This document shows positions 1 to 64,000 of a stretch of DNA of 64,000 bases, piece by piece. The DNA is from Halovivax ruber XH-70 (GTDB lineage: Archaea > Halobacteriota > Halobacteria > Halobacteriales > Natrialbaceae), in assembly GCF_000328525.1 (NCBI RefSeq), contig NC_019964.1, positions 1,798,001 through 1,862,000 on the forward strand. Direction: 5' to 3'. Both the position numbers and the translations under genes were made by a program. Under the pieces are notes generated by a model. The model saw only the letters and a program-made list of their open reading frames with translations, was not told the origin of the DNA and did no database searches. Numbering within the stretch: position 1 is the stretch's first letter; each line of letters starts with the position of its first letter.

Positions 1-2
1 TC

Positions 3-545
3 ATGCCACACGTCGGCTTTCGTGCAGATCGGGAGTCACTCGCAACACTCGACGACCACCTCGAGGCAGACCCGACGGTCGTCGGATCCAAACAACTCGC
101 AAACGGTGACGACGAACGCCGGTATCTGATCCAGTGGGCCGATTCGGTGATCGAGACGGTGAACCGGCTCACGTCGACCAGTTCGACGATCCTCGATGCC
201 TTCGGCACCGGCGCGCAGTGGCACCTGCGTGTACTCGTCCCAGAACGCGACGTGCTGTCGGCAACCTACGACGCGGCGACCGAAGCCGGCCTCACCATCG
301 ATGTCGCCAGAGTGCACGAACTCGAACTGACCGAACGCAGTCGATACGGGTTGACGGACGCCCAGTACGAAACACTCGTCACGGCCCTCGCCGCCGGCTA
401 CTACGAGATCCCGCGAAACGTCGACATGGAAGGGCTCGCCGCCGAACTCGATATCTCCCACCAGGCCCTCTCCGAGCGGCTCCGTCGAGCGCACCGACGG
501 CTCGTCACCGAATCGCTCGACGTCGATCGGTCGCCAAGCGAGTGA
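3..545 (+). CDS. BAT-type helix-turn-helix regulator, probably 5' truncated by the window edge
   Basis: A probable DNA-binding transcription regulator of the haloarchaeal bacterio-opsin-activator (HTH_10) type. The C-terminal part (about residues 117-172) has the family signature: LTDAQYE, then a GYYEIPR segment, then an LAAELDISHQALSERLRRAH recognition helix. The N-terminal half resembles the mixed alpha/beta sensing region that precedes this HTH. Only two bases precede the ATG and the frame is open to the edge. Family members are usually longer than these 180 residues, so the true start probably lies upstream of the window. The ligand and targets cannot be read from the sequence. Confidence 0.85.
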   Translation: MPHVGFRADRESLATLDDHLEADPTVVGSKQLANGDDERRYLIQWADSVIETVNRLTSTSSTILDAFGTGAQWHLRVLVPERDVLSATYDAATEAGLTIDVARVHELELTERSRYGLTDAQYETLVTALAAGYYEIPRNVDMEGLAAELDISHQALSERLRRAHRRLVTESLDVDRSPSE

Positions 546-570
546 CGTGTTGGGGTGTTTTCAGGCACGC

Positions 571-622
571 CACGATGGTCCCACCACAGCTTACAGACAC
601 GGCACGGTGGTCCCACCACAGC
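571..622. repeat. Two direct copies of a 20-base palindromic element
   Basis: Positions 571-590 and 603-622 are nearly identical (19 of 20 bases), with a period of 32 bases, or about three helical turns. Each copy carries an inverted repeat of the form TGGT-CCC-ACCA, extended to GTGGT-CCC-ACCAC in the second. They lie between the stop of the HTH gene and the start at 670. A paired operator for the downstream gene is plausible; a structured 3' end of the upstream transcript is the alternative. Confidence 0.55.
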
Positions 623-669
623 CACCAGTTCGGCACAACACCTACACGGGCGGACGGCGGTGCTAGCCT

Positions 670-897
670 ATGGAAGACGAGATGCTCACAGACGGCCGGA
701 CGCTCGTCGAGTTGATCGAATCTGAGGGCTGGGAAGTGACCGACCTCGAGCTCACCGCATACGAGAGCCCCTGGGCGGACGAAGACGATCCCGAAGCGTC
801 GGTGACGATCTCCGCCAGAAAGCCGTACGCCGAGGAGAACGTCGACGGCGAAGATGGCACCTCGAGCGATGACGACAGTCCGTTCAAGATCGGGTGA
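670..897 (+). CDS. Small acidic haloarchaeal protein of unknown function
   Basis: A 75-residue acidic protein with no family I can name. Residues 1-60 alternate in a way that suggests a small alpha/beta fold (a LVELIESEGWEV helix-strand followed by TDLELTAY and ASVTISAR strands). The tail is rich in Asp, Glu and Ser. Codon use is strongly GC-biased at third positions, which supports real coding. It sits downstream of a pair of palindromic repeats and converges on rtcB. It has no signal peptide or membrane segment. Confidence 0.7.
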   Translation: MEDEMLTDGRTLVELIESEGWEVTDLELTAYESPWADEDDPEASVTISARKPYAEENVDGEDGTSSDDDSPFKIG

Positions 898-951
898 TGG
901 GGCGGATGGTCGATCCGACCGTCAGCGGCCGACTCGTCGTAATCGGCCGAC

Positions 952-2463
952 TCACCCCTTGATGTTACAGACGGGGAACGTTCGAGCGACCTTGTCGCCG
1001 ATGCCGAGCGCGTCGGAGACGCGGACGACCTCGTCGACGTCCTTGTAAACGCCCGGCGCTTCCTCGGCGACCGTGGCGCCGGACTGGGCCTTGACGTAGA
1101 TCTGGTGGTCGGACTCGAGTTCCTCCTGGACGTCACCGCCCCAGTACTCGTCTTTGGCCTGCGTCCGACTCATGAGACGGCCAGCCCCGTGCGCCGTCGA
1201 GCCGAACGTGAGGTCCATCGACGCCTCGCCGCCACGGAGAACGTAACTGCCCGCGCCCATGCTCCCCGGGATGATGACGGGCTGACCGACGTCCCGGTAG
1301 GCCGCTGGCACCTCGGGATGGCCCGCCGGGAAGGCTCGTGTGGCTCCCTTCCGGTGGACGTAGAGTTCGCGCTCGGTCTCATCGGCTCGCGGTTCGGCGC
1401 CGCTCGCGGCGTCTGCGGAGTGCGACGCCGCGCCGACTGTGTGCGTCTCCTTCTTCGCGATGTTGTGTGCGACGTCGTACAACAGCTCCATCTCCATGTC
1501 CTGCCACGAGCGGTCGAACACCCGCTCGAAGACTTCTCGGGTGCGGTGCATGATCAGTTGCCGGTTGACCCACGCGAAGTTGATCGCCGCGTTCATCGCC
1601 GCGTAGTACTCCTCGGCGAGCTGTGAGCCGGCCGGCGCCGCCGCGAGTTCCTTGTCCGGGAGTTGATCGAGCAGTCCCTGGTGGTGTTGTTCGATCTTCC
1701 GGAGGTAGTCGTTGCACGTCTGGTGGCCCAGTCCGCGCGAGCCGCAGTGGATGAGGACGACGATCTGATCCGCCGTCAGTCCGAACGCCGCACCCACCTC
1801 GTCGTCGAAGACGTCGGTGACCCGCTGGACCTCGAGGAAGTGGTTCCCCGACCCGAGCGAACCGATCTGGTTCTTCCCGCGGTCCTTCGCCTTCTGCGAA
1901 ACCATCGCCGGGTCGGCTTCCTCGCGGACGCCCTCGTCTTCACAGTGGCGCAGATCGTCTTCGACGGCGTAGCCGTGCTCCAGTGCCCAGTCGACGCCGC
2001 GCGCGAGGATCTCGTCGATGGTGTCGATCCCCGCCTCGACGATCCCGCCACCGCCGAGGCCGGACGGCACGTTCGCGAACAGCGAATCGACGAGTTCGCG
2101 TTCGTGGCCCCGAACGTCGTCGTAGGTGAGGTTCGTCGTCATCATTCGGACGCCACAGTTGATGTCGTAGCCGACCGCCCCGGGCGAAATACAGCCGTTT
2201 TCGGCGTCCATCGCGCCCACACCGCCCACCGGGAAGCCGTAGCCCTGATGCCCGTCAGGCATGCAGATCGCGTAGTCGGTGATCCCCGGCAGGTGCGTCG
2301 TATTTTGCAGTTGTTCTAGCGTCTTGTCGTCGCTGATCTCGTCGAGGAGCGACTCGCTCGCGAGCACACGCGCGGGAACCCGCATCTCACCGTCCTGCGG
2401 GATCTCCCAGACGTACTCGCGGACCTGTTCCAGGGTCACGCCGTTCGCGTCGTACGTAGTCAT
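952..2463 (-). CDS. rtcB: RNA-splicing ligase RtcB
   Basis: A 503-residue RtcB ligase, which joins 2',3'-cyclic-phosphate RNA ends to 5'-OH ends using Mn2+ and GTP; in archaea it seals tRNA exons. Visible family signatures are the GAVGYDINCG motif with the metal-binding Cys103, GSGNHFLEVQ, the IHCGSRGLGHQ segment and a C-terminal STAHGAGRLMSR with the histidine expected to take GMP. Length fits archaeal RtcB proteins without an intein. I chose the ATG at 2463 because a TATA-like CCTTTTAGG lies about 27 bases upstream; a start 13 codons earlier would overlap it. Its helper protein archease is encoded just upstream on the same strand. Confidence 0.96.
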   Translation of the reverse strand: MTTYDANGVTLEQVREYVWEIPQDGEMRVPARVLASESLLDEISDDKTLEQLQNTTHLPGITDYAICMPDGHQGYGFPVGGVGAMDAENGCISPGAVGYDINCGVRMMTTNLTYDDVRGHERELVDSLFANVPSGLGGGGIVEAGIDTIDEILARGVDWALEHGYAVEDDLRHCEDEGVREEADPAMVSQKAKDRGKNQIGSLGSGNHFLEVQRVTDVFDDEVGAAFGLTADQIVVLIHCGSRGLGHQTCNDYLRKIEQHHQGLLDQLPDKELAAAPAGSQLAEEYYAAMNAAINFAWVNRQLIMHRTREVFERVFDRSWQDMEMELLYDVAHNIAKKETHTVGAASHSADAASGAEPRADETERELYVHRKGATRAFPAGHPEVPAAYRDVGQPVIIPGSMGAGSYVLRGGEASMDLTFGSTAHGAGRLMSRTQAKDEYWGGDVQEELESDHQIYVKAQSGATVAEEAPGVYKDVDEVVRVSDALGIGDKVARTFPVCNIKG

Positions 2464-2552
2464 ACCCGAACGTCCGTTTGCACCCCTAAAAGGCGTTGGC
2501 ACCTGGATGCCGAGTTCCGATGCCGGCGACGGAAGAGGTAGTTACTGACACA

Positions 2553-2963
2553 TCACACGTCGAAGACGACGTAGGCCTCCCAACCGGCTGCCGTCTCCTC
2601 TATGCGCATATCGGCGTAGGTAACCGCCTTGACCTCTCTGGCATCGATTTCGTCGAGAGGGATTCCTCGGGCACGGCCCTCGAGTTCCCACCCACCAGCT
2701 CGCTCGGCAATCGAAACCTCGTGGTCGACCGGAAGGACGAGTTCGACGTCGCGCACGTAGATGAGTTCGTCGAGGTACTCGAAGAGTAGGGCCTCCAGCG
2801 ACTCGGCCGAGGCGGTGATATCGAGTTGCTCGCCCGAATCGATCAGTTCGTCACAACTCGCGGCCGCGAGCCCGTCGGCCGTCGCTTCGAAGACAGCCGA
2901 CAGCGTCCGTCCGGTCGCCGCGACGGCGATGTCGGCCGTGTGGGGCCGAAGCTCGTAGGGCAT
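2553..2963 (-). CDS. Archease (RtcB cofactor)
   Basis: A 136-residue archease. In other organisms it speeds RtcB guanylylation and lets the ligase turn over many times. The N-terminus MPYELRPHTADIAV carries the conserved HTAD metal-binding motif, and the C-terminal KAVTYADMRIEE followed by YVVFDV matches the family ending. The start at 2963 gives the usual length; a GTG or ATG further upstream would add residues not seen in the family. The gene ends 89 bases before rtcB on the same strand, so both may share a transcript, though rtcB also appears to have its own TATA box. Confidence 0.93.
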   Translation of the reverse strand: MPYELRPHTADIAVAATGRTLSAVFEATADGLAAASCDELIDSGEQLDITASAESLEALLFEYLDELIYVRDVELVLPVDHEVSIAERAGGWELEGRARGIPLDEIDAREVKAVTYADMRIEETAAGWEAYVVFDV

Positions 2964-3050
2964 AGCCGTTCTTTCTGGGCCCGCCACGGTATGTGCATCG
3001 ATTCGCAATACCCGCTGCCGGCAGAATTATATTGACGACGCTGGTATCCC

Positions 3051-3542
3051 GTGACAGTGAGCGTCAACGTCGATAGCCGTGTCGTCCCCGCGGGCAGCGA
3101 CGAGTACGTCGAAGACGCCTGGGAACTCAAAGAGCGGATTCGCGAGCGCGAAAACGTACTGAAACAACGCTGGGACTTTTTCTCCGACGCCTACCGTCGA
3201 TCGACCGTCCACTGCATCGTCCACGAACACGACGACGAATCGCTCGTCGGGTTCGTGACGGTCCGACGCGACGGCTACATCCTCTTTCTCGGCGTCGATC
3301 CCGACTGTCAGGGACGAGGGATCGGCAAACGGCTCGTCTCGGCGGTCGCGACAGACCACCGGTCGGTGACGTGTCACGCCCGGACGACCAACGAGAACGC
3401 TCTGCAATTTTACGAGCACCTCGGCTTCGAGATCACCCGGCGCATCGAGAATTACTACGAAGACGGCGGCGACGCCTACTATCTCAAACTCACGTCCGAC
3501 GCGGGACTGACTGACCGACTCTCCGAGTTCGTACCGCGCTGA
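3051..3542 (+). CDS. GNAT-family N-acetyltransferase (RimI-like)
   Basis: A 163-residue GNAT acetyltransferase. The acetyl-CoA binding segment is clear: strand GYILFLGVDPDCQGRGIGKRL, a Q/RxxGxG loop at about residues 85-95. It is followed by ARTTNENALQFYEHLGFEI, the usual N...A..FY...GF motif of RimI-type enzymes. A GTG start is used; AATTATATTG about 20 bases upstream is a fitting TATA box. The substrate (protein N-terminus, side chain or small molecule) cannot be decided. Confidence 0.88.
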   Translation: MTVSVNVDSRVVPAGSDEYVEDAWELKERIRERENVLKQRWDFFSDAYRRSTVHCIVHEHDDESLVGFVTVRRDGYILFLGVDPDCQGRGIGKRLVSAVATDHRSVTCHARTTNENALQFYEHLGFEITRRIENYYEDGGDAYYLKLTSDAGLTDRLSEFVPR

Positions 3543-3715
3543 ACGGAGAAGTAGGGCGGCGGAGATTCGAGTGTGGATCGTCTGTCGAGCACGCCGAATC
3601 GACGGTAGCCGACCGAGACAGGCCAAGACTACCCGAATCTTGATTACTCCCGTCGTTCCTTCGTCGACGTCGCCTCCAATACAGTTATACGCCACCGCGA
3701 GCGAGTCAGTGGCGA

Positions 3716-4900
3716 ATGGAGGAGCGAACGCGAGCGTACCTTCGTGGCCGGTTCAGGGATTACTACCGGCGGGCCCAGATTACGCCACCGCCCGCACCGG
3801 AATCCCGCGAGTGGGGGTACATTCCCTGGACGAGCGGCCCCGACACGCGGATGATTCGACATCGATCCGTCCTCGACATCGGCGACATCGAGACCTTCTT
3901 AGAGCGCGAGCGTCCGCGCCACGTCTACTACTCCGCCGGACTGTACGAGGACCCGGGCGCCAATTCCATGGACGAGAAGGGATGGCAACGATCGGACCTC
4001 GTCTTCGATCTGGACGCCGACCACCTCCCGGGGGTCACCCTCGGTGAGGACTCCTACGCCGAAATGCTCGCCACGTGCAAGGACGCCCTCCGTCGCCTCC
4101 TCGACTTCCTCGAAGACGACTTCGGGTTCGAGGACATGGAGATCGTCTTCTCCGGCGGTCGCGGGTATCACGTCCACGTCAGAGACGAGCGGATCCGCCA
4201 CCTCGAACGCGAACACCGTCGCGAAATCGTCGATTACGTCCGCGGTATCGGCCTCGAGTTCGACCACCTCATCGAGACGGAGACCGTCGCAGGAATGGGG
4301 CGAGAAACACCGACCGAGCGTCGCATCCTGCGAACCAGCGGTGGCTGGGGAGAACGACTGCACGATCGCTTCGTTTCCTTCCTCGACGACCTGTTGGCGA
4401 TGGACGAGGAAGCTGCTCTCGAACGACTCCAGTCGTTCGACGGGATCGGGGAAGGAAAGGCGACGGCCGCGCTGAACGCGGCGACGAACAACCGGGCGGC
4501 GATCGAGGCCGGGAACGTCACCGTCCACACCGCAATCGCCCAGCTCGCCCAGCGCTTCGCCGAGCGAACGGTCGAGGCGGAGAACGCACCCATCGACGAG
4601 CCGGTGACGACGGACACCAACCGGCTCATCAGGCTCCCCGGGAGCCTCCACGGCGGCAGCTCGCTCGCGGTTCGGCGAATCGACCGCGCGGACCTCACCG
4701 ACTTCGACCCGCTCGTCGACGCCGTCCCCGAGACGTTCACCGGACACGAGATCCGGGTGACGGTCGACCGCGGCGGCCCCGTCGAACTCGGTGGCGACAC
4801 CTTTACAGTCACGGAGGGTGAGCAGTCAGTACCAGAGCACGTTGCCATGTTCCTCATGGCGCGTGGCCGCGCAGAGAAAGAGAAAGAGACCGGCGCCTGA
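3716..4900 (+). CDS. priS: DNA primase small (catalytic) subunit PriS
   Basis: The 394-residue catalytic subunit of the archaeal-eukaryotic primase, which with PriL makes the short primers for DNA replication. The metal-binding motif DLVFDLDADHL places Asp98, Asp100 and Asp102 in the active site. SGGRGYHVHV follows, and the nucleotide-binding region near the end reads TNRLIRLPGSLHGGS. These are family hallmarks in the right order and the length is usual for Halobacteria. A TATA-like GTTATAC lies about 28 bases before the ATG, consistent with a leaderless transcript. The downstream gene is a GINS subunit 27 bases away, so priming and CMG helicase parts are probably co-expressed. Confidence 0.97.
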   Translation: MEERTRAYLRGRFRDYYRRAQITPPPAPESREWGYIPWTSGPDTRMIRHRSVLDIGDIETFLERERPRHVYYSAGLYEDPGANSMDEKGWQRSDLVFDLDADHLPGVTLGEDSYAEMLATCKDALRRLLDFLEDDFGFEDMEIVFSGGRGYHVHVRDERIRHLEREHRREIVDYVRGIGLEFDHLIETETVAGMGRETPTERRILRTSGGWGERLHDRFVSFLDDLLAMDEEAALERLQSFDGIGEGKATAALNAATNNRAAIEAGNVTVHTAIAQLAQRFAERTVEAENAPIDEPVTTDTNRLIRLPGSLHGGSSLAVRRIDRADLTDFDPLVDAVPETFTGHEIRVTVDRGGPVELGGDTFTVTEGEQSVPEHVAMFLMARGRAEKEKETGA

Positions 4901-4927
4901 TCGGCCGCCGGCCACACCCACCGCAGT

Positions 4928-5797
4928 ATGAATCTGGAGGAACTCCGGTCAGTCCGGAACACGGAACGCCAGAAAGACAGCCTTCAGGAGCTGCGGCCAT
5001 CGTTCTACCAGGAAGTCGGTGAGTACATCGAGGCGTTAGAACACGAACGGGATCAGGTCGCCGCCGAACACGAGAACCCGTTCGCCGCACCTGAAGTGAC
5101 TCGACTCACGGACGAGATCGAGACGTCGAAAGACGTCGCCGAAGCTATCTACGAGCGCCGAATGGGGAAACTCGTCAAACAGGCGAGCCTCGCCGCCGCC
5201 GGGATGACGGCCGACTCGGACGGGCTAACGAGCGAGGAAGCGACGCTGTTCGACGACCTGGTCGAGCGGATCGAGACGAACAAAGAAGAGATACTCTCCG
5301 TTCTCGAAGGAGCCGAGACGACCGTCGCGGACAACCCCGCCATCGATGCCAGCGAGCGCGACACCACGTCACAGACAGAGCAGACGATGTCGGATCCAGA
5401 TTCGGCGAATCCGCCGGTGGCGCCGGCCGACGAACCGCACACCGATTCCGGTCCGGATGGTGGGACGGCAGACGACGCGTTCGACGCCGCCGAGGCGATG
5501 GGGGCGGCCTCGTCGAGTACCGAATCGACGCCAGCCGAGCCCAGTGATCGATCGACAGACGAGGCGACGGACGACTCGGACACCGATGCGTCCGCGCCAT
5601 CCACCCCGGAGACCAACGACGAACCGGCCGAAGACTCGGCCGTCGCCAGAGTAACGGTCCAGATCACGGCTGACGTCGGCTCCATCCTCGGCGTCGACGA
5701 CCGGGAGTACACCCTCGCGAGCGACGACGTCGTGACCCTCCCCGAAGCGAACGCGGATCCGCTGATCGAGCGCGATGCGGCGAAGCCCCTCGAGTAA
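4928..5797 (+). CDS. Replication GINS complex subunit Gins51 (Gins15)
   Basis: A 289-residue GINS subunit of the archaeal CMG-like replicative helicase. The N-terminal A domain (residues 1 to about 120) is helical and matches MNLEELRSVRNTERQKDSL...LRPSFYQEV, typical of Gins51. The C-terminal B domain (about 240-289) reads VARVTVQITADVGSILGVD and ends in beta strands. Between them lies an acidic low-complexity linker of about 110 residues rich in Asp, Ser, Thr and Pro, longer than in many archaeal GINS proteins. It is 27 bases after priS, the same pairing seen in many archaea. Confidence 0.9.
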   Translation: MNLEELRSVRNTERQKDSLQELRPSFYQEVGEYIEALEHERDQVAAEHENPFAAPEVTRLTDEIETSKDVAEAIYERRMGKLVKQASLAAAGMTADSDGLTSEEATLFDDLVERIETNKEEILSVLEGAETTVADNPAIDASERDTTSQTEQTMSDPDSANPPVAPADEPHTDSGPDGGTADDAFDAAEAMGAASSSTESTPAEPSDRSTDEATDDSDTDASAPSTPETNDEPAEDSAVARVTVQITADVGSILGVDDREYTLASDDVVTLPEANADPLIERDAAKPLE

Positions 5798-5913
5798 TCG
5801 AGTGGGCCGCCGTCACGAGAGTCTGACCGCGATTTTTCGCTGTGGTGGCGACCGACACCGTCGGAACCGCCGGGACCGACACCACTACGTCGGGGCCGAC
5901 CAAACGCCCATTT

Positions 5914-6366
5914 ATGCTCGACGTTGGCACCGACGCACCCACGTTCGAACTCGAGAATCAACGCGGCGAAACGGTCTCGCTCGATTCCTTCGCCGGACAG
6001 CCGGTCGTGGTCTACTTCTACCCGCGCGCGAACACCGAGGGCTGTACGGTCGAAGCCTGCGAGTTCCGCGACGCACGACCGCAGCTCGACGATCACGACG
6101 CAGTAGTCCTCGGGATCAGTGACGATCCGGTCGCCGACCTGGCCGAGTTCGCCGACGACTACGACCTGAACTTCCACCTCCTCTCGGACGAGGATGGCAG
6201 CGTTTCCGCGGCCTACGACTCCTACGGCGAGAAGAACATGTTCGGGAACACGTTCGACGGCGTCTTCCGAAATACCTACGTCCTGGACGGCGACGGCACG
6301 ATCGTCGCCGCGTACGAGGGCGTCGATCCCGAGGGCCACGCGGACGACGTTCTCGCCGAGCTGTAA
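5914..6366 (+). CDS. bcp: Thiol peroxidase of the BCP/PrxQ family
   Basis: A 150-residue peroxiredoxin that reduces hydrogen peroxide and organic hydroperoxides in the cytoplasm with electrons from thioredoxin or a similar donor. The YFYPRANTEGCTVEACEF segment carries the peroxidatic Cys44 and, five residues later, Cys49 as resolving cysteine, the spacing of BCP enzymes. A distal SYGEKNMFG segment and the TYVLDGDGTI strand also match the family. The frame could start 24 codons earlier at a GTG, but the extra residues are Thr/Gly-rich and not family-like, so I took the ATG at 5914. A hairpin with a T run follows the stop. Confidence 0.93.
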   Translation: MLDVGTDAPTFELENQRGETVSLDSFAGQPVVVYFYPRANTEGCTVEACEFRDARPQLDDHDAVVLGISDDPVADLAEFADDYDLNFHLLSDEDGSVSAAYDSYGEKNMFGNTFDGVFRNTYVLDGDGTIVAAYEGVDPEGHADDVLAEL

Positions 6367-6462
6367 CGGGCCGGTTCGCTCGCGATCGGAGACGTATCGT
6401 CGGAAATGGCGACGAACGGTGCAGGCGGACTCGGCAGAAATCTGTGTGTGTACCGACGCGGA

Positions 6463-6486
6463 GCACCCACGCGGTGCGGTATTTTT
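6463..6486 (+). terminator. Putative terminator of bcp
   Basis: A short hairpin (GCACC at 6463-6467 pairs with GGTGC at 6473-6477) is followed by GGTA and a run of five T at 6482-6486. It lies 97 bases after the bcp stop on the same strand. Archaeal termination depends mostly on the T run, so this fits. Confidence 0.5.
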
Positions 6487-6494
6487 GGTGGAGA

Positions 6495-6540
6495 TTTTAC
6501 CGGGTTCGATGCGACCCGTGGGAGCGAGAACCCGGTAAAA
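6495..6540. terminator. Perfect 13-base inverted repeat between convergent bcp and cdc48
   Basis: TTTTACCGGGTTC at 6495-6507 and its exact complement at 6528-6540 enclose a 20-base loop. On the minus strand the hairpin begins 4 bases after the cdc48 stop. Both arms carry runs of four T or A at the outside, so the element could end transcription in either direction. The sequence shows the symmetry directly; the terminator role is inferred. Confidence 0.7.
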
Positions 6541-6544
6541 GGTC

Positions 6545-8809
6545 CTACTGGAAGGTTCGACCGAGCTGATCTTCTTCTGCCGCAGCTGGTTCGGCCGAGT
6601 CGAACTGCTCTTCGATCTCGTCGTAGCGCTCTCGAGTCTCGGCGGTCACGCTCGGCGAGACCTCCGCGAGTGCGTGTTCGAAGTGTTCCTTCGAGATACG
6701 GACGTTTCCGAGCGTGTCGTCCATCTCGTCGGGGTCGACCGAGTTGATGAACTCGCGAGTCGCCGCCATCGACGCCTCTCGCGTGACGGCCTCGATGTCG
6801 GCACCGACGTAGCCCTCGGTTTCGGCCGCGAGCCAGTCGAGATCGATCGCGTCGGCGAGCGGTTTGTGTTCCGTGTGGACCGCGAAGATCTTCCGACGGG
6901 CCGCCTCGTCCGGAACGGGGACGTGGATGTGGCGGTCGAGTCGCCCGGGGCGGAGCAACGCCGAGTCGATGAGGTCCGGCCGGTTGGTCGTCGCGATGAC
7001 GACGACGTCCTCTAGCTCTTCGAGGCCGTCGAGTTCGGTCAGCAACTGGCTGACCATCCGCTCGGAGACGCCCGAGTCACCGGAGTTGCGCCCGCGTTCG
7101 CCCGCGATCGAGTCGATCTCGTCGAAGAAGATCACGGTCGGGGCGTTCGAGCGGGCCTTCTCGAAGACCTCGCGGATGCCCTTCTCGGACTCGCCGACGA
7201 ACTTGTTCAACAGTTCGGGTCCCTTGATCGAGATGAAGTTCGACTGGGATTCGTTGGCGACGGCCTTCGCGAGCAGGGTCTTCCCGGTCCCCGGTGGGCC
7301 GTACATGAGGACGCCCTTCGGCGCCTGCATGTCCATCTCGTCGTACACTTCGGGGTAGTCGAGTGGCCACTGGATCGTCTCGCGAAGCCGCTCTTCGGTT
7401 GCTTCGAGTCCACCGACGTCGTCCCAGGTGACGTCCGGCACCTCGACGAACACCTCGCGGAGGGCGGAGGGCTGGATGCCCTTGAGTGCCTCCTTGAAGT
7501 CGACTTCCTTCACCTGGAGCGTTTCGAGGACCTCGGCGTCGATCTCCTCTTCCTCCAGATCGAGTTCGGGCCGGATACGTCGCAGGGCGTTCATCGCCGC
7601 CTCGCGGGCGAGCGTCGCCAGGTCGGCACCGACGAAACCGTGCGTGTTCTCGGCGTACTGGTCGAGGTCGATCGAATCGACCAGCGGCATGCCACGCGTG
7701 TGGACCTGCAAGATCTCGGTGCGGCCTTCCTTGTCCGGGACGCCGATCTCGATCTCGCGGTCGAAGCGGCCACCGCGTCGAAGTGCGGGATCGATGGCGT
7801 CGACGCGGTTCGTCGCGGCGATGACGGTGACCCGGCCGCGCTCTTCGAGGCCGTCCATCAGCGAGAGGAGCTGGGCGACGACGCGGCGTTCGACGTCCCC
7901 ACTCGTCTCCTCACGCTTCGAGGCGATCGAGTCGATCTCGTCGATGAAGACGATCGCCGGCGCGTTCTCCTCGGCCTCCTCGAACACCTCGCGCAGTTGC
8001 TCTTCGGATTCGCCGTAGTACTTGGACATGATCTCCGGACCGGAGATCGTCTCGAAGTGGGCGTCGATCTCGTTGGCGACGGCCTTCGCCATCAGCGTCT
8101 TGCCCGTGCCCGGCGGTCCGTGTAAGAGGACGCCTTTCGGCGGCTCGATGCCGAGTTGCTGGAACAGTTCGGGGTGGCGCATCGGCAGTTCGATCATCTC
8201 CCGGACCTGATCCAGTTCGCCCTCGAGACCGCCGATGTCCTCGTAGGTCACGTCGGGGAGGCCTTCGGTTCCCTCACCGCGACTCGAGATCTGCTCGGCC
8301 GGTTTCTCCGAGATCTGAATCGAGGTCGAGTCGGTGATCACGACCGTCCCGGACGGCGCCGTCTCGGCGATCTTCAGCGGGACCGACTGGCCGGAACCGG
8401 CCATGGGGCCGAACGAGAACGAAAACGGCACGGTCTGTCCCTCGGTGACCGCCTGGCCGCTCAGTTTGTCCCGGACGAGCGGGCCGATGTCGCCGCGGAT
8501 CCGGAGATTCTGCGGCAGGGCGACGGTAACCGACGTCGCCGGGTTGACGTCGGCCGCCTCGACGGCGATGCTGTCGTCGATCCCGACACCCGCTTCCTGG
8601 CGAAGCCGGCCGTCGATACGGATGATCCCCTTCCCTTCGTCTTCGGGGTAGCCGGGCCAGACGCGGGCGACGGATCGCCCCTCGCCGTTGCCCTGGATGA
8701 GGATGTAGTCGCCGTTCTCCAGGCCGATCTCGCGCATCGACGCGCGATCGATCGCAGCGAGTCCGCGACCGGCGTCCTTCTGCTTTAATGGTTTGACGGT
8801 AAGTTTCAT
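6545..8809 (-). CDS. AAA+ unfoldase CDC48 (VCP/p97 family)
   Basis: A 754-residue archaeal CDC48, a hexameric ATPase that unfolds proteins and feeds the archaeal proteasome. The order is an N domain (residues 1 to about 190, double-psi barrel start [20 protein letters not shown]), a D1 ATPase (Walker A GPPGTGKT with Lys237, Walker B IVFIDEID) and a D2 ATPase (Walker A with Lys510, Walker [11 protein letters not shown], arginine-finger region [13 protein letters not shown]). I set the start at MKLTVKPL (8809), which overlaps the upstream gene by ATGA; the open frame running further upstream is antisense read-through of other genes. The proteasome alpha gene lies 7 kb away on the same strand. 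Confidence 0.96.
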
Positions 8810-9054
8810 CGGGTACCCTCCAGTTCGATGCTGAGCACGCCGTTTTTCATAAACGTGTCCGCTACCGTTCCCTCCTGGGGCAGGTCGATCTCGTGTTGGC
8901 GGCCATCGAGAACCACGATAGCCGTGCCGTCGACGACGTCGACGGCGGGTTCGGCCGACGCGTCGGCGAGGTCCGCGACCACGACCGACGAGTCGTCGTA
9001 CTCGTACGTCCGCACCATGGCCGACTGTGCGTCGGCGGTGTCTGCGATAGTCAT
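8806..9054 (-). CDS. Small beta-rich protein translationally coupled to CDC48
   Basis: An 82-residue acidic protein made of short predicted strands ([39 protein letters not shown]). The closing pattern [13 protein letters not shown] resembles the last strands of small heat-shock (alpha-crystallin/Hsp20) domains, but the protein is only about half that size, so this is a weak resemblance. Its TGA stop overlaps the cdc48 ATG, so the two are almost certainly co-translated. A strong TATA box (TTTATATAG on the minus strand, 9084-9093) lies about 34 bases upstream. A role as an accessory or adaptor of CDC48 is inference from the coupling only. Confidence 0.78.
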
Positions 9055-9083
9055 GTGTTACTAACCCCAAGTAAGCATTGCTA

Positions 9084-9093
9084 CTATATAAAT
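9084..9093 (-). promoter_or_regulatory. TATA box of the cdc48 operon
   Basis: An AT-only stretch reading TTTATATAG on the minus strand stands out in the GC-rich background, 30-39 bases before the ATG at 9054. This spacing predicts a very short leader. The region just upstream is C/A-rich and shows no other clear signal. Confidence 0.6.
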
Positions 9094-9196
9094 CTATCTC
9101 CAACACCCCCACCACATCCCCCGAAATCGAAATAGAACGCTGTTCGCGGTTCACAATCCAACAGGCACCGGCACTTATAGGTCCGGTCGTGGAAGG

Positions 9197-9997
9197 ATGG
9201 GTATGGAAACGGTCACTCACCACGACCGGGTGACGGCCTACCGTCACGTCGATCGCCGGGATGACCCCGATCGATCCGACGCAGCCGGGTGCTGTTTCGT
9301 CCACGGCAGTGGCGCGACGGGTCGCGTCTGGAACGGCCAACTCCCCCTCGCCAGGGACCGCCCCATCACCACGCTGGACCTGAGCGGTCACGGCGACTCC
9401 GAGGATATCGACGCGCGGGCGGGCTACCAGACGCTTACGGCCTACGCAGACGACGTCCTCGCCGTCCTCGAATCGACCGGCGACCGCGTCCTGGTCGGTA
9501 ACTCCCTGGGCGGAGCAGTTGCCCAGCACCTGTTGATAGAGCGGGACGTCGACGTCGATGCGGCCGTCCTGACCGGTACCGGAGCGCGACTGGGAGTGTT
9601 AGAAGACCTGCTCGACTGGCTCGACAACGACTTCGAGCGGGCGAACGAGTTCCTCCACGAACCGGGCCGACTCTTCCTCGACCCCGATCCGGACGTCCGG
9701 GAGCGCTCGAGTGAAACCATGGCCGAAACCGGCTCCGCCGTCACCCATCGGGACTTCCTCACCTCCCACCGGTTCGACGTGCGCGATCGGCTCGGTGAAA
9801 TTTCCGTCCCCACACTGGTCGTGTACGGAAGCGGAGACCAGTTGACGCCACCCTGGTTCCACGAGTACCTCGCCGACGAGATTCCGGAGACGACCCTGGT
9901 CGAGATCGAAGACGCGGCACACCTGGCGATGGTCGAGCAACCAACTGCGTTCAACGAAGCGCTCACCTCGTTTCTCACGGACGAAATCGACGGGTAG
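9197..9997 (+). CDS. Alpha/beta hydrolase
   Basis: A 266-residue alpha/beta-hydrolase-fold enzyme of unknown substrate. The oxyanion segment [12 protein letters not shown], the nucleophile elbow [11 protein letters not shown] with Ser103, the acid on [13 protein letters not shown] and the catalytic His in [12 protein letters not shown] are all present and in order. There is no signal peptide, so it should be cytoplasmic. Two ATGs (9197 and 9203) are possible; a CTTATAGG box near 9173 allows either as a leaderless start. It stands alone and converges with panB. Confidence 0.88.
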
Positions 9998-10054
9998 CGA
10001 GCGCGAATAGAATATGGCCGCCAGGAGCAAAAATCGGCCTGGACTATCGGCGTG

Positions 10055-10867
10055 TCAGTACAGTTCGTCGAGGTCGGCCTGTTCGTGACTGTGTTCCTCG
10101 GCCGGGAACGACTCGGATTCGACCGCCTCGACGTAGTCGGACACTGCCGACTCCATCTCCCCTTTGACGTCGCCGAACTGTTTCGCGAACGACGGAGACC
10201 ACTCGCTCATACCGACCGCATCGTGGAAGACGAGTACTTGACCGTCACAGTCCGGACCGGCGCCGATCCCGATCGTCGGGATGTCGATGGCGTCGGTCAC
10301 CTCGGCCGCGACGTTCGAGGGGACGTGTTCCAGAACGAGCGAGAACGCGCCAGCGTCCTCGTGTTCCCGCGCGAGTTCGAGAATGCGCTCTGCGCTCTCT
10401 TGATCCGTTCCCTGGCGCGGATAGCCACCGTACTGGTTGACGTGCTGGGGCGTCAACCCGAGGTGGGCCATCACCGGAATACCGAGTTCGACGAGTCGCC
10501 GGGTGAGGTCGACCGTGTGCGGACCACACTCCAGCTTGACCGCGTCCGCGTCCTCTTGCTGAAGCATCCGACCGGCGTTCTCGATCCCCGTCGCTTCGTC
10601 CGCGCCGTAGGAGAGGAAGGGCATGTCCGCGACGACCATCGCCTCCTCGGTCGCCCGGGTGACGGCCCCGACGTGATGGGCCATGACGTCGACGTCGACG
10701 GGAACGGTCGTCTCGTAGCCCAGCGCCGCATTGGCGACGCTGTCGCCGACGAGGATCACGTCGACGCCGGCATCGTCGACGATCGCTGCCGTCGGGGCGT
10801 CGTAGGCCGTCAACATGGTAATCGGCTCGGTCCCCGCTTTCGCTTGCAGGTCGCGGACGGACGTCAT
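10055..10867 (-). CDS. panB: 3-methyl-2-oxobutanoate hydroxymethyltransferase PanB
   Basis: A 270-residue PanB, which transfers a hydroxymethyl group from methylene-tetrahydrofolate to 2-oxoisovalerate to give ketopantoate for coenzyme A synthesis. The N-terminal LTAYDAPTAAIVDDAGVDVILVGDS segment, the ADMPFLSYG metal/substrate motif, VMAHLGLTPQHVNQYGGY and the catalytic glutamate region LVLEHVP all match. A C-terminal acidic tail is typical of the haloarchaeal enzyme. I took the ATG at 10867 because AATTTACC sits about 25 bases upstream. It uses the same folate cofactor that GlyA and FolD, encoded 12-15 kb away, supply. Confidence 0.95.
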   Translation of the reverse strand: MTSVRDLQAKAGTEPITMLTAYDAPTAAIVDDAGVDVILVGDSVANAALGYETTVPVDVDVMAHHVGAVTRATEEAMVVADMPFLSYGADEATGIENAGRMLQQEDADAVKLECGPHTVDLTRRLVELGIPVMAHLGLTPQHVNQYGGYPRQGTDQESAERILELAREHEDAGAFSLVLEHVPSNVAAEVTDAIDIPTIGIGAGPDCDGQVLVFHDAVGMSEWSPSFAKQFGDVKGEMESAVSDYVEAVESESFPAEEHSHEQADLDELY

Positions 10868-10998
10868 AGCTGATCCTTCGACTCGACCGGGTAAATTCCA
10901 CCGATTGGGGGCCATCGTGCCGGTTTCCCTCCGCCGCCGACGACCGCACAGCACCGTGTGACGTCGACTTTAAGACCGCTGACCAGAGAGAGTGACTC

Positions 10999-11244
10999 GT
11001 GCCAGAACCCGTCGAAACGAGTACACCCGACGGCCTCGATTACGGCTGGGTGATGCAGATGACGTTCGTCCTGACGATCGTCGTCGGTGCCCCGATCGTC
11101 GCGATCCTCTCGCTCCCTGCCGACCTGCCGACGTGGGGCGACCGCGTCGAGTTCGCCATCCGCGTCGGTGCTGTCGTCTGGCTCGTCACGTCGCTCCTCG
11201 TCTTCGCGTACGCGAAACGGACCACCGACACGTCCGGTTCGTGA
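10999..11244 (+). CDS. Small two-helix membrane protein
   Basis: An 81-residue protein with two predicted transmembrane helices: about residues 18-40 (WVMQMTFVLTIVVGAPIVAIL) and 52-72 (FAIRVGAVVWLVTSLLVFAYA), joined by a short loop with a Trp. Both ends are hydrophilic. I do not recognise a function. The GTG start is preceded by TTTTAAG at about 28 bases, giving a leaderless start. It is divergent from panB and convergent with the acyl-CoA dehydrogenase. Confidence 0.72.
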   Translation: MPEPVETSTPDGLDYGWVMQMTFVLTIVVGAPIVAILSLPADLPTWGDRVEFAIRVGAVVWLVTSLLVFAYAKRTTDTSGS

Positions 11245-11300
11245 GGCGATCGCCGTGACTACCGAATTCACGCGTCCGACGAGGAGAAATTGCGGCGGGA

Positions 11301-12431
<1,131 letters not shown>

Positions 12432-12513
12432 ACCTACCCGTTCGGAGAGCCAGATGAAAAGAACCCCGAATCAATCCGCGCATCCGGTCGAAAATTGGCC
12501 ACACCTCACTCCC

Positions 12514-13788
12514 TTACTCACTCACCAGTGCGAACTCGTTCATCGCCGCGATCGTCTGGAGGACGTCCGCGCTCTTGCCCCGATCGAAGACCAGTTCGTC
12601 GGTCGACAGAACGTGATCGAGGACCGCCGTCGAGGCGTGGTTCGGGGCCGCGACGATACCAGCACTGTTCTCGGCTACCCACTCCATCACCCGCAGATCG
12701 CTCTTCGAGTCGCCCATCACCAGCGCGAACGGGTCCGTTACGCCGAGGACGTCGAGTGCACGCTGGACGCCCACCACCTTGTTGAGTTCGAGACTGCCGA
12801 TCTCGGCCGCGTCGGCCTCATAGTACGCGACGTCGATGCGCTCCAGCACGTCAACATGGTCGTCAGAGAGTTCACCCGCATCGGTCCCCGGATAGGTGCC
12901 GTCCCGTTCGAGCACGCGTCGGATCTCGGGGTCCGCATCGGCGTAGAATGCCCGCGTTTGTTGTCGGAGATCGGGAGCGCCGCGCCCGTCCGCGGCGTCC
13001 GGCCCAGTCGCCGATAGTTGCCGGTAAACGGCGTCGGCGAGCAGGTCGAGCAGGTAGCCGAGTGCCTCGTCGATCAACTCGCGAGCATCGGGCGAGCCGA
13101 TCTCGTAGTTCGGCTTCAGTGTCACGTTGAACTCGTTCCCTTGCAGGTGACAGCCGCGACGCAGGTCCGCCGGCGCTTCGGTCAGGACCCGCCCCCGGAC
13201 GTCCTCGAAGATCGCTCTGATGGGTTCGTCGAGGGCCTCGTACAGCAACTGCTTCGTCTCGGCACCGTGGCCGGGCGCGAACACGCCGGTTCCCGACTCG
13301 TAGACGATCGCGAGGTCGCCCGAGTGGACGAGTTCGCTGCCGAGCCCCTGAATCGCGAACCCCTTGACGTTCTCCAGCGTCTGTCCGGTACAGATCACGA
13401 TCGGGACACCCGCCTCGTGAAATCGGGTGAGGACGTGGAGTGTCTCTCGCGGAATCTCGTTGTCCGTCCCGCCGGCCGACCGCAGCGTCTCGTCGACGTC
13501 CAGTACGAGGACGTTGACTGGCCGTCCGTGCGAGGTGGACAGGTCGAGTGCGGTGAACGCCTGATCGCGCGTGGCCGTGGCGGCAACGCCGGCGAGCGTC
13601 TCACCCTCGTCGAAGGCCGAGCGGATCCGTTCTTTCCGTCGGTCGAGTTCGGCGTTCGCTCGGTCCCAGTACTCGAGGACGACACGAGAATCCATCGGCG
13701 GCAGCAGATCGACGAACGTCTGGTACGCCCGTACCGAGTCCGTATCGTAGGACTCGTACAGTTCGTAGAGGGTATCGTGCGTGACCAT
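12514..13788 (-). CDS. HAD-superfamily phosphatase with N-terminal extension
   Basis: A 424-residue HAD hydrolase. Motif I VLVLDVDETLRS lies at about residues 92-103, motif II VICTGQT follows, and motif IV VMGDSKSDLRVMEW is near residue 365. A large cap lies between motifs II and IV, as in type IIB (sugar-phosphatase-like) HADs. The first 90 residues form an extra helical region not typical of the fold. The LVMGDSKSDL pattern suggests a phosphatase, but the substrate is unknown. It sits 69 bases downstream of hflX on the same strand and may be co-transcribed. Confidence 0.8.
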   Translation of the reverse strand: MVTHDTLYELYESYDTDSVRAYQTFVDLLPPMDSRVVLEYWDRANAELDRRKERIRSAFDEGETLAGVAATATRDQAFTALDLSTSHGRPVNVLVLDVDETLRSAGGTDNEIPRETLHVLTRFHEAGVPIVICTGQTLENVKGFAIQGLGSELVHSGDLAIVYESGTGVFAPGHGAETKQLLYEALDEPIRAIFEDVRGRVLTEAPADLRRGCHLQGNEFNVTLKPNYEIGSPDARELIDEALGYLLDLLADAVYRQLSATGPDAADGRGAPDLRQQTRAFYADADPEIRRVLERDGTYPGTDAGELSDDHVDVLERIDVAYYEADAAEIGSLELNKVVGVQRALDVLGVTDPFALVMGDSKSDLRVMEWVAENSAGIVAAPNHASTAVLDHVLSTDELVFDRGKSADVLQTIAAMNEFALVSE

Positions 13789-13857
13789 ACCCCATCGCCA
13801 CCGAACGGCGGGAAAACGGTTTCCGTCGGGTGCGCTGGGACTGGGAGTCGAGACACC

Positions 13858-15159
13858 TCAGGCGGACTCGGCAGCGGCCTCTCGCAGGTCGCCCGCCCGC
13901 GTTCGCGCCCTGGCGACGATCTCGGGGCGGGCCTCGAACGAGACGTGGACGTCCGCGTCGCCGTAGGTGACGTCCTCGACGTGAGCGTTGTCGTGGATCC
14001 AGGAGACGACACTCATGGTGTCGTCGGTCATGGGAAGGACGAGCCGTTCGTGCTCCCAGTCGGGAAGTTCCGCGTCGATACGACCGAGCAATCGGTCGAC
14101 GCCCTCGCCTTCGCGGGCGCTCACCGCGACCGGGTTCGGTGCGAGCCCGGAGAGGGCGCGTCGTTTTTCGGCGAGTTCCTCGTCGCTCACCCGGTCGATC
14201 TTGTTGAAGACCGTCACGATCGGCGCCTCGTTGCGCTCGTAGAGCGTGTCGTGACTGGTGACGAGTTTCTCGTGAATCTCGTCGATCGGTTCACTGACGT
14301 CGACGACGAGCAACACAAGGTCGGCCCGGTAGACCGAGTCCAGCGTCGACTTGAAGGACTCGACGAGCCAGTGAGGCAGATCCGAGATGAACCCGACGGT
14401 GTCGGTGACCAGCACGTCGCGAGGCTCGATGTCGGCTCGGCGGGTCGTCGTCCCGAGCGTCGTGAACAGCCGATCCTCGGATTCGGCGGTCGCGTCGAGG
14501 TCGGGATGGAGATCGGCATTCTCGTCGACGTCCAGATCGCTCGCGAGGCGTCGAAGCAGCGTCGACTTGCCGGCGTTCGTGTAGCCCGCCAGCGCGACGA
14601 GATCGAACCCCGAGTCCCGGCGTCGCGCCCGGCGCTGCTCTTCGGTCTGTTCGATTTGGGCGAGTTCGTCACGGATACGACTGATCTGCGCTTTGATGTC
14701 CTCTTCGCGACTCTCGTCGTACTCGCCGAGGCCCATGAACCCGGGATGTTCGTCCCGGCGGGCGAGACTCGCCTTCGCCTCCGCACGCGGCAACTCGTAG
14801 CGCAACTCCGCGAGTTCGACCTGCAGTTGGGCCTTTCGCGTCTGCGCACGCTGGCCGAAGATCTCGAGGATGAGTGTGAACCGATCGATCACCTCGGCGC
14901 CCTCCGGCAGGCGCTGGCCGAGGTTGTACGTCTGATAGGGGCCGAGCCGATTGTCGAAGATGACCGTCGTGGCGTCGGTCTCTGCGACCAGTGTCGCGAG
15001 TTCGCCGACTTTCCCCTCGCCGAGCTGTAACGCAGCGTCTGCCGTGCGCGTCTGCGTACACTCGCCGACGACGGTGTAGCCCGCGGCCTCGGCGAGGTCG
15101 GTGATCTCACTGGTGTCCGGAACACCCGAATCCACACGCTTTGCGATCACTGCTCTCAT
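13858..15159 (-). CDS. hflX: GTPase HflX
   Basis: A 433-residue HflX, a ribosome-associated GTPase that in bacteria splits stalled ribosomes. The N-terminal nucleotide-binding domain includes TVIFDNRLGPYQTYNLGQRL; a coiled-coil follows (QLQVELAELRYELPR), then the G domain with G1 GYTNAGKST, switch FTTLGTTTR, G3 DTVGFISDLPHWLVESF and G4 NKID. The start at 15159 (MRAVIAKRV) matches archaeal homologues. An in-frame extension of 32 codons upstream is Cys-rich and not family-like. Confidence 0.95.
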   Translation of the reverse strand: MRAVIAKRVDSGVPDTSEITDLAEAAGYTVVGECTQTRTADAALQLGEGKVGELATLVAETDATTVIFDNRLGPYQTYNLGQRLPEGAEVIDRFTLILEIFGQRAQTRKAQLQVELAELRYELPRAEAKASLARRDEHPGFMGLGEYDESREEDIKAQISRIRDELAQIEQTEEQRRARRRDSGFDLVALAGYTNAGKSTLLRRLASDLDVDENADLHPDLDATAESEDRLFTTLGTTTRRADIEPRDVLVTDTVGFISDLPHWLVESFKSTLDSVYRADLVLLVVDVSEPIDEIHEKLVTSHDTLYERNEAPIVTVFNKIDRVSDEELAEKRRALSGLAPNPVAVSAREGEGVDRLLGRIDAELPDWEHERLVLPMTDDTMSVVSWIHDNAHVEDVTYGDADVHVSFEARPEIVARARTRAGDLREAAAESA

Positions 15160-15374
15160 CTGTGGCTCTCCTCCCGGGCGAGCGAGTTCCGGACACTCGT
15201 CACTGTTCGAACAGCCCCTCCAGCAACTGATCGAGTCGCATCGGAACGCCCGCACCGTACCGATAGCGCTAACTCAGCGATGACTGATCGTCACCCCGTT
15301 TCGCGTTTCCCGCGTTCGCGTTGGCCGCGCCATACTGGAATCGACGTCACCGACCGCCTTGAATCCCGCGGCGG

Positions 15375-16100
15375 CTACCGCGTGTTCAGGTCGTCTTTGT
15401 CCTTGACGACCCGCGTCTCGGCTTCGCCACTCGTGTGTTCGTTCACCAGGTCGTAGAAGTCGTTCTGGAGGCCAGCGGGGAAGGTGAGGACACCCACCCA
15501 CGAGCCATCCGCCTGCCACTCCTCGCGCTCTAGATCACCGAACTGACGGACCTTCGCCTGAGCGCTCCCGGCGTACTCCGCCGGGAGGGACACCGCGAGC
15601 GTCACCTCTTCGAACCGAATCGGAATAACCGGCCGCAACTCGTCGAGAGCGTCGTCGACCTGCCCCTCGACGGGTTCCATCGGATCGACCTGGAACCCCG
15701 CCTCCTCGAGGGCGCTCTCGATACGCTCCGGAGGGTGGGGCGCGTTGTCCATCTGTGGATTGACCGCGTTGCGCGTGATGCGCGTGATCAGGTTCTTTCG
15801 CTTCTGTTCTTGCATCTCGCGGCGCTGTTCGGCCGTGATCTGAATCTCCCCGCGTTCGATCACTTCGGGGATGATCTCGAGCGGGTCCGTCGTCTCGAAG
15901 ACCTCTTCCAGTGCCGACTCTGCGGGCCGGTCGCCTCGCGATGCGTTCTCGAAGACGTCCTCCGCGGCGATCACGTCCTCCAGTTCGCCGTCGAACTCGC
16001 CACGTTTGATGGCGAGTGCCGCGTCCGGGTCGACCAGGACCTCGAAGCGCTCCCCGTGTGTCTCGAGTTGCGCCGTCACTGCCTCGTCGAGTGATATCAT
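15375..16100 (-). CDS. Ribosome maturation protein SBDS (Sdo1)
   Basis: A 241-residue archaeal SBDS orthologue, which in eukaryotes works with EFL1 to release the anti-association factor eIF6 from the large ribosomal subunit. The N-terminal FYSH domain carries ERFEVLVDPDAALAIKRGE; the central helical domain has AEQRREMQEQKRKNLITRITRNAVNP; the C-terminal ferredoxin-like domain begins near PVIPIRFEEVTLAVSLPAEY. It lies 154 bases downstream of psmA on the same strand, the same linkage to proteasome and RNase P genes seen across archaea. Confidence 0.94.
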   Translation of the reverse strand: MISLDEAVTAQLETHGERFEVLVDPDAALAIKRGEFDGELEDVIAAEDVFENASRGDRPAESALEEVFETTDPLEIIPEVIERGEIQITAEQRREMQEQKRKNLITRITRNAVNPQMDNAPHPPERIESALEEAGFQVDPMEPVEGQVDDALDELRPVIPIRFEEVTLAVSLPAEYAGSAQAKVRQFGDLEREEWQADGSWVGVLTFPAGLQNDFYDLVNEHTSGEAETRVVKDKDDLNTR

Positions 16101-16254
16101 ACCGATGGCTTTCCCGGGAGGTTACAAGAGTGTTTCCCGACGACACAACTGGATACAGTAACTGACTCTCGACAGCCGACGATATCATCGAACCGCGGCC
16201 GACGATGCTATTCGGGACGACTACCCGGCGAAAATCGACCGAACGCGCGAGTCG

Positions 16255-17013
16255 CTACTCGTCGTCGTCTTCGGCGTCAGGATCGGCGAGGAGATCCGTA
16301 TCCTCGAGTTTGTCCGCGATACGATCCTGGTCGAAGACGTCGAACGTTTCGGTCTCGACGTCGACCGTCGCGAGGCCGACTTCCGAGGGAAGCAAGGAAC
16401 CGTCGTTGACCGACGCCAGTGCGTCGAGTGCGAGGCTGATGCCGTCGTCGAGTTCGGCCTCGTCGTCGTAATGTTCCTCTAGGTAGTCCTGCAGTTCGCC
16501 GCGATCGGCACCGACCGCGAGTGCCTTCCACTCGTAGGGCGTGCCGGACGGGTCCGTTTCGAAGAGTCGCGGCTCGCCGTTCTCGATCCCGCCGACGATC
16601 AGCGCGACGCCGAACGGTCGAGCGCCGCCGACCTGCGTGTACTGCTGGATGTGGTCGGTGATCTCCTTCGTCAGCCCCTCGACACCGATGGGTTCGCCGT
16701 AGCGCAGCTGGTTGACCTGGGCCTGGCGGCGGGCGAAGTCGATCAGTTGGCGGGCGTCGGCCACGTGGCCGGCGCTCGCGATGCCGACGTGGTCGTCGGC
16801 CTTGTGGATCTTCTCGACGGAGGAGTCCTCGAGAAGCGGCGACGGAATGCGCTTGTCGACGGCGAGAACGACGCCGTCGCTCGTTCTGATGCCGATACTC
16901 GCCGTTCCGCGCTTGACGGCCTCACGGGCGTACTCGACCTGATACAGTCGACCATCAGGTGAGAAGATCGTGATGCCACGGTCGTAGGCCTGCTGTTGGG
17001 CTTGTCCCTGCAT
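16255..17013 (-). CDS. psmA: Proteasome alpha subunit
   Basis: The 252-residue alpha-ring subunit of the 20S proteasome, which gates entry to the proteolytic chamber and docks ATPases such as PAN or CDC48 through its N-terminus. The YDRGITIFSPDGRLYQVEYAR signature begins near residue 10, followed by VKRGTASIGIRTSDGVVLAVDKR. Alpha subunits lack the catalytic Thr, and none is present. The C-terminus is a long acidic tail (about 30 residues), common in halophiles. About 250 bases without a gene separate it from rnp2 upstream. Confidence 0.96.
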   Translation of the reverse strand: MQGQAQQQAYDRGITIFSPDGRLYQVEYAREAVKRGTASIGIRTSDGVVLAVDKRIPSPLLEDSSVEKIHKADDHVGIASAGHVADARQLIDFARRQAQVNQLRYGEPIGVEGLTKEITDHIQQYTQVGGARPFGVALIVGGIENGEPRLFETDPSGTPYEWKALAVGADRGELQDYLEEHYDDEAELDDGISLALDALASVNDGSLLPSEVGLATVDVETETFDVFDQDRIADKLEDTDLLADPDAEDDDE

Positions 17014-17264
17014 AGTATCACGCTAGATCGAGGTCTGTCGTGTCGTCGGCGATCTGACCGTCAGCTGATGGAGGCAACGACGGCACTGACGCACAGTCGG
17101 TTCCGGACACGACGTTTCTCTCGGTAAACCGTTGCCCATCGCGTCCTAAATAGTTTTCTTACCAGGGTGACGTCGCCGCGGACGACACCGCCGCACCGGC
17201 GAGTGATCGACATCGATCCCGTCGCCACACGTCGGAAAACAGGACCGTTCTCGGCTCGGGTCGG

Positions 17265-17666
17265 TCACGCCAGTTCGAGGAACGAATTCCGGGCGGCTCG
17301 AATCGTCCCGCTGACGCCCCTGACGTGGACGCCGACGGGGACGTCGTCGATACTGTCGATACAGGCCAGTGCCGCTCTGGCCGGGTCCGTCTCACCACGC
17401 CTGACGCGAACCAGCGCTTCGCCGAACTCGCCTTTGGCCCCTGTCTCCTCGGTCGAACCAGAGGTTCCCCCGTCGGAACCACCGAACTCGAACGCGACGA
17501 CCGTGAGATCGGCGGCGGCGCTCCCCGGATCGCCGAGTAAGTTCTGCGCGGCGTACCAGCACTCGCGCTGGAAACTTCGGCGTGCAACCGATTCACCGGG
17601 TGGCGTTTCCAGGCCGACGGACAGGTAGCGCCAACGTGGTCGGAGGTGTTTGGGAAGGTGCTTCAT
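17265..17666 (-). CDS. Ribonuclease P protein component 2 (Pop5/Rnp2)
   Basis: A 133-residue archaeal Pop5 homologue that with Rpp30 activates the RNase P RNA for 5' maturation of tRNA. The N-terminus MKHLPKHLRPRWRYLSVGLE is family-diagnostic; later a RRSFQRECWYAAQNLLGDPGSA helix and the VRVRRGETDPARAALACI strand-helix match. The start ATG overlaps the stop of the upstream methyltransferase (ATGA, 17663-17666). An acidic low-complexity insertion of about 15 residues lies near the middle. Confidence 0.92.
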   Translation of the reverse strand: MKHLPKHLRPRWRYLSVGLETPPGESVARRSFQRECWYAAQNLLGDPGSAAADLTVVAFEFGGSDGGTSGSTEETGAKGEFGEALVRVRRGETDPARAALACIDSIDDVPVGVHVRGVSGTIRAARNSFLELA

Positions 17667-18286
17667 GCAACGGTCTCGTCGGACCATGGGCGTTCGGCGA
17701 CGAGGACGCCGACCTGGTCGTGAACCCGTTCGGCGGCCGTCACCACGAACCCGACGTCCGTCAGGACGTCGACGAGGTGGCCGACGGTCGCCGGATCGTC
17801 GACTTCGGGCGCGTAGAACGGTTCCTCCGGGTCCGGCTCGCCGAAGAACATCACGTCACCGAGAACGAATCGATCGGGATCGGACGCCGCGATCCGTTCG
17901 ATCGCCTCGCGCTTTTCGGCGTCGTTCAGGTGGTGCATCGCAAAGTTCGAGACGACGATCGACGCCGGCCCCTCGTAGGCCGGGTCACGGAAGGTGCCGT
18001 GACCGAACGACGTGTTCTCGATCCCGGCGTCGGCAGCTTTCGATCGAGCTTCGTCCATCATCCCCTCGCTAACGTCTCGTCCGACGACACGTTTCGCCTC
18101 CCCCGCGAGCGCCAGTGCGATCGCTCCCGTTCCGGTGCCGAGGTCGAGAACGACGTCGTCGGACGAGGGGGCAGCGTGTTCGACGACGAGGTCGGCACAG
18201 GCGCGGTACTCGGGCGTCTTCGAGTCGTCGTACTCGCCGGCTACCTCGTCGAATCTGGCGGCGTGTTCGTCAACGGTCCGTTTCAT
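17663..18286 (-). CDS. SAM-dependent methyltransferase embedded between RNase P genes
   Basis: A 207-residue class I methyltransferase. Motif I VLDLGTGTGAIALAL (about residues 46-60), motif II VVGRDVSEGMMDEAR and the post-motif VVSNFAMHHLND are clear. It overlaps rnp3 upstream by 17 bases and rnp2 downstream by 4, so it is translated with both RNase P subunits. The MHHLND pattern resembles small-molecule and generic MTases rather than a known RNA methylase, so the substrate is open. A start further upstream would run deep into rnp3 and is unlikely. Confidence 0.88.
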   Translation of the reverse strand: MKRTVDEHAARFDEVAGEYDDSKTPEYRACADLVVEHAAPSSDDVVLDLGTGTGAIALALAGEAKRVVGRDVSEGMMDEARSKAADAGIENTSFGHGTFRDPAYEGPASIVVSNFAMHHLNDAEKREAIERIAASDPDRFVLGDVMFFGEPDPEEPFYAPEVDDPATVGHLVDVLTDVGFVVTAAERVHDQVGVLVAERPWSDETVA

Positions 18287-18956
18287 ATCGACCCCGTTCG
18301 ACCCCCGGCTCAATGAAAGACTCGGACCGGACGTGACGATTTCGCGACGCGAGTCGGCCCCACTCGGCAAGCCCCTCACTGACCCACCCACTGGGAAGAC
18401 CGAGTTGTTCCCCGACGGCACACAGCTCCCGTGGCGCTCGAAGCTCCAGGTGAGAAGACGCCCCGGCACTCACCACGTACGGGGCGTCGTAGTACTCGAC
18501 GAGTTCGTAGAGCTTGCGAAGCGACTGGATCGCCCTGACGCGCCGCCCGCCGGTGCGTCGAAGGATACCACCGAGATTGCACTCCAGTCGGACACCGTTC
18601 GTCGCCGCCGCCTTCGCCATCACGTGATTGACGTCACCATCCCGACTCATTGGTCGGGTGAGCACGTCGACCTTCTCGGCTTCGACGGCGAACCGGTTCA
18701 TCTCCGGCGACCCACCCTCGAGGAGCACGAGCGTGTGATCCGATCGGGCGTTACCGACGGCACCACTGGCCGCCTGCGGGTCAGCAGTCCGAATCGTCGT
18801 CGCGTCGACGGCGTCGATCGCCCGATCGTCGAGTGCACCCTCCGGCAGCGAGTCCGCGTTCCGGACGACGACCCCGTCGTATTCGAACGTCGCCGCACGA
18901 TCGACGACGAGATCGAACGACGCGCCGTCGGAGTCGATCGTGACGGCTTCGTACAT
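18270..18956 (-). CDS. Ribonuclease P protein component 3 (Rpp30/Rnp3)
   Basis: A 228-residue Rpp30-type PHP-fold TIM-barrel subunit of archaeal RNase P. Recognisable stretches are MYEAVTI, VEAEKVDVLTRPMSRDGDVNHVMAKAAA and NGVRLECNLGGILRRTGGRR, with the closing SAGASSHLELRAPRELCAVG. The first gene of a tightly packed minus-strand operon (rnp3, methyltransferase, rnp2, psmA, SBDS). The start at 18956 excludes 20 upstream residues that are not family-like. Confidence 0.92.
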   Translation of the reverse strand: MYEAVTIDSDGASFDLVVDRAATFEYDGVVVRNADSLPEGALDDRAIDAVDATTIRTADPQAASGAVGNARSDHTLVLLEGGSPEMNRFAVEAEKVDVLTRPMSRDGDVNHVMAKAAATNGVRLECNLGGILRRTGGRRVRAIQSLRKLYELVEYYDAPYVVSAGASSHLELRAPRELCAVGEQLGLPSGWVSEGLAEWGRLASRNRHVRSESFIEPGVERGRYETDR

Positions 18957-19160
18957 GATCCGATCGAGGTGGGCCGGTAACTTGGGGATTGCGTTCGCCC
19001 CGACGTCACCAATCACGTACCGGTGGCTCGACGTTCACGTTATCTGATCCGAAGAAAACGATCGATTCGCGGCGATCGCGCGATCGTGGCTGCGCACGCG
19101 AGTGGAACACTCGCGGACGGGCACTGGAATACCCGATTCGTGGGGTGCCTGCGTTCGGTT

Positions 19161-19979
19161 CTACGTGAGCATGCTCTGGGCGACCGTCGCCAGCTGCCCG
19201 TTGTCGGCTTCGGCGAGGCGGTCGTCGCCGATCTTGAGGCGCAGGCGTGGGCGACCGACGTCGATCGGAACCTTCTCCGTGTCGATTAGACCCATGTCCT
19301 CGAGCTTCGTCTTCGTGCGGCTGAACGTCGCCTTCGAGGCGATGCCGACGTCCTCGCCCCACTTGCTGATGTCGTAGAGCAGCGCTTCGTTTCGCGCCGC
19401 GACGAGCAGCGAGATCGTCACTTCGTCGAGGCCGTCGCCGTCGCCGCGGGCCGTCTCGAGCGAGTCGAGGATCGAACTGAAGTCTTCCTCGGCCTCGGGA
19501 CTGATCTCGTCCGAGAGCGTCTCTCGGACGCGCGTGATCGGCGGCGTGCGGAGGTTGAAGTCCTCGGCGTCGTCCCAGCGGTCGGCGTAGGTCTCGGTCG
19601 TCGCCGCGACGAACTCGTCGTCGTTCGAGACGAGCCCACCGACGCGGTCGGCGGCGTGGACGATCGCGATGACGGCGTCTTCTGTCACGAGAAGCGAGTT
19701 TTCAGGTGTCTCCTCGAGCGTTCGGAGCGCGAGGGCGTCCTCGTCGATGAGGTCCGCCGCGTTACTCGCGACGATGAAGTCGTCCATGACGTCCTTCAGC
19801 GTCCGCTCGTCGGCGAGCATGTGGACCATCGGGAGGTCACCGTCGTACTCCGTAGCGACCGAGACGAAATCCTCGATCGCGTCCCACGACGGGTTGACCA
19901 TGTAGACGTCTCCACTAGTTTCTGACAGTACCGTTTCGACGATATCGTCAATCTGACGATTCAGTAAATTCGAATCCAT
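19161..19979 (-). CDS. tbsP: Transcriptional regulator TbsP (DUF5821)
   Basis: A 272-residue haloarchaeal regulator of the TbsP type. The N-terminus MDSNLLNRQIDDIVETVLSE and the central HAADRVGGLVSNDDEFV segment are characteristic. The C-terminal 70 residues form a winged-helix domain (VTISLLVAARNEALLYDISKWGEDVGIASKATFSRTKTKLEDMGLI), TrmB/ArsR-like in pattern. The whole chain seems soluble. A TATA-like AAAATTAAG lies about 35 bases upstream. Family assignment is from memory of the pattern; targets are unknown here. Confidence 0.82.
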   Translation of the reverse strand: MDSNLLNRQIDDIVETVLSETSGDVYMVNPSWDAIEDFVSVATEYDGDLPMVHMLADERTLKDVMDDFIVASNAADLIDEDALALRTLEETPENSLLVTEDAVIAIVHAADRVGGLVSNDDEFVAATTETYADRWDDAEDFNLRTPPITRVRETLSDEISPEAEEDFSSILDSLETARGDGDGLDEVTISLLVAARNEALLYDISKWGEDVGIASKATFSRTKTKLEDMGLIDTEKVPIDVGRPRLRLKIGDDRLAEADNGQLATVAQSMLT

Positions 19980-20492
19980 GCCTATTGAGAAGTAAGCGGC
20001 CCGTGAGTACTTAATTTTGATGGCCCCTCTCAGGCGGTAAGTTTCACACGAGCCCCAATGAAACGTCCTCGACCGTTGAATTCTGTGATGGCATCTGGAA
20101 TCAGAGGTAGAAATTAGATGGTAGATGGCCTGATACGGGTAACGAACCCACGTTCTCAGTACAAGTCAAAAATACATACTGTAACGATGAAGACATCTTC
20201 AGGTATCTTTAAATAACTAACGGCCAAACAGCCGAATCCCTATGGGTGGCACTCACAGTCCTTGCCACGAACGGCGAATTACGTCCCCGACGACCGTGTT
20301 CACCGCTGAACGCGGTGACCGACTCCGAAAACTGCCGCGACTGTCCCGGTGGCTGACGGACGACGCCCTCGATTCACTGCTAGCAATTTCGATGAAACGC
20401 GTCAGTTCCTACGGCGGCCCGTAACATCCTCGACGGCCCGAAGGCCGAGGGAACCTTCTCCCTCTACCCTCGAACTCACCACAGCCGCCGAC
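19980..20492. other. 513-base stretch without a convincing gene; promoter-like box and hairpin
   Basis: The part next to tbsP (20000-20240) is AT-rich for this genome and holds the tbsP promoter on the minus strand. On the plus strand TTTAAATAA at 20209-20217 lies about 29 bases before an ATG at 20242 that opens a 60-codon frame to 20424. That frame has only about two-thirds G or C at third positions, far below its neighbours, so I do not call it a gene. A bulged hairpin (CCTC, GGCC, loop CGAA, GGCC, GAGG) follows near 20428-20450, just before the end of the CHAT gene from the other side. Confidence 0.5.
20209..20217 (+). promoter_or_regulatory. Candidate TATA box in the tbsP/CHAT interval
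   Basis: TTTAAATAA stands about 29 bases before an ATG on the plus strand, the normal haloarchaeal leaderless geometry. The only product would be an unconvincing 60-residue frame or a short RNA ending at the hairpin near 20450. No second promoter element can be judged by eye. Confidence 0.4.
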
Positions 20493-22655
20493 TTACGGAG
20501 ACCGCTCGTCGGTCGAGAGCTGTCGGGCCAGTCCCTGTGACCAGTACAGGTCTCCGTCGTATATCACGGGCGCGGCCGATTCTGCGAGAAACGTCGCGAC
20601 CGTCGGTCGATCGAGGATGAAATCGGTCTGATTCCCACAGAGCGACGCGTACTCGTTGTCGTCGACGTGGGGAACGTAGTACGAGCCGGTCACGTGCGTC
20701 GCGTAGCACTCGAGGGTGACGTGGTACTGTCCATCGGCGAGCGATTCGAGCGTGATCGTGGTCGGCGTTCGGTGCTCACCCTGTGTGAGCGTGTGTGTGC
20801 CGTCGCCGACGACCGCGTAATCTTTCCCCATCATGATCCGCCGTCGTGCGAGGGCGAGTGCTCGTTCGATACTGAAGCCGTTGACGAGCAGTTTGGCGAA
20901 CATCGAGCCAACCTTCACGGCGTGGTCGTTCAGCACCTGTCTGAACGTGACCGCTCCAGCGACGCTCCCGCGCTCGAGGAGGGTTCGCCCCTCGTAATAC
21001 GAGCCGCAGGCGTTCAGGAAGAACGTCTCGACCGAACACTGGTCCAGGCTCGCCGCCGAGAAATACCCGTCCGAACACCGGAGCCCGTCGTCTTCACAGT
21101 GCCCGATGTAGTGGACGAAGTCCGTCGACGACTCGAAAATATCCGTCAGCGTCGACACTGTACAGCCCTCGCGGACGGTGACGTCGATCGCGAGATCCTC
21201 GGATCGGTCGCGGTAGATGTCAGCGACGTCGGCGTGTTCTCCCTCCATAGAGGGATCGTTCAGGACGACACAGATACTCGTTCGTTCCGCCGGTTCGTCG
21301 AGGTACTCGAGTCGGTTGTAGTACGCCTCCGGCGCCGATTTGAAGACGTCGATCGGAACGCCGTCGGCGAGCCAGCCGTGAACGCTTCCCGTCCGTAACT
21401 CGGGTTTGACGATATCGACAGAAGCGACTTCGCCGGCCCCCGACCGCGTCTCTCTCCTCTCCAGCCCCACCGTGTCGAACCGTCCCTCGCCGTTATCAAG
21501 CTGCGCCACGCCAGTCTCTGACCGCTCAGTGCTACGGCCGCGGTAAAAATCGTCGAGCGACCGCTCGACCAATTCCGTCCCTTCGAGTTCGGTCGTCCGT
21601 GGCTGATAGCACAGGCTCATGCGGTCCAGCAAGAACGGTAAGACGTTCAGCAGTTCGGGATCGGGGTCGACGTACATCGACAGATGCCACTCCGGCAGGC
21701 GATGCTCGATCGCCTCGTAGGGCACGCGAAGATACGCCGCGAGTCGTTCTGCAGGCGAGGCATCGTACAGTTCCGTCGCGTCGAGATCCAGGACGTCGAG
21801 CAGTCGAGCCTCGGTGAGGAGCGTGCCGTACGGGCCGGCGTTGCGAACGAGACAATCGAGGAAGAACACCTTCCGGAGCAAGCGTTCCACCTCGCGTTCG
21901 AAGGCAGGGAACGGCGAAAACGACGCCTCGATCCCCGCATCGGGAATCCGCAACACCGGTTGGTCGATCGGGGCCGTCTCGACCGTCGCCTGGAGGTAGT
22001 ACGACAGCGGCGCGACGACGAACAGCCACTCGTATGCGGGCGGAACCCGAATCTCGATTCCCGTCTCCTTTCGGCGAGAGCTGACCTGATCCGGGATCTC
22101 GAGTTCGTCACCGACCGAGAGTAACGGCGGGTGACCGCGAAGCGTCGGATAGGATCGATCCGGACCCGTAGTCTTGAGCGAGGTCGATAGATACGAAAGC
22201 GCCGTTGCGAGGGCGTCCGGTGATTCGGGAACGGTGATCGTCCCGATCGGAAACTCCTGGCGACTCCGGAAGCCCAGGAGGACCCGACGGCGGTCCGGGA
22301 ACGAGATAACGACCGACTCGAAGTCGTCGGTTCGGCCGATTCGCACTCGACCGGTCGCTCTCACGTAGGTCTTGATCTCCGTGTCGACGTCGATCACGTA
22401 CTCGCCGGCGGGGAGCGACAGTGCCTCACCAGTCGGGTGCAGTTCGTGCTGCGTTCCCGTTCCGAGTGACCGGGCGTAGACGACGGCGTGCGGGAAGCGC
22501 AGCTCCGTCGCCGTCCCCGAGAGTACCTCGTCCACCGGGCGAGAGATATCCGCATCGGACCGCGCGACGTCAAGCAGGTCCCCGGAGACGAGAAGTTCGG
22601 TCGTATCAGAGTCCACAACCCGAAGGTGGTCACCCCCCACCTCCCACTCGATCAT
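20493..22655 (-). CDS. CHAT-domain (caspase-like) cysteine protease
   Basis: A 720-residue protein whose last third matches the CHAT peptidase fold of clan CD. In order come a strand SICVVLNDP, a second strand and helix, the catalytic His motif FVHYIGHC (His519), then VETFFLNACGS with the nucleophile Cys550, and the trailing GAVTFRQVLNDHAVKVGSMFAKLLVNGFSIERALALARR helix pair. Residues 1 to about 430 are beta-rich and not recognised; no TPR repeats or membrane segment are visible. After the protease lies a beta-rich end (about residues 620-720). The gene has its own TATA (ACTAATTAG about 30 bases upstream) and no operon partner, so any substrate is encoded elsewhere. The CHAT call is from motifs; the role is unknown. 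Confidence 0.8.
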   Translation of the reverse strand: MIEWEVGGDHLRVVDSDTTELLVSGDLLDVARSDADISRPVDEVLSGTATELRFPHAVVYARSLGTGTQHELHPTGEALSLPAGEYVIDVDTEIKTYVRATGRVRIGRTDDFESVVISFPDRRRVLLGFRSRQEFPIGTITVPESPDALATALSYLSTSLKTTGPDRSYPTLRGHPPLLSVGDELEIPDQVSSRRKETGIEIRVPPAYEWLFVVAPLSYYLQATVETAPIDQPVLRIPDAGIEASFSPFPAFEREVERLLRKVFFLDCLVRNAGPYGTLLTEARLLDVLDLDATELYDASPAERLAAYLRVPYEAIEHRLPEWHLSMYVDPDPELLNVLPFLLDRMSLCYQPRTTELEGTELVERSLDDFYRGRSTERSETGVAQLDNGEGRFDTVGLERRETRSGAGEVASVDIVKPELRTGSVHGWLADGVPIDVFKSAPEAYYNRLEYLDEPAERTSICVVLNDPSMEGEHADVADIYRDRSEDLAIDVTVREGCTVSTLTDIFESSTDFVHYIGHCEDDGLRCSDGYFSAASLDQCSVETFFLNACGSYYEGRTLLERGSVAGAVTFRQVLNDHAVKVGSMFAKLLVNGFSIERALALARRRIMMGKDYAVVGDGTHTLTQGEHRTPTTITLESLADGQYHVTLECYATHVTGSYYVPHVDDNEYASLCGNQTDFILDRPTVATFLAESAAPVIYDGDLYWSQGLARQLSTDERSP

Positions 22656-22808
22656 TCGGCTTAGCGAATGCGCACGAAGCTAATTAGTTGTATCGGACGA
22701 AGTTCAGACAGATAACACGTTCCACGGGACGCATAGGTGGGTACTCACACCAGTCCGTTCGATGACGAGAGAGGTACACTTATGGCCTGGCCGGGCCGCC
22801 TATCGCGT

Positions 22809-24056
22809 ATGGACCACGAGGCTGTCCGGGCCGTCGATCCGGCCGTGGCGGACGCACTGGAGGCAGAAGTCGAACGCCAGCGGAACTCGCTGCAGATGAT
22901 CGCCAGCGAGAACCACGTCAGCGAGGCGGTACTCGGCGCGCAGGGAAGCGCCCTGACGAACAAGTACGCCGAAGGCTACCCAGGGGCACGCTACTACGGT
23001 GGCTGTGAACACGCAGACACCGTCGAGAACCTCGCCATCGAGCGGGCGAAAGAGCTCTTCGGCGCCGAGCACGTCAACGTCCAGCCCCACTCGGGGACAC
23101 AGGCCAACCAGGCCGTCTACTACGCCATGCTGGACCCCGGCGACAAGATCCTCTCACTCGATCTGAATCACGGCGGGCACCTGAGCCACGGTCACCCGGC
23201 GAACTTCACCGGTCAGCTCTACGAGGTCGAACAGTACGAGGTCGATGCGGAGACGGGCTACATCGATTACGACGGGCTCGCCGAGCAGGCCGAGGCGTTC
23301 GAGCCCGACATCATCGTCTCGGGGTACTCCGCGTACCCGCGCGAGATCGAGTGGGAGACGATCCAGTCCGTCGCCGACACGGTCGACGCCTTGCACCTGG
23401 CCGACATCGCCCACATCACGGGCCTCGTCGCCGCAGGGGTCCACGACTCGCCCGTCGGTGTCGCCGACTTCGTCACCGGGAGCACCCACAAGACGATCCG
23501 GGCGGGCCGGGGCGGCATCGTCATGACGAGCGAGGCGTACGCCGACGACATCGATTCGGCGGTCTTCCCCGGCGGTCAGGGCGGTCCGCTCATGCACAAC
23601 GTCGCGGGGAAAGCCGTCGGGTTCGGCGAGGCGCTCGAACCCGCGTTCGAGGAGTACGCCGCCCAGACGGTAGCGAACGCGAACGCACTCGGGGAGACGC
23701 TCGTCGACCACGGCTTCTCGCTCGTCTCGGGCGGCACCGACAACCACCTCGTCCTCGTCGACCTGCGAGAGTCCCACCCCGACACCTCCGGTGGCGACGC
23801 CGAGGACGCACTGGAAGCCGCGGACATCGTCCTCAACGCCAACACGGTCCCCGACGAGACGCGCAGCCCGTTCGATCCGAGCGGGATCCGTGCCGGCACG
23901 CCGGCGCTGACGACGCGTGGCTTCGACGAAGACGACGTCCGACTCGTCGGTGAGTTGATCGCGCGCGTCGTCGATGCGCCCGAAGACGAGACCGTCCGCG
24001 AGTCTGTCCGTGAAGACGTCGCCGACCTCTGTGCGGCAAACCCGCTCTACGAGTAG
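22809..24056 (+). CDS. glyA: Serine hydroxymethyltransferase GlyA
   Basis: A 415-residue PLP enzyme that interconverts serine and glycine while loading the one-carbon unit on a folate carrier. The N-terminal QMIASENHVSEAVLGAQGS and YYGGCEHADTVENLA, the PLP motif GSTHKTIRAGRGG with Lys228, and the C-terminal GIRAGTPALTTRGF all match. Start 22809 is supported by a CACTTATGG box about 27 bases upstream; an upstream in-frame ATG overlaps that box. FolD, encoded on the same strand 0.7 kb downstream, uses the product. Confidence 0.96.
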   Translation: MDHEAVRAVDPAVADALEAEVERQRNSLQMIASENHVSEAVLGAQGSALTNKYAEGYPGARYYGGCEHADTVENLAIERAKELFGAEHVNVQPHSGTQANQAVYYAMLDPGDKILSLDLNHGGHLSHGHPANFTGQLYEVEQYEVDAETGYIDYDGLAEQAEAFEPDIIVSGYSAYPREIEWETIQSVADTVDALHLADIAHITGLVAAGVHDSPVGVADFVTGSTHKTIRAGRGGIVMTSEAYADDIDSAVFPGGQGGPLMHNVAGKAVGFGEALEPAFEEYAAQTVANANALGETLVDHGFSLVSGGTDNHLVLVDLRESHPDTSGGDAEDALEAADIVLNANTVPDETRSPFDPSGIRAGTPALTTRGFDEDDVRLVGELIARVVDAPEDETVRESVREDVADLCAANPLYE

Positions 24057-24148
24057 CGACTGGCTGCAATCGACCCTTCGTCGCAGACGGCGTTTCTTCT
24101 CACGATTTCGAGAACAGATCGACCGGTTCGTCTTCGGACACGGGTATG

Positions 24149-24598
24149 TCACTCGACGTCGGCCGACGTCTCTTCCGCCGTGGGCCCTCCATCTTCGTTC
24201 AGGCTTGCTGTCGCGTCGCCGTCGTCCGAGTCGAGAGCGTCGAGAATGGCGTCGGTCGTCTCCCTGAGTTCCACGGCGAGGGTTGCGTCGACCGAAACCA
24301 GCACGCCGGCAGTCTCGGAGGTCGCCACGTTCATCTCAGTCGCACCATCGAACACCCGGTAGGTACATCGGAGTTCGTCATGCACGAACAGCGACTCCTG
24401 CGTGGGCCGATCCATCGCCTCCAGGCGTAGCGTCCGGAACACCCGACCGTGGTCCTCCGCGTCGTACAGCGACTCGACGTCGTCGCGCATGTAGCGGATC
24501 TCGATCCCGTCTTCGCCGTAGGCGGCGACACTTCGGAGTCCGTCGCCGAACCGGTCTGTCACGACGGCATACAGTTCGTCCACCCGACGATCGCTCAT
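24149..24598 (-). CDS. Hypothetical acidic protein
   Basis: A 149-residue acidic protein of unknown family. Residues 1-115 look like a compact alpha/beta domain (VDELYAVVTDRFGDGLRSVAAYGEDGIEIRYM, then EDHGRVFRTLRLEAMDRPTQESLFVHDELRCTYRVFDGATEMNVA). The last 30 residues are an acidic, disordered-looking tail. It lies between glyA and folD on the opposite strand. There are no Cys pairs or membrane segments. Codon use is normal for the region, which is the main reason to accept it. Confidence 0.7.
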   Translation of the reverse strand: MSDRRVDELYAVVTDRFGDGLRSVAAYGEDGIEIRYMRDDVESLYDAEDHGRVFRTLRLEAMDRPTQESLFVHDELRCTYRVFDGATEMNVATSETAGVLVSVDATLAVELRETTDAILDALDSDDGDATASLNEDGGPTAEETSADVE

Positions 24599-24781
24599 AG
24601 CGAAGGGTACGGGCGGAGCACCGTAAACCTAGACGTCGGCGGTAACCGTTGCCGATCATGATAGGCGACTGGTAGGGATCGTCCGGCACTGGGCCGGCGA
24701 TCGACTCCGTCTGCGATCGTCGAGTGCCGCTCCCGAACACAAAGCCGAGGCTTCTTTACGGTCGCCTGCGGCGGTTCCAGT

Positions 24782-25675
24782 ATGGCCGAACACATCGACG
24801 GGAACGCGGTCGCCGCGGAGATCCGGAGCGAACTGGAAGGCGCGATCGAAACGCTGGCCGACGCGGGCGCTCGCCCGGGACTTGCAACGGTACTGATGGG
24901 AGACGATCCCGCGAGCCAGACCTACGTGAACATGAAGCAACGCGACTGCGAGGAGGTCGGTATCGAGGGTCACCACATCGACGTCGACGGCGACGCCGAT
25001 CCGGAGACGCTCTACGAGACGATCGACTCGCTGAACGCCGACGACGACGTCCACGGCTACCTTGTGCAGGATCCCGTTCCGGACCACGTCGACTATCGCG
25101 AAGTGATCCGCCGGATCGCACCCGAAAAGGACGTCGACGGCTTCCACCCGGAGAACGTCGGCCGACTCGTCGCCGGCGACGCCCGATTCCGGCCCTGTAC
25201 GCCCCACGGTGTCCAGAAGTTGCTCGAGGCGTCCGACGTCGAGACCGAGGGCGCCGACGTGACGATCGTCGGCCGATCGCGCATCGTGGGCAAGCCGCTT
25301 GCCAACCTCCTCGTACAGAAAGCAGACGACGGCAACGCGACCGTGACGGTCTGTCACTCCCGGACCGAGGACCTCGCGGCGAAGACACGCCAGGCCGACA
25401 TCCTCGTGGCGGCCGTCGGCGTTCCCAACATGATCGACGAATCGATGGTGAGCGACGGAACCGTCGTAATCGACGTCGGGATCAACCGCGTGGACGCCGA
25501 CACCGAGAAGGGCTACGAACTGGTCGGCGACGTCGACTTCGATGCCGTCGAACCGAAGGCGAGCAAGATCACGCCCGTCCCCGGCGGCGTCGGTCCGATG
25601 ACCCGCGCGATGTTGCTCTACAACACCGTCAAGGCGGCCAGCATTCAGGAAGGCGTCGAGGTCGACCTGCCCTAG
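24782..25675 (+). CDS. folD: Methylenetetrahydrofolate dehydrogenase/cyclohydrolase FolD
   Basis: A 297-residue bifunctional enzyme that oxidises methylene-tetrahydrofolate with NADP+ and hydrolyses the methenyl form to 10-formyl-tetrahydrofolate. Tyr48 and Lys52 of the YVNMK motif are the cyclohydrolase residues; PCTPHGVQKLLE, the dinucleotide site IVGRSRIVGKPLANLL and the ending KITPVPGGVGPMTRAML complete the signature. The start has a CTTTACGG box about 27 bases upstream. With GlyA it forms the one-carbon module of this region. Confidence 0.96.
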   Translation: MAEHIDGNAVAAEIRSELEGAIETLADAGARPGLATVLMGDDPASQTYVNMKQRDCEEVGIEGHHIDVDGDADPETLYETIDSLNADDDVHGYLVQDPVPDHVDYREVIRRIAPEKDVDGFHPENVGRLVAGDARFRPCTPHGVQKLLEASDVETEGADVTIVGRSRIVGKPLANLLVQKADDGNATVTVCHSRTEDLAAKTRQADILVAAVGVPNMIDESMVSDGTVVIDVGINRVDADTEKGYELVGDVDFDAVEPKASKITPVPGGVGPMTRAMLLYNTVKAASIQEGVEVDLP

Positions 25676-25837
25676 CTCGGCCACGTTCGCCCGAGCAAGC
25701 GTACTGACAGCTTCTTCATTCTTCGCCCGAACAACCGGCCGGACTGATACCTCGTTCTGTGGACCGGAAGCAAGTTTCGCCACCCGGACAGTGCCGCGAG
25801 ACACAGCTATTTCCCGTCGAAGAGCCACTAGTCACCC

Positions 25838-26455
25838 ATGAGCGACGAATCCATTCCCGTGAGCGCGGACCGACCTGACAGCCCGATGCGGACCACCGGG
25901 ACCGACCACGTCACCATCTGGGGGTCGAACGCCGAGGACACGATCGCGTTCTACCGCGACGTACTCGGGATGCGCCTCGTGCTTCGCCAGCCGAACCTCG
26001 ACGATCCCTCACAGACCCACCTGTTCTTCGACACCGGCGATGGGCGAATCGTCACCTTCTTCGTCGGCGACCGGCCGTCGAACCCGAACCCACAGCGCGG
26101 CGGCGTCGGCTCCGTCCACCACCTCGCCTTTCGCTTCGCCCCGGAACGGTTCGAAGAGGTCATGGAAGCCCTCGACGAGGGGGGGCGGGGCTACAACGTC
26201 TTCGATCGCGGCATCTTCCAGTCACTGTACACGCACGACCAGGACGGGCTCGTGATCGAACTCACGACGGACAAGTACGACATCCCCGACGACGAGCGCG
26301 CGGAGGTCCTCGCGACGACCCAGCGCATCCGTGAGGAAGATGGCGCCGAGTACGCGAAAGACGAACACATGCGGGCGGCGCTCGACGAACTCGGGATCGA
26401 CGCCGAGGCCCACGACCTGCCCGACGCGGCGAGCGGTGTCGGCGGGATCGACTGA
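25838..26455 (+). CDS. VOC-superfamily protein (glyoxalase/dioxygenase-like)
   Basis: A 205-residue protein of the vicinal-oxygen-chelate fold. A single visible module reads DHVTIWGSNAEDTIAFYRDVLGMRLVLRQPN and later SVHHLAFRF and LYTHDQDGLVIELTTD, giving His, His and Glu as likely metal ligands. This resembles glyoxalase or ring-cleaving dioxygenase-like enzymes common in Halobacteria. The C-terminal 50 residues are charged helix. A start at internal Met17 would keep the full domain, so the exact N-terminus is uncertain. The substrate is unknown. Confidence 0.85.
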   Translation: MSDESIPVSADRPDSPMRTTGTDHVTIWGSNAEDTIAFYRDVLGMRLVLRQPNLDDPSQTHLFFDTGDGRIVTFFVGDRPSNPNPQRGGVGSVHHLAFRFAPERFEEVMEALDEGGRGYNVFDRGIFQSLYTHDQDGLVIELTTDKYDIPDDERAEVLATTQRIREEDGAEYAKDEHMRAALDELGIDAEAHDLPDAASGVGGID

Positions 26456-26457
26456 GC

Positions 26458-26464
26458 AAAAAAA
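26458..26464 (-). terminator. T7 run after the zinc-ribbon gene
   Basis: Seven A on the plus strand (T on the minus strand) lie 7 bases past the stop of the minus-strand gene at 26471, inside the short gap between two convergent genes. T runs are the main archaeal termination signal. Confidence 0.55.
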
Positions 26465-26470
26465 GGAGAC

Positions 26471-27193
26471 TCAGTCGCGGTAATCCAGGTCGTCCAGCTG
26501 GGCGACGATCTCGGCTGCATCAGTTTTCCCCTCACCCCGAAGTGCGTCGCCGAGCGATCGGGTGGCCGACAGGATGGTGCCTGCAGTCACGGGATCGACG
26601 TCGCCGTCGAGCCCGTCGAGTCGCGTCGCGTGGTCGCCTAGCGCTTCGATCGCTGTCGTCGTCTCCGAATCGAGCGAGCGGTCAGCAGCCCAGTCGGTGA
26701 TGGCCCGTCGATAGTCCGTGACAGCACGGGCGACCGCGATTCCTCGGGCCGCTCGCAGCGAGGGCGGCACGTCGGCTGCGGGCGGTCGCGTTCCGTCGTC
26801 GGCGTCTCGCAACAGGCTGAGAACGTACAGTTGCTCGTCGTCCCCCAGCGAGCGGTGCCCGACGAGCAAGCCGTGAACGGATCGCAACTCGAGGGCCGCG
26901 ACGTAGGTTTCGTCCAGGGGGCGCAGGTCGCCACCGGCGATGAACCCGCGGCGGGCGACGTACGTTCGGCACCGATCCGTCGCGTCCCCGACGACGTCGA
27001 CGAGCGGTCGATCGTTCACGTCCGCCCGGACGTCGGTGAGGTCTAGCGTGACGGCCGCGTCCGTGTGCTCGCGGCGGTCGCCAGAACCCACACTACGGAG
27101 ACTGCCACAGCCGGGACACGAGACCGAGCCCGTCTCGAAGTACGACCAGCGCGTCCCACACTCGGTGCACTCGCGCTCGCCCCGTACCTTCAT
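26471..27193 (-). CDS. Zinc-ribbon protein of unknown function
   Basis: A 240-residue haloarchaeal protein. The N-terminal 40 residues form a zinc ribbon: CTECGTRW and CPGCGSLR (Cys pairs about 18 residues apart). The rest is mainly helical, with a FIAGGDLRPLDETYVAALELRSVHGLL stretch and a terminal region that resembles a helical bundle. TFIIB-like ribbons are used in transcription and RNA binding, but nothing else ties this one to either. The start at 27193 leaves the ribbon intact; a start 9 codons earlier adds nothing recognisable. Confidence 0.75.
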   Translation of the reverse strand: MKVRGERECTECGTRWSYFETGSVSCPGCGSLRSVGSGDRREHTDAAVTLDLTDVRADVNDRPLVDVVGDATDRCRTYVARRGFIAGGDLRPLDETYVAALELRSVHGLLVGHRSLGDDEQLYVLSLLRDADDGTRPPAADVPPSLRAARGIAVARAVTDYRRAITDWAADRSLDSETTTAIEALGDHATRLDGLDGDVDPVTAGTILSATRSLGDALRGEGKTDAAEIVAQLDDLDYRD

Positions 27194-27357
27194 ACGCGAC
27201 GGTTCACTCGCCAGACGCAAATGCGCATCGACAGTGGCCCGAGGGGAACGCTTACGTGGGTCCGAGAAAAATCCTCACGCGATGACACGGAGTACCCACG
27301 CTCCTGATCGAGAAATTCGCCGGTGATGGAATCGCCGTTCGACGAACCAGGTCGTCG

Positions 27358-27762
27358 ATGATCGTCGACGATCGGTCTTCCACGCTGGAGGTTCGCGTCA
27401 CCGGCTCTGTCTTCGAACTGTCCGAGTCGACAGCCAGAGCACTCTACCGGGCGCTCGACGACGCACTGCCGAACGAGCACGAATTCTGCAAAACGATCGG
27501 GATCCATCGCGACGATGGCCGATACGTCGTCGAACGCCGCGGCGCGACCTCGAGTGGCCACAGAAAGGTGTTCGACTCGTTCGATGCATTGGGTGACCGT
27601 TACGCGTCACTCCCGAAGACGATTACTGCCAGTGACCTCGACGGACCGGGACTGTCAGGCAGTCGGCGACACGCCGTTCTCTGGCACCTGATCGAACACC
27701 CCGCGTTCGACTGTGAACTCGATCGCAAGCAGCCGCTTACCGCGGTAAAGCGCGACGTGTAG
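27358..27762 (+). CDS. Hypothetical protein, 134 residues
   Basis: An uncharacterised protein. The first half (STLEVRVTGSVFELSESTARALYRALDDALP, then CKTIGIHRDDGRYVVERRGATSSGHRKVFDSF) reads as a small alpha/beta domain, and the second half is helical with a HAVLWHLIEHPAFDCELD motif. No catalytic pattern stands out. Third-position GC bias supports coding. It precedes the 48-residue gene at 27855 on the same strand. Confidence 0.65.
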   Translation: MIVDDRSSTLEVRVTGSVFELSESTARALYRALDDALPNEHEFCKTIGIHRDDGRYVVERRGATSSGHRKVFDSFDALGDRYASLPKTITASDLDGPGLSGSRRHAVLWHLIEHPAFDCELDRKQPLTAVKRDV

Positions 27763-27854
27763 CGATCAACGAACTGGCACACGCTGGCCGTTTTGGGTCC
27801 GACTCGACACAGCGGACAGGTTGAAGGCCACGCACCCGGGACTACCCTGTGTCT

Positions 27855-28001
27855 ATGCGAGACGAATCCGAAATCCGCGACCAGTACGACTTCCTGACCG
27901 AAGAACTGGAGAGCGAGGAGATGCGTCACGAGGGCGTCAAGCAGATGTTCACGTACTACAAGCGAGCACTCGGCTGGGTCCTCGAAGAGGAACACATGTG
28001 A
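27855..28001 (+). CDS. 48-residue conserved-looking small protein
   Basis: A short gene reading MRDESEIRDQYDFLTEELES...QMFTYYKRALGWVLEEEHM. It is a highly charged, almost wholly helical peptide with an amphipathic heptad-like pattern in the first half and a hydrophobic Tyr/Trp face in the second. Third codon positions are almost all G or C, unlike the surrounding non-coding DNA. I remember similar small proteins in other Halobacteria but cannot verify it. A non-coding region of about 670 bases follows. Function is unknown. Confidence 0.7.
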   Translation: MRDESEIRDQYDFLTEELESEEMRHEGVKQMFTYYKRALGWVLEEEHM

Positions 28002-28255
28002 CGAGGGTGAGCCAGTGGACCCAGCCGAGTGCCCGCTTGCGGCGGTTCGTCGGCTGCACAGGAGCGAGACATCGATCGGACGCGTATTGTCAGTTAAAGA
28101 CGGAATGAACGCGGAGCCCGAACCAGAACTCGCCGGTGCATTGAGCTGCACGTCTCGTCGAGGTGCTCGCCGTCCGGTCCTGACCCGTCACACTGGGGCA
28201 ATCCCGACGATGGTCACCATCTCGAACTGTTCGGACCTGCGGAACGCGTGTCGAT

Positions 28256-28420
28256 ACATTTAAGTACGAAGGTACGCTGGATTCAGCTGACGCTTCGCTT
28301 GGAGGGCCGAAGCGTCAGCGGGGACCAATTCAGGGCGGCAAGCGCGCTCGCGACCCTTTTCAGGTCGCGAGTGTCGCTTTCCTGTTTCGAGACAAGTAAG
28401 CGAGCGACAGCGCTCGGTGT
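28256..28420 (+). ncRNA. Candidate structured RNA or mobile-element remnant
   Basis: A TATA-like box at 28257-28264 leads into consecutive hairpins: GCTGACGCTTCG (28286-28297) with its exact complement at 28308-28319, CTCGCGACC (28347-28355) with GGTCGCGAG at 28363-28371, and CGAGCG with CGCTCG at 28401-28416. It is not RNase P RNA or SRP RNA, as none of their conserved cores appear. A small RNA is one reading; a decayed IS200/IS605-type element, whose ends also form hairpins, is the other. Confidence 0.4.
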
Positions 28421-28620
28421 GCCGTGCTTGGACCGCCGAACGACGGATCGTCTCGTGTGAGCGACGCTGACGGGACGATTTCAGTCGCGGTGGGAGCAGC
28501 CGTTACCGTCTATCAGTAACCGACGTTACAGCCGCCAGACGAATGGTTGTGAAAGTGTGGGGGTCCTACGCACTGAACAGCTGCCGCGAGACGAAAAGTT
28601 TCGACCATTGGGAACGGTAA

Positions 28621-28645
28621 CTCGGAATATTTATAAAATTCCGAG
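28621..28645. promoter_or_regulatory. Palindromic operator enclosing the TATA box of the PadR gene
   Basis: Arms CTCGGAAT (28621-28628) and ATTCCGAG (28638-28645) are exact complements and flank ATTTATAAA, an unmistakable TATA box. The ATG follows 24 bases after the right arm. A dimeric regulator bound here would block TBP, so autoregulation by the PadR protein encoded next is the simplest reading. Confidence 0.8.
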
Positions 28646-28669
28646 AATAAGGACCGGTAGTACTTACCC

Positions 28670-28960
28670 ATGTACGACCTGACTGGATTCCAGCGCGACC
28701 TGCTCTACGTCATCGCGGGGAAAGACGAACCGCACGGGCTCGCGATCAAAGAAGAACTCGAAGCCTACTACGAGAAGGAGATCCACCACGGTCGACTGTA
28801 CCCGAATCTCGACACGCTCGTCGATAAAGGGCTCGTCGAAAAAGGGAAACGAGACCGCCGGACGAACTTCTATACACTGACACGTCGTGGCAAGCGGGAA
28901 CTCGATGCCAGAGCGGAGTGGGAGAGCCAGTACGTCGCCCACTCGTCCCCCGTGCAGTAA
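28670..28960 (+). CDS. PadR-family transcriptional regulator
   Basis: A 96-residue winged-helix protein. The pattern LTGFQRDLLYVIAGKDEPHGLAIKEELEAYYEKEIHHGRLYPNLDTLVDKGLVEKGKRDRRTNFYTLTRRGKREL is the PadR N-terminal domain almost complete; the short-type proteins lack the long C-terminal dimer helix, as here. The effector is unknown. Its promoter has a perfect palindrome surrounding the TATA box, and the next gene on the same strand (an aminotransferase with its own TATA box) is a possible second target. Confidence 0.9.
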   Translation: MYDLTGFQRDLLYVIAGKDEPHGLAIKEELEAYYEKEIHHGRLYPNLDTLVDKGLVEKGKRDRRTNFYTLTRRGKRELDARAEWESQYVAHSSPVQ

Positions 28961-29106
28961 CGGCAGGTCCGTCTCCCCGCCGTTACAGTACCGGTAGTTC
29001 CGTCTATTCCCCGGCCTACACCACCGTTGCCGCTCCTCGGATCTCAGGCTGTACGGGTCCACGCGCACAACGAATATTTTTTAGCGTGGTCGCTCCCAGC
29101 GGTTAC

Positions 29107-30474
29107 ATGGACCGAGATACTGTCGAGCCGTCGGTCGAGACGATGCCCGGCCCACGGGCCGAGAAGTGGGCAGACTACCACCACCAGTTCTCCGCGCCGA
29201 GTACGTACGTCTACGACTTCGTCTGGGACACGTCGGCCCCCGCGACGGGGCCGTTCTGTACGGACGTCGACGGGAACGTCCTGCTCGATTTCACCAGTCA
29301 CGTCGCCGCCGCCCCACTCGGGTACAACAACCCGACCCTCCGCAAGAAACTCGACGAATTCGACCTGCCCGACCCGACCAAGATTGCCGGACAGGACTTC
29401 TACGTCAGCAGCGACTGGCCGCCGGAAGACAGCGACCAGCCCGGCCCGACGGAACTCATGGATCGGCTCACCGACCTGACGAGCCACTACGACATGGACA
29501 CCGTCTTCCTCTCGAACTCCGGCGCGGAGGCGGTCGAGAACGCCATCAAGATCTGTTACACCCGCGGCGGCCACCGCGGTGTGACGACCGAGGGGGCCTT
29601 CCACGGGCGGACACTGGGCGCGCTCTCGCTCAACCGCTCGAAGACGGTCCAGCGAAAGGGCTATCCCGAAATTCCGGGCGTCATCTCGATCCCGTACCCG
29701 TCGACCGACGAGGCGTACGAACAGCGCTGGCAGACCGACGGCCCTGGCGGCAACGTACTCGCCGACAAACTCCACCCCAAACAGGGCGTCATCGACGCCG
29801 ACGAACTCGCCTACGTCATCTTAGAGCCAGTCCAGGGAGAGGGCGGCTACCGGCCCGCCCACCCCGAGTTCGCTCGCGACCTGCAGGCGCTGCGCGAGCG
29901 CTACGACGTCGCCGTCATCGCCGACGAGATCCAGTCGGGCATGGGTCGAACCGGCAAGATGTGGGGCGTCGACCACCTCGATCTCACGCCCGACGTGATC
30001 ACCAGCGCGAAGGGACTGCGCGTCGGTGCGACGATCTCCCGGTCTGACGTCTTCCCCGAAGAGACCGGCCGCATCTCCTCGACCTGGGGCGCGGGCGACC
30101 TGCTCGCGAGCTTCCAGGGGGCGCTCACGATCGACATCATCCAGGAACAGAACCTCCTCGAGAACGTCCAGGCTCGTGGCCGACAGCTCCGCGAGACGGT
30201 CGTCGACGCGAACCTTCCCGGTGTCACGGACGTGCGTGGTCCGGGCCTCATGATCGGCGTCGAGTTCGACGAGAAAGAACGCCGCGAAGCCGTCGTGAAG
30301 GCCGCACTCGAACGCGGACTGCTCACGCTCGGCTGTGGTCACCGGACCGTCAGACTCCTCCCGCCACTCGACGTCACCGAGCGCGAGATCGACATCGCCG
30401 CCGACCTGTTCGAAGCAGCCGCCGAAGCCGCCGATCGCAGCGTCACTCCCGCGGCGACCGACGGCGGACAGTAA
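29107..30474 (+). CDS. Class III PLP-dependent aminotransferase
   Basis: A 455-residue aminotransferase of the GABA/ornithine type (class III). FLSNSGAEAVENAIKIC, the VITEGAFHGRT-like TTEGAFHGRTLGALS, VILEPVQGEGGY, the PLP-phosphate segment IADEIQSGMGRTGKMW and the Schiff-base Lys302 in TSAKGLRVG are all present. The closing CGHRTVRLLPPLDV is typical of GABA and lysine/ornithine aminotransferases. The amino donor cannot be told. The start at 29107 follows an AATATTTTTTAG box at about 29 bases; an earlier in-frame ATG would overlap padR and is rejected. Confidence 0.93.
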   Translation: MDRDTVEPSVETMPGPRAEKWADYHHQFSAPSTYVYDFVWDTSAPATGPFCTDVDGNVLLDFTSHVAAAPLGYNNPTLRKKLDEFDLPDPTKIAGQDFYVSSDWPPEDSDQPGPTELMDRLTDLTSHYDMDTVFLSNSGAEAVENAIKICYTRGGHRGVTTEGAFHGRTLGALSLNRSKTVQRKGYPEIPGVISIPYPSTDEAYEQRWQTDGPGGNVLADKLHPKQGVIDADELAYVILEPVQGEGGYRPAHPEFARDLQALRERYDVAVIADEIQSGMGRTGKMWGVDHLDLTPDVITSAKGLRVGATISRSDVFPEETGRISSTWGAGDLLASFQGALTIDIIQEQNLLENVQARGRQLRETVVDANLPGVTDVRGPGLMIGVEFDEKERREAVVKAALERGLLTLGCGHRTVRLLPPLDVTEREIDIAADLFEAAAEAADRSVTPAATDGGQ

Positions 30475-30576
30475 GTACGGAGAGCCGGTCTAGACTTTTC
30501 GTTCGTGGGCCTGAACTGGGTGTAATTTCAGGTACTCAATCATCGAGCACGCCGTCCGCGTTCGTTACCTGCCGGC

Positions 30577-30900
30577 TCAGAACTGGTAGCGGCGCTCGTC
30601 GTCGAGTTGTGGGTACTGATCGGCACCAGTCATTTCGTCGTAGGTCATCCCCGAGAGGTACTCGTCGTAGGTGACGTCGTAACCCGACCGGAGGTGGAAG
30701 TCGAGTCGACCCGTGTCGACGGTCGTCTGGAACAGTCCGTGGATGGCTCGCCGGACGAGTTCGTCCGTCTCCTCCGGCCCTAATGCGGCGGTCAGGAGAG
30801 CGAGTTCGGTTCGGGTCTCGCGGTCGAGTTCGACCGGCAGCGACTCGCCGAGGTCGGCGGCGGTGGATTCGATGTCGTCTGTAAGCATCTCGAGGCTCAT
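30577..30900 (-). CDS. Hypothetical acidic protein, 107 residues
   Basis: An uncharacterised protein, acidic, with a helical N-terminal half (DIESTAADLGESLPVELDRETRTELALLTAALGPEETDELVRRAIHGLFQ) and a Tyr/Asp-rich tail (YDVTYDEYLSGMTYDEM). The pattern LGPEETDELVRRAIH suggests a small helix bundle. It is divergent from mutY. No function can be inferred. The start at 30900 removes an upstream stretch that would read into the mutY promoter. Confidence 0.7.
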   Translation of the reverse strand: MSLEMLTDDIESTAADLGESLPVELDRETRTELALLTAALGPEETDELVRRAIHGLFQTTVDTGRLDFHLRSGYDVTYDEYLSGMTYDEMTGADQYPQLDDERRYQF

Positions 30901-30988
30901 ACACGGGCACTCTATCGCGGCCGGCAAAGGGATTTCGCGATGTGCCCCGACCGTCACCCCTAAACGAGCCACGCACCAACCCCGCTCG

Positions 30989-31966
30989 ATGAGCGACGGA
31001 GAGCCGGACGAGACCGCCTACGGGTTGCCAGCGGACGCCGATGCCGTCAGGAAGGCGTTGGTCGCGTGGTACGAAGCCGACCACCGGTCGTTCCCCTGGC
31101 GCGAAACCGACGATGCGTACGCGATCCTCGTCTGTGAAGTGATGAGCCAACAGACGCAGCTCGAACGCGTCGTCGACGCCTGGAACGCGTTTCTCGATCG
31201 GTGGCCGACCGCCCAGTCGCTCGCGGCAGCCGACCGGGCCGATGTCGTCGGGTTCTGGAGCGATCACAGCCTCGGTTACAACAATCGCGCCCGTTATCTC
31301 CACGAAGCCGCGACCCAGATCACCGAGGAGTACGACGGTTCGTTCCCGGAAACGCCGACCGAACTACAGGAGCTCATGGGCGTCGGTCCGTACACGGCGA
31401 ACGCAGTGGCCAGCTTCGCGTTCAACGCGGGTGACGCCGTCGTCGACACGAACGTCAAACGCGTGCTCTACCGGGCGTTCGACGTGCCGGACGACGACGA
31501 AGCGTTCGAATCCGTCGCACGCGAACTCATGCCGGCCGGAGCGTCGCGCGTCTGGAACAACGCGATCATGGAACTCGGCGGCGTCGCCTGCGGGAAACGA
31601 CCCCGGTGCGACGAGGCTGGCTGTCCGTGGCGCCAGTGGTGTCACGCCTACCAGACCGGCGATTTCACCGCTCCCGACGTTCCCACGCAACCGAGCTTCG
31701 AGGGGAGCCGACGGCAGTTCCGCGGTCGGGTCGTCTCGGTATTGAGCGAGTACGACGAACTCACACTGGACGAACTCGGCCCGCGCGTTCGCGTCGACTA
31801 CTCGCCGGATGGCGAGTACGGCCGCGACTGGCTCCGCGAACTCTGCCTCGACCTCGCCGACGACGAACTCCTCACGATCAGCGACGATCCTGGATCCAGT
31901 GAGCCGGCGGAGACAGAGACGGCAGCATCCTCCACCCAATCGATTTTCGTCAGCCTCAAGCAGTGA
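30989..31966 (+). CDS. mutY: A/G-specific adenine glycosylase MutY
   Basis: A 325-residue adenine glycosylase that removes A paired with 8-oxoguanine. Catalytic Glu50 lies in CEVMSQQTQLERV, and Asp153 follows the helix-hairpin-helix MGVGPYTANAVASF as VVDTNVKRVL. The iron-sulfur cluster ligands are Cys201, Cys207, Cys212 and Cys218, spaced x5-x4-x5 instead of the classical x6-x2-x5. The protein ends in a short winged-helix-like region and lacks the NUDIX-like domain of bacterial MutY. The ATG at 30989 follows a CTAAACG box at about 26 bases. Confidence 0.93.
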   Translation: MSDGEPDETAYGLPADADAVRKALVAWYEADHRSFPWRETDDAYAILVCEVMSQQTQLERVVDAWNAFLDRWPTAQSLAAADRADVVGFWSDHSLGYNNRARYLHEAATQITEEYDGSFPETPTELQELMGVGPYTANAVASFAFNAGDAVVDTNVKRVLYRAFDVPDDDEAFESVARELMPAGASRVWNNAIMELGGVACGKRPRCDEAGCPWRQWCHAYQTGDFTAPDVPTQPSFEGSRRQFRGRVVSVLSEYDELTLDELGPRVRVDYSPDGEYGRDWLRELCLDLADDELLTISDDPGSSEPAETETAASSTQSIFVSLKQ

Positions 31967-32008
31967 AGACGGTGAGACAGAGAACTGGCTGGTGACTGCG
32001 ACGTCACT

Positions 32009-32665
32009 TCAGGATCGAATCCTCGATAGCAACCGGTGCGTTCCAACGAACGAACAACACGCCAGGACGGACCCACCGTGAACCAGTGCGTGGAGTTCGA
32101 CGACGATCGTCCGGCCGGCGATCGCGGCGGTCGTCGTGTACGTCGCCGGCTCGGCGAGCCAGCCGATCCCGAGCAAGGTCGTCGCCCCGACTGCGAGCGA
32201 GAGTGCCGGCGTCAGCGTGAGCACTTGCACGGACAACCGACGGACACTGAACGGCTCCGTCGGTCTCGCGAGGACAGTACTGATCCCGAAGTGAAGGAGG
32301 AGAGCGACGACGAGCCCACACCCCGAGAGCAAGACACCAACGCGGCCACCGAGAGCCTCGGCGGTCAGCAACCAGAAGACCCAGATCGCCGCGTAGAGGG
32401 CGGAAACGAAGAGCCACAGTGGATCTGTCGGGTCACAGCGTCGACTCGCCGACGACGCCACGAATCCGGTCCTGAGTACCGCACCGAAGCACAGGACGGC
32501 GAGTCCTGCAAGCGCGGTGTAGAGCGTTCGCGATTCCAGAACCAGGAGGGTGAACCAGCCACCGATCGTTGCCGCGTCGACGACGGCCACCCAGAACGCG
32601 GTGGTGAGCCGACCCGTCCGCCGACCAGTCCGTCGGACGTATTCGGTGCCGCGATGCACGCTCAT
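32009..32665 (-). CDS. Multi-spanning membrane protein of unknown function
   Basis: A 218-residue integral membrane protein with about six predicted helices, for example FWVAVVDAATIGGWFTLLVLE, LYTALAGLAVLCFGAVLRTGF, LWLFVSALYAAIWVFWLL, VGVLLSGCGLVVALLLHFG and LTLTPALSLAVGATTLLGIGW. The N-terminus is positively charged (RRTGRRTGR), predicting it faces the cytoplasm. No transporter or enzyme motif is visible. It converges on mutY. Confidence 0.75.
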   Translation of the reverse strand: MSVHRGTEYVRRTGRRTGRLTTAFWVAVVDAATIGGWFTLLVLESRTLYTALAGLAVLCFGAVLRTGFVASSASRRCDPTDPLWLFVSALYAAIWVFWLLTAEALGGRVGVLLSGCGLVVALLLHFGISTVLARPTEPFSVRRLSVQVLTLTPALSLAVGATTLLGIGWLAEPATYTTTAAIAGRTIVVELHALVHGGSVLACCSFVGTHRLLSRIRS

Positions 32666-32930
32666 ATCGATTCCAAGGACGCAATACGTATCGTTACTCG
32701 ATCGGTACCATCTCGAAACCCGACATGAAGGTCCGACTCACGCCGAGTCCGACAGTGACCAGTACTCCGTCGTGGCGCCGGTCAGAACACGTTCCACCGT
32801 CGCGTCTTCACTGGGTAGGACCCGCCTACGTCGGGGTCGAGACGAGTAACGGCCAGTTACCACCGGAAGAGATCCGTCGCCCGCCTGAAACGCTGCACAA
32901 AACTATGTACGGTGGTCGTGAGGGGCGGGT

Positions 32931-33530
32931 ATGGCCGCCGAACAACGTTTGCCGGAGCTGATCGTGAAGGAAGCCATCGGAGCGGGACTCGACTCTCCGA
33001 TGCGCGAGTCGATACTGGAAGCCGTCGAGGACGCGGAAGGACCCCGAGGCGGGGTCTCGGTTCCCATCGCCGTCGGTGCAGTCGCAGTCGGGACGGCGAT
33101 CGGGTACGTACTTGGGTCCGCCGATTCGACGACCGTCCCGACCGAAGCGGAGTCGCTTCCGATCGAAACGCCTGACTCGACCGCGGACGAGACTGACGAC
33201 GATGACACCGAAACGGGTGGGTCACGGCTGGCCAAACTGCTAACGCTCGGGGCCATCGCTGGCGCTGGCGCGTACCTCTGGCGTCGACGGGGAGGCGACG
33301 ACTGGGAACCGATCGACGATCTCGAAGAGCCGGTCGAGGACGCCACGGAGGCCGTCGAGACGATCGCGAGTGAATCGATCGACACGGAGTCGGCCGGCGA
33401 TCGCATCACGGACGCGGAGTCGACGGACGAGATGAGTGACGATGCCGAAACGGATCACGAGGAAGGATCCTCGGACGGTGACACCAACAGGGAGTCCGAG
33501 ACGGACACCTCCGAGTCCGATTCATCGTAA
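32931..33530 (+). CDS. Membrane-anchored protein with long acidic tail
   Basis: A 199-residue protein with a soluble N-terminal helix region (residues 1-38), two hydrophobic segments (VPIAVGAVAVGTAIGYVLGS at about 43-63 and LLTLGAIAGAGAYLWRR at about 103-120) separated by a Thr/Asp-rich loop, and a 70-residue Asp/Glu/Ser tail. The N-terminus resembles small haloarchaeal proteins of unknown function that I cannot name. The acidic tail looks disordered. Confidence 0.7.
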   Translation: MAAEQRLPELIVKEAIGAGLDSPMRESILEAVEDAEGPRGGVSVPIAVGAVAVGTAIGYVLGSADSTTVPTEAESLPIETPDSTADETDDDDTETGGSRLAKLLTLGAIAGAGAYLWRRRGGDDWEPIDDLEEPVEDATEAVETIASESIDTESAGDRITDAESTDEMSDDAETDHEEGSSDGDTNRESETDTSESDSS

Positions 33531-33797
33531 GGGACCGGCAAGTTGTATCGTCGTCGAGTAACTCGAACCTGCGTGTCGTCGGGTGGGTCACGATTCAGTG
33601 TCGGATATATCGAGCCAGACGATTTCGCGGTGTATGGAACGGCTGCTTTCGACCAGCTTCCGTTGCTGCGCAGCAGTAGCAGATTCCAGTTCGGCGGTAC
33701 CGTTCCAATCGGCCGGGTCGTCCGCTCTGGGTAGGGCCGGTCACCCTGCGCCGTCGTGGCGACAGAGATAAGGGACCCTCGCCGACAGATTCGACCG

Positions 33798-34856
33798 ATG
33801 GAGACGACCCACCGCGTCGTCGTCGGCGATGCTCGGTCGCTCGCGTCGATCGACGACGAGAGCGTGGAGCTGGTGATCACCTCGCCCCCCTACCCGATGA
33901 TCGAGATGTGGGACGAGTTGTTCGCCGAACTGGATCCGGCGATCGAGACGGCGCTCGAGGCGGGCGACGGCGACGAAGCGTTTTCGTTGATGCACGATCA
34001 GTTGGCTCGCGTCTGGGACGAGGTTAGCCGGGTGCTGGTCGACGGCGGCATCGCCTGCGTCAACGTGGGCGATGCGACGCGGTCGATCGGCGACCGATTT
34101 CGCGTCTACCAGAATCACGCGCGGGTCGCGACCGACTTCGAATCGCGCGGGTTCGACCCGCTCCCCGACGTCCTCTGGCGAAAACCGACCAACAGCGCGG
34201 CAAAGTTCATGGGAAGCGGGATGCTGGCACCGAACGCCTACGTCACGCTCGAACACGAACACGTGCTCATCTTCAGGAAAGCCGGCGGCTCCCGGTCGTT
34301 CGAACCCGGAGCGAACCGACGGTACGAAGCTGCGTACTTCTGGGAGGAACGAAACCGCTGGTTCTCGGACCTCTGGAGCGACGTGACCGGAGAGCTCCAG
34401 CAACTGGGAGCCGACGGCGCTCGCGACCGATCTGCGGCGTTCCCGTTCGAGATCCCCTATCGACTGTGCTGTATGTACAGCGTCTACGGTGACACCGTCC
34501 TCGATCCGTTCTGGGGAACCGGGACGACCTCGCTCGCGGCGATGTGTGCCGGGCGATCGTCGATCGGTGTCGAACTGGACGAGGGACTGGTGTCGGTGTT
34601 CGACGAGCGCGTCGGCGAGGTGCAGTCGATGGCGACCGACGTCGGTCGACGCCGACTCGCGCGCCACCGTGACTTCGTCGCCAGCCGCCGCGACGAGGGA
34701 GCGTCCCTCTCTTACGAGTCGTCTCACTACGACTTCCCGGTCACGACTAGCCAGGAGCGCGATTTGCGACTCTACTCGGTGGAGTCCGTCGAGCGCGAAC
34801 GTCTCCCCTCCGGCCGTCGGTATCGACTCGATCACACGCCGCTCGCGGCGGAGTGA
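33798..34856 (+). CDS. zim: Site-specific DNA methyltransferase, Zim-like (CTAG) orphan
   Basis: A 352-residue beta-class DNA methyltransferase. The catalytic motif IV is SPPY (residues 29-32), the form of N4-cytosine and some N6-adenine enzymes, and the SAM-binding motif I DPFWGTGTT lies at 236-244, the order expected for the beta class. Length, motif context (ITSPPYPMIEMWDELF) and the absence of a restriction gene match the CTAG methylase (Zim) conserved in most Halobacteria. That name is family recall. The start at 33798 follows GAGATAAGG at about 29 bases. Confidence 0.85.
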   Translation: METTHRVVVGDARSLASIDDESVELVITSPPYPMIEMWDELFAELDPAIETALEAGDGDEAFSLMHDQLARVWDEVSRVLVDGGIACVNVGDATRSIGDRFRVYQNHARVATDFESRGFDPLPDVLWRKPTNSAAKFMGSGMLAPNAYVTLEHEHVLIFRKAGGSRSFEPGANRRYEAAYFWEERNRWFSDLWSDVTGELQQLGADGARDRSAAFPFEIPYRLCCMYSVYGDTVLDPFWGTGTTSLAAMCAGRSSIGVELDEGLVSVFDERVGEVQSMATDVGRRRLARHRDFVASRRDEGASLSYESSHYDFPVTTSQERDLRLYSVESVERERLPSGRRYRLDHTPLAAE

Positions 34857-35029
34857 GTTTTCGCGACCCTGCAACCGTTTCGCGACCGTGCACCCACTCT
34901 TCCATCGGAGGCGTCGTTCCCATCGAAACCGCGTTCACCGTCCACAGCCACCGCCGTGGCAACCACCGTCGAACGCCAGCATGGCTGGCACGGCCAACAG
35001 TTAAGTAATGGGATGGGTTATCGAATGCC

Positions 35030-35761
35030 ATGTCACTAAACAGCACGCTCGAGTTCGGTCACGACGACCGCCGCGCCATCTACCAGTACGTCGAACGCCA
35101 CGGGACGGCCACGATGGCGGAGTTAGAAGACGCAATTCCGGTCGATCCAAGCGGGCTCAGACACCACGTCGCGATCCTGAAACGGGACGGGCACCTCGAG
35201 ATGGACGACGACCACTATCACGTCTCCCTCGAAGCGGGGGCCGAGGAGGAACACGCTACCGGTGACGTCACGTTCCACATTCGGCCGGCCCGGCAGGAAG
35301 ACCTCGCCGGGATCGTCGGTGCGATTCGACAGGTCGCCACGGAGGGCACGTACATCGAAGCAGAGAGCGTCGCCGACGAGGTCGACCACCAGGAGGCTCT
35401 GCTCCGGCACAACGAACTCGAATCGCGGATGTTCTTCGTCGCGACCATCGGCGACGACGTCGTCGGCTGGGTTCACCTCCACGCGCCAGAGCTCGAAAAA
35501 CTGAGCCACACCGCAGAGCTCACCGTCGGCGTCATCGAGGACTATCGAGGCCACGGGATCGGATCACAGCTCCTCGCACGCGGACTCGAGTGGGCCGGCG
35601 CGAACGGCTACGAGAAGGTCTACAACAGCGCCCCGTCGACGAACGAACGGGCGATCGGATTCCTCGAAGACTACGGCTGGGAGACCGAGGCGGTCCGCGA
35701 GGGACACTACAAGATCGACGGCGAGTACGTCGACGAGGTGATGATGGCCGTCTCCCTGTGA
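35030..35761 (+). CDS. Winged-helix/GNAT fusion acetyltransferase
   Basis: A 243-residue protein with two domains. Residues 1-70 are a winged helix (DRRAIYQYVERHGTATMAELEDAIPVDPSGLRHHVAILKRDGHLEMDDDHYHV), and 82-243 a GNAT acetyltransferase (HIRPARQEDLAGIVGAIRQ, TVGVIEDYRGHGIGSQLLARGLEWA, NSAPSTNERAIGFLEDYGWETE). The acetyl-CoA loop RGHGIG is intact. A TTAAGTAA box is centred 26 bases before the ATG. The fusion suggests a DNA-bound or self-regulated acetylating enzyme; substrates are not known. Confidence 0.88.
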   Translation: MSLNSTLEFGHDDRRAIYQYVERHGTATMAELEDAIPVDPSGLRHHVAILKRDGHLEMDDDHYHVSLEAGAEEEHATGDVTFHIRPARQEDLAGIVGAIRQVATEGTYIEAESVADEVDHQEALLRHNELESRMFFVATIGDDVVGWVHLHAPELEKLSHTAELTVGVIEDYRGHGIGSQLLARGLEWAGANGYEKVYNSAPSTNERAIGFLEDYGWETEAVREGHYKIDGEYVDEVMMAVSL

Positions 35762-35941
35762 GCGACGGACCGACAGCGAACGGACGCTGACCGATCGATC
35801 GGCCCCCAACGCCGACAGGCCGACTCGCAGTCGAAGGACCGAACGCCGAAGGGATCGACGACAGTCGAGTGGTGACTACCAGCCGTTCGAGTGGTCACGA
35901 ATACCGAAAGACAGTTCTCTCCGATCCGGTAACGAGCCAGT

Positions 35942-37120
35942 ATGCTTTCGATCGCGCTTGCCGGCAAGCCCAACGCCGGCAAGTCGACGTTCTACACGGC
36001 GTCGACGATGGCCGACGTGGACGTGGCCAACTACCCGTTCACGACGATCGACGCCAACCGCGGGGTGAGCTACGTCCGCACCGAGTGTCCCTGTCTCGAA
36101 CGGGACGAACGCTGCAACGCCGACAACTGCAAGGACGGCAAGCGGTACGTCCCGATCGAGTTGATCGACGTGGCCGGCCTCGTTCCCGGTGCCCACGAAG
36201 GGAAAGGCCTCGGCAACCAGTTCCTCGACGCACTGACCAACGCTGACGCCATCGTCAACGTCGTCGACGCCTCCGGCGGGACGAACGAGAAAGGCGAACC
36301 CGTCGACGTCGGCTCGCACGATCCCCTCGAAGACATCGACTTCGTCGAAGAGGAGATGGACCTCTGGCTGGCCGGCATCGTCGATCGCAACTGGGAGGGC
36401 GTCGAACGCGCCTCGCGATCGCCCGACTTCGATCTCGACGACGAACTCACCGAGATGCTCTCCGGGTTCGGCGCCGGCCCGACCGAGATCGCGACGATCC
36501 TGCGCGACCTGGAGTACCCCGACGACCCGATCCAGTGGGACGACGACCACCGCGAGAGTCTGGCCCGTGAGGTCCGCGCGACGACCAAACCCATCGTCGT
36601 CGCCGCGAACAAGATCGACGTCGCCCCCGACGAGAACGTCGAGCGCCTGCTCGACCTCGACAAACCGGTGATCCCGACGACGGCGGAGGGTGAACTCGCG
36701 CTCAGGCGGGCCGCCGAGAACGACCTCGTGGCGTACGATCCAGGCGACGAGTCCCTCGAGATCGGCGCCGACGTGAGCGACGCCCAGCGAGAGGCGCTCG
36801 ACGACCTCGCCGACACGATGGCCGAGTGGGGCGGCACGGGCGTCCAGGACGCGCTCGACCACGCCGTCTACGAGTTGCTCGACCACCTCACGGCGTATCC
36901 GGTCGAGGACGCGGCGAAGTGGTCCGACGGCAGCGGCAACGTCCTCCCCGACGCGTTCTTGCTCCCACACGGATCGACGCCAGTCGACCTCGCCTACACG
37001 GTCCACTCCGACATCGGCGACGGCTACCTCCACGCCGTGGACGCGCGCTCCTCGCGGGAAATCTCCGACGAGTACGAACTCGAAGAAGGCGACGTAATCA
37101 AGATCGTCAGTACCAGTTGA
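35942..37120 (+). CDS. YchF/TGS-domain GTPase
   Basis: A 392-residue Obg-like P-loop protein. G1 GKPNAGKS at residues 8-15, G3 DVAGLVPGAHEGKGLGNQFL, and a G4 of NKID (VAANKIDVAP). Bacterial and eukaryotic YchF have a NxxE-type G4 that gives ATP specificity; NKID here predicts GTP. A TGS domain closes the protein (HGSTPVDLAYTVHSDIGDGYLHAV). Unusually, a four-Cys cluster (Cys49, Cys51, Cys58, Cys63) sits in the switch I region and might bind metal or respond to redox. A small ParB-like gene follows 8 bases downstream. Confidence 0.92.
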   Translation: MLSIALAGKPNAGKSTFYTASTMADVDVANYPFTTIDANRGVSYVRTECPCLERDERCNADNCKDGKRYVPIELIDVAGLVPGAHEGKGLGNQFLDALTNADAIVNVVDASGGTNEKGEPVDVGSHDPLEDIDFVEEEMDLWLAGIVDRNWEGVERASRSPDFDLDDELTEMLSGFGAGPTEIATILRDLEYPDDPIQWDDDHRESLAREVRATTKPIVVAANKIDVAPDENVERLLDLDKPVIPTTAEGELALRRAAENDLVAYDPGDESLEIGADVSDAQREALDDLADTMAEWGGTGVQDALDHAVYELLDHLTAYPVEDAAKWSDGSGNVLPDAFLLPHGSTPVDLAYTVHSDIGDGYLHAVDARSSREISDEYELEEGDVIKIVSTS

Positions 37121-37128
37121 CACCACGG

Positions 37129-37509
37129 ATGACACGTCGTCTGCCCCTGCCGGACGTGCGACCAACGCAACTGTACATCTCGAGCGAGAAACTCGAGGGG
37201 GTCCTCGACTGGTTCGATTTCGACGAGCCGAACGGCGACCCGCTGCCGGCGTTCGAACACGAGGGAACGTGGTACCTCTCAGACGGGCACACGCGAGCCG
37301 TCGCGGCGGTACTCGCCGGGGCGGAGACACTGCAGATCAGACGCGACGAACACGTCCGCGAGGAGTACGACTTCGATGCCTACCTGACCTGTATCGAGTG
37401 GTGTGACGATGCCGGCGTGGAAACGGTTCGGGACCTGATCGGACGGGTCGTCGAGCCGGAGACCTTCGAAGAACGGTGGAGCGAACGTTGTCAGTCGATT
37501 CACGAGTAA
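37129..37509 (+). CDS. ParB-like (sulfiredoxin-fold) small protein
   Basis: A 126-residue protein with a motif resembling the ParB N-terminal box: HEGTWYLSDGHTRAVAAVLAG, in place of the usual GxHRxxA. Such domains bind CTP or nucleic acids, or act as nucleases; here only the first domain is present, without a DNA-binding HTH. It begins 8 bases after the YchF-like gene, so both are co-translated. The TFEERWSERC ending is helical. I call the fold with moderate confidence and no function. Confidence 0.72.
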   Translation: MTRRLPLPDVRPTQLYISSEKLEGVLDWFDFDEPNGDPLPAFEHEGTWYLSDGHTRAVAAVLAGAETLQIRRDEHVREEYDFDAYLTCIEWCDDAGVETVRDLIGRVVEPETFEERWSERCQSIHE

Positions 37510-37570
37510 CGGCGAACTGGCTACGGGCACCGTCTCCCAGCAATTCTTCGAGGGGGCGCGATCGCATCAG

Positions 37571-37680
37571 GTTCACACGACGTTTCTGGGCACCTCAACG
37601 TACAGCAGAAACCGCCTCGACGAGTATGAACTGAAGGAAGGTGGCGAAATCAAGATCGTCTCGAATGTACGGGTCGAGAA
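37571..37680 (+). pseudogene. Decayed copy of the YchF TGS-domain end
   Basis: Translated from 37571 the plus strand reads a stretch ending RNRLDEYELKEGGEIKIVSNV, which matches the final residues of the intact GTPase (REISDEYELEEGDVIKIVSTS) at 10 or more positions, and the nucleotide identity is also visible by eye. The reading frame has no start and continues past the homologous stop. It lies 0.45 kb after the real gene, on the other side of the ParB-like gene. I take it as the scar of a partial duplication or a lost second TGS gene. Confidence 0.6.
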
Positions 37681-37753
37681 GGATTTCGAAGGACACCCGT
37701 CGCGAGGTAACAGGCACCCGGCTCGAGGAGGATCCACCAGGGCCGGTCGGAGC

Positions 37754-38368
37754 TCAGTTCGAGTTTCGTGCGATCAGCGTCTCGGCAGCGTGTCGGTGTG
37801 GTTCTCCACCCGAATTATCCTCGAAAACGAACCGTTCGGCGCGGACTGTCTCCCAGTCCTCGTAATATCCCGCCAACTCTCCCCGCTCGTAGAAGTGCTC
37901 GTTGTCGGTCCAGTCCGGTGGCGTCGGAATTTCGGGGTGGTCGACGAACGCGAACATCGTGTGGATCCCGCCGTCAGTGGTTCGTTCTTTAAATCGATCG
38001 AACTGGCGCTCCCGATTCTCCGGACGGATGTACTGGATCGTCCCGGCCGAGTAGACGACGTCCACCGACTCGGGGAGGGTGGTATCGTTCGCATCGGCCT
38101 CGATCGTTTCCAGCGTCACACCGCGTCTCGCAGCGAGTCGCTCGGCCTTCGCCAGCCCGTTCGGAGAAACGTCCATCGCGTACACGTTCCACCCTCGTTC
38201 GGCGAAGAACACCGCATCTCGTCCCTCCCCGGCCCCAATATCTATCGCCGTGACTGTCCCCGTCGTGTCCGGAACCGCGTCGACCGTCTCCTCGGCCATC
38301 TCGTTCGGTTCGGTCCCCCAGTAGTACTCGTCACGGCCGTAGATTCGCTCCAGCTCATCGTACTGCAT
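37754..38368 (-). CDS. SAM-dependent methyltransferase, TehB-like
   Basis: A 204-residue class I methyltransferase similar to the tellurite-resistance protein TehB. The start MQYDELERIYGRDEYYWGTEPNE and motif I AIDIGAGEGRDAVFFAERGWNVYAMD are typical, as is VVYSAGTIQYI after it. Third-position GC is somewhat lower than in neighbours, which may hint at transfer. The start at 38368 is chosen by homology to the family; an upstream GTG-type extension is unlikely. It is divergent from the ThDP enzyme gene. Confidence 0.85.
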   Translation of the reverse strand: MQYDELERIYGRDEYYWGTEPNEMAEETVDAVPDTTGTVTAIDIGAGEGRDAVFFAERGWNVYAMDVSPNGLAKAERLAARRGVTLETIEADANDTTLPESVDVVYSAGTIQYIRPENRERQFDRFKERTTDGGIHTMFAFVDHPEIPTPPDWTDNEHFYERGELAGYYEDWETVRAERFVFEDNSGGEPHRHAAETLIARNSN

Positions 38369-38490
38369 TTCGTACGGAAAGACAGTCCAGCCACTAATGA
38401 GATTCGGAGATTCACGGGACAGCCGCCCGTCGTGGCACCGGTGCGACTGCCACACACAATTTGATGTGAATACGCACCAGACGGTAGTCC

Positions 38491-40179
38491 ATGACAGCGA
38501 CTACCGGCGCCGACCTCTTCGTCGACGCCCTCGAGCGCTACGGCGTCGAGTACGTCTTCGGCAACCCGGGAACGACGGAGTTGCCGATCGTCAACGCGAT
38601 CGGCAAGAGCGACCTCGAGTACGTTCTCGGACTCCACGAGGACGTTGCGGTCGGGATGGCCGGCGGCTACGCTCAGACGCGACGCTATCACGCACACCAC
38701 GACCCCGACGTCATGCCCGTCGGCGTCGTCAACCTCCACATCACACCGGGGCTCGCACACGGGCTCGGGAACCTCTACGCGGCGAAGATGGTGGGCGCGC
38801 CGCTGGTCGTCACGGCCGGCAACCACAGCACCGACTTCCGCCACGAGGAGCCGATCCTCTCGGGTGAACTCGCCTCGATGGCAGACCAGTTCTGCAAGTG
38901 GTCGGACGAGGTGTTAGACGTGGACGCGCTGCCGACGATGCTCCGACGGGCGTTCCGCGTCGCACTCGAACCGCCGACGGGCCCCGTCTTCCTCGGTCTC
39001 CCGCTCGACGTGACGATGGCCGAGACCGACGCCGAACCGGAGCGACTCGGCGCAATCCCGACCGCGGGGCCCGGCGACCCGGACGCGATCGAGGCGGCTG
39101 CGGACGCGCTGGTCGAGGCCGACAACCCGATCATCGTCGTCGGCGATCACGTCGCCCGCGCGGGCGCCGACGCCGTCCAGGCTGCGGTCGACCTCGCCGA
39201 GGCATCGGGTGCGCGCGTTCACGGCGAGATCCTCTCTTGCGAGGTGAACTTCCCGACCGAACATCCCCAGTGGATCTCGCACGTCCCGCCGGACGAAGAG
39301 TTGGCCTCGACGCTGCTGTCGGCCGAGACGATCCTGTTCGCGGGCTGTTCGACCAACACCACGCTCACCCGCCACGAAGAGCCGCTCGTCCCGGATCACG
39401 CGACCTGTCTGCACGTGAGCGACGCCGTCTGGGAGGTCGGCAAGAACCAGCCGGCCGACGTCGCCGTCGTCGGCGATCCGGGGCAGGCGCTCGCGGCCGT
39501 CGCCGATCGCGTTGCGGAGCGACTCCCCGACGAGGTTCGCGAGGAACGCCTCGAGTACGTCGACGCCGTCTCCGAGATGGTCGAGGCACAGATGGCGACG
39601 ATGACGAGCGACGAACGGCCCGACGACCCTCGCGCTTCGAAGGCCCAACTCGTCGACGCGATGGAACGGGTCGCCGGCGACGCGTTCGTCGTCGACGAGG
39701 GCGTCACCTCGAAGTACGCGATGCTCACGCGCTGGTCGTTCGAACCGGAGCAGTACATCTCGAACAAGGGAGGTGGGCTCGGCTACGGCCTCTCGGCCGC
39801 CGTCGGCGCCGCTCTCGCCGAAGGAGATCGAGACGATCCCCGGGACGTCGTCGGCTTCGTCGGCGACGGCTCGTACCTCTACTATCCCCACGCGATGTAC
39901 AGCGCCGCCCGGTACGACCTCGATCTGACCGTCGTCGTTTCGGACAACCGCAACTACCGCATCCTGAAGAACAACACGCTCGATCTCATGGGCGGCGAGG
40001 AAGCTGACTACGAGTTCCCAGGGATGGACTTCGATCCGCCGGTCGACCTCGTTGCCAACGCCGAAAGCCACGGCGCGCGTGGGACGCTCGTCGAGACGCC
40101 CGAGGAGATCGAACCCGCACTCGAGGAAGCGCTCGTTCGGGACGGTCCGGACGTCCTCGACGTGCTCGTCCACGACTGA
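38491..40179 (+). CDS. Thiamine-diphosphate enzyme (benzoylformate decarboxylase/acetolactate synthase-like)
   Basis: A 562-residue ThDP-dependent enzyme. The N-terminal PYR domain has GVEYVFGNPGTTELP and the activating glutamate in GLHEDVAVGMAGGYAQ. The middle domain carries NPIIVVGDHVARAG. The C-terminal PP domain holds the cofactor motif VGFVGDGSYLYYPHAMYSAARYDL with the closing NNRNYRILK-like DNRNYRILKNN. The middle domain shows no obvious FAD site. This points to a 2-oxoacid decarboxylase such as benzoylformate decarboxylase, rather than acetolactate synthase, but the substrate is open. Confidence 0.87.
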   Translation: MTATTGADLFVDALERYGVEYVFGNPGTTELPIVNAIGKSDLEYVLGLHEDVAVGMAGGYAQTRRYHAHHDPDVMPVGVVNLHITPGLAHGLGNLYAAKMVGAPLVVTAGNHSTDFRHEEPILSGELASMADQFCKWSDEVLDVDALPTMLRRAFRVALEPPTGPVFLGLPLDVTMAETDAEPERLGAIPTAGPGDPDAIEAAADALVEADNPIIVVGDHVARAGADAVQAAVDLAEASGARVHGEILSCEVNFPTEHPQWISHVPPDEELASTLLSAETILFAGCSTNTTLTRHEEPLVPDHATCLHVSDAVWEVGKNQPADVAVVGDPGQALAAVADRVAERLPDEVREERLEYVDAVSEMVEAQMATMTSDERPDDPRASKAQLVDAMERVAGDAFVVDEGVTSKYAMLTRWSFEPEQYISNKGGGLGYGLSAAVGAALAEGDRDDPRDVVGFVGDGSYLYYPHAMYSAARYDLDLTVVVSDNRNYRILKNNTLDLMGGEEADYEFPGMDFDPPVDLVANAESHGARGTLVETPEEIEPALEEALVRDGPDVLDVLVHD

Positions 40180-40216
40180 TCGGAGCACCGGCCCTGTACC
40201 AACTCGACCACACCGC

Positions 40217-41647
40217 TCACCCTTCACTCACCGGATCACGAACGCGCTCCCCGCTTTCCGTCTCCGGAAATATTTTTCCAGGGTTCAGTGTGCCAGTCGG
40301 GTCCAGTGCACGCTTGATCGACCGCATGGCGTCGACGGCACCGTCACCGTGCTCCGGTTCCAGGTACTCGCGCTTTCCCTGTCCGATTCCGTGTTCGCCC
40401 GTAGCCGTCCCGCCCAGCTCGATCGCACGCTCGACGACCGCGGCGTACAGTTCCTCGCCACGCTCGACCATCGGGGGATCGGAGCGGTCGACGAGGACGC
40501 TGTAGTGGAGGTTGCCGTCGCCGGCGTGGCCGAAACAGGGGACGAGCAAGTCAGCCTCGTCGGCCAGACGCTTCGTCTCACGGACGATCTCTGGGTAGGC
40601 GCTGATGGGGACCGTCACGTCGCCGGGGTGGAGCGGATCCAGATCGGCGTCGTAGCTCGCGACGGCGTATGCGAGGTCGCGCCGTGCCGCCCAGAGATCG
40701 GCCATCTCGGTCCCGTCATCGTCCGTCTCGAAGCGCTCGAGGGCGTACTCTTCGAAGATGGACCGACAGAGGGCGACCTCCTCGTCGACGCCGTGGTTCG
40801 CGTGAAACTCGAGGAAGACCATGGGCGCGTCCGGAAGGTCGCTCCCCTGGTACGCGTTCGCCATCCGGGCACTGAGTCCGTCGACGACTTCGATGCGGGC
40901 GACGTCGACACCGGAGCGGACGGTATCGGAGACGGCCGCGGTCGCCGCGTCGAGCGTCTCGAAGATGGCACGCACACCGCGTTTCTGCGCGGGTCGACCG
41001 GCCAGCTCGAGCGTCACCTCGGTGACGACGGCGAGGGTCCCCTCGCTGCCGATCAGCAATTCGGTGAGATTGTACCCGCTCGAGGTCTTCACCGCCCGCG
41101 AGCCGGTCCGGATCACCGTTCCGTCGGCCAGTACGGCCTCCAGGCCGAGTACCCAGTCGGCCACCTCGCCGTACTTCACCGTCTGCATCCCGCTCGCGTC
41201 CGTGGCGATCATCCCGCCGATCGTCGAGATGTTGCCCGACGACGGCAAGGGTGGAAAGAAGCGCCCGTCGTCCGCCACGTGCTCGTCGACCGCCGAGCCG
41301 AGAAGCCCTGGCTGCACGTCGATCTGAAAGTCGTCCGGCCGGTAGTCGACGACCGCATTCAGCCGCATCAGATCGAGACTGATGCCGCCGTGAGCCGGCA
41401 CTGCATTTCCCTCCAGCCCGGTTCCCGCCGCGTACGGCGTTACGGGCACGCCGTGGTCTGTCGCCGCAGCGAGGAGGGCTGAAACGTCGGCCGTCGACTC
41501 CGGCCAGACTACGACGTCCGGGACGACGCCCTCGTCGAGCTGAGAGGCACCCCAGTCTGCCGCGTGGGATTCACGTCGCCCCTCGGAGACCGAGATCTGG
41601 TCGTCAGCAAGTCCGAGCTCGAAGCAGAACTCGATGTCGTATGTCAT
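40217..41647 (-). CDS. FAD-linked D-lactate/glycolate dehydrogenase-like oxidase
   Basis: A 476-residue FAD-binding PCMH-type oxidoreductase. The flavin domain carries VVVWPESTADVSALLAAA, VTPYAAGTGLEGNAV and LPSSGNISTIGGMIATDASGM. The cap domain ends with the family motif CFGHAGDGNLHYSVLVD and GTATGEHGIGQGKREYLEPEHG. It resembles D-lactate dehydrogenase (GlcD-type). There is no iron-sulfur domain and no adjacent GlcE or GlcF gene, so the acceptor is unclear. It converges with the ThDP enzyme. Confidence 0.9.
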   Translation of the reverse strand: MTYDIEFCFELGLADDQISVSEGRRESHAADWGASQLDEGVVPDVVVWPESTADVSALLAAATDHGVPVTPYAAGTGLEGNAVPAHGGISLDLMRLNAVVDYRPDDFQIDVQPGLLGSAVDEHVADDGRFFPPLPSSGNISTIGGMIATDASGMQTVKYGEVADWVLGLEAVLADGTVIRTGSRAVKTSSGYNLTELLIGSEGTLAVVTEVTLELAGRPAQKRGVRAIFETLDAATAAVSDTVRSGVDVARIEVVDGLSARMANAYQGSDLPDAPMVFLEFHANHGVDEEVALCRSIFEEYALERFETDDDGTEMADLWAARRDLAYAVASYDADLDPLHPGDVTVPISAYPEIVRETKRLADEADLLVPCFGHAGDGNLHYSVLVDRSDPPMVERGEELYAAVVERAIELGGTATGEHGIGQGKREYLEPEHGDGAVDAMRSIKRALDPTGTLNPGKIFPETESGERVRDPVSEG

Positions 41648-41828
41648 ACGGGAGCGTTACTCACACACCGTCTAAACGTTTCCCCGACGCTGTCGGCCGA
41701 ACGACTGTCGACCCGGGTCCGTCACATCGATCGAAAGCGATCGGGTTCAATCGATCGCCCGAACGGCGCCATCGCTGGCAGGTGTGAGTAGAAAACAGCA
41801 AAAGACCGGCCTGTTCAGCCGAAATCGA

Positions 41829-42113
41829 TCAGTCGATGTGTCCTTCGCGTCGAAGCTGGTTGGCGTCCTGGCTGGTGTAGCGCCACTCGATCGTCGCTTT
41901 CTCGTCCTGCCAGTCCCATGGTTCGGCGACGACGACGTCGTCCTCTTCGATCCAGGTGCGGTACTTCATGCGACCGGGAATGCGACCGAGACGTTCGACG
42001 CCGTCGGCACACTGCAGTTGCACGTGGTTGCCGCCGAGGTGATCGGTGACGACGGCGAACACTTCGTCGTTCGAGGGCATACGGAGGTTCCGTCGCCCGG
42101 ATTCTTCGCTCAT
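41829..42113 (-). CDS. Translation initiation factor aIF1A
   Basis: A 94-residue archaeal IF1A that binds the small ribosomal subunit A site during start-codon selection. The S1/OB-fold pattern [70 protein letters not shown] is family-typical, as is the C-terminal [16 protein letters not shown] box lies about 26 bases upstream of the ATG, giving a leaderless transcript. Several aIF1A paralogues are common in Halobacteria. Confidence 0.94.
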
Positions 42114-42136
42114 ATGTTATGTACGAGACCACGCCG

Positions 42137-42142
42137 TATAAG
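42137..42142 (-). promoter_or_regulatory. TATA box of the aIF1A gene
   Basis: CTTATAC on the minus strand is centred about 26 bases upstream of the start at 42113, which predicts that the mRNA begins at or next to the ATG. Confidence 0.55.
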
Positions 42143-42189
42143 TTGGCGGGAGGACCGGTATCATGGGACGCGGTAACGGCCACCGCCAA

Positions 42190-43050
42190 TTATACCAATA
42201 TTCTGATCGGTTCGAACCAGACAGCCGCGACGAGAACCGCGAGGAAGACGTAGCACCCCCGAATCAGGAGCATCGTCGCGAGCTTCGGCGGCGCACGACG
42301 CGCGATGACCGCGACCAGTGCCAGGGCAGCCACTGCGAGAACGCATCCAGGCGGGAACAGCCCGACGAGCACGAACGCCAGACAGCTCACGAGACCGACG
42401 CCGATCAGCCCGTACGCCAGGAAGATGGCTCGATCGGGCCCCAGGACGACCGCGACCGTCCGCTTCCGGATAGTGCGATCGTAGGCCACGTCGGTCGTGT
42501 CGTCGACGACTTTGATCCCGGTGAGGACCACCAGGAAGACGAGCGCGAACGCGAGCGCGAGCGGCGAGAGTGTCCCGGTCTGGGCGGCGTACCCGCCCAG
42601 AATTGCCAGCCCGATCCCCGCGGGGTAGCCCATCGTCGCGCCGATCGGATGCACGTCCAGTTGTGGTGCGTGGAGGTACGCGATCACCCAGGTAGGCACC
42701 GTCAGCGCAGCGGCGAGCAAATCGACGCCGACGGCAAGGATCAGTGTGGCAACTGCAAACAGCGCCGTCGCACCGTAGAGTCCCGCGAGGCAACCCGTGA
42801 CCGTGAGCGGGTGATCGTCGTCCTCGTCGCGGACGTGAAAGTCGACGTAGCCGTCCTTGACGTGCGCCGTGTAGACCGCCGCGAAGATCGCGACGGCGTG
42901 GACTGCGGCCGGAACGAGTGCGAAATCGGTCGTGAGAACGGCCCCGAACAGCGACGCAGCAACCGGCGGCAGCATGAATACGGGGTGGACCTGCGAGGCG
43001 TACGCTCGAAGGTCGGCGCGGAGGCCCGAACCGTGACGGGAGACGGCCAT
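42190..43050 (-). CDS. UbiA-family prenyltransferase
   Basis: A 286-residue polytopic membrane enzyme of the UbiA superfamily. The two Asp-rich prenyl-diphosphate motifs are present, though the first is modified: KDGYVDFHVRDEDDD near residue 64, and GIKVVDDTTDVAYDRTIRKRT near residue 195. About eight membrane helices are visible. In archaea such enzymes make menaquinone, heme or ether-lipid precursors; the family cannot be subdivided here. The ATG at 43050 avoids a 34-codon upstream extension that is not membrane-like. Confidence 0.85.
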   Translation of the reverse strand: MAVSRHGSGLRADLRAYASQVHPVFMLPPVAASLFGAVLTTDFALVPAAVHAVAIFAAVYTAHVKDGYVDFHVRDEDDDHPLTVTGCLAGLYGATALFAVATLILAVGVDLLAAALTVPTWVIAYLHAPQLDVHPIGATMGYPAGIGLAILGGYAAQTGTLSPLALAFALVFLVVLTGIKVVDDTTDVAYDRTIRKRTVAVVLGPDRAIFLAYGLIGVGLVSCLAFVLVGLFPPGCVLAVAALALVAVIARRAPPKLATMLLIRGCYVFLAVLVAAVWFEPIRILV

Positions 43051-43176
43051 AGTCCGTCCCACCACGGACGCGGACAAAACCGTCAGGGGTCGACCGACGC
43101 GGTGAGAATGCGTGGTCAGTCCCGATGGCTTCGTCGCCGGGCCCGTCTTCACACGGTGCGTACTGGATCGCGGTAC

Positions 43177-44298
43177 TTACTGGACCGCTGCCGTCGCCGC
43201 GTCGATGATCTCCAGCGCCTCTTTCAGTTCCTCGGTTCCCGTCGCGTAGGAGAGGCGAGCGTAGCCCGCGCCGTTCTCGCCGAACGCCTCACCGGGGACG
43301 ACCACGACGCCACGATCCAGCACTTCGTCACACCAGCCGTCGGGGACCTCCGGCATCGCGTAGAATGCACCCTCCGGCGTCGGAACGGTGAGGCCAGCAT
43401 CTTCGAGTCCGTCGAGGACGAGATCACGTCGGTCTTCGAAAGTGGCGACCATCTCGTCGACGGGATCCTGCGGCCCAGTGAGGGCCGCCTCGGCCGCGTA
43501 CTGGGCGGGCGCCGAGGCACAGGCCTGGACGTACTGGTGGACGCGCAGCATTCGCTCGATGCGGCGGTTCGAACCCGTGACCCAGCCCAGTCGCCAGCCG
43601 GTCATCGAGTAGGTCTTCGAGCAGGCGCTGACGGTGACGACGTTGTCCGTCTCCGCGTACGCCATCGGCGAGTGGTGCTCGCCGTCGAAGACGATGTGTT
43701 CGTACACCTCGTCGGAAATACAGAGCACGTCGTGTTCGTCGGCGATACGGGCGAACTCGCGTACGTCGTCCTCGGAGGCGACGGCCCCCGTCGGGTTGCC
43801 TGGACTGTTGACGATGAACGCCGCCGTGTCGTCGGTGATCGCGTCCTCGACGGCCGCAGGGTCGAGCGTCAGGTCGTCGCGCACCGCGACTGGCTTCGGG
43901 ACTCCCCCGGCAATGGTCGTCAGTGCATCGTAGGCCACGAAGCCGGGATCGGGAAAGATGACCTCCTCGCCGGTCCCGACGTGCGCCTCGAGCGCCAAAT
44001 GCAGCGCTTCGCTGCCGCCAGCCGTCGCGATGACGTCGTTCGGGTCGATCGAGAGCCCGTACTCGCGGTCGTAGGCGCCAGAGATCGCTTCACGCAACGG
44101 GAGAATACCCTTGTTCCCCGTGTAGGGATCCGCCTCGTGTGATTCGATCGCCTCGATCGCGGCCTGTGAGGCGTGTTCGGGCGTCGGGAAGTCCGGCTGG
44201 CCGAGCCCGAGGTTGATGTCGTCCTCGCCGGCCGCTTCGAACACCTCGCGGATGCCACTGATCGAGACGTTTTCGACTCGCGTCGAGAAGTCCGTCAT
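43177..44298 (-). CDS. Class I/II aminotransferase
   Basis: A 373-residue PLP aminotransferase of the aspartate/aromatic type. Motifs are INLGLGQPDFPTPEHAS, GGSEALHLALEAHV, VNSPGNPTGAVAS, ISDEVYEHIVFDGE, the Schiff-base Lys228 in VSACSKTYSMTGWRLGW, and YARLSYATGTEELKEAL at the end. Arg and Asn ligands of the family are in place. The start at 44298 (MTDFSTRVE) is standard. Substrate class is uncertain (aspartate or aromatic). Confidence 0.92.
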   Translation of the reverse strand: MTDFSTRVENVSISGIREVFEAAGEDDINLGLGQPDFPTPEHASQAAIEAIESHEADPYTGNKGILPLREAISGAYDREYGLSIDPNDVIATAGGSEALHLALEAHVGTGEEVIFPDPGFVAYDALTTIAGGVPKPVAVRDDLTLDPAAVEDAITDDTAAFIVNSPGNPTGAVASEDDVREFARIADEHDVLCISDEVYEHIVFDGEHHSPMAYAETDNVVTVSACSKTYSMTGWRLGWVTGSNRRIERMLRVHQYVQACASAPAQYAAEAALTGPQDPVDEMVATFEDRRDLVLDGLEDAGLTVPTPEGAFYAMPEVPDGWCDEVLDRGVVVVPGEAFGENGAGYARLSYATGTEELKEALEIIDAATAAVQ

Positions 44299-44433
44299 AC
44301 GTGACAGGGTGGACCGAACCCTCATAACCCTTGCTGGTACCTGCGACGAATAGAACGGCTCCCGGCGAGCCCACTGCCGGACGGCTACCACCGGGCTGAG
44401 GGCCAGCCCCAGTCTGAGGTGGTCTCGAGCCTA

Positions 44434-44664
44434 TCACTCGTCGAGATCGACGATCCGCGTCGCACCGGACCGCGGATCGATGTGGACTCGCACCCGACCG
44501 GCAGCCGTCGTCGCCGGGACGATCCACGTCGATCGGGTTCGGTGGGGGAGCGAGACGTCGATTGCCTCGTACCCGGCCGATTCTAACGCGTCGGCCGCGT
44601 GCCTCGTCGCCGCGTCGACGGACGGTACCCCCTGCGTCGGTACGCGGGATTTCGTGGTTGTCAT
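44434..44664 (-). CDS. Small hypothetical protein, 76 residues
   Basis: A 76-residue protein with a helix (VDAATRHAADALESAGYEAIDVSLP) followed by strands (RSTWIVPATTAAGRVRVHIDPRSGATRIVDLDE). The ending is reminiscent of the PepSY-type hairpin but too short to be sure. It lies between korB and the aminotransferase on the same strand. Third-position GC bias supports coding. Confidence 0.65.
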   Translation of the reverse strand: MTTTKSRVPTQGVPSVDAATRHAADALESAGYEAIDVSLPHRTRSTWIVPATTAAGRVRVHIDPRSGATRIVDLDE

Positions 44665-44817
44665 CGTCCCTCTATGTAGGCCTATGCTACCAACACACAT
44701 GAACGAGGCCACCAGTTCCCACTCGCTGGGAGACGGATGCGAGAAACCACAAACCGAGCCAGGTCGGAACCCGGCTCGATCAATCCTGCGTCGACAAAAT
44801 CCGTGACTGAAACCGAC

Positions 44818-45681
44818 TCAGTAGAACTCGCGAACGAGGTCCATCGCGTCCTCGGGGGCGCCGTCGGGGATCTCGGACATGTTCGCGCCGAGGTTCTGGT
44901 GTTGGCCGTACGGCACCGACTCGTCGTCCTGATAGATGACGCCCTGATACTCTTTGTCGGAGTCGAGGATGACGTCCTTGGCGTCGTCGTAGTCGTTCGG
45001 GTCGTGACCCTCTTCCTGGAGGTCGACCAGCGTATCGCGGAAGTAGTCGTAGGTGTCGACGTCGTTGAACGTGACACACGGGCTGAAGACGTTGACGAAG
45101 CCGAAGCCGTCGTGCTCGATGGCTGCTTCGACGATCTCGGTGTGACGCATCGCGTCGGAGGCGAACGACTGGGCGATGAACGTCGCGCCGGAGGCGAGTG
45201 CGAGCGCGAGCGGGTTGACCGGCGGCTGCTTCGGCCCCTCGGGAGTCGTCGAGGTCTCGAAGTCCGATCGCGAGGTCGGCGACGCCTGGCCCTTGGTCAG
45301 GCCGTAGATGCGGTTGTCCATGACCACGTAGGACATGTCGACGTTCCGGCGAACGGCGTGGATGAAGTGGCCGGACCCGATCGAGTAGCCGTCACCGTCG
45401 CCGCCGGCGACCATGACCTCGATGTCGGGGCGGGCCATCTTGACGCCGGCCCCGACGGGCAGCGCGCGGCCGTGGACACCGTGAAGCGCGTAGCTGTGCA
45501 TGTAGGTCCCGATCTTGCCGGAACAGCCGATGCCGGCCACGACGAACGTGTTGTCGGGATCGTTGCCCGTGTTCGCCAGGGCCTTCATCATGCCGTTCAT
45601 GGTCCCGAAGTCACCGCAGCCGGGACACCAGGTCGGTTGCTTGTCGGACTTGAAGTCGGTGAATCGAACGTCTGAGCTCAT
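44818..45681 (-). CDS. korB: 2-oxoacid:ferredoxin oxidoreductase, beta subunit
   Basis: A 287-residue ThDP-binding subunit of a ferredoxin-dependent 2-oxoacid oxidoreductase. The first iron-sulfur ligands WCPGCGDFG, GIGCSGKIGTYM and the ThDP segment GGDGDGYSIGSGHFIHAVRRNVDM followed by MDNRIYGLTKGQ are clear. Length and the adjacent fused alpha subunit suggest the 2-oxoglutarate (Kor) enzyme, which replaces the NAD-dependent complex in the haloarchaeal TCA cycle. Its ATG overlaps the korA stop by one base (TAATG), so both are translated in strict ratio. Confidence 0.93.
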   Translation of the reverse strand: MSSDVRFTDFKSDKQPTWCPGCGDFGTMNGMMKALANTGNDPDNTFVVAGIGCSGKIGTYMHSYALHGVHGRALPVGAGVKMARPDIEVMVAGGDGDGYSIGSGHFIHAVRRNVDMSYVVMDNRIYGLTKGQASPTSRSDFETSTTPEGPKQPPVNPLALALASGATFIAQSFASDAMRHTEIVEAAIEHDGFGFVNVFSPCVTFNDVDTYDYFRDTLVDLQEEGHDPNDYDDAKDVILDSDKEYQGVIYQDDESVPYGQHQNLGANMSEIPDGAPEDAMDLVREFY

Positions 45682-47435
45682 TATGCTGGCACCTCCGTGG
45701 AGAGTTCCGCTTCGATGTCGTCCGCGAGTTCGTCCGCCTTGAAGCGGATACCGGTGTACTTGTTGATCCGTTTGACTCGCGTCAGCGTGTCGTGTTCGAT
45801 CACGTCGGCGAACTGCCCCGTGGCGTTACACTCGACGACGATCACGTTGTCGGCTGCCTCGACGTCCTCGGTGAGGTCGGGCCGCGGGAACAGGTACGGA
45901 ACCGACAGGACGCGGACCGAGATGTCGCGTTCCTCGAGGAGGTCGAGCGCCTCGATGAGGGCTCCCTCGTTCGAGCCCCACGAGATGACGAGGTCGTCGG
46001 CATCCGGGTCGCCGAACTCGCGGTAGTCCCAGTCCTCTTCGGCCTTTGCGGTTTCGACCTTGCGATTTCGTTTATCGACCTGCTGGACACGGACGTCGGT
46101 GTCCTCCGTCCGGCGGCCGAGTTCGTCGTGTTCCAGGCCGGTGCTCATGTGGGCGCCGTCGAGCGTTCCCGGAAGGGCGCGCGGGCTGACCCCGTCGTCG
46201 GTCGCGGCGTGCGCACGGAAGCGACCCTCCTCGTCGAGCCACTCCTCGACGTCGTCTTCCGCGACGATCTTGCCCCGATCGATCTCGACGTCGTCCATGT
46301 CGAACGCCTCCGGCGGGAACGTCTGCTCGGTGACCGACGTCGCCAGGTCGGAGACGAGGAAGACCGGCGTCTGGTACTTCTCGGCCAAGTTGAACGCCTC
46401 GATCGTCTTCCAGAAGCACTCGGTGATCGAGGTGGGGGCGACGACGAACCGCGGCACTTCGCCGTGGCCGCCGTACAGGAGCATGTTCAGGTCGCCCTGT
46501 TCCTGCTTCGTCGGCATCCCCGTCGACGGACCGGATCGCTGCACGTCCGCGATGACCAGCGGCGTCTCGCTCGTCGCGACGAGGCCGAACGTCTCGGTCA
46601 TGAGGTCGATCCCGGCACCCGAGGTCGCCGTCATCGAACGGGCACCGCCGCGTGCCGCGCCGAGCGCCATGTTGATCGCCGAGAGTTCGTCCTCCGCCTG
46701 GACGACGTGCCCGCCGTAGTCGTCGACACGGCCGGTGAGGTACTCCATGATGGAGGTCGCGGGCGTGATCGGGTAGCCGGCGTAGAAGCGACAGCCGGCC
46801 GCGATGGCGCCCATGCCGATCGCCTCGTTGCCGTTCAGGAGGACGTAGTCCTCGTCGGTCGTCTCCAGATCGTAGCCCAGGTGGTCCAGATCGAACTCCT
46901 CGCGGACGTAATCTCGACCGAGTCGGGCGGCCTCCTTGTTGTTCTCGACGATCTGGGAGCCCTTCCCGCCGAAGCGCTTCTCCAGCGCCTCGTCGAGGTA
47001 GGCGACGTCGAAGCCGGTGATCTCGCAGGCGGCACCGAGGGCGACGACGTTTCGCATGATAGCGCCGCCGGCCTCTTCTGCGAGGGACTTGAGCGGCACG
47101 TCGACGCCGGTCGCCTCGTCGGGGAGTTCGGCGTCCCACGAGCGCTCGCCGTCGTAGATGATCGCGCTGCCGTCGTGCATTTCGTCGACGTTCTCGTCGA
47201 TGGTTCGCTGGGTGAGCGCCACGAGGATGTCGAGTCGATCGACGACGCTCTGCACGTCCTCGACCGAGGTTCGAATCTTGTAGGCGGTGTACCCGCCCCG
47301 GATCCGTGAGGCGAAGTCCTTCGAGGTGAACACCTGCCGTCCAGCTCTGGCGAGAGCCTGGGCGAAGATCTTGCCGGTGGAGTCGATACCGTCCCCGGCT
47401 TCCCCGCCGATGGCCCAGTTGAGATCCGCTGGCAT
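45681..47435 (-). CDS. korA: 2-oxoacid:ferredoxin oxidoreductase, fused gamma-alpha subunit
   Basis: A 584-residue subunit in which the gamma domain (residues 1 to about 185; GGEAGDGIDSTGKIFAQALARAGRQVF) is fused ahead of the alpha domain (from GNEAIGMGAIAAGCRFYAGYPITPATSIMEYL). No ferredoxin-like delta domain is present, as usual in halophiles. The alpha domain keeps the CoA-dependent reductase signature QRSGPSTGMPTKQEQGD. The start at 47435 has few alternatives. The gene leads the korAB operon and is divergent from a flavin oxidoreductase. Confidence 0.94.
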   Translation of the reverse strand: MPADLNWAIGGEAGDGIDSTGKIFAQALARAGRQVFTSKDFASRIRGGYTAYKIRTSVEDVQSVVDRLDILVALTQRTIDENVDEMHDGSAIIYDGERSWDAELPDEATGVDVPLKSLAEEAGGAIMRNVVALGAACEITGFDVAYLDEALEKRFGGKGSQIVENNKEAARLGRDYVREEFDLDHLGYDLETTDEDYVLLNGNEAIGMGAIAAGCRFYAGYPITPATSIMEYLTGRVDDYGGHVVQAEDELSAINMALGAARGGARSMTATSGAGIDLMTETFGLVATSETPLVIADVQRSGPSTGMPTKQEQGDLNMLLYGGHGEVPRFVVAPTSITECFWKTIEAFNLAEKYQTPVFLVSDLATSVTEQTFPPEAFDMDDVEIDRGKIVAEDDVEEWLDEEGRFRAHAATDDGVSPRALPGTLDGAHMSTGLEHDELGRRTEDTDVRVQQVDKRNRKVETAKAEEDWDYREFGDPDADDLVISWGSNEGALIEALDLLEERDISVRVLSVPYLFPRPDLTEDVEAADNVIVVECNATGQFADVIEHDTLTRVKRINKYTGIRFKADELADDIEAELSTEVPA

Positions 47436-47502
47436 ATTCTAGCGGCCCTTGCCCGGGGGAGAGGAAAAGGCTTCTGAAACCCCCGGTGACTGACCGCACG
47501 AG

Positions 47503-47513
47503 GTAACGGTTAC
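47503..47513. promoter_or_regulatory. Palindrome in the korA / reductase divergent region
   Basis: GTAAC-G-GTTAC is a perfect 11-base palindrome about 70 bases from the korA start and 165 from the other divergent start. It could be an operator for either gene; without a second copy this stays speculative. Confidence 0.3.
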
Positions 47514-47678
47514 GCCACCGTTCTGTTTGTTTGAGTGGAGAACTGACGACGGGCCGATCGGATCGTGACGAAATCACACGCCACCGTTCGAAAAAGAACC
47601 ACCCGGTCCCGAGATCACTGGCTCCGGGAATCCGTTCGCTCCCAGAACCCATTTGGCTCCCTCCCACAAAGCGTGCGT

Positions 47679-48314
47679 ATGAACGCGACAGTCGCAGTAA
47701 CCGCGGTCGACCGAGTTGGACCGGAGACGGTTGCACTCGAGCTGGAGACGCCCGACGGATTCGACGCCGCTCCAGGACAGTTCGTTCTCGTCCGCGCAAC
47801 GCCGGACGACGAGGAGATCGCACGCCACTACACGCTCTCCTCGCCCACGATGGACGAGACGTTCGAGATTACCGTCGGCGTGGATCCCGAGGGCGACCTC
47901 TCGCCGTGGCTCGCCGACCGGGAGCCGGGCGACGAGATCGAGATCGAGGGCCCGTTCGGCGAGATCGCCTACGAGCGCGACAGTCACGTGGTCGCGATCG
48001 CTGGCGGCCCCGGCGTCGGACCGGCCGTCGCGATCGCGGAAGCCGCCCAGGACAGCGACTACGACGCCGCCGTGGTGTACCTGGACGACGAGCCAGCTCA
48101 TATGGACCGCCTCGACGCGCTGTCAGCGGACGACGTGCCGGTGACGATCGTCGCGGACGGCGACGAGGAGCGCCTCCGCGGGGCGATCGCCGACCACGTC
48201 ACGGACGGCCAACTCTTCGCGTTTGGCTTCACGGAATTCGTCACTACCGTCGCCGACGCGATCGAGGATGCCGGCGGCGATCCCGACGACGCGCTGATCG
48301 AGAACTTCGGCTAA
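47679..48314 (+). CDS. FAD/NAD(P)-binding oxidoreductase (ferredoxin reductase-like)
   Basis: A 211-residue flavoprotein of the ferredoxin-NADP reductase fold. The FAD motif RHYTLSSP and the nicotinamide-binding segment IAGGPGVGPAVAIAEAAQ are clear. The C-terminal cysteine-bearing iron-sulfur subdomain of dihydroorotate dehydrogenase electron-transfer subunits is absent. Divergent placement next to korAB suggests, but does not prove, a role in moving electrons from ferredoxin. The start at 47679 is chosen over a frame that extends 38 codons further into a basic, non-family stretch. Confidence 0.85.
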   Translation: MNATVAVTAVDRVGPETVALELETPDGFDAAPGQFVLVRATPDDEEIARHYTLSSPTMDETFEITVGVDPEGDLSPWLADREPGDEIEIEGPFGEIAYERDSHVVAIAGGPGVGPAVAIAEAAQDSDYDAAVVYLDDEPAHMDRLDALSADDVPVTIVADGDEERLRGAIADHVTDGQLFAFGFTEFVTTVADAIEDAGGDPDDALIENFG

Positions 48315-48361
48315 TTCTTGGCCGTCACGAAAGCGATTAACGGTATTGACGGCCGGCAGGA

Positions 48362-48745
48362 TCAATGTTCGACGAACTCGACGAGAATCCCGCCAGTGTC
48401 TCGCGGGTGGAGGAAGGCGACGTCGTGGCCCCACGCGCCGGGACGTGGCTCCTCGTCGATGGGCGTGATGTCAAGTTCGCGCGCCCGCTCGATCGCCCCA
48501 GCGACGTCGTCCGTCTCGAACGCGAGGTGGTGGATGCCAGGCCCGTTGTCCTCGAGATAGCTCGCAATCGTTCCGCCCTCCGTCGGTTCTAAGAGTTCGA
48601 GGTAGCCGTTCCCGAAGTCGAGAAAGACGACCTGCATGCCGTCGAACGTCTCCTCGTGGGCCACGTCGACCCCGCAGAGGTCGACGAACAACTCGGCGAG
48701 CGCTGTGGCGTCCTCGGTCGCGATACCCGCGTGATCGAACTGCAT
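48362..48745 (-). CDS. mce: Methylmalonyl-CoA epimerase
   Basis: A 127-residue VOC-fold metal enzyme that interconverts (S)- and (R)-methylmalonyl-CoA. Expected ligands lie in the FDHAGIA, NGPGIHHLAFETDD and ILVEFVEH segments. The LEPTEGGTIASYLEDNG stretch is typical of the family. It follows the mutase large subunit gene by 79 bases on the same strand, so the two form an operon in the propionyl-CoA to succinyl-CoA route. Confidence 0.92.
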   Translation of the reverse strand: MQFDHAGIATEDATALAELFVDLCGVDVAHEETFDGMQVVFLDFGNGYLELLEPTEGGTIASYLEDNGPGIHHLAFETDDVAGAIERARELDITPIDEEPRPGAWGHDVAFLHPRDTGGILVEFVEH

Positions 48746-48824
48746 TAGCCGGGTGTTCGACGGGGCGTGGCCTCACTCTTGTGATTCGGACCATTGAGAC
48801 GACGCGCTGAACAGAATCAGGCCG

Positions 48825-50507
48825 CTACACCGCGCCGCCGCCCTGGTACTCGCCGAACTCGTCGCGGAGCACGTCACAGATTTCGCCGACCGTCGCGTAG
48901 GCTTTGACCGCGTCGATGATATGGGGCATGAGGTTCTCGTCGCCGCGCGCCGCGTCTCGAACCGCTGCCAACGCCGCCTCCGCCGCCTCGTCGTCCCGGG
49001 CCGCTTTCGTCTCCTCCAGACTGTCGATCTGGCGCTGCTGGTCCTCGGCGGTGACCTCCTGGACATCCATCTCCTGTTCTTCCTCGACTTCGAACTCGTT
49101 GACGCCGACGATGATGCGCTCGCTGTCTTCGATCTCGCGCTGGCGGTCGAACGCCGTGTCCTGAATCTGGCGCTGGACCCACTGCGATTCGACGGCGTCT
49201 AACATCCCGCCCCGGTCGGCGACCTCGTCGAGCAGGTCGTAGGCGTCGGCTTCCACCTCGTCGGTGAGGCTCTCGACGTAGTAGCTTCCGGCCAGTGGGT
49301 CGATGGTGTCTGCCGCGCCGGACTCGTGCGCGAGGATCTGCTGGGTCCGAAGCGCGGTGCGGACCGACTCCTCCGTGGGGAGCGCGAGCGCCTCGTCCTT
49401 CCCGTTCGTGTGGAGGCTCTGCGTACCGCCGAGGACGGCCGCGAGCGCCTGGTAGGCCACGCGGACGACGTTGTTCTCGATCTGCTGGGCGGTGAGCATC
49501 GAGCCCGCCGTCTGGGTGTGGAACTTGAGTTGCTTCGACTTGGGGTTCTGCGCGTCGAAGCGCTCCTCCATGATGTCGTGCCACATCCGACGGGCGGCGC
49601 GGAACTTCGCGACCTCCTCGAAGATGTTGTTGTGGCCGTTGAAGAAGAACGAGAGTTGCGGGGCGAACTCGTCGACGTCGAGTCCGGCGTTGACGGCCGC
49701 CTCGACGTACTCGATCCCGTTGCCGAGGGTGAAGGCGAGTTCCTGCGCCGCCGTCGAACCGGCTTCGCGAATGTGGTAGCCGGAGATGGAGATGGTGTTG
49801 AAGTTCGGCGTCTCGTCCGCACAGAACTCGAAGATGTCAGTGATGATCCGCATCGAGGGTTCCGGCGGGTAGATGTAGGTGTTGCGCGCGATGTACTCCT
49901 TCAGGAGGTCGTTCTGGATCGTCCCGCGCAGCTGCTCGCGGTCGACGCCCTGGCGGTCGCCGACGGCGATGTACATCGCCAGGAGCACGCTCGCGGGCGC
50001 GTTGATCGTCATCGAGGTCGAGACCTCGTCTAGCGGAATACCGTCGAAGACGGTGAGCATGTCGTCTAACGAGTCGATGGCGACGCCAGCTTTCCCGACC
50101 TCGCCGGCAGCCATCTCGGCGTCGGAGTCGTAGCCCATCTGCGTCGGCAGGTCGAACGCCATCGAGAGGCCGGTCTGACCCTGGTCGAGGAGATAGTGGT
50201 ACCGCTCGTTGGTGTCCTCGGGGGTCGAGAATCCGGCGTACTGGCGCATCGTCCACAGTCGGCCACGATAGCCGGTCGAGTAGACCCCGCGCGTGTACGG
50301 CGGTTCGCCCGGGAACCCGAGATCGTCCTCGTAGTCGAGATCGGCCACGTCCGCCGGCGTGTAGACGCGATCGACTTCCTGGCCGTTCGTGTCCGTCGTG
50401 AACGTCTCTTTGCGTTCGCCGAACCGATCGACGACGGGGTCGACGGTCTCCTCGTTCCACGCCGCGTGCCCCTCGCGGATGGACTCGAGGTCGTCCGAAT
50501 CGAACAT
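48825..50507 (-). CDS. Methylmalonyl-CoA mutase, large (catalytic) subunit
   Basis: A 560-residue TIM-barrel subunit that rearranges (R)-methylmalonyl-CoA to succinyl-CoA with adenosylcobalamin. The substrate segment [27 protein letters not shown] and [28 protein letters not shown] are conserved. There is no DxHxxG cobalamin-binding domain in the chain, so a separate small subunit must be encoded elsewhere, the split arrangement known in archaea. The start at 50507 ([10 protein letters not shown]) matches the usual N-terminus. The epimerase is downstream. Confidence 0.94.
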
Positions 50508-50692
50508 TATCCCCACCAACGCGGTCACGCGGCTTGAAAGTTGAGAAACGAACCGATCGGACTGTGAAGGGGCGAGTTCGCGGTATTCACCCGAAAACGT
50601 TCGACTCCGCGTACGTCAACGGTCGGCCTCGAACGACGCTACCGCAGCCACGACTCAACGGTGCGAGGACGGTCACTCGATCGCGTCCTTGC

Positions 50693-50699
50693 AAAAAAA
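50693..50699 (-). terminator. T7 run downstream of a membrane-protein gene
   Basis: Seven consecutive A on the plus strand (T on the minus strand) lie about 24 bases past the stop of the minus-strand gene at 50724, in a gap before the mutase gene. This is the signal expected for archaeal termination. Confidence 0.5.
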
Positions 50700-50723
50700 C
50701 ATCTTCGTGCGAGAAGCGCAACC

Positions 50724-51395
50724 TCACTTGGCAAACGTGACCGAGACGTACGTGACACCGGCCGAGACGATGGCACCGACCACGCCGAAGACGAGGCTGT
50801 TGATGAGCAACTGCGTCGTCTCGAGGGACGTCCCTATCACGATTCCCGATGGGGATCCCGAACTGATTTCAGGGATCTGCGTGGACCCGAGGAAGGTAGT
50901 CACGAACACGAACAGCGCTAACCCAGCGAATGCGCCGATCGCACTCACTTTGAACTTCTCACCGTCGGGCTTCGATAAGTGTGTTCCGACGAGCAGTCCG
51001 AACCCACCGACAACGAGAAGTCCGAGATACGGGAGGAACCCGAGTGCGTTCTGGACGATGCTGAAGACCCAGAAGTCGTGAACTTGCCCCTGTTCTTGAC
51101 TGGTCAGGTCCTCTTCGACCGTCAGCGCCGGATCCCCGAACGCATCCACCAGCAGGAACATGAGGAAGATCGCCACCGAGAGGACGGCGAACGTTCCGAG
51201 TAGTCCCTTGAGAAATCGCTGCGTTTCGTGATCGGACAACAGATCACCGAGATCCGTGCCGGGCTGCGATCGGTCGAAGCCGCCGGGGTGCTGGCGGCCG
51301 GCCTGTCCTCCCGATTCGGGCTCGGTGTACGTCGCCTGTGCCCCACCACTTTCGTTCGATTCATCAACTCCATCACCTGTCTCGGAACCTGACAT
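50724..51395 (-). CDS. Four-helix membrane protein of unknown function
   Basis: A 223-residue protein with an N-terminal soluble, Gly/Ser/Glu-rich region of about 60 residues, then about four hydrophobic helices (GTFAVLSVAIFLMFLLVDAFG, ALGFLPYLGLLVVGGFGLLVG, IGAFAGLALFVFVTTFLGS and LLINSLVFGVVGAIVSAGVTYV). I know of no function. The region upstream is the most AT-rich of this segment, with a TATATAAG box about 40 bases before the ATG. Confidence 0.75.
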   Translation of the reverse strand: MSGSETGDGVDESNESGGAQATYTEPESGGQAGRQHPGGFDRSQPGTDLGDLLSDHETQRFLKGLLGTFAVLSVAIFLMFLLVDAFGDPALTVEEDLTSQEQGQVHDFWVFSIVQNALGFLPYLGLLVVGGFGLLVGTHLSKPDGEKFKVSAIGAFAGLALFVFVTTFLGSTQIPEISSGSPSGIVIGTSLETTQLLINSLVFGVVGAIVSAGVTYVSVTFAK

Positions 51396-51637
51396 CAGAT
51401 CCAAATATAAAATCCCACACCCATATGTGTACCTTATATATTCAGTAATCCCTCCAATAATGTTAGAACCGAGAATTACCGGCGGCGGTAATCGGTTGGG
51501 GTGTGAGCGTCCAGCCGCCGGTGAACGAGGCGGGTTCCGGTACGACGATTGATCTGGAACGCCACGCACGTGAGCGAGATTACAGAGTGAAAGTCAGGGC
51601 GGCGGTCGTCGTTCAAATTCACAGCAGGTGGCGCTGG

Positions 51638-52222
51638 TCACCGGCCAGTGTCGTACTTGTACGTGGCCGTGTCCGGGTCGATCCCGAACTCCTCGGCCGT
51701 CGTCTCGTCGTCACCGGCGGCCTCCTCCTTGCTGGCCGCCTTGAACGCCCCGCGCAGTCGGTCGGGGACCTGAAATTGGTCGACGGCGACCCGAAGCGGG
51801 CTGGCGTCGGGATCGATACCATCTCGCTTCGCTTCGAGACGGGTCTGAAGCGGTCCCGGCAGGGCGTCGACGTCGATCGACTCGAAGCCGAACTGCGCGA
51901 GGTAGGGGCCCTCGCCCGTCAACGCGTAGACCGTCTCGAAGTCCTGATCACCGGCGTACTCGACGAGTCGTTCGACGACGTGGGCGCCGACTCCCTGTCC
52001 GCGCCAGTCCTGGAGGACGCCGATGCTCGTCAGTTCACAGGCAGGCTCGCCGTCGTCCGGCCGATGGATACGAATGCGCCCGAAGCCGGCCTTCTCGTTC
52101 GAGACTTCGTCGATGGCGATAACGTAGTCGCGCGAACGGAACGCCGTCGCATCGAGACCGAGTTCCTCGATCCGGTCTAACAGCCACACCTCCTCTCGGT
52201 TCTTCGCGTCCCGTACGTACAT
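51638..52222 (-). CDS. GNAT-family acetyltransferase
   Basis: A 194-residue GNAT protein. ELTSIGVLQDWRGQGVGAHVVERLVEYAGDQDFETVYALTGEGPYLAQFGFE shows the acetyl-CoA loop (RGQGVG) and the FGF segment near the end of the fold. The extra 40 C-terminal residues are charged and likely unrelated to catalysis. The ATG at 52222 gives a common family start (MYVRDAKNREE); the frame continues upstream, but the additional residues are basic and repeat-like. Confidence 0.85.
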   Translation of the reverse strand: MYVRDAKNREEVWLLDRIEELGLDATAFRSRDYVIAIDEVSNEKAGFGRIRIHRPDDGEPACELTSIGVLQDWRGQGVGAHVVERLVEYAGDQDFETVYALTGEGPYLAQFGFESIDVDALPGPLQTRLEAKRDGIDPDASPLRVAVDQFQVPDRLRGAFKAASKEEAAGDDETTAEEFGIDPDTATYKYDTGR

Positions 52223-52422
52223 ACGGATAACTTGGCGGTGTGGCGCAAAAGTGTTTGCGGGCACGCCGAACGGTGGTGCGGACGGTCGGTGCGACGTAAC
52301 GGCCGAACGATGGTGACTGCGGCCAGTCAGCGGACCAACTAGCGAACGCAGCACCTGTCAGCGGGCGTGGCAACGGATGGCAAATTTCTTCGGGGTGTAT
52401 GCGAAACCCCCCGACGAGCACA

Positions 52423-54420
52423 ATGACCGGCGAGTACATCGACGAGGTGGCCTACGAACCGTCCCAGGAGTTCGTCGAGTCGACGAACGTCTGGGAGTTC
52501 ATGCAAACGTACGACATCGACGACTACGACGAACTCATCGAACGGACGACGACCGAGATTGACGGCGTCGAGGACAGCGGCGTTGACTGGTTCTGGGACG
52601 AGCTCGTCGACTACCTCGACATCGAGTTCTACGAGGACCACGATCGGGTTCGAGATGACGAACGGGGACCACAATTCGCCGACTGGTATCCGGAAGGTGA
52701 GCTCAACATCGCCCACAACACGGTCGACCGCTGGGCCGACGTCGACGAGCCGACTCGCAACAGCGTCGCCTGCATCTGGGAGGGCGAAGACGGCGATGTC
52801 CGCGAGATCACGTATCACGAATTGGCTCGCCAGTCGAACAAGGTCGCGAACTACCTCGAATCGGTCGGCATCGAGACCGGCGACACCGTCTGCCTGTACA
52901 TGCCGATGGTTCCCGAAGTCATCTCGATCCTCTACGGCTGTTTCAAAGTCGGCGCCATCGCCGTCCCCATCTTCTCCGGGTTCGGCGTGGACGCGACCGC
53001 GACCCGGATCGCCGACGCCGAGTGTTCGGTGCTGTTCACCGGCGACGGCTTCTACCGCCGTGGCGGCGAGATCACGCTCAAGGGGGCTGCCGACGAGGCC
53101 ATCGACGAAGCCGGTCACGTCGAACACACCGTTACGTACCAGCGACTTGGTCACGAGCCCGATGCCGACATGCCCTGGGACGACGCCCGCGACGAGACGT
53201 GGGCCGACGCCGTCGCGACACAGGACGACGAGTACGAGACGAAATCGCTCGACGCCAGCCAGGAGTCCATGCTGCTCTACTCCTCGGGGACGACTGGGAA
53301 GCCGAAGGGGATCGTCCACACCCACGCTGGCGTCCAGTTGCAGTGTGCAAAAGAGCTCTACTTCGGGTTCGACCTGAAACCCGCAGACCGATTCTTCTGG
53401 GTCTCGGACATCGGCTGGATGATGGGCCCGTGGACGCTCATCGGCGTCCACTCGTTCGGCGGGACGATGTTCATGTACGAGGGCGCCCCGGACCACCCCG
53501 AGCCGGACCGGTTCTGGGAAATGATCGACCGCCACGAACTCACGCAGTTCGGCATCTCGCCAACAGCGATTCGCGCGCTCCGCAAGCACGGTGACGAGTG
53601 GCTCGACGGCCACGACCTCTCCTCGTTGCGGATCCTCGGATCGACCGGCGAACCCTGGGACCCCGAGTCCTGGCAGTGGTTCTTAGAGAACGTCGGTCGC
53701 GGCGAAGCGCCAATCATCAACATCTCCGGCGGGACCGAGATCTGCGGCTGTTTCCTCATGCCGATGCCGATCACGGAACTCAAACCCTGCACGCTCGGCG
53801 GCCCGGGACTCGGGATGGACATCGACATCGTCGACTCGGCGGGCGAGTCCGTCGCCGACGACAACGAACGCGGCTTCCTCGTCGCGCGCGACTCCTGCCC
53901 CTCGATGACCAAATCGCTCTGGTCCGGAGACGAGCGCTACCTCGAAGAGTACTGGTCGAGCTGGGACGACCTCTGGGACCACGGCGACTGGGCCCAGCAG
54001 GACGAGGACGGCTTCTGGTTCCTCCACGGCCGCGCCGACGACGCCCTCAACGTCGCGGGGCGCAAGGTCGGCCCCGCCGAGGTCGAAGGCGCACTGATCG
54101 ACCACCCCGCCGTGAACCAGGCCGCCGCCGTCGGCGCGCCGGACGAGACGACCGGCACCGCCGTCGTCGCCTACGTGATCTTGGAGGACGGAGAAACCGA
54201 GTCAGACGACCTTCGCGACGAACTGCGTGCGCAGGTCGGCGAGGAACACGGCAAGCCCTTCCGCCCGCGAGAGATCCTCTTCGTCGACGAGTTCCCGAAG
54301 ACCCAGTCGGGCAAGATCATCCGCCGCGCCATCGAGGCCACCTACACTGGCGAGGATCTCGGCGACATGAGCAGCATCGAGAACCCTGGAGCACTCGAAG
54401 CGCTCGACGAAGCGCGATAG
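52423..54420 (+). CDS. Acetyl/propionyl-CoA synthetase (AMP-forming)
   Basis: A 665-residue AMP-forming acyl-CoA synthetase. The P-loop YSSGTTGKPKG spans residues 286-296, and the C-terminal KTQSGKIIRR motif holds the catalytic Lys631. WVSDIGWMMGPW is the acyl-binding Trp-rich stretch of short-chain synthetases, so acetate or propionate is likely. A CAAATTTCTT box is about 35 bases upstream of the ATG at 52423; an ATG at 52399 is too close to it. With the methylmalonyl-CoA genes 2 kb away it could feed the propionate route, though it need not. Confidence 0.9.
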   Translation: MTGEYIDEVAYEPSQEFVESTNVWEFMQTYDIDDYDELIERTTTEIDGVEDSGVDWFWDELVDYLDIEFYEDHDRVRDDERGPQFADWYPEGELNIAHNTVDRWADVDEPTRNSVACIWEGEDGDVREITYHELARQSNKVANYLESVGIETGDTVCLYMPMVPEVISILYGCFKVGAIAVPIFSGFGVDATATRIADAECSVLFTGDGFYRRGGEITLKGAADEAIDEAGHVEHTVTYQRLGHEPDADMPWDDARDETWADAVATQDDEYETKSLDASQESMLLYSSGTTGKPKGIVHTHAGVQLQCAKELYFGFDLKPADRFFWVSDIGWMMGPWTLIGVHSFGGTMFMYEGAPDHPEPDRFWEMIDRHELTQFGISPTAIRALRKHGDEWLDGHDLSSLRILGSTGEPWDPESWQWFLENVGRGEAPIINISGGTEICGCFLMPMPITELKPCTLGGPGLGMDIDIVDSAGESVADDNERGFLVARDSCPSMTKSLWSGDERYLEEYWSSWDDLWDHGDWAQQDEDGFWFLHGRADDALNVAGRKVGPAEVEGALIDHPAVNQAAAVGAPDETTGTAVVAYVILEDGETESDDLRDELRAQVGEEHGKPFRPREILFVDEFPKTQSGKIIRRAIEATYTGEDLGDMSSIENPGALEALDEAR

Positions 54421-54476
54421 AACGCTCCTGTCGATTCCGCCGGCGTATCCGTCGACGAGGAGACCGCAACGCGTAC

Positions 54477-54860
54477 TCAGAAGCCGACGAGCGCGGGCGA
54501 CGCTTCCGCCGAAATCCCGCGGATCGTCCGGTCGAACGCCAGGACGATCACGTTGTTGAACACGAAGAAGAGGTACATCGAAACGACCGTCACGAGGAAC
54601 GCGAGGTCGATCGGGTGTGAGAGATAGTGACCGACGGCGACGACGATCCCCGCGTAGGTAGCGGCGGCAAGCGCAACTCCCGCAAATCCGAACACATCGT
54701 AGAAAAAGACCGTGACAGGATTCAGTTCCTTCGCGTACGGGGCGAAGATCAACAGCACCGCCGTCGTCACGTCGACGAGCCACAACAGGTGAAAGGAGCG
54801 CCGAAGCCATCGGGAGTTGGGTGGGTCGAGATAGTGACGAGCCAGCCGTGTGACGATCAT
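54477..54860 (-). CDS. Small membrane protein, three helices
   Basis: A 127-residue membrane protein: helices at about 22-43 (SFHLLWLVDVTTAVLLIFAPYA), 53-77 (FYDVFGFAGVALAAATYAGIVVAVG) and 83-108 (IDLAFLVTVVSMYLFFVFNNVIVLAF). The C-terminus is soluble. I do not recognise a family. The chosen start at 54860 removes an arginine-rich upstream frame. Confidence 0.72.
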   Translation of the reverse strand: MIVTRLARHYLDPPNSRWLRRSFHLLWLVDVTTAVLLIFAPYAKELNPVTVFFYDVFGFAGVALAAATYAGIVVAVGHYLSHPIDLAFLVTVVSMYLFFVFNNVIVLAFDRTIRGISAEASPALVGF

Positions 54861-54970
54861 TCGTCGGTCGTTGGGGAGGACCGGCGATAGCGCCTGTGCC
54901 TGCACATGTCCGCCCCAGGACCGACGAGGAGGACGTTCCGATCGCCGGAGCCCGATGTTCGGCAGACGAA

Positions 54971-55900
54971 TCAGCCAGCAGCGAGCGCCGCCTCGATCCG
55001 CGATTCGATGTCCGTGAGTTCGTCCCGCAGTGCGTCGCCTTCTTTCCCTTCGAGTTCGGTGAGTCGGTCGCGGATACCAGCGAGGAGTTCGTACTTCTCG
55101 TCCTCGTCGACGCCGGTCTTCTGGACGTAGACAGACTCGGATCGGTCGTAGACCTCGTCGGGTTCGAGGTCGGTCACCGACAGCACGACGTCGACCTTCG
55201 TCGGATCGATGCCGCGGACCCACTCGTGTGGGATGTCGTGGGCATCGAGGGCGTCGAAGACGGTCGCCTCGTCGCGGAGTGATCGACGTTCCCGGGTCGC
55301 CCGCGTGATCGTCCCGAACCGGCCGTGCAATCGCTGGTCGGGACCGAGGCGGTCGAGGAGTTCGTCGCGAAACGTCGTTCGGAGGCGGTCCGAGCCGCGT
55401 TGAACGTCGGAACTGATGACGTAGCAATCGGTCAGGTCCGTCGTCGACAGTTCGTCCGGTTCCGACACGTCGAACCGATGGAGGTGTTCGGCGAGCAAGA
55501 GCGCGTCGTCGTGGAGCCGGTCCGGCGCCGTTCGCGCCTCGGCAGGGCTGACGAGAAACGGACTCTCACCGGCCGTTTCCGCCGCCAGGTTGAACACGAC
55601 GTCGTCGCCGTCGATCACGATGTCGGACGTGAGTGTGAGCACGGTGACGTAGGGCTCGACACCCGGTTGCAGCGTCTGGATGCCGATCGGGTTCGATTCG
55701 AGCCGATCGACGAGCACGTCGAACTGCTCGCGCCGGAGTGTCCGATCCTCGCCGCTGTCGAAAAATTCGATCACGAGTCGGTCGTCCTCGATCGACCGGG
55801 TGGTGAACCGACGGGCCGAGACGGGCGTCTCCAGCGCCGCGCCGTCGTCGAGCGCCGCGAGCTGCGTTCGAAGGTCGTCCCAGCGCGCTGCTGCGTCCAT
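54971..55900 (-). CDS. Hypothetical haloarchaeal protein, 309 residues
   Basis: A soluble 309-residue protein of unknown family. Residues 1 to about 125 are beta-rich (LETPVSARRFTTRSIEDDRLVIEFFDSGED, VTVLTLTSDIVIDGDDVVFNLAAE), and the rest is helix-rich, ending in a coiled-coil-like LLAGIRDRLTELEGKEGDALRDELTDIESRIEAALA. No catalytic motif is visible. It may act as a scaffold or an inhibitor; there is no evidence for either. The ATG at 55900 is the first that keeps the beta domain whole. Confidence 0.68.
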   Translation of the reverse strand: MDAAARWDDLRTQLAALDDGAALETPVSARRFTTRSIEDDRLVIEFFDSGEDRTLRREQFDVLVDRLESNPIGIQTLQPGVEPYVTVLTLTSDIVIDGDDVVFNLAAETAGESPFLVSPAEARTAPDRLHDDALLLAEHLHRFDVSEPDELSTTDLTDCYVISSDVQRGSDRLRTTFRDELLDRLGPDQRLHGRFGTITRATRERRSLRDEATVFDALDAHDIPHEWVRGIDPTKVDVVLSVTDLEPDEVYDRSESVYVQKTGVDEDEKYELLAGIRDRLTELEGKEGDALRDELTDIESRIEAALAAG

Positions 55901-56046
55901 AGTCACACACCGACGGCCGGACGGGAAAATCGATGCCCGGCATCGCACGGCTCCGGGCCCATTGGCCGATCGAGATGGCAGTTCGGTCCATCCGTGCAGG
56001 CCTGGTCAGACAGGGTGCGCTGTCAGGACACGGGACGCCGTTCGGT

Positions 56047-56556
56047 TCAAGACGGCGTGATCCGGTCCCAGAACGACTTCATCTCGGAGGACTCCGACAT
56101 CGCCTCGAGCTCCCTGAACGCCGACGTTTCCTCCTCTCTGTTGGCCGACAACGGATCCATCACCTCGCTTCCGTACCCGATCCGATCCGCCATCAGTTCG
56201 AGTCCCTCGTAGGCCGTCATCTCGACGCGTTCGGTCATCATCCCGGCCGTCATATAGCCCATGTCGCGCATCCCGGCGTCGTCGATCGACTCGTCCAGTT
56301 CGATACGTTCCTCGTGGAGGCCGTCGACGACGGCATCCTCGATCGGGGCCGGTGTCGACCCGATCTCGTCGAAAACCGTTTCGAGCCGGGAGACGTGGTC
56401 TCTGGTCTCGTCGCGGTGCTCGGCCATCCCGTCGCTCAGCTGCTCGTTGTCGGCCATCCGAGCCATGTGGTCGAGTTCGTCGACCAGCTGTGTCTCGGCG
56501 TAGTACTGCTGACGGAGCTTGTGTTCGAACATGTCTTCGAGTGCATTCATGGACAT
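56047..56556 (-). CDS. DUF892 (YciF-like) ferritin-fold protein
   Basis: A 169-residue four-helix protein of the DUF892/YciF type. LEDMFEHKLRQQYYAETQLVDELDHMARMADNEQLSDGMAEHRDETRDHVSRLETVFDEIG is typical of its first two helices, and the closing FRELEAMSESSEMKSFWDR of its last. Bacterial members are linked to stress response; metal binding is uncertain. The start is ambiguous between 56556, 56550 and a GTG at 56559. Confidence 0.82.
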   Translation of the reverse strand: MSMNALEDMFEHKLRQQYYAETQLVDELDHMARMADNEQLSDGMAEHRDETRDHVSRLETVFDEIGSTPAPIEDAVVDGLHEERIELDESIDDAGMRDMGYMTAGMMTERVEMTAYEGLELMADRIGYGSEVMDPLSANREEETSAFRELEAMSESSEMKSFWDRITPS

Positions 56557-56666
56557 CACCCGGTCCGACCTGCATCGAGAGTGGGCTTAGTCACGGCACC
56601 CGAGCGTGCAAGCGGCGGAGCCGACGAGCGGCCGTCGACTCACTGCCACGTCGCGCCCATCCGTCG

Positions 56667-57536
56667 CTACGAGACGTCCAGTTCGACCGCGGAGAGTGGG
56701 AGTCGCCGCTCGGGTACGGACGTCGCGTCGGCGTCGGTGACGAAGAGAGCTCCCTCGGGCTCGGTCGACTCGGCACCGTCCTCACCATCGTCGAGAGACG
56801 CTTCAGGCGTCTGGGACTGCGTTCGTCCACCCGTCCCGCCAGTGAGAACGGTAACCCCGTCCGCGACGAGCGGTGCGAGCACCCCGGCGACGACGGTTCG
56901 AGGGTCGTCGAACGCCCGGTCGACCACGACGCGCGTCCCGGCCTCGATGTCGAACGCCTCGGCGATTCGCCGGGCTTCCGCGAGCGCCGTGGCGTGACTG
57001 ACCGATCCACATCGTGTCCCATCGCCATCGTCTACCGCGAGCAGCGGCGTCTCGGGATCGATATCGACCGGCGGGAAGGACGGGTTCTCACTCCAGAGCC
57101 CCGCGTCGAGGTGGTGAACCGCTGGCGCAGGTGGCTCACCGCCGTAACAGACGAGCTGAGTCGACGGACCGGCTTCGACGCCCTCGAGCTGGGTCGCCGG
57201 CGCGACGATCGTCCGGAGCGATTCGGCGTCGCTTTGCGTGTGTGATTCGGCGTCACTCGCCGCGGATGAGGCGGCGTCGATCGCCGTCGACGGCGGGTCG
57301 AACCAGGTCCGCCCCGAAAGTAACGCGGTCCCGAGAAACGAAAGGACGGCGAGCGGTCCATCACCGACGACGCCGACGGTGACCCCACGACGGACGCCGG
57401 TGTGCCTGAGGAAGTTTCCCGCCTTCCAGGCCGAGGTACACACCCAGTGTGCGTCGTAGGTGCGCCCGGTCGAATCGACGAGCGCCGGCCGATCGCCCCG
57501 TCGATCACGCGTGAGATAGTCGGCGACGGTCTCCAT
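56667..57536 (-). CDS. Adenylate-forming-enzyme-like protein, lacking the P-loop
   Basis: A 289-residue protein that begins like an AMP-ligase (METVADYLTRDRRGDRPALVDSTGRTYDAHWVCTSAWKAGNFLRHTGVRRGVTVGVVGDGPLAVLSFLGTALL) but contains no YSSGTTGKPKG-type P-loop and no C-terminal lysine domain. The fold is thus an N-terminal half, rich in Asp and Ser, perhaps acting as a binding subunit or regulator. It is complete at both ends and shows no frameshift, so it is a compact gene rather than a pseudogene. Confidence 0.7.
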   Translation of the reverse strand: METVADYLTRDRRGDRPALVDSTGRTYDAHWVCTSAWKAGNFLRHTGVRRGVTVGVVGDGPLAVLSFLGTALLSGRTWFDPPSTAIDAASSAASDAESHTQSDAESLRTIVAPATQLEGVEAGPSTQLVCYGGEPPAPAVHHLDAGLWSENPSFPPVDIDPETPLLAVDDGDGTRCGSVSHATALAEARRIAEAFDIEAGTRVVVDRAFDDPRTVVAGVLAPLVADGVTVLTGGTGGRTQSQTPEASLDDGEDGAESTEPEGALFVTDADATSVPERRLPLSAVELDVS

Positions 57537-57670
57537 ACGTGGCCGTCGGTCCGGTGGGCGCAAAAACGCGGTGATCCACGTCGACTGTGACCCCGCCCGT
57601 TGTCATCGAGCGGGTACGAACGTACGAACGGACTTTCACAGTCGAGCCGCCGTGAGAATATGACGAGCGC

Positions 57671-58840
57671 TCAGAACGCGCGCTTGATCCGATCGAAGAA
57701 GCCGTCTGCGATCTCGATCTCGTCGCCGCCGGCCTCGGCGAACGCCTCCAGCGCATCGCGTTGTTCCTCGTTTACCGACTCGGGGGTGACGATCTGGACG
57801 GTGACGAAGAGGTCGCCGTGGCCGCGGCCGCGGAGGCGCGGCATGCCCTTCCCGCCGAGACGCATCGTCTCGCCGCTCTGGGTACCGGCGGGCACGTCGA
57901 ACGAGACCGAGCCGTCGAGCGTCGGGATGGTCACCTCGTCGCCGAAGACGGCCTGCGGGAACGAAACCGGGAGACGGTAGTGTAGATCGTGACCGTCACG
58001 CTCGAACTCCTCGTGTTCGGCGATCGAGACGTCTATCAACAGGTCGCCAGCGGGACCGCCCTCGGGACTCGGCGCTCCTTCGCGCTCCATCCGGAGGGTC
58101 TGGCCGTCCTCGATGCCGGCCGGCACGTCCACCGTCAACGTCACCTCGTCACGGACGTAGCCCTCGCCGCGACAGTCACTGCAGGTTTCCGAGTAGAGCG
58201 TCCCTTCTCCCTCACAGCGCCGGCAGGTCGTCGTCTGCTGGACACGCCCGAGCGGCGTCTGCTGGACCTGCGTCACCTGCCCGCGGCCCTGGCACTCTGG
58301 ACACTGCTCTGCGTCGGCCGACGGCGGGTGCCCCGATCCCTCACACGTCTCGCACTCGGTCGGTCGCTCGAACGAGAACTGTCGTTCGACGCCCTCGTAG
58401 GCGTCTTCGAGGGAGATATCGAGTTCCGTTCGGAGGTCGCTTCCGGACCGCGGTCGGCGACGGCCGCGACCGCCACCGCCGCCGAACACCTGTTCGAAGA
58501 TGTCGCCGATGCCACCGCCGCCCATGCCGCCACCGCCGAACGGGTTGCCACCCATCCCGGCTCCGCCGCCGAAGGGGCCAGCACCAGCGTCGCTGGCGTC
58601 GAACCCGTGTTTCTCGGCTTGCTCGTAGCGGTCGTGACCCATCCGGTCGTAGGCCTCACGTTTTTCGTCGTCGGTCAGTACCTGCTTTGCCTTCTGTATC
58701 TTCTTGAACTTCTCCTCGGCGTCGGGTTCGTCCGAGACGTCCGGGTGGTACTCCGTCGCCTTCTCCCGGTAGGCCCGTTTGATCTCTTCGGCGGACGCGT
58801 CGGCACTCACGCCGAGCACGTCGTAGAAGTCCTCGCTCAT
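57671..58840 (-). CDS. dnaJ: Co-chaperone DnaJ
   Basis: A 389-residue type-I Hsp40. The J domain has the HPD motif at residues 32-34, then a Gly/Phe-rich linker, a zinc region with four CxxCxGxG repeats (CETCEGSG, CPECQGRG, CRRCEGEG, CSDCRGEG), and the C-terminal substrate-binding beta domains with LPVSFPQAVFGDEVTIPTLDGS. It stimulates the DnaK ATPase and hands over clients. It is the last gene of the grpE-dnaK cluster, separated from dnaK by a 495-residue gene of unknown role. Confidence 0.96.
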   Translation of the reverse strand: MSEDFYDVLGVSADASAEEIKRAYREKATEYHPDVSDEPDAEEKFKKIQKAKQVLTDDEKREAYDRMGHDRYEQAEKHGFDASDAGAGPFGGGAGMGGNPFGGGGMGGGGIGDIFEQVFGGGGGRGRRRPRSGSDLRTELDISLEDAYEGVERQFSFERPTECETCEGSGHPPSADAEQCPECQGRGQVTQVQQTPLGRVQQTTTCRRCEGEGTLYSETCSDCRGEGYVRDEVTLTVDVPAGIEDGQTLRMEREGAPSPEGGPAGDLLIDVSIAEHEEFERDGHDLHYRLPVSFPQAVFGDEVTIPTLDGSVSFDVPAGTQSGETMRLGGKGMPRLRGRGHGDLFVTVQIVTPESVNEEQRDALEAFAEAGGDEIEIADGFFDRIKRAF

Positions 58841-58988
58841 TCGTTACCACCCGATAATGGGTTGAAACACTTCAAGGGACCGTTCGGGCCTCGCGGCGAG
58901 GCGGTCCGTCGAAGCGGCGCTCGAGGCCGGAAACTGAAGTCGATTAGCAACGAGTGGATGTGGCGAACGCCCGGCCGACCGAGGACCG

Positions 58989-60476
58989 TCAGTCGGCCCG
59001 CTCGGAGCCGTCCAGTTTCTCGGTTCCCTTCAACTGCACCTGATCGTCCGTGACGCGCGCCACCTGCTCGACCTCGACTGGATACTCGTCCTCGCCCGCA
59101 TCTCCCCACTCGAGGGCGGCCTTAATCCGGTCAGTGAGACCCGGGTGCGCGTCGATCTGCATCACCTCGCCGTTCTCCTCGACGGCCGCGACCATCCCAA
59201 CTTCTTCGCCGGTCGCGTCGACGACGGTCTTTCCGACCTCGTCGTCCGTGAGTGTCACCCGGCCGGCGCCCGATTCCCGGTCGTCGGCGTCGATCGACTC
59301 GCCGCCGGTCAGCCCGGTCGAAGTCCCGGCGTCGCCCGACACGGCCTCGTCGGTGATCTCGGACGAGACGTCCCGACTGCTCGTGACTTCCATCGATTCG
59401 ACGGTGCCGTCGGTCACGTCCGCCTGAAGCAGCTTTCGATCCACCACATCGTCCTCGACGACGCGCTCGCGATCGAAGTGCGTACGGATGCGATCGTCCT
59501 CAGCGAACTCCGTCTGGATTTCACACTGGCTCAGCACCTCGTCGGCGGAGAGGTCGACGTCGAGCAACTCGCTCGTCGCGATCGATCGGTGGAGTCCTTC
59601 GACGTCGATATCGCGACCCTCCACCGTATCGGTCCCGGCGACGTCGGTCTCTGCGACCCGGCTCTCGATCGTGAAGCGCTCGACGAAGCCACGCGTCACC
59701 GACCACATCTCCTCGACGTCGAACTCCGCCGCGTACGGCGCGTCCGAGAGGTCGATCCGCGGTGTGGTGTCGTCGGCCAGTCCCTCACCACTCGTGCCGG
59801 TCTCATCTACGTCCATTTCCGTCGCTTGCTCGTGGTCCGGGTCCAGTGTGCCTGCGCCCCCGCCGGCCGTCTGCCCGGACGCTGCCGTCCCATCGGCCGG
59901 CATTCGGGCATCGAGCGACCCGACGTACCGGCCCTCGTCGAACCAGTCGCGGTGGCTGGCTTCGTGCTCCCCGTCCCCGACGAGACGACAACCGGTACAC
60001 TCGCGGGAGACGAGTTCTACGTCGAGCACCTCCTGATCGACCAGGTCGGTGTCGACGAGTTCGCTCTCGATGGTGGCCTCCTCGACGACGACGCTCTCGA
60101 CCACCGTCGTCTCCCGCACCTCGCTCGTCACCACCTCGCCCTCGATGAGGCGCTCTTCGAGCTCCGCCTCCGACAGGTCGCCCCGGGTGATCGCCTCCGT
60201 TCGGTCGATCACCTCGAACGGTTGGTCCGTCTCCGCACCCCGGTAGACGACGACCTGATCGCCCTCGTCCAGATGGTCGAAGAACTCGTCCCAGTCGGCT
60301 CGTTCGTGCGAGTCGCCGACGGTCGACTCGCCGACTACTCGATACCGCGGCGCCTCGTCCGTCGATCGGTCGTCGTCCCTGATCGGGATCGCCCGGTGTT
60401 CGTCCGCCCAGCCGCGGATCGTCTTTCGGTCCGCGGACATTCGCCGCTCGTCAGCATCGGTCGAATCTCGACTCAT
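58989..60476 (-). CDS. Acidic PRC-barrel-like protein between dnaK and dnaJ
   Basis: A 495-residue, very acidic protein. The C-terminal 80 residues (VTLTDDEVGKTVVDATGEEVGMVAAVEENGEVMQIDA) read as a PRC-barrel-like beta domain. The preceding long middle shows repeated short beta-like runs (VVESVVVEEATIESELVDTDLVDQEVLDVELV; then a similar stretch FTIESRVAETDVAGTDTVEG...) that resemble each other, hinting at an internal duplication. The N-terminal 120 residues have a Trp/Tyr-containing alpha/beta start (IRGWADEHRAIPIRDDD). An ATG 12 codons later is an alternative start. The function is unknown; its place in the Hsp70 cluster suggests stress. Confidence 0.72.
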   Translation of the reverse strand: MSRDSTDADERRMSADRKTIRGWADEHRAIPIRDDDRSTDEAPRYRVVGESTVGDSHERADWDEFFDHLDEGDQVVVYRGAETDQPFEVIDRTEAITRGDLSEAELEERLIEGEVVTSEVRETTVVESVVVEEATIESELVDTDLVDQEVLDVELVSRECTGCRLVGDGEHEASHRDWFDEGRYVGSLDARMPADGTAASGQTAGGGAGTLDPDHEQATEMDVDETGTSGEGLADDTTPRIDLSDAPYAAEFDVEEMWSVTRGFVERFTIESRVAETDVAGTDTVEGRDIDVEGLHRSIATSELLDVDLSADEVLSQCEIQTEFAEDDRIRTHFDRERVVEDDVVDRKLLQADVTDGTVESMEVTSSRDVSSEITDEAVSGDAGTSTGLTGGESIDADDRESGAGRVTLTDDEVGKTVVDATGEEVGMVAAVEENGEVMQIDAHPGLTDRIKAALEWGDAGEDEYPVEVEQVARVTDDQVQLKGTEKLDGSERAD

Positions 60477-60852
60477 AGCGTTCGGCGGTTCCGGCGTCTG
60501 ACTCCTAAACGCGGAGAATCGTTTCACCGATAGTTCCGGATTTCCGGCGACGGGCGAACCGGGCTTCGACGCGGAACCGGCGACGGTCCGAGGCCCCATC
60601 GTTCAAGGGTGCGTTACCGGCAACTCGGCTGTCGTCCGCCGCTTCGACAGCGGACGGCGGGTTCGCCCGCGGGCGACACCGCGTGGTATTCGATCGTAAC
60701 CATCGATAAAACGCGCTCTGCACGACGAAACGAGAAACGTTGTCGGACGAACTGCGTTGCACAATCAGTGGACCGGTTCACAGACATCGCGGGCCGGGTA
60801 CGGAACCCGTCACGATGCAAGTTATTCGTCGAAACTGGGCCGTCGGTGCCGT
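60477..60852. other. 376-base stretch without a gene between dnaK and the PRC-barrel gene
   Basis: No frame has haloarchaeal codon bias. On the minus strand GCGTTTAGG about 33 bases before 60476 is a possible promoter of the next gene, so this may not be one transcript with dnaK. A bulged hairpin around 60645-60670 (GTCCGC...GCGGAC) lies in the middle and might end the dnaK message. I see nothing else. Confidence 0.55.
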
Positions 60853-62775
60853 CTAGTCGTCTTCGTCCTCGTCCTCGTCGACTTCTTCGAAGTCGGCGTC
60901 GACGTACTCCTCTTCGGTTCCGTCACCGGCAGCGCCGCCCGGGCCGGGGTTCGGTCCGGCACCTGCGCCGCCCATGCCAGCACCGCCCGCGGCGCCACCC
61001 ATGTCGGCACCAGCGCCCTCGGCGCCGGCAGCAGCCTCCTGGTAGATCTGCTTGCCGATCTCCTGGAGCTCCTTGCTCAGGTCTTCGGTCGCGGCTTCGA
61101 TGTCGTCGGCGTCGGCGTCGGTATCGTCGATCGTCGCCTCGAGGTCGTCGACGGCGTCCTCGATGGAGTCGCGCAGGTCGTCGTCGACCTCGTCGTTCTC
61201 CTCTAACAGCGTCTCGGCGCGCTGGATCGTCGCCTCGGCGGCGTTCCGAGCCTCGATCCGCTCACGGCGCTGCTCGTCCTCTTCGGCGTGCTCTTCGGCC
61301 TCGCGCTGCATGCGGTCGATCTCGTCGTCGGAGAGACCCGCACCGCCCTCGATCGTGATCTCCTCGGATTCGCCAGTTCCCTGGTCCTCGGCAGTCACGT
61401 TGACGATCCCGTTCTCGTCGATGGAGAACGCGACCTCGATCTTCGGCTGGCCGGCCGGGGCCGGTGGGATACCGGTGAGGTGGAACTCGCCGAGTTGTTC
61501 GTTCTTCTCGGCGATCTCTCGCTCACCCTGGAAGACCCGCACCTGCACGGACGTCTGGTTGTCCGCCGCGGTGGTGAAGATCTTCGACTCCTCGGTCGGG
61601 ATCGTCGTGTTCTTCTCGATGAGTCGCTCGAAGAGCCCGCCCTTGACCTCGATACCGAGGCTGAGTGGAGTCACGTCGAGCAGGACGATGTCGTCGACCT
61701 CGCCGCCGAGCACGCCACCCTGGATCGCCGCGCCCAGTGCGACGGCCTCGTCGGGGTTGACGTTCTTCTGGGGCTCTTTGCCGGTGAGGTCCTCGACCTG
61801 GTCTGCGACCTGGGGCATCCGGGTCGACCCGCCGACGAGCAGCACCTCGTCGATGTCGTCCTTGTCGTAGCCGGCGTCCTCGAGAGCTTGCTCGGTCGGC
61901 TCGACCGTCCGCTCGATCAGGTCCGCGGTGAGCGACTCGAACTTCGCACGCGTGAGCGACGCTTCCAGGTGGATCGGACCGTCGTCGGTCGCCGTGATGA
62001 ACGGCAGGTTGATCTCGGTCTCCTTGCGCGAGGAGAGTTCGATCTTGGCCTCCTCGGCTGCGTCCTTGAGCCGCTGGAGAGCCTGGCGATCGTCGCGCAG
62101 GTCGATACCGTGGTCGTCCTCGAAGTCGTCGGCGAGCCAGTCGATGATTGCGTGGTCCCAGTCGTCACCACCGAGGTCGTTGTCACCGTTGGTCGCGACG
62201 ACTTCGTAGACGCCGCCACCGAGGTCGAGAATGGAGACGTCGAACGTCCCGCCACCGAGGTCGTAGACGAGCACCGTCTGGTCGGACTCGTCGTCTAGCC
62301 CGTAGGCCATCGCCGCCGCGGTCGGCTCGTTGATGATGCGCTCGACCTCGAACCCGGCGATCTCGCCGGCGTCCTTGGTGGCCTGGCGCTGGCGGTCAGA
62401 GAAGTACGCCGGGACCGTGATGACCGCCTTCTCGACCTCGTCACCGAGATACTCCTCGGCGTCGCGTTTGATCTTCTGGAGGGTCATCGCCGAGATCTCC
62501 TCGGGCGTGTACGCCTCGTCGTCGATGTCGACGGTGTACTCTTCCTCGCCCATGTGGCGCTTGATCGAGGAGATCGTGTGTTCGGGGTTCTGGATCGCCT
62601 GGTTCTTCGCCGGTTTCCCGACGAGTCGTTCGTCGTCGTCCGTGAACGCGACGACCGACGGCGTCGTCCGGTCGCCCTCTGCGTTGACGATGATCTCCGG
62701 GTCGCCCCCTTCCATCACCGCGAACGCGCTGTTTGTCGTCCCCAGGTCGATCCCGAGAATCTTGTTGCTCGTCAT
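60853..62775 (-). CDS. dnaK: Molecular chaperone DnaK (Hsp70)
   Basis: A 640-residue Hsp70. The nucleotide-binding domain has [30 protein letters not shown] and [19 protein letters not shown]; the substrate-binding domain begins near [14 protein letters not shown] and the C-terminus is Gly/Ala-rich ending in an acidic [11 protein letters not shown]-type tail. I chose the second of two adjacent ATGs (62775) because a strong Shine-Dalgarno GGAGGTG on the minus strand (62779-62785) is spaced best from it. SD sites are rare among the leaderless genes here. A palindrome lies in the promoter. Confidence 0.97.
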
Positions 62776-63145
62776 CATCACCTCCTTGTGCGCACTTTGG
62801 TTTAAATGTTGGTGGACGAGACCAAGTTTACTTGGTATTATAGAATGAAGGGGCGCTGGCGGGCAGAAGCACACTCAGGCTGGCCGATTGTAACGAGTCG
62901 AGAAGGCAGCACGACAGCCATCGGACACTCGAGGATCTCTCAGTGAAGGGCGATTGTGTGCCACGCAGAGACTTCTCACCGGCGGGCGGGCAGACCGGGC
63001 TGTAAAAGGACTATGAGAGCTGACAGTCAACCTGACAGCGACTACACGCAAGAACCACTCCACCTGTACCCGCTCGCCGAGAGTGCTGCGACCGAGAAAG
63101 GAAGGGCGTCTCCCAGACAGGCCGGTGCGCCGCTCCGGCGTACAG
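62776..63145. other. 370-base gap between grpE and dnaK
   Basis: Holds the dnaK promoter and Shine-Dalgarno site at its dnaK side. The larger part, 62850-63145, has no convincing gene; a weak hairpin (GCCGG...CCGGC) near the grpE end at about 63121-63140 could terminate grpE. I see nothing else. Confidence 0.55.
62821..62836. promoter_or_regulatory. Palindromic operator in the dnaK promoter
   Basis: ACCAAGT-TT-ACTTGGT is a perfect 7-base inverted repeat with a 2-base spacer. It abuts a TATA-like TATAATA (minus strand, 62836-62842) on its downstream side for dnaK, so a bound protein would overlap the start region. A second AT-rich ATTTAAAC (62800-62808) is closer to the ATG and may be an alternative TATA box. 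The heat-shock role is inferred. Confidence 0.65.
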
Positions 63146-64000
63146 TTACGCCGCGTCGTCGGTCGAGGATTCGTCTCCGTCCGCAACGTCACCGCCGAGT
63201 TCGATCGTCTCGTCGTCAGTGTCGCCGTCGCCCTCGTCGGGAGCACCGGCATCGTCGCTCGAATCGACTTCGCCGCCGAGTTCGATCGCGTCCTCACCCG
63301 CGGCAGTGGACGCCTCGCTACCCGTGTCAGCGTCGTCAGCGTCCGATTCGCTCGCCGCTTCGGCAGCGTCGTCGGACTGCTCGGCGTCCTGCGTCGTAGC
63401 GTCGCCAGTGTCAGCACCGTCAGCGTCGGCGTCCTCGGCGTTCGACACCCCAGCCTGGTCGTGGGAACCCGTCGCTTCGGCTTCGTCGTCTGGCGCATCG
63501 ATCGATTGGTCGCCCGCCTCGCTTGGTTCGTCCTCAGCCGAATCCGGTTCCGCGTCAGTCTCCGATCTGCCTTCCCCGTCGGCTTCGGCGTCCACGTCGT
63601 CGGCGAGCGCACCGTTACTGACCGTGACCTGCGCTGACTGGATGACCTTCTCGCCCATCTCGTAGCCGGGCGTGAAGACCTCCGCGATCGTCCCTTCGGG
63701 CTGGTCGCTGTCGATCTGGACCATCACCTCGTGGCGTTGGGGATCGACATCGCTTCCCGGTTCTGGGTCGATCTCCTCGACGTTCTCGTCGGCCAGGACG
63801 CGGTCGAACTCTCGCAGCGTCATGTCGACGCCCTCGCGCAGGGAGCCGGCGTCGTCGCTCTCCTCGTCGAGTGCGCGCTTGAGATTGTCCCGAACGCCGA
63901 CGAGTCGGCCGACGAGATCCTCCGTCGCCCTCGTCTTGAGCTGTTCCTGGCGCTTTTTGGCTCGTTTCTTGTAGTTCTGGAAGTCGGCCTGCTTGCGTTT
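63146..64000 (-). CDS. grpE: Nucleotide exchange factor GrpE, cut by the window end, with acidic C-terminal tail
   Basis: The C-terminal part of GrpE, which releases ADP from DnaK. The codon frame runs to the edge, so the start is outside. The visible chain has the coiled-coil region (KRKQADFQNYKKRAKKRQEQ), a LREGVDMTLREFDRVLADE linker, and the beta domain with HEVMVQIDSDQPEGTIAEVFTPGYEMGEKVIQSAQVTVSNG. After that, instead of stopping, the chain continues for about 150 residues of almost pure Asp, Glu, Ala, Ser and Thr. That tail looks disordered and is far longer than in typical GrpE. The first gene of the Hsp70 cluster. Confidence 0.92.
   Translation of the reverse strand, partial: KRKQADFQNYKKRAKKRQEQLKTRATEDLVGRLVGVRDNLKRALDEESDDAGSLREGVDMTLREFDRVLADENVEEIDPEPGSDVDPQRHEVMVQIDSDQPEGTIAEVFTPGYEMGEKVIQSAQVTVSNGALADDVDAEADGEGRSETDAEPDSAEDEPSEAGDQSIDAPDDEAEATGSHDQAGVSNAEDADADGADTGDATTQDAEQSDDAAEAASESDADDADTGSEASTAAGEDAIELGGEVDSSDDAGAPDEGDGDTDDETIELGGDVADGDESSTDDAA

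Follow-up and report, generated by a model that had tools for sequence, protein, structure and literature searches.

What would a gene for a caspase-like protease be doing among the housekeeping genes of a haloarchaeon, and what would set such an enzyme to work? The question is raised by one gene in a 64,000-nucleotide stretch (the window) of the genome of Halovivax ruber XH-70 (3,223,876 bp, one contig), whose product had been described in an initial annotation as a stand-alone CHAT protease with a large unrecognised N-terminal region. The open reading frame, at positions 20493–22655 on the minus strand, has an ATG start and encodes 720 residues, as first read, and its initial MIEW is kept in orthologues; the nearest named locus is that of Halovivax asiaticus (91% protein identity). 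No Pfam, NCBIfam or PADLOC model matches the protein (PADLOC checked up to E 5), which bears out the annotated lack of TPR, and PDB sequence searches with the single protein and with two profiles gave chance matches only. The protein contains no long hydrophobic stretch, and no RNA was found by Rfam over positions 19900–22900.

An AlphaFold2 model of the full-length protein, built with 68 family sequences (pLDDT 83.6, pTM 0.85), contains a caspase-type fold. In a Foldseek search of the PDB the top match was the SAVED-CHAT protease (8tl0; E 7.6e-9, with 20% identity over about 205 columns), followed by gingipain R (E 4e-6), separase (6e-6) and procaspase-3 (1.7e-4), with a CRISPR effector and its caspase regulator also among the top matches; the fold search of BFVD returned a single viral match of low quality. 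The domain spans about residues 415–620 (20796–21413, minus strand). His519, in YIGH (codon 21099–21101, minus strand), and Cys550, in LNAC (codon 21006–21008, minus strand), are 31 residues apart, as annotated, and are preceded in the model by strands 513–517 and 544–548, respectively. A reference alignment was built from 14 CHAT domains of undisputed identity, taken from other genomes in the phylum, in which only one proline, the catalytic histidine and the catalytic cysteine are invariant. Comparison of the C-terminal part of the family with this alignment by hhalign gave a probability of 97.3% (E 2e-11), in a register that places His519 and Cys550 on the invariant histidine and cysteine, whereas the N-terminal part, used as a negative control, gave 0.3%. 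The window protein itself scores below every Pfam threshold, including that of the CHAT model (PF12770), but relatives of the same type in two genomes exceed the CHAT cut-off (34.1 and 28.1 bits versus 24), and a third passes it only together with its in-frame neighbours. The Peptidase_C14 (caspase/metacaspase) model of Pfam does not match the window protein, and its likeness to caspases is one of fold only.

Two checks set out in the initial annotation, a caspase-type fold and conservation of the dyad, both came out in its favour. A search by similarity over the full length of the protein, with no motif required, gave 30 orthologues; every one has both residues, as do 80 further loci, where the cysteine was partly selected by a search pattern containing FFLNACG. 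Among more distant family members the dyad is intact in 74 of 79, and in the family overall in 155 of 160. By sequence comparison and predicted structure, the C-terminal domain is a CHAT/caspase-fold (clan CD) peptidase with predicted catalytic activity.

The remainder of the protein comprises an N-terminal domain, an interdomain linker and a C-terminal extension. The N-terminal domain (residues 1–350; 21606–22655, minus strand; pLDDT 91.9) is mostly β up to residue 145 and α/β thereafter; it is the large β-rich region of the earlier description and likewise has no family match. Its conserved residues are R167, R173, H175, P176, D267, R271 and W323, and the charged and aromatic ones are common to nearly all paralogues. 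A fold search of the isolated domain against the PDB gave no significant match (best E 0.017), and a glycosidase-like fold was discarded, the weak matches having rmsd values of 11–17. The domain was not found standing alone in the three genomes checked, where all strong matches lie in open frames long enough for a full family member. We propose that it is the sensor, and a regulated protease with an N-terminal sensor is our best reading of the window protein. The linker (residues 366–412; 21420–21560, minus strand) is disordered (pLDDT <50) and highly variable in length. After the CHAT domain, a β/α extension (residues 632–715; 20511–20762, minus strand) contains the conserved G657 and W705.

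The linker carries a conserved arginine, Arg372 (codon 21540–21542, minus strand), in an FYR motif proposed here as a cleavage or pseudosubstrate site. An arginine in the F-x-R context is found at this position in 79 of 81 proteins of the window type (type A, defined below) and in 69 of 74 intact copies of other types (non-A); a second linker arginine (404) is kept in about 80% of the non-A copies, in which the other linker columns are poorly conserved. The motif [FL]xR is present in 62 of the 74 intact non-A linkers, against 17 expected by shuffling, and in 140 of 155 dyad-bearing copies versus none of five dyad-less ones. Gingipain R and separase are Arg-specific clan CD enzymes. By analogy with them, the simplest reading of the motif suggests Arg-directed self-cleavage or pseudosubstrate inhibition with arginine at P1, though it could be a docking site instead of a cleavage site. 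This reading is suggestive only, since the five dyad-less copies represent only about three independent lineages and two active-looking methanogen-like members with an intact dyad also lack the motif.

Family members occur in 90 of 103 haloarchaeal genomes of the phylum, all at least 90% complete. Their bit scores separate into a group of 659 or more and one of 576 or less, and on this basis about 60 of the genomes were counted as carrying type A. Members also turn up in four genomes of a different taxonomic family; outside the haloarchaea, in methanogen-like genomes of the same phylum (L121, L122 and L123), the members have the same two-domain layout, that of L122 being without the dyad. Of the five members in the H. 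ruber genome, two have the dyad, namely the window gene and a paralogue at 1,016,592, while three have lost both catalytic residues, one at 786,024 and a tandem pair at 687,751 and 690,045. The tandem pair adjoins a divergent gene for a CobB/CobQ-like glutamine amidotransferase (L040, 7167–12019; 687.2–692.0 kb of the genome). Our literature search found no paper joining the CHAT domain and Halobacteria.

The neighbours of the paralogues were surveyed by calling genes around 77 non-A copies with flanks. Upstream genes on the same strand within 130 bp numbered 34, and 23 of them form a single homologous cluster, identified by Pfam as DUF7504, with several members carrying an N-terminal HalOD1. 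When all immediate neighbours of the 77 copies were considered, 31 of the 35 scanned cluster members were DUF7504 and ten carried HalOD1. At a mean of 5.5 DUF7504 copies per genome (60 relatives), about 0.24 would be expected by chance among 154 neighbours, although a binomial probability would be inexact here, the copies being related and one plasmid sampled twice; the DUF7504-linked copies are scattered over the family tree. A second cluster of neighbours comprises REC-PAS-GAF-HisKA-HATPase kinases and REC-PAS and REC-HalX response regulators. Fifteen Haloferax genomes (L274–L288) share a conserved unit of three genes, in which DUF7504 lies directly upstream of a CHAT gene with its dyad intact and a REC-HalX response regulator is convergent. 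The dyad-less copy at 786,024 (L039, 6827–10773; about 783.8–787.8 kb of the genome) overlaps by 4 bp the preceding gene for a GAF/PAS-HisKA-HATPase histidine kinase, and its dyad-less relative L157 (5731–10022) shows the same kinase-first arrangement at +32 bp; the two form the sister clade of type A (support 0.978). In L211 and L214, Cdc6/AAA_16-like genes lie directly upstream of the paralogue in place of DUF7504.

To our knowledge, the HalOD1 output domain has no known target. HalOD1-iKaiC signalling proteins were described by Galperin et al. (2018; PMC5847659), with no mention of CHAT, and we infer that DUF7504 is probably the "inactive KaiC" (iKaiC) of that earlier work. Since copies other than the window gene are found time and again beside genes for DUF7504/HalOD1 proteins, histidine kinases and response regulators, the family would seem to serve haloarchaeal signal transduction as an effector arm, rather than defence. 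Two observations count against this reading: no DUF7504, HalOD1 or kinase gene lies beside the window copy, and although the H. ruber genome has six DUF7504 genes, not one adjoins any of its five CHAT genes. The annotated absence of a partner gene is thus correct for the window copy as an operon but does not extend to the family.

The window gene instead shares its surroundings with two genes of other functions. Across an intergenic region of 153 bp (22656–22808) lies the divergent glyA (22809–24056, plus strand), named from its sequence as encoding serine hydroxymethyltransferase, an arrangement that is conserved and makes the annotated promoter of its own plausible for the window gene. Downstream, after a 513-bp gap, is tbsP (19161–19979, minus strand; NCBIfam NF047393, E 6e-125), which encodes a transcriptional regulator. 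The 80 type A loci compared represent many genera of haloarchaea; glyA is adjacent in 78 of them, nearly always divergently, and tbsP lies downstream on the same strand in 73. Of 26 genomes lacking type A, about 16 have glyA and tbsP as direct divergent neighbours all the same; the protease is therefore flanked by two genes that stay together in its absence. Type A was either inserted early and then repeatedly lost, or repeatedly lost from an ancestral trio; the window copy is an old gene, inherited in place and not mobile. Many other genomes of Natrialbaceae have a DUF7504 gene on the same strand as type A and some 10 kb downstream of it (for example, G012:C2 415618–417786 and 429343–429849), which is not the case in the window genome.

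The constancy of tbsP raises the alternative that TbsP is the partner of the protease, which would control central metabolism, for instance through cleavage of TbsP. A second, independent adjacency points the same way: on a plasmid of Halobaculum salinum (L165) a CHAT paralogue is divergent from a gene of DUF5821, which we take to be the family of the TbsP N-domain. The persistence of the glyA–tbsP pair without the protease nevertheless weakens the case for a dedicated partner, and the gap between the CHAT gene and tbsP, roughly 150–515 bp across loci, does not suggest an operon. TbsP was demoted as a functional partner on account of that persistence, and we consider this explanation unlikely. 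A comparison by hhalign showed no relation between DUF7504 and TbsP.

A further possibility is that the protease serves in stress or housekeeping and accounts for the caspase-like activity reported from Haloferax volcanii and other archaea. Seth-Pasricha et al. (PMC3615174) described a dominant zVAD-sensitive activity in H. volcanii with no gene assigned to it, and each of 15 Haloferax genomes searched, placed in the genus by way of an Hfx. larsenii plasmid sequence, has exactly one family member, with its dyad intact; the modelled fold of the window protein is caspase-like. That activity, however, was measured on Asp (caspase-4/-8) substrates, and the presumed Arg preference, drawn from the conserved linker arginine, argues against identity; it is reported as widespread among diverse Archaea (PMC3615174), beyond the range of the CHAT family; and the Haloferax copy, with its DUF7504 and REC-HalX neighbours, is a paralogue and does not belong to the window type. 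We regard this identification as quite improbable for the window protease. As a conserved caspase-fold family beside signalling proteins, the family does provide a candidate gene both for the HalOD1 target and for the archaeal activity, and the single copy in Haloferax makes a knockout a simple genetic test in a tractable archaeon.

Another alternative, close to the defence and cell-death framing of the initial annotation, is that the protein is an effector of defence or abortive infection, comparable to SAVED-CHAT, to the TPR-CHAT protease of type III-E CRISPR or to proteases that activate gasdermins. In its favour are the top fold match to a protease of CRISPR defence and the paralogues, which are multi-copy, vary in number and are present on 25 haloarchaeal plasmids. 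The window type, in contrast, is widespread and keeps a single chromosomal place among housekeeping genes, between glyA and tbsP; it has no PADLOC match, the phage and viral-contig collections searched held no homologue of the family, and the neighbours of the paralogues are mostly signalling rather than defence genes. A defence role for the window copy thus finds no support and seems to us very doubtful. One plasmid CHAT copy adjoins a restriction-modification pair. Least probable is a signalling scaffold of caspase-like fold with dispensable proteolysis. Three of the five H. ruber copies lack the dyad yet retain most conserved N-terminal residues, which implies that the fold has a use apart from catalysis, but no type A sequence examined departs from the dyad.

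We return to the regulated protease with an N-terminal sensor. The window-type protein probably cuts proteins upon an intracellular signal. In its specific form, as a cytoplasmic CHAT cysteine endopeptidase that is latent, released through its N-terminal domain by haloarchaeal signal input and cuts after arginine, we give the proposal roughly an even chance of being right. The protein would be made as a latent enzyme; binding of a ligand or signalling partner by the N-terminal domain would free the CHAT domain from the hydrophobic-x-Arg motif of the linker (Arg372), or allow cutting there; and the active enzyme would then cleave one or more cellular proteins after arginine, with a regulator as the probable target. 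For the family as a whole, haloarchaeal signal transduction would provide the input, through DUF7504, HalOD1, histidine kinases and response regulators of the REC-HalX type, and the window copy, which has no signalling partner in an operon, may receive it in trans. More tentatively, Arg-specific caspase-fold zymogens might form the protein-cutting output of a two-component/HalOD1/DUF7504 network, with the dyad-less copies as regulators, a possibility that we hold to be clearly weaker. If true, it would constitute an archaeal relay from signal to proteolysis, made of parts not described together before.

In comparison with known systems, the window protein shares with the CHAT peptidase family (PF12770) the caspase-type fold, the His/Cys dyad on consecutive strands and a profile match with the dyad aligned; it differs in lacking TPR, in its new N-terminal domain and in not being seen by the Pfam model, and the paralogues of the haloarchaeal family differ in their haloarchaeal signalling neighbours. 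Separase and gingipain R are likewise matched by the caspase fold, and an Arg preference like theirs is proposed for the haloarchaeal family, but there is no sequence relation beyond the fold and the accessory domains are other. From the CHAT effectors of type III CRISPR and CBASS (Csx29, SAVED-CHAT) the protein is set apart by having no TPR, SAVED or Cas match. Among solved structures SAVED-CHAT (8tl0) nonetheless comes closest to the CHAT domain, and its layout, an N-terminal sensor followed by a C-terminal CHAT domain, is the one proposed for the window protein, whereas in the latter no SAVED domain is detected, the N-terminal domain has no significant PDB match and the neighbours are glyA and tbsP. 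With the HalOD1-iKaiC proteins (PMC5847659) the link is through DUF7504 and HalOD1-DUF7504, the recurrent operon neighbours of the CHAT paralogues. What is new is the signalling context of the family, together with the linker motif.
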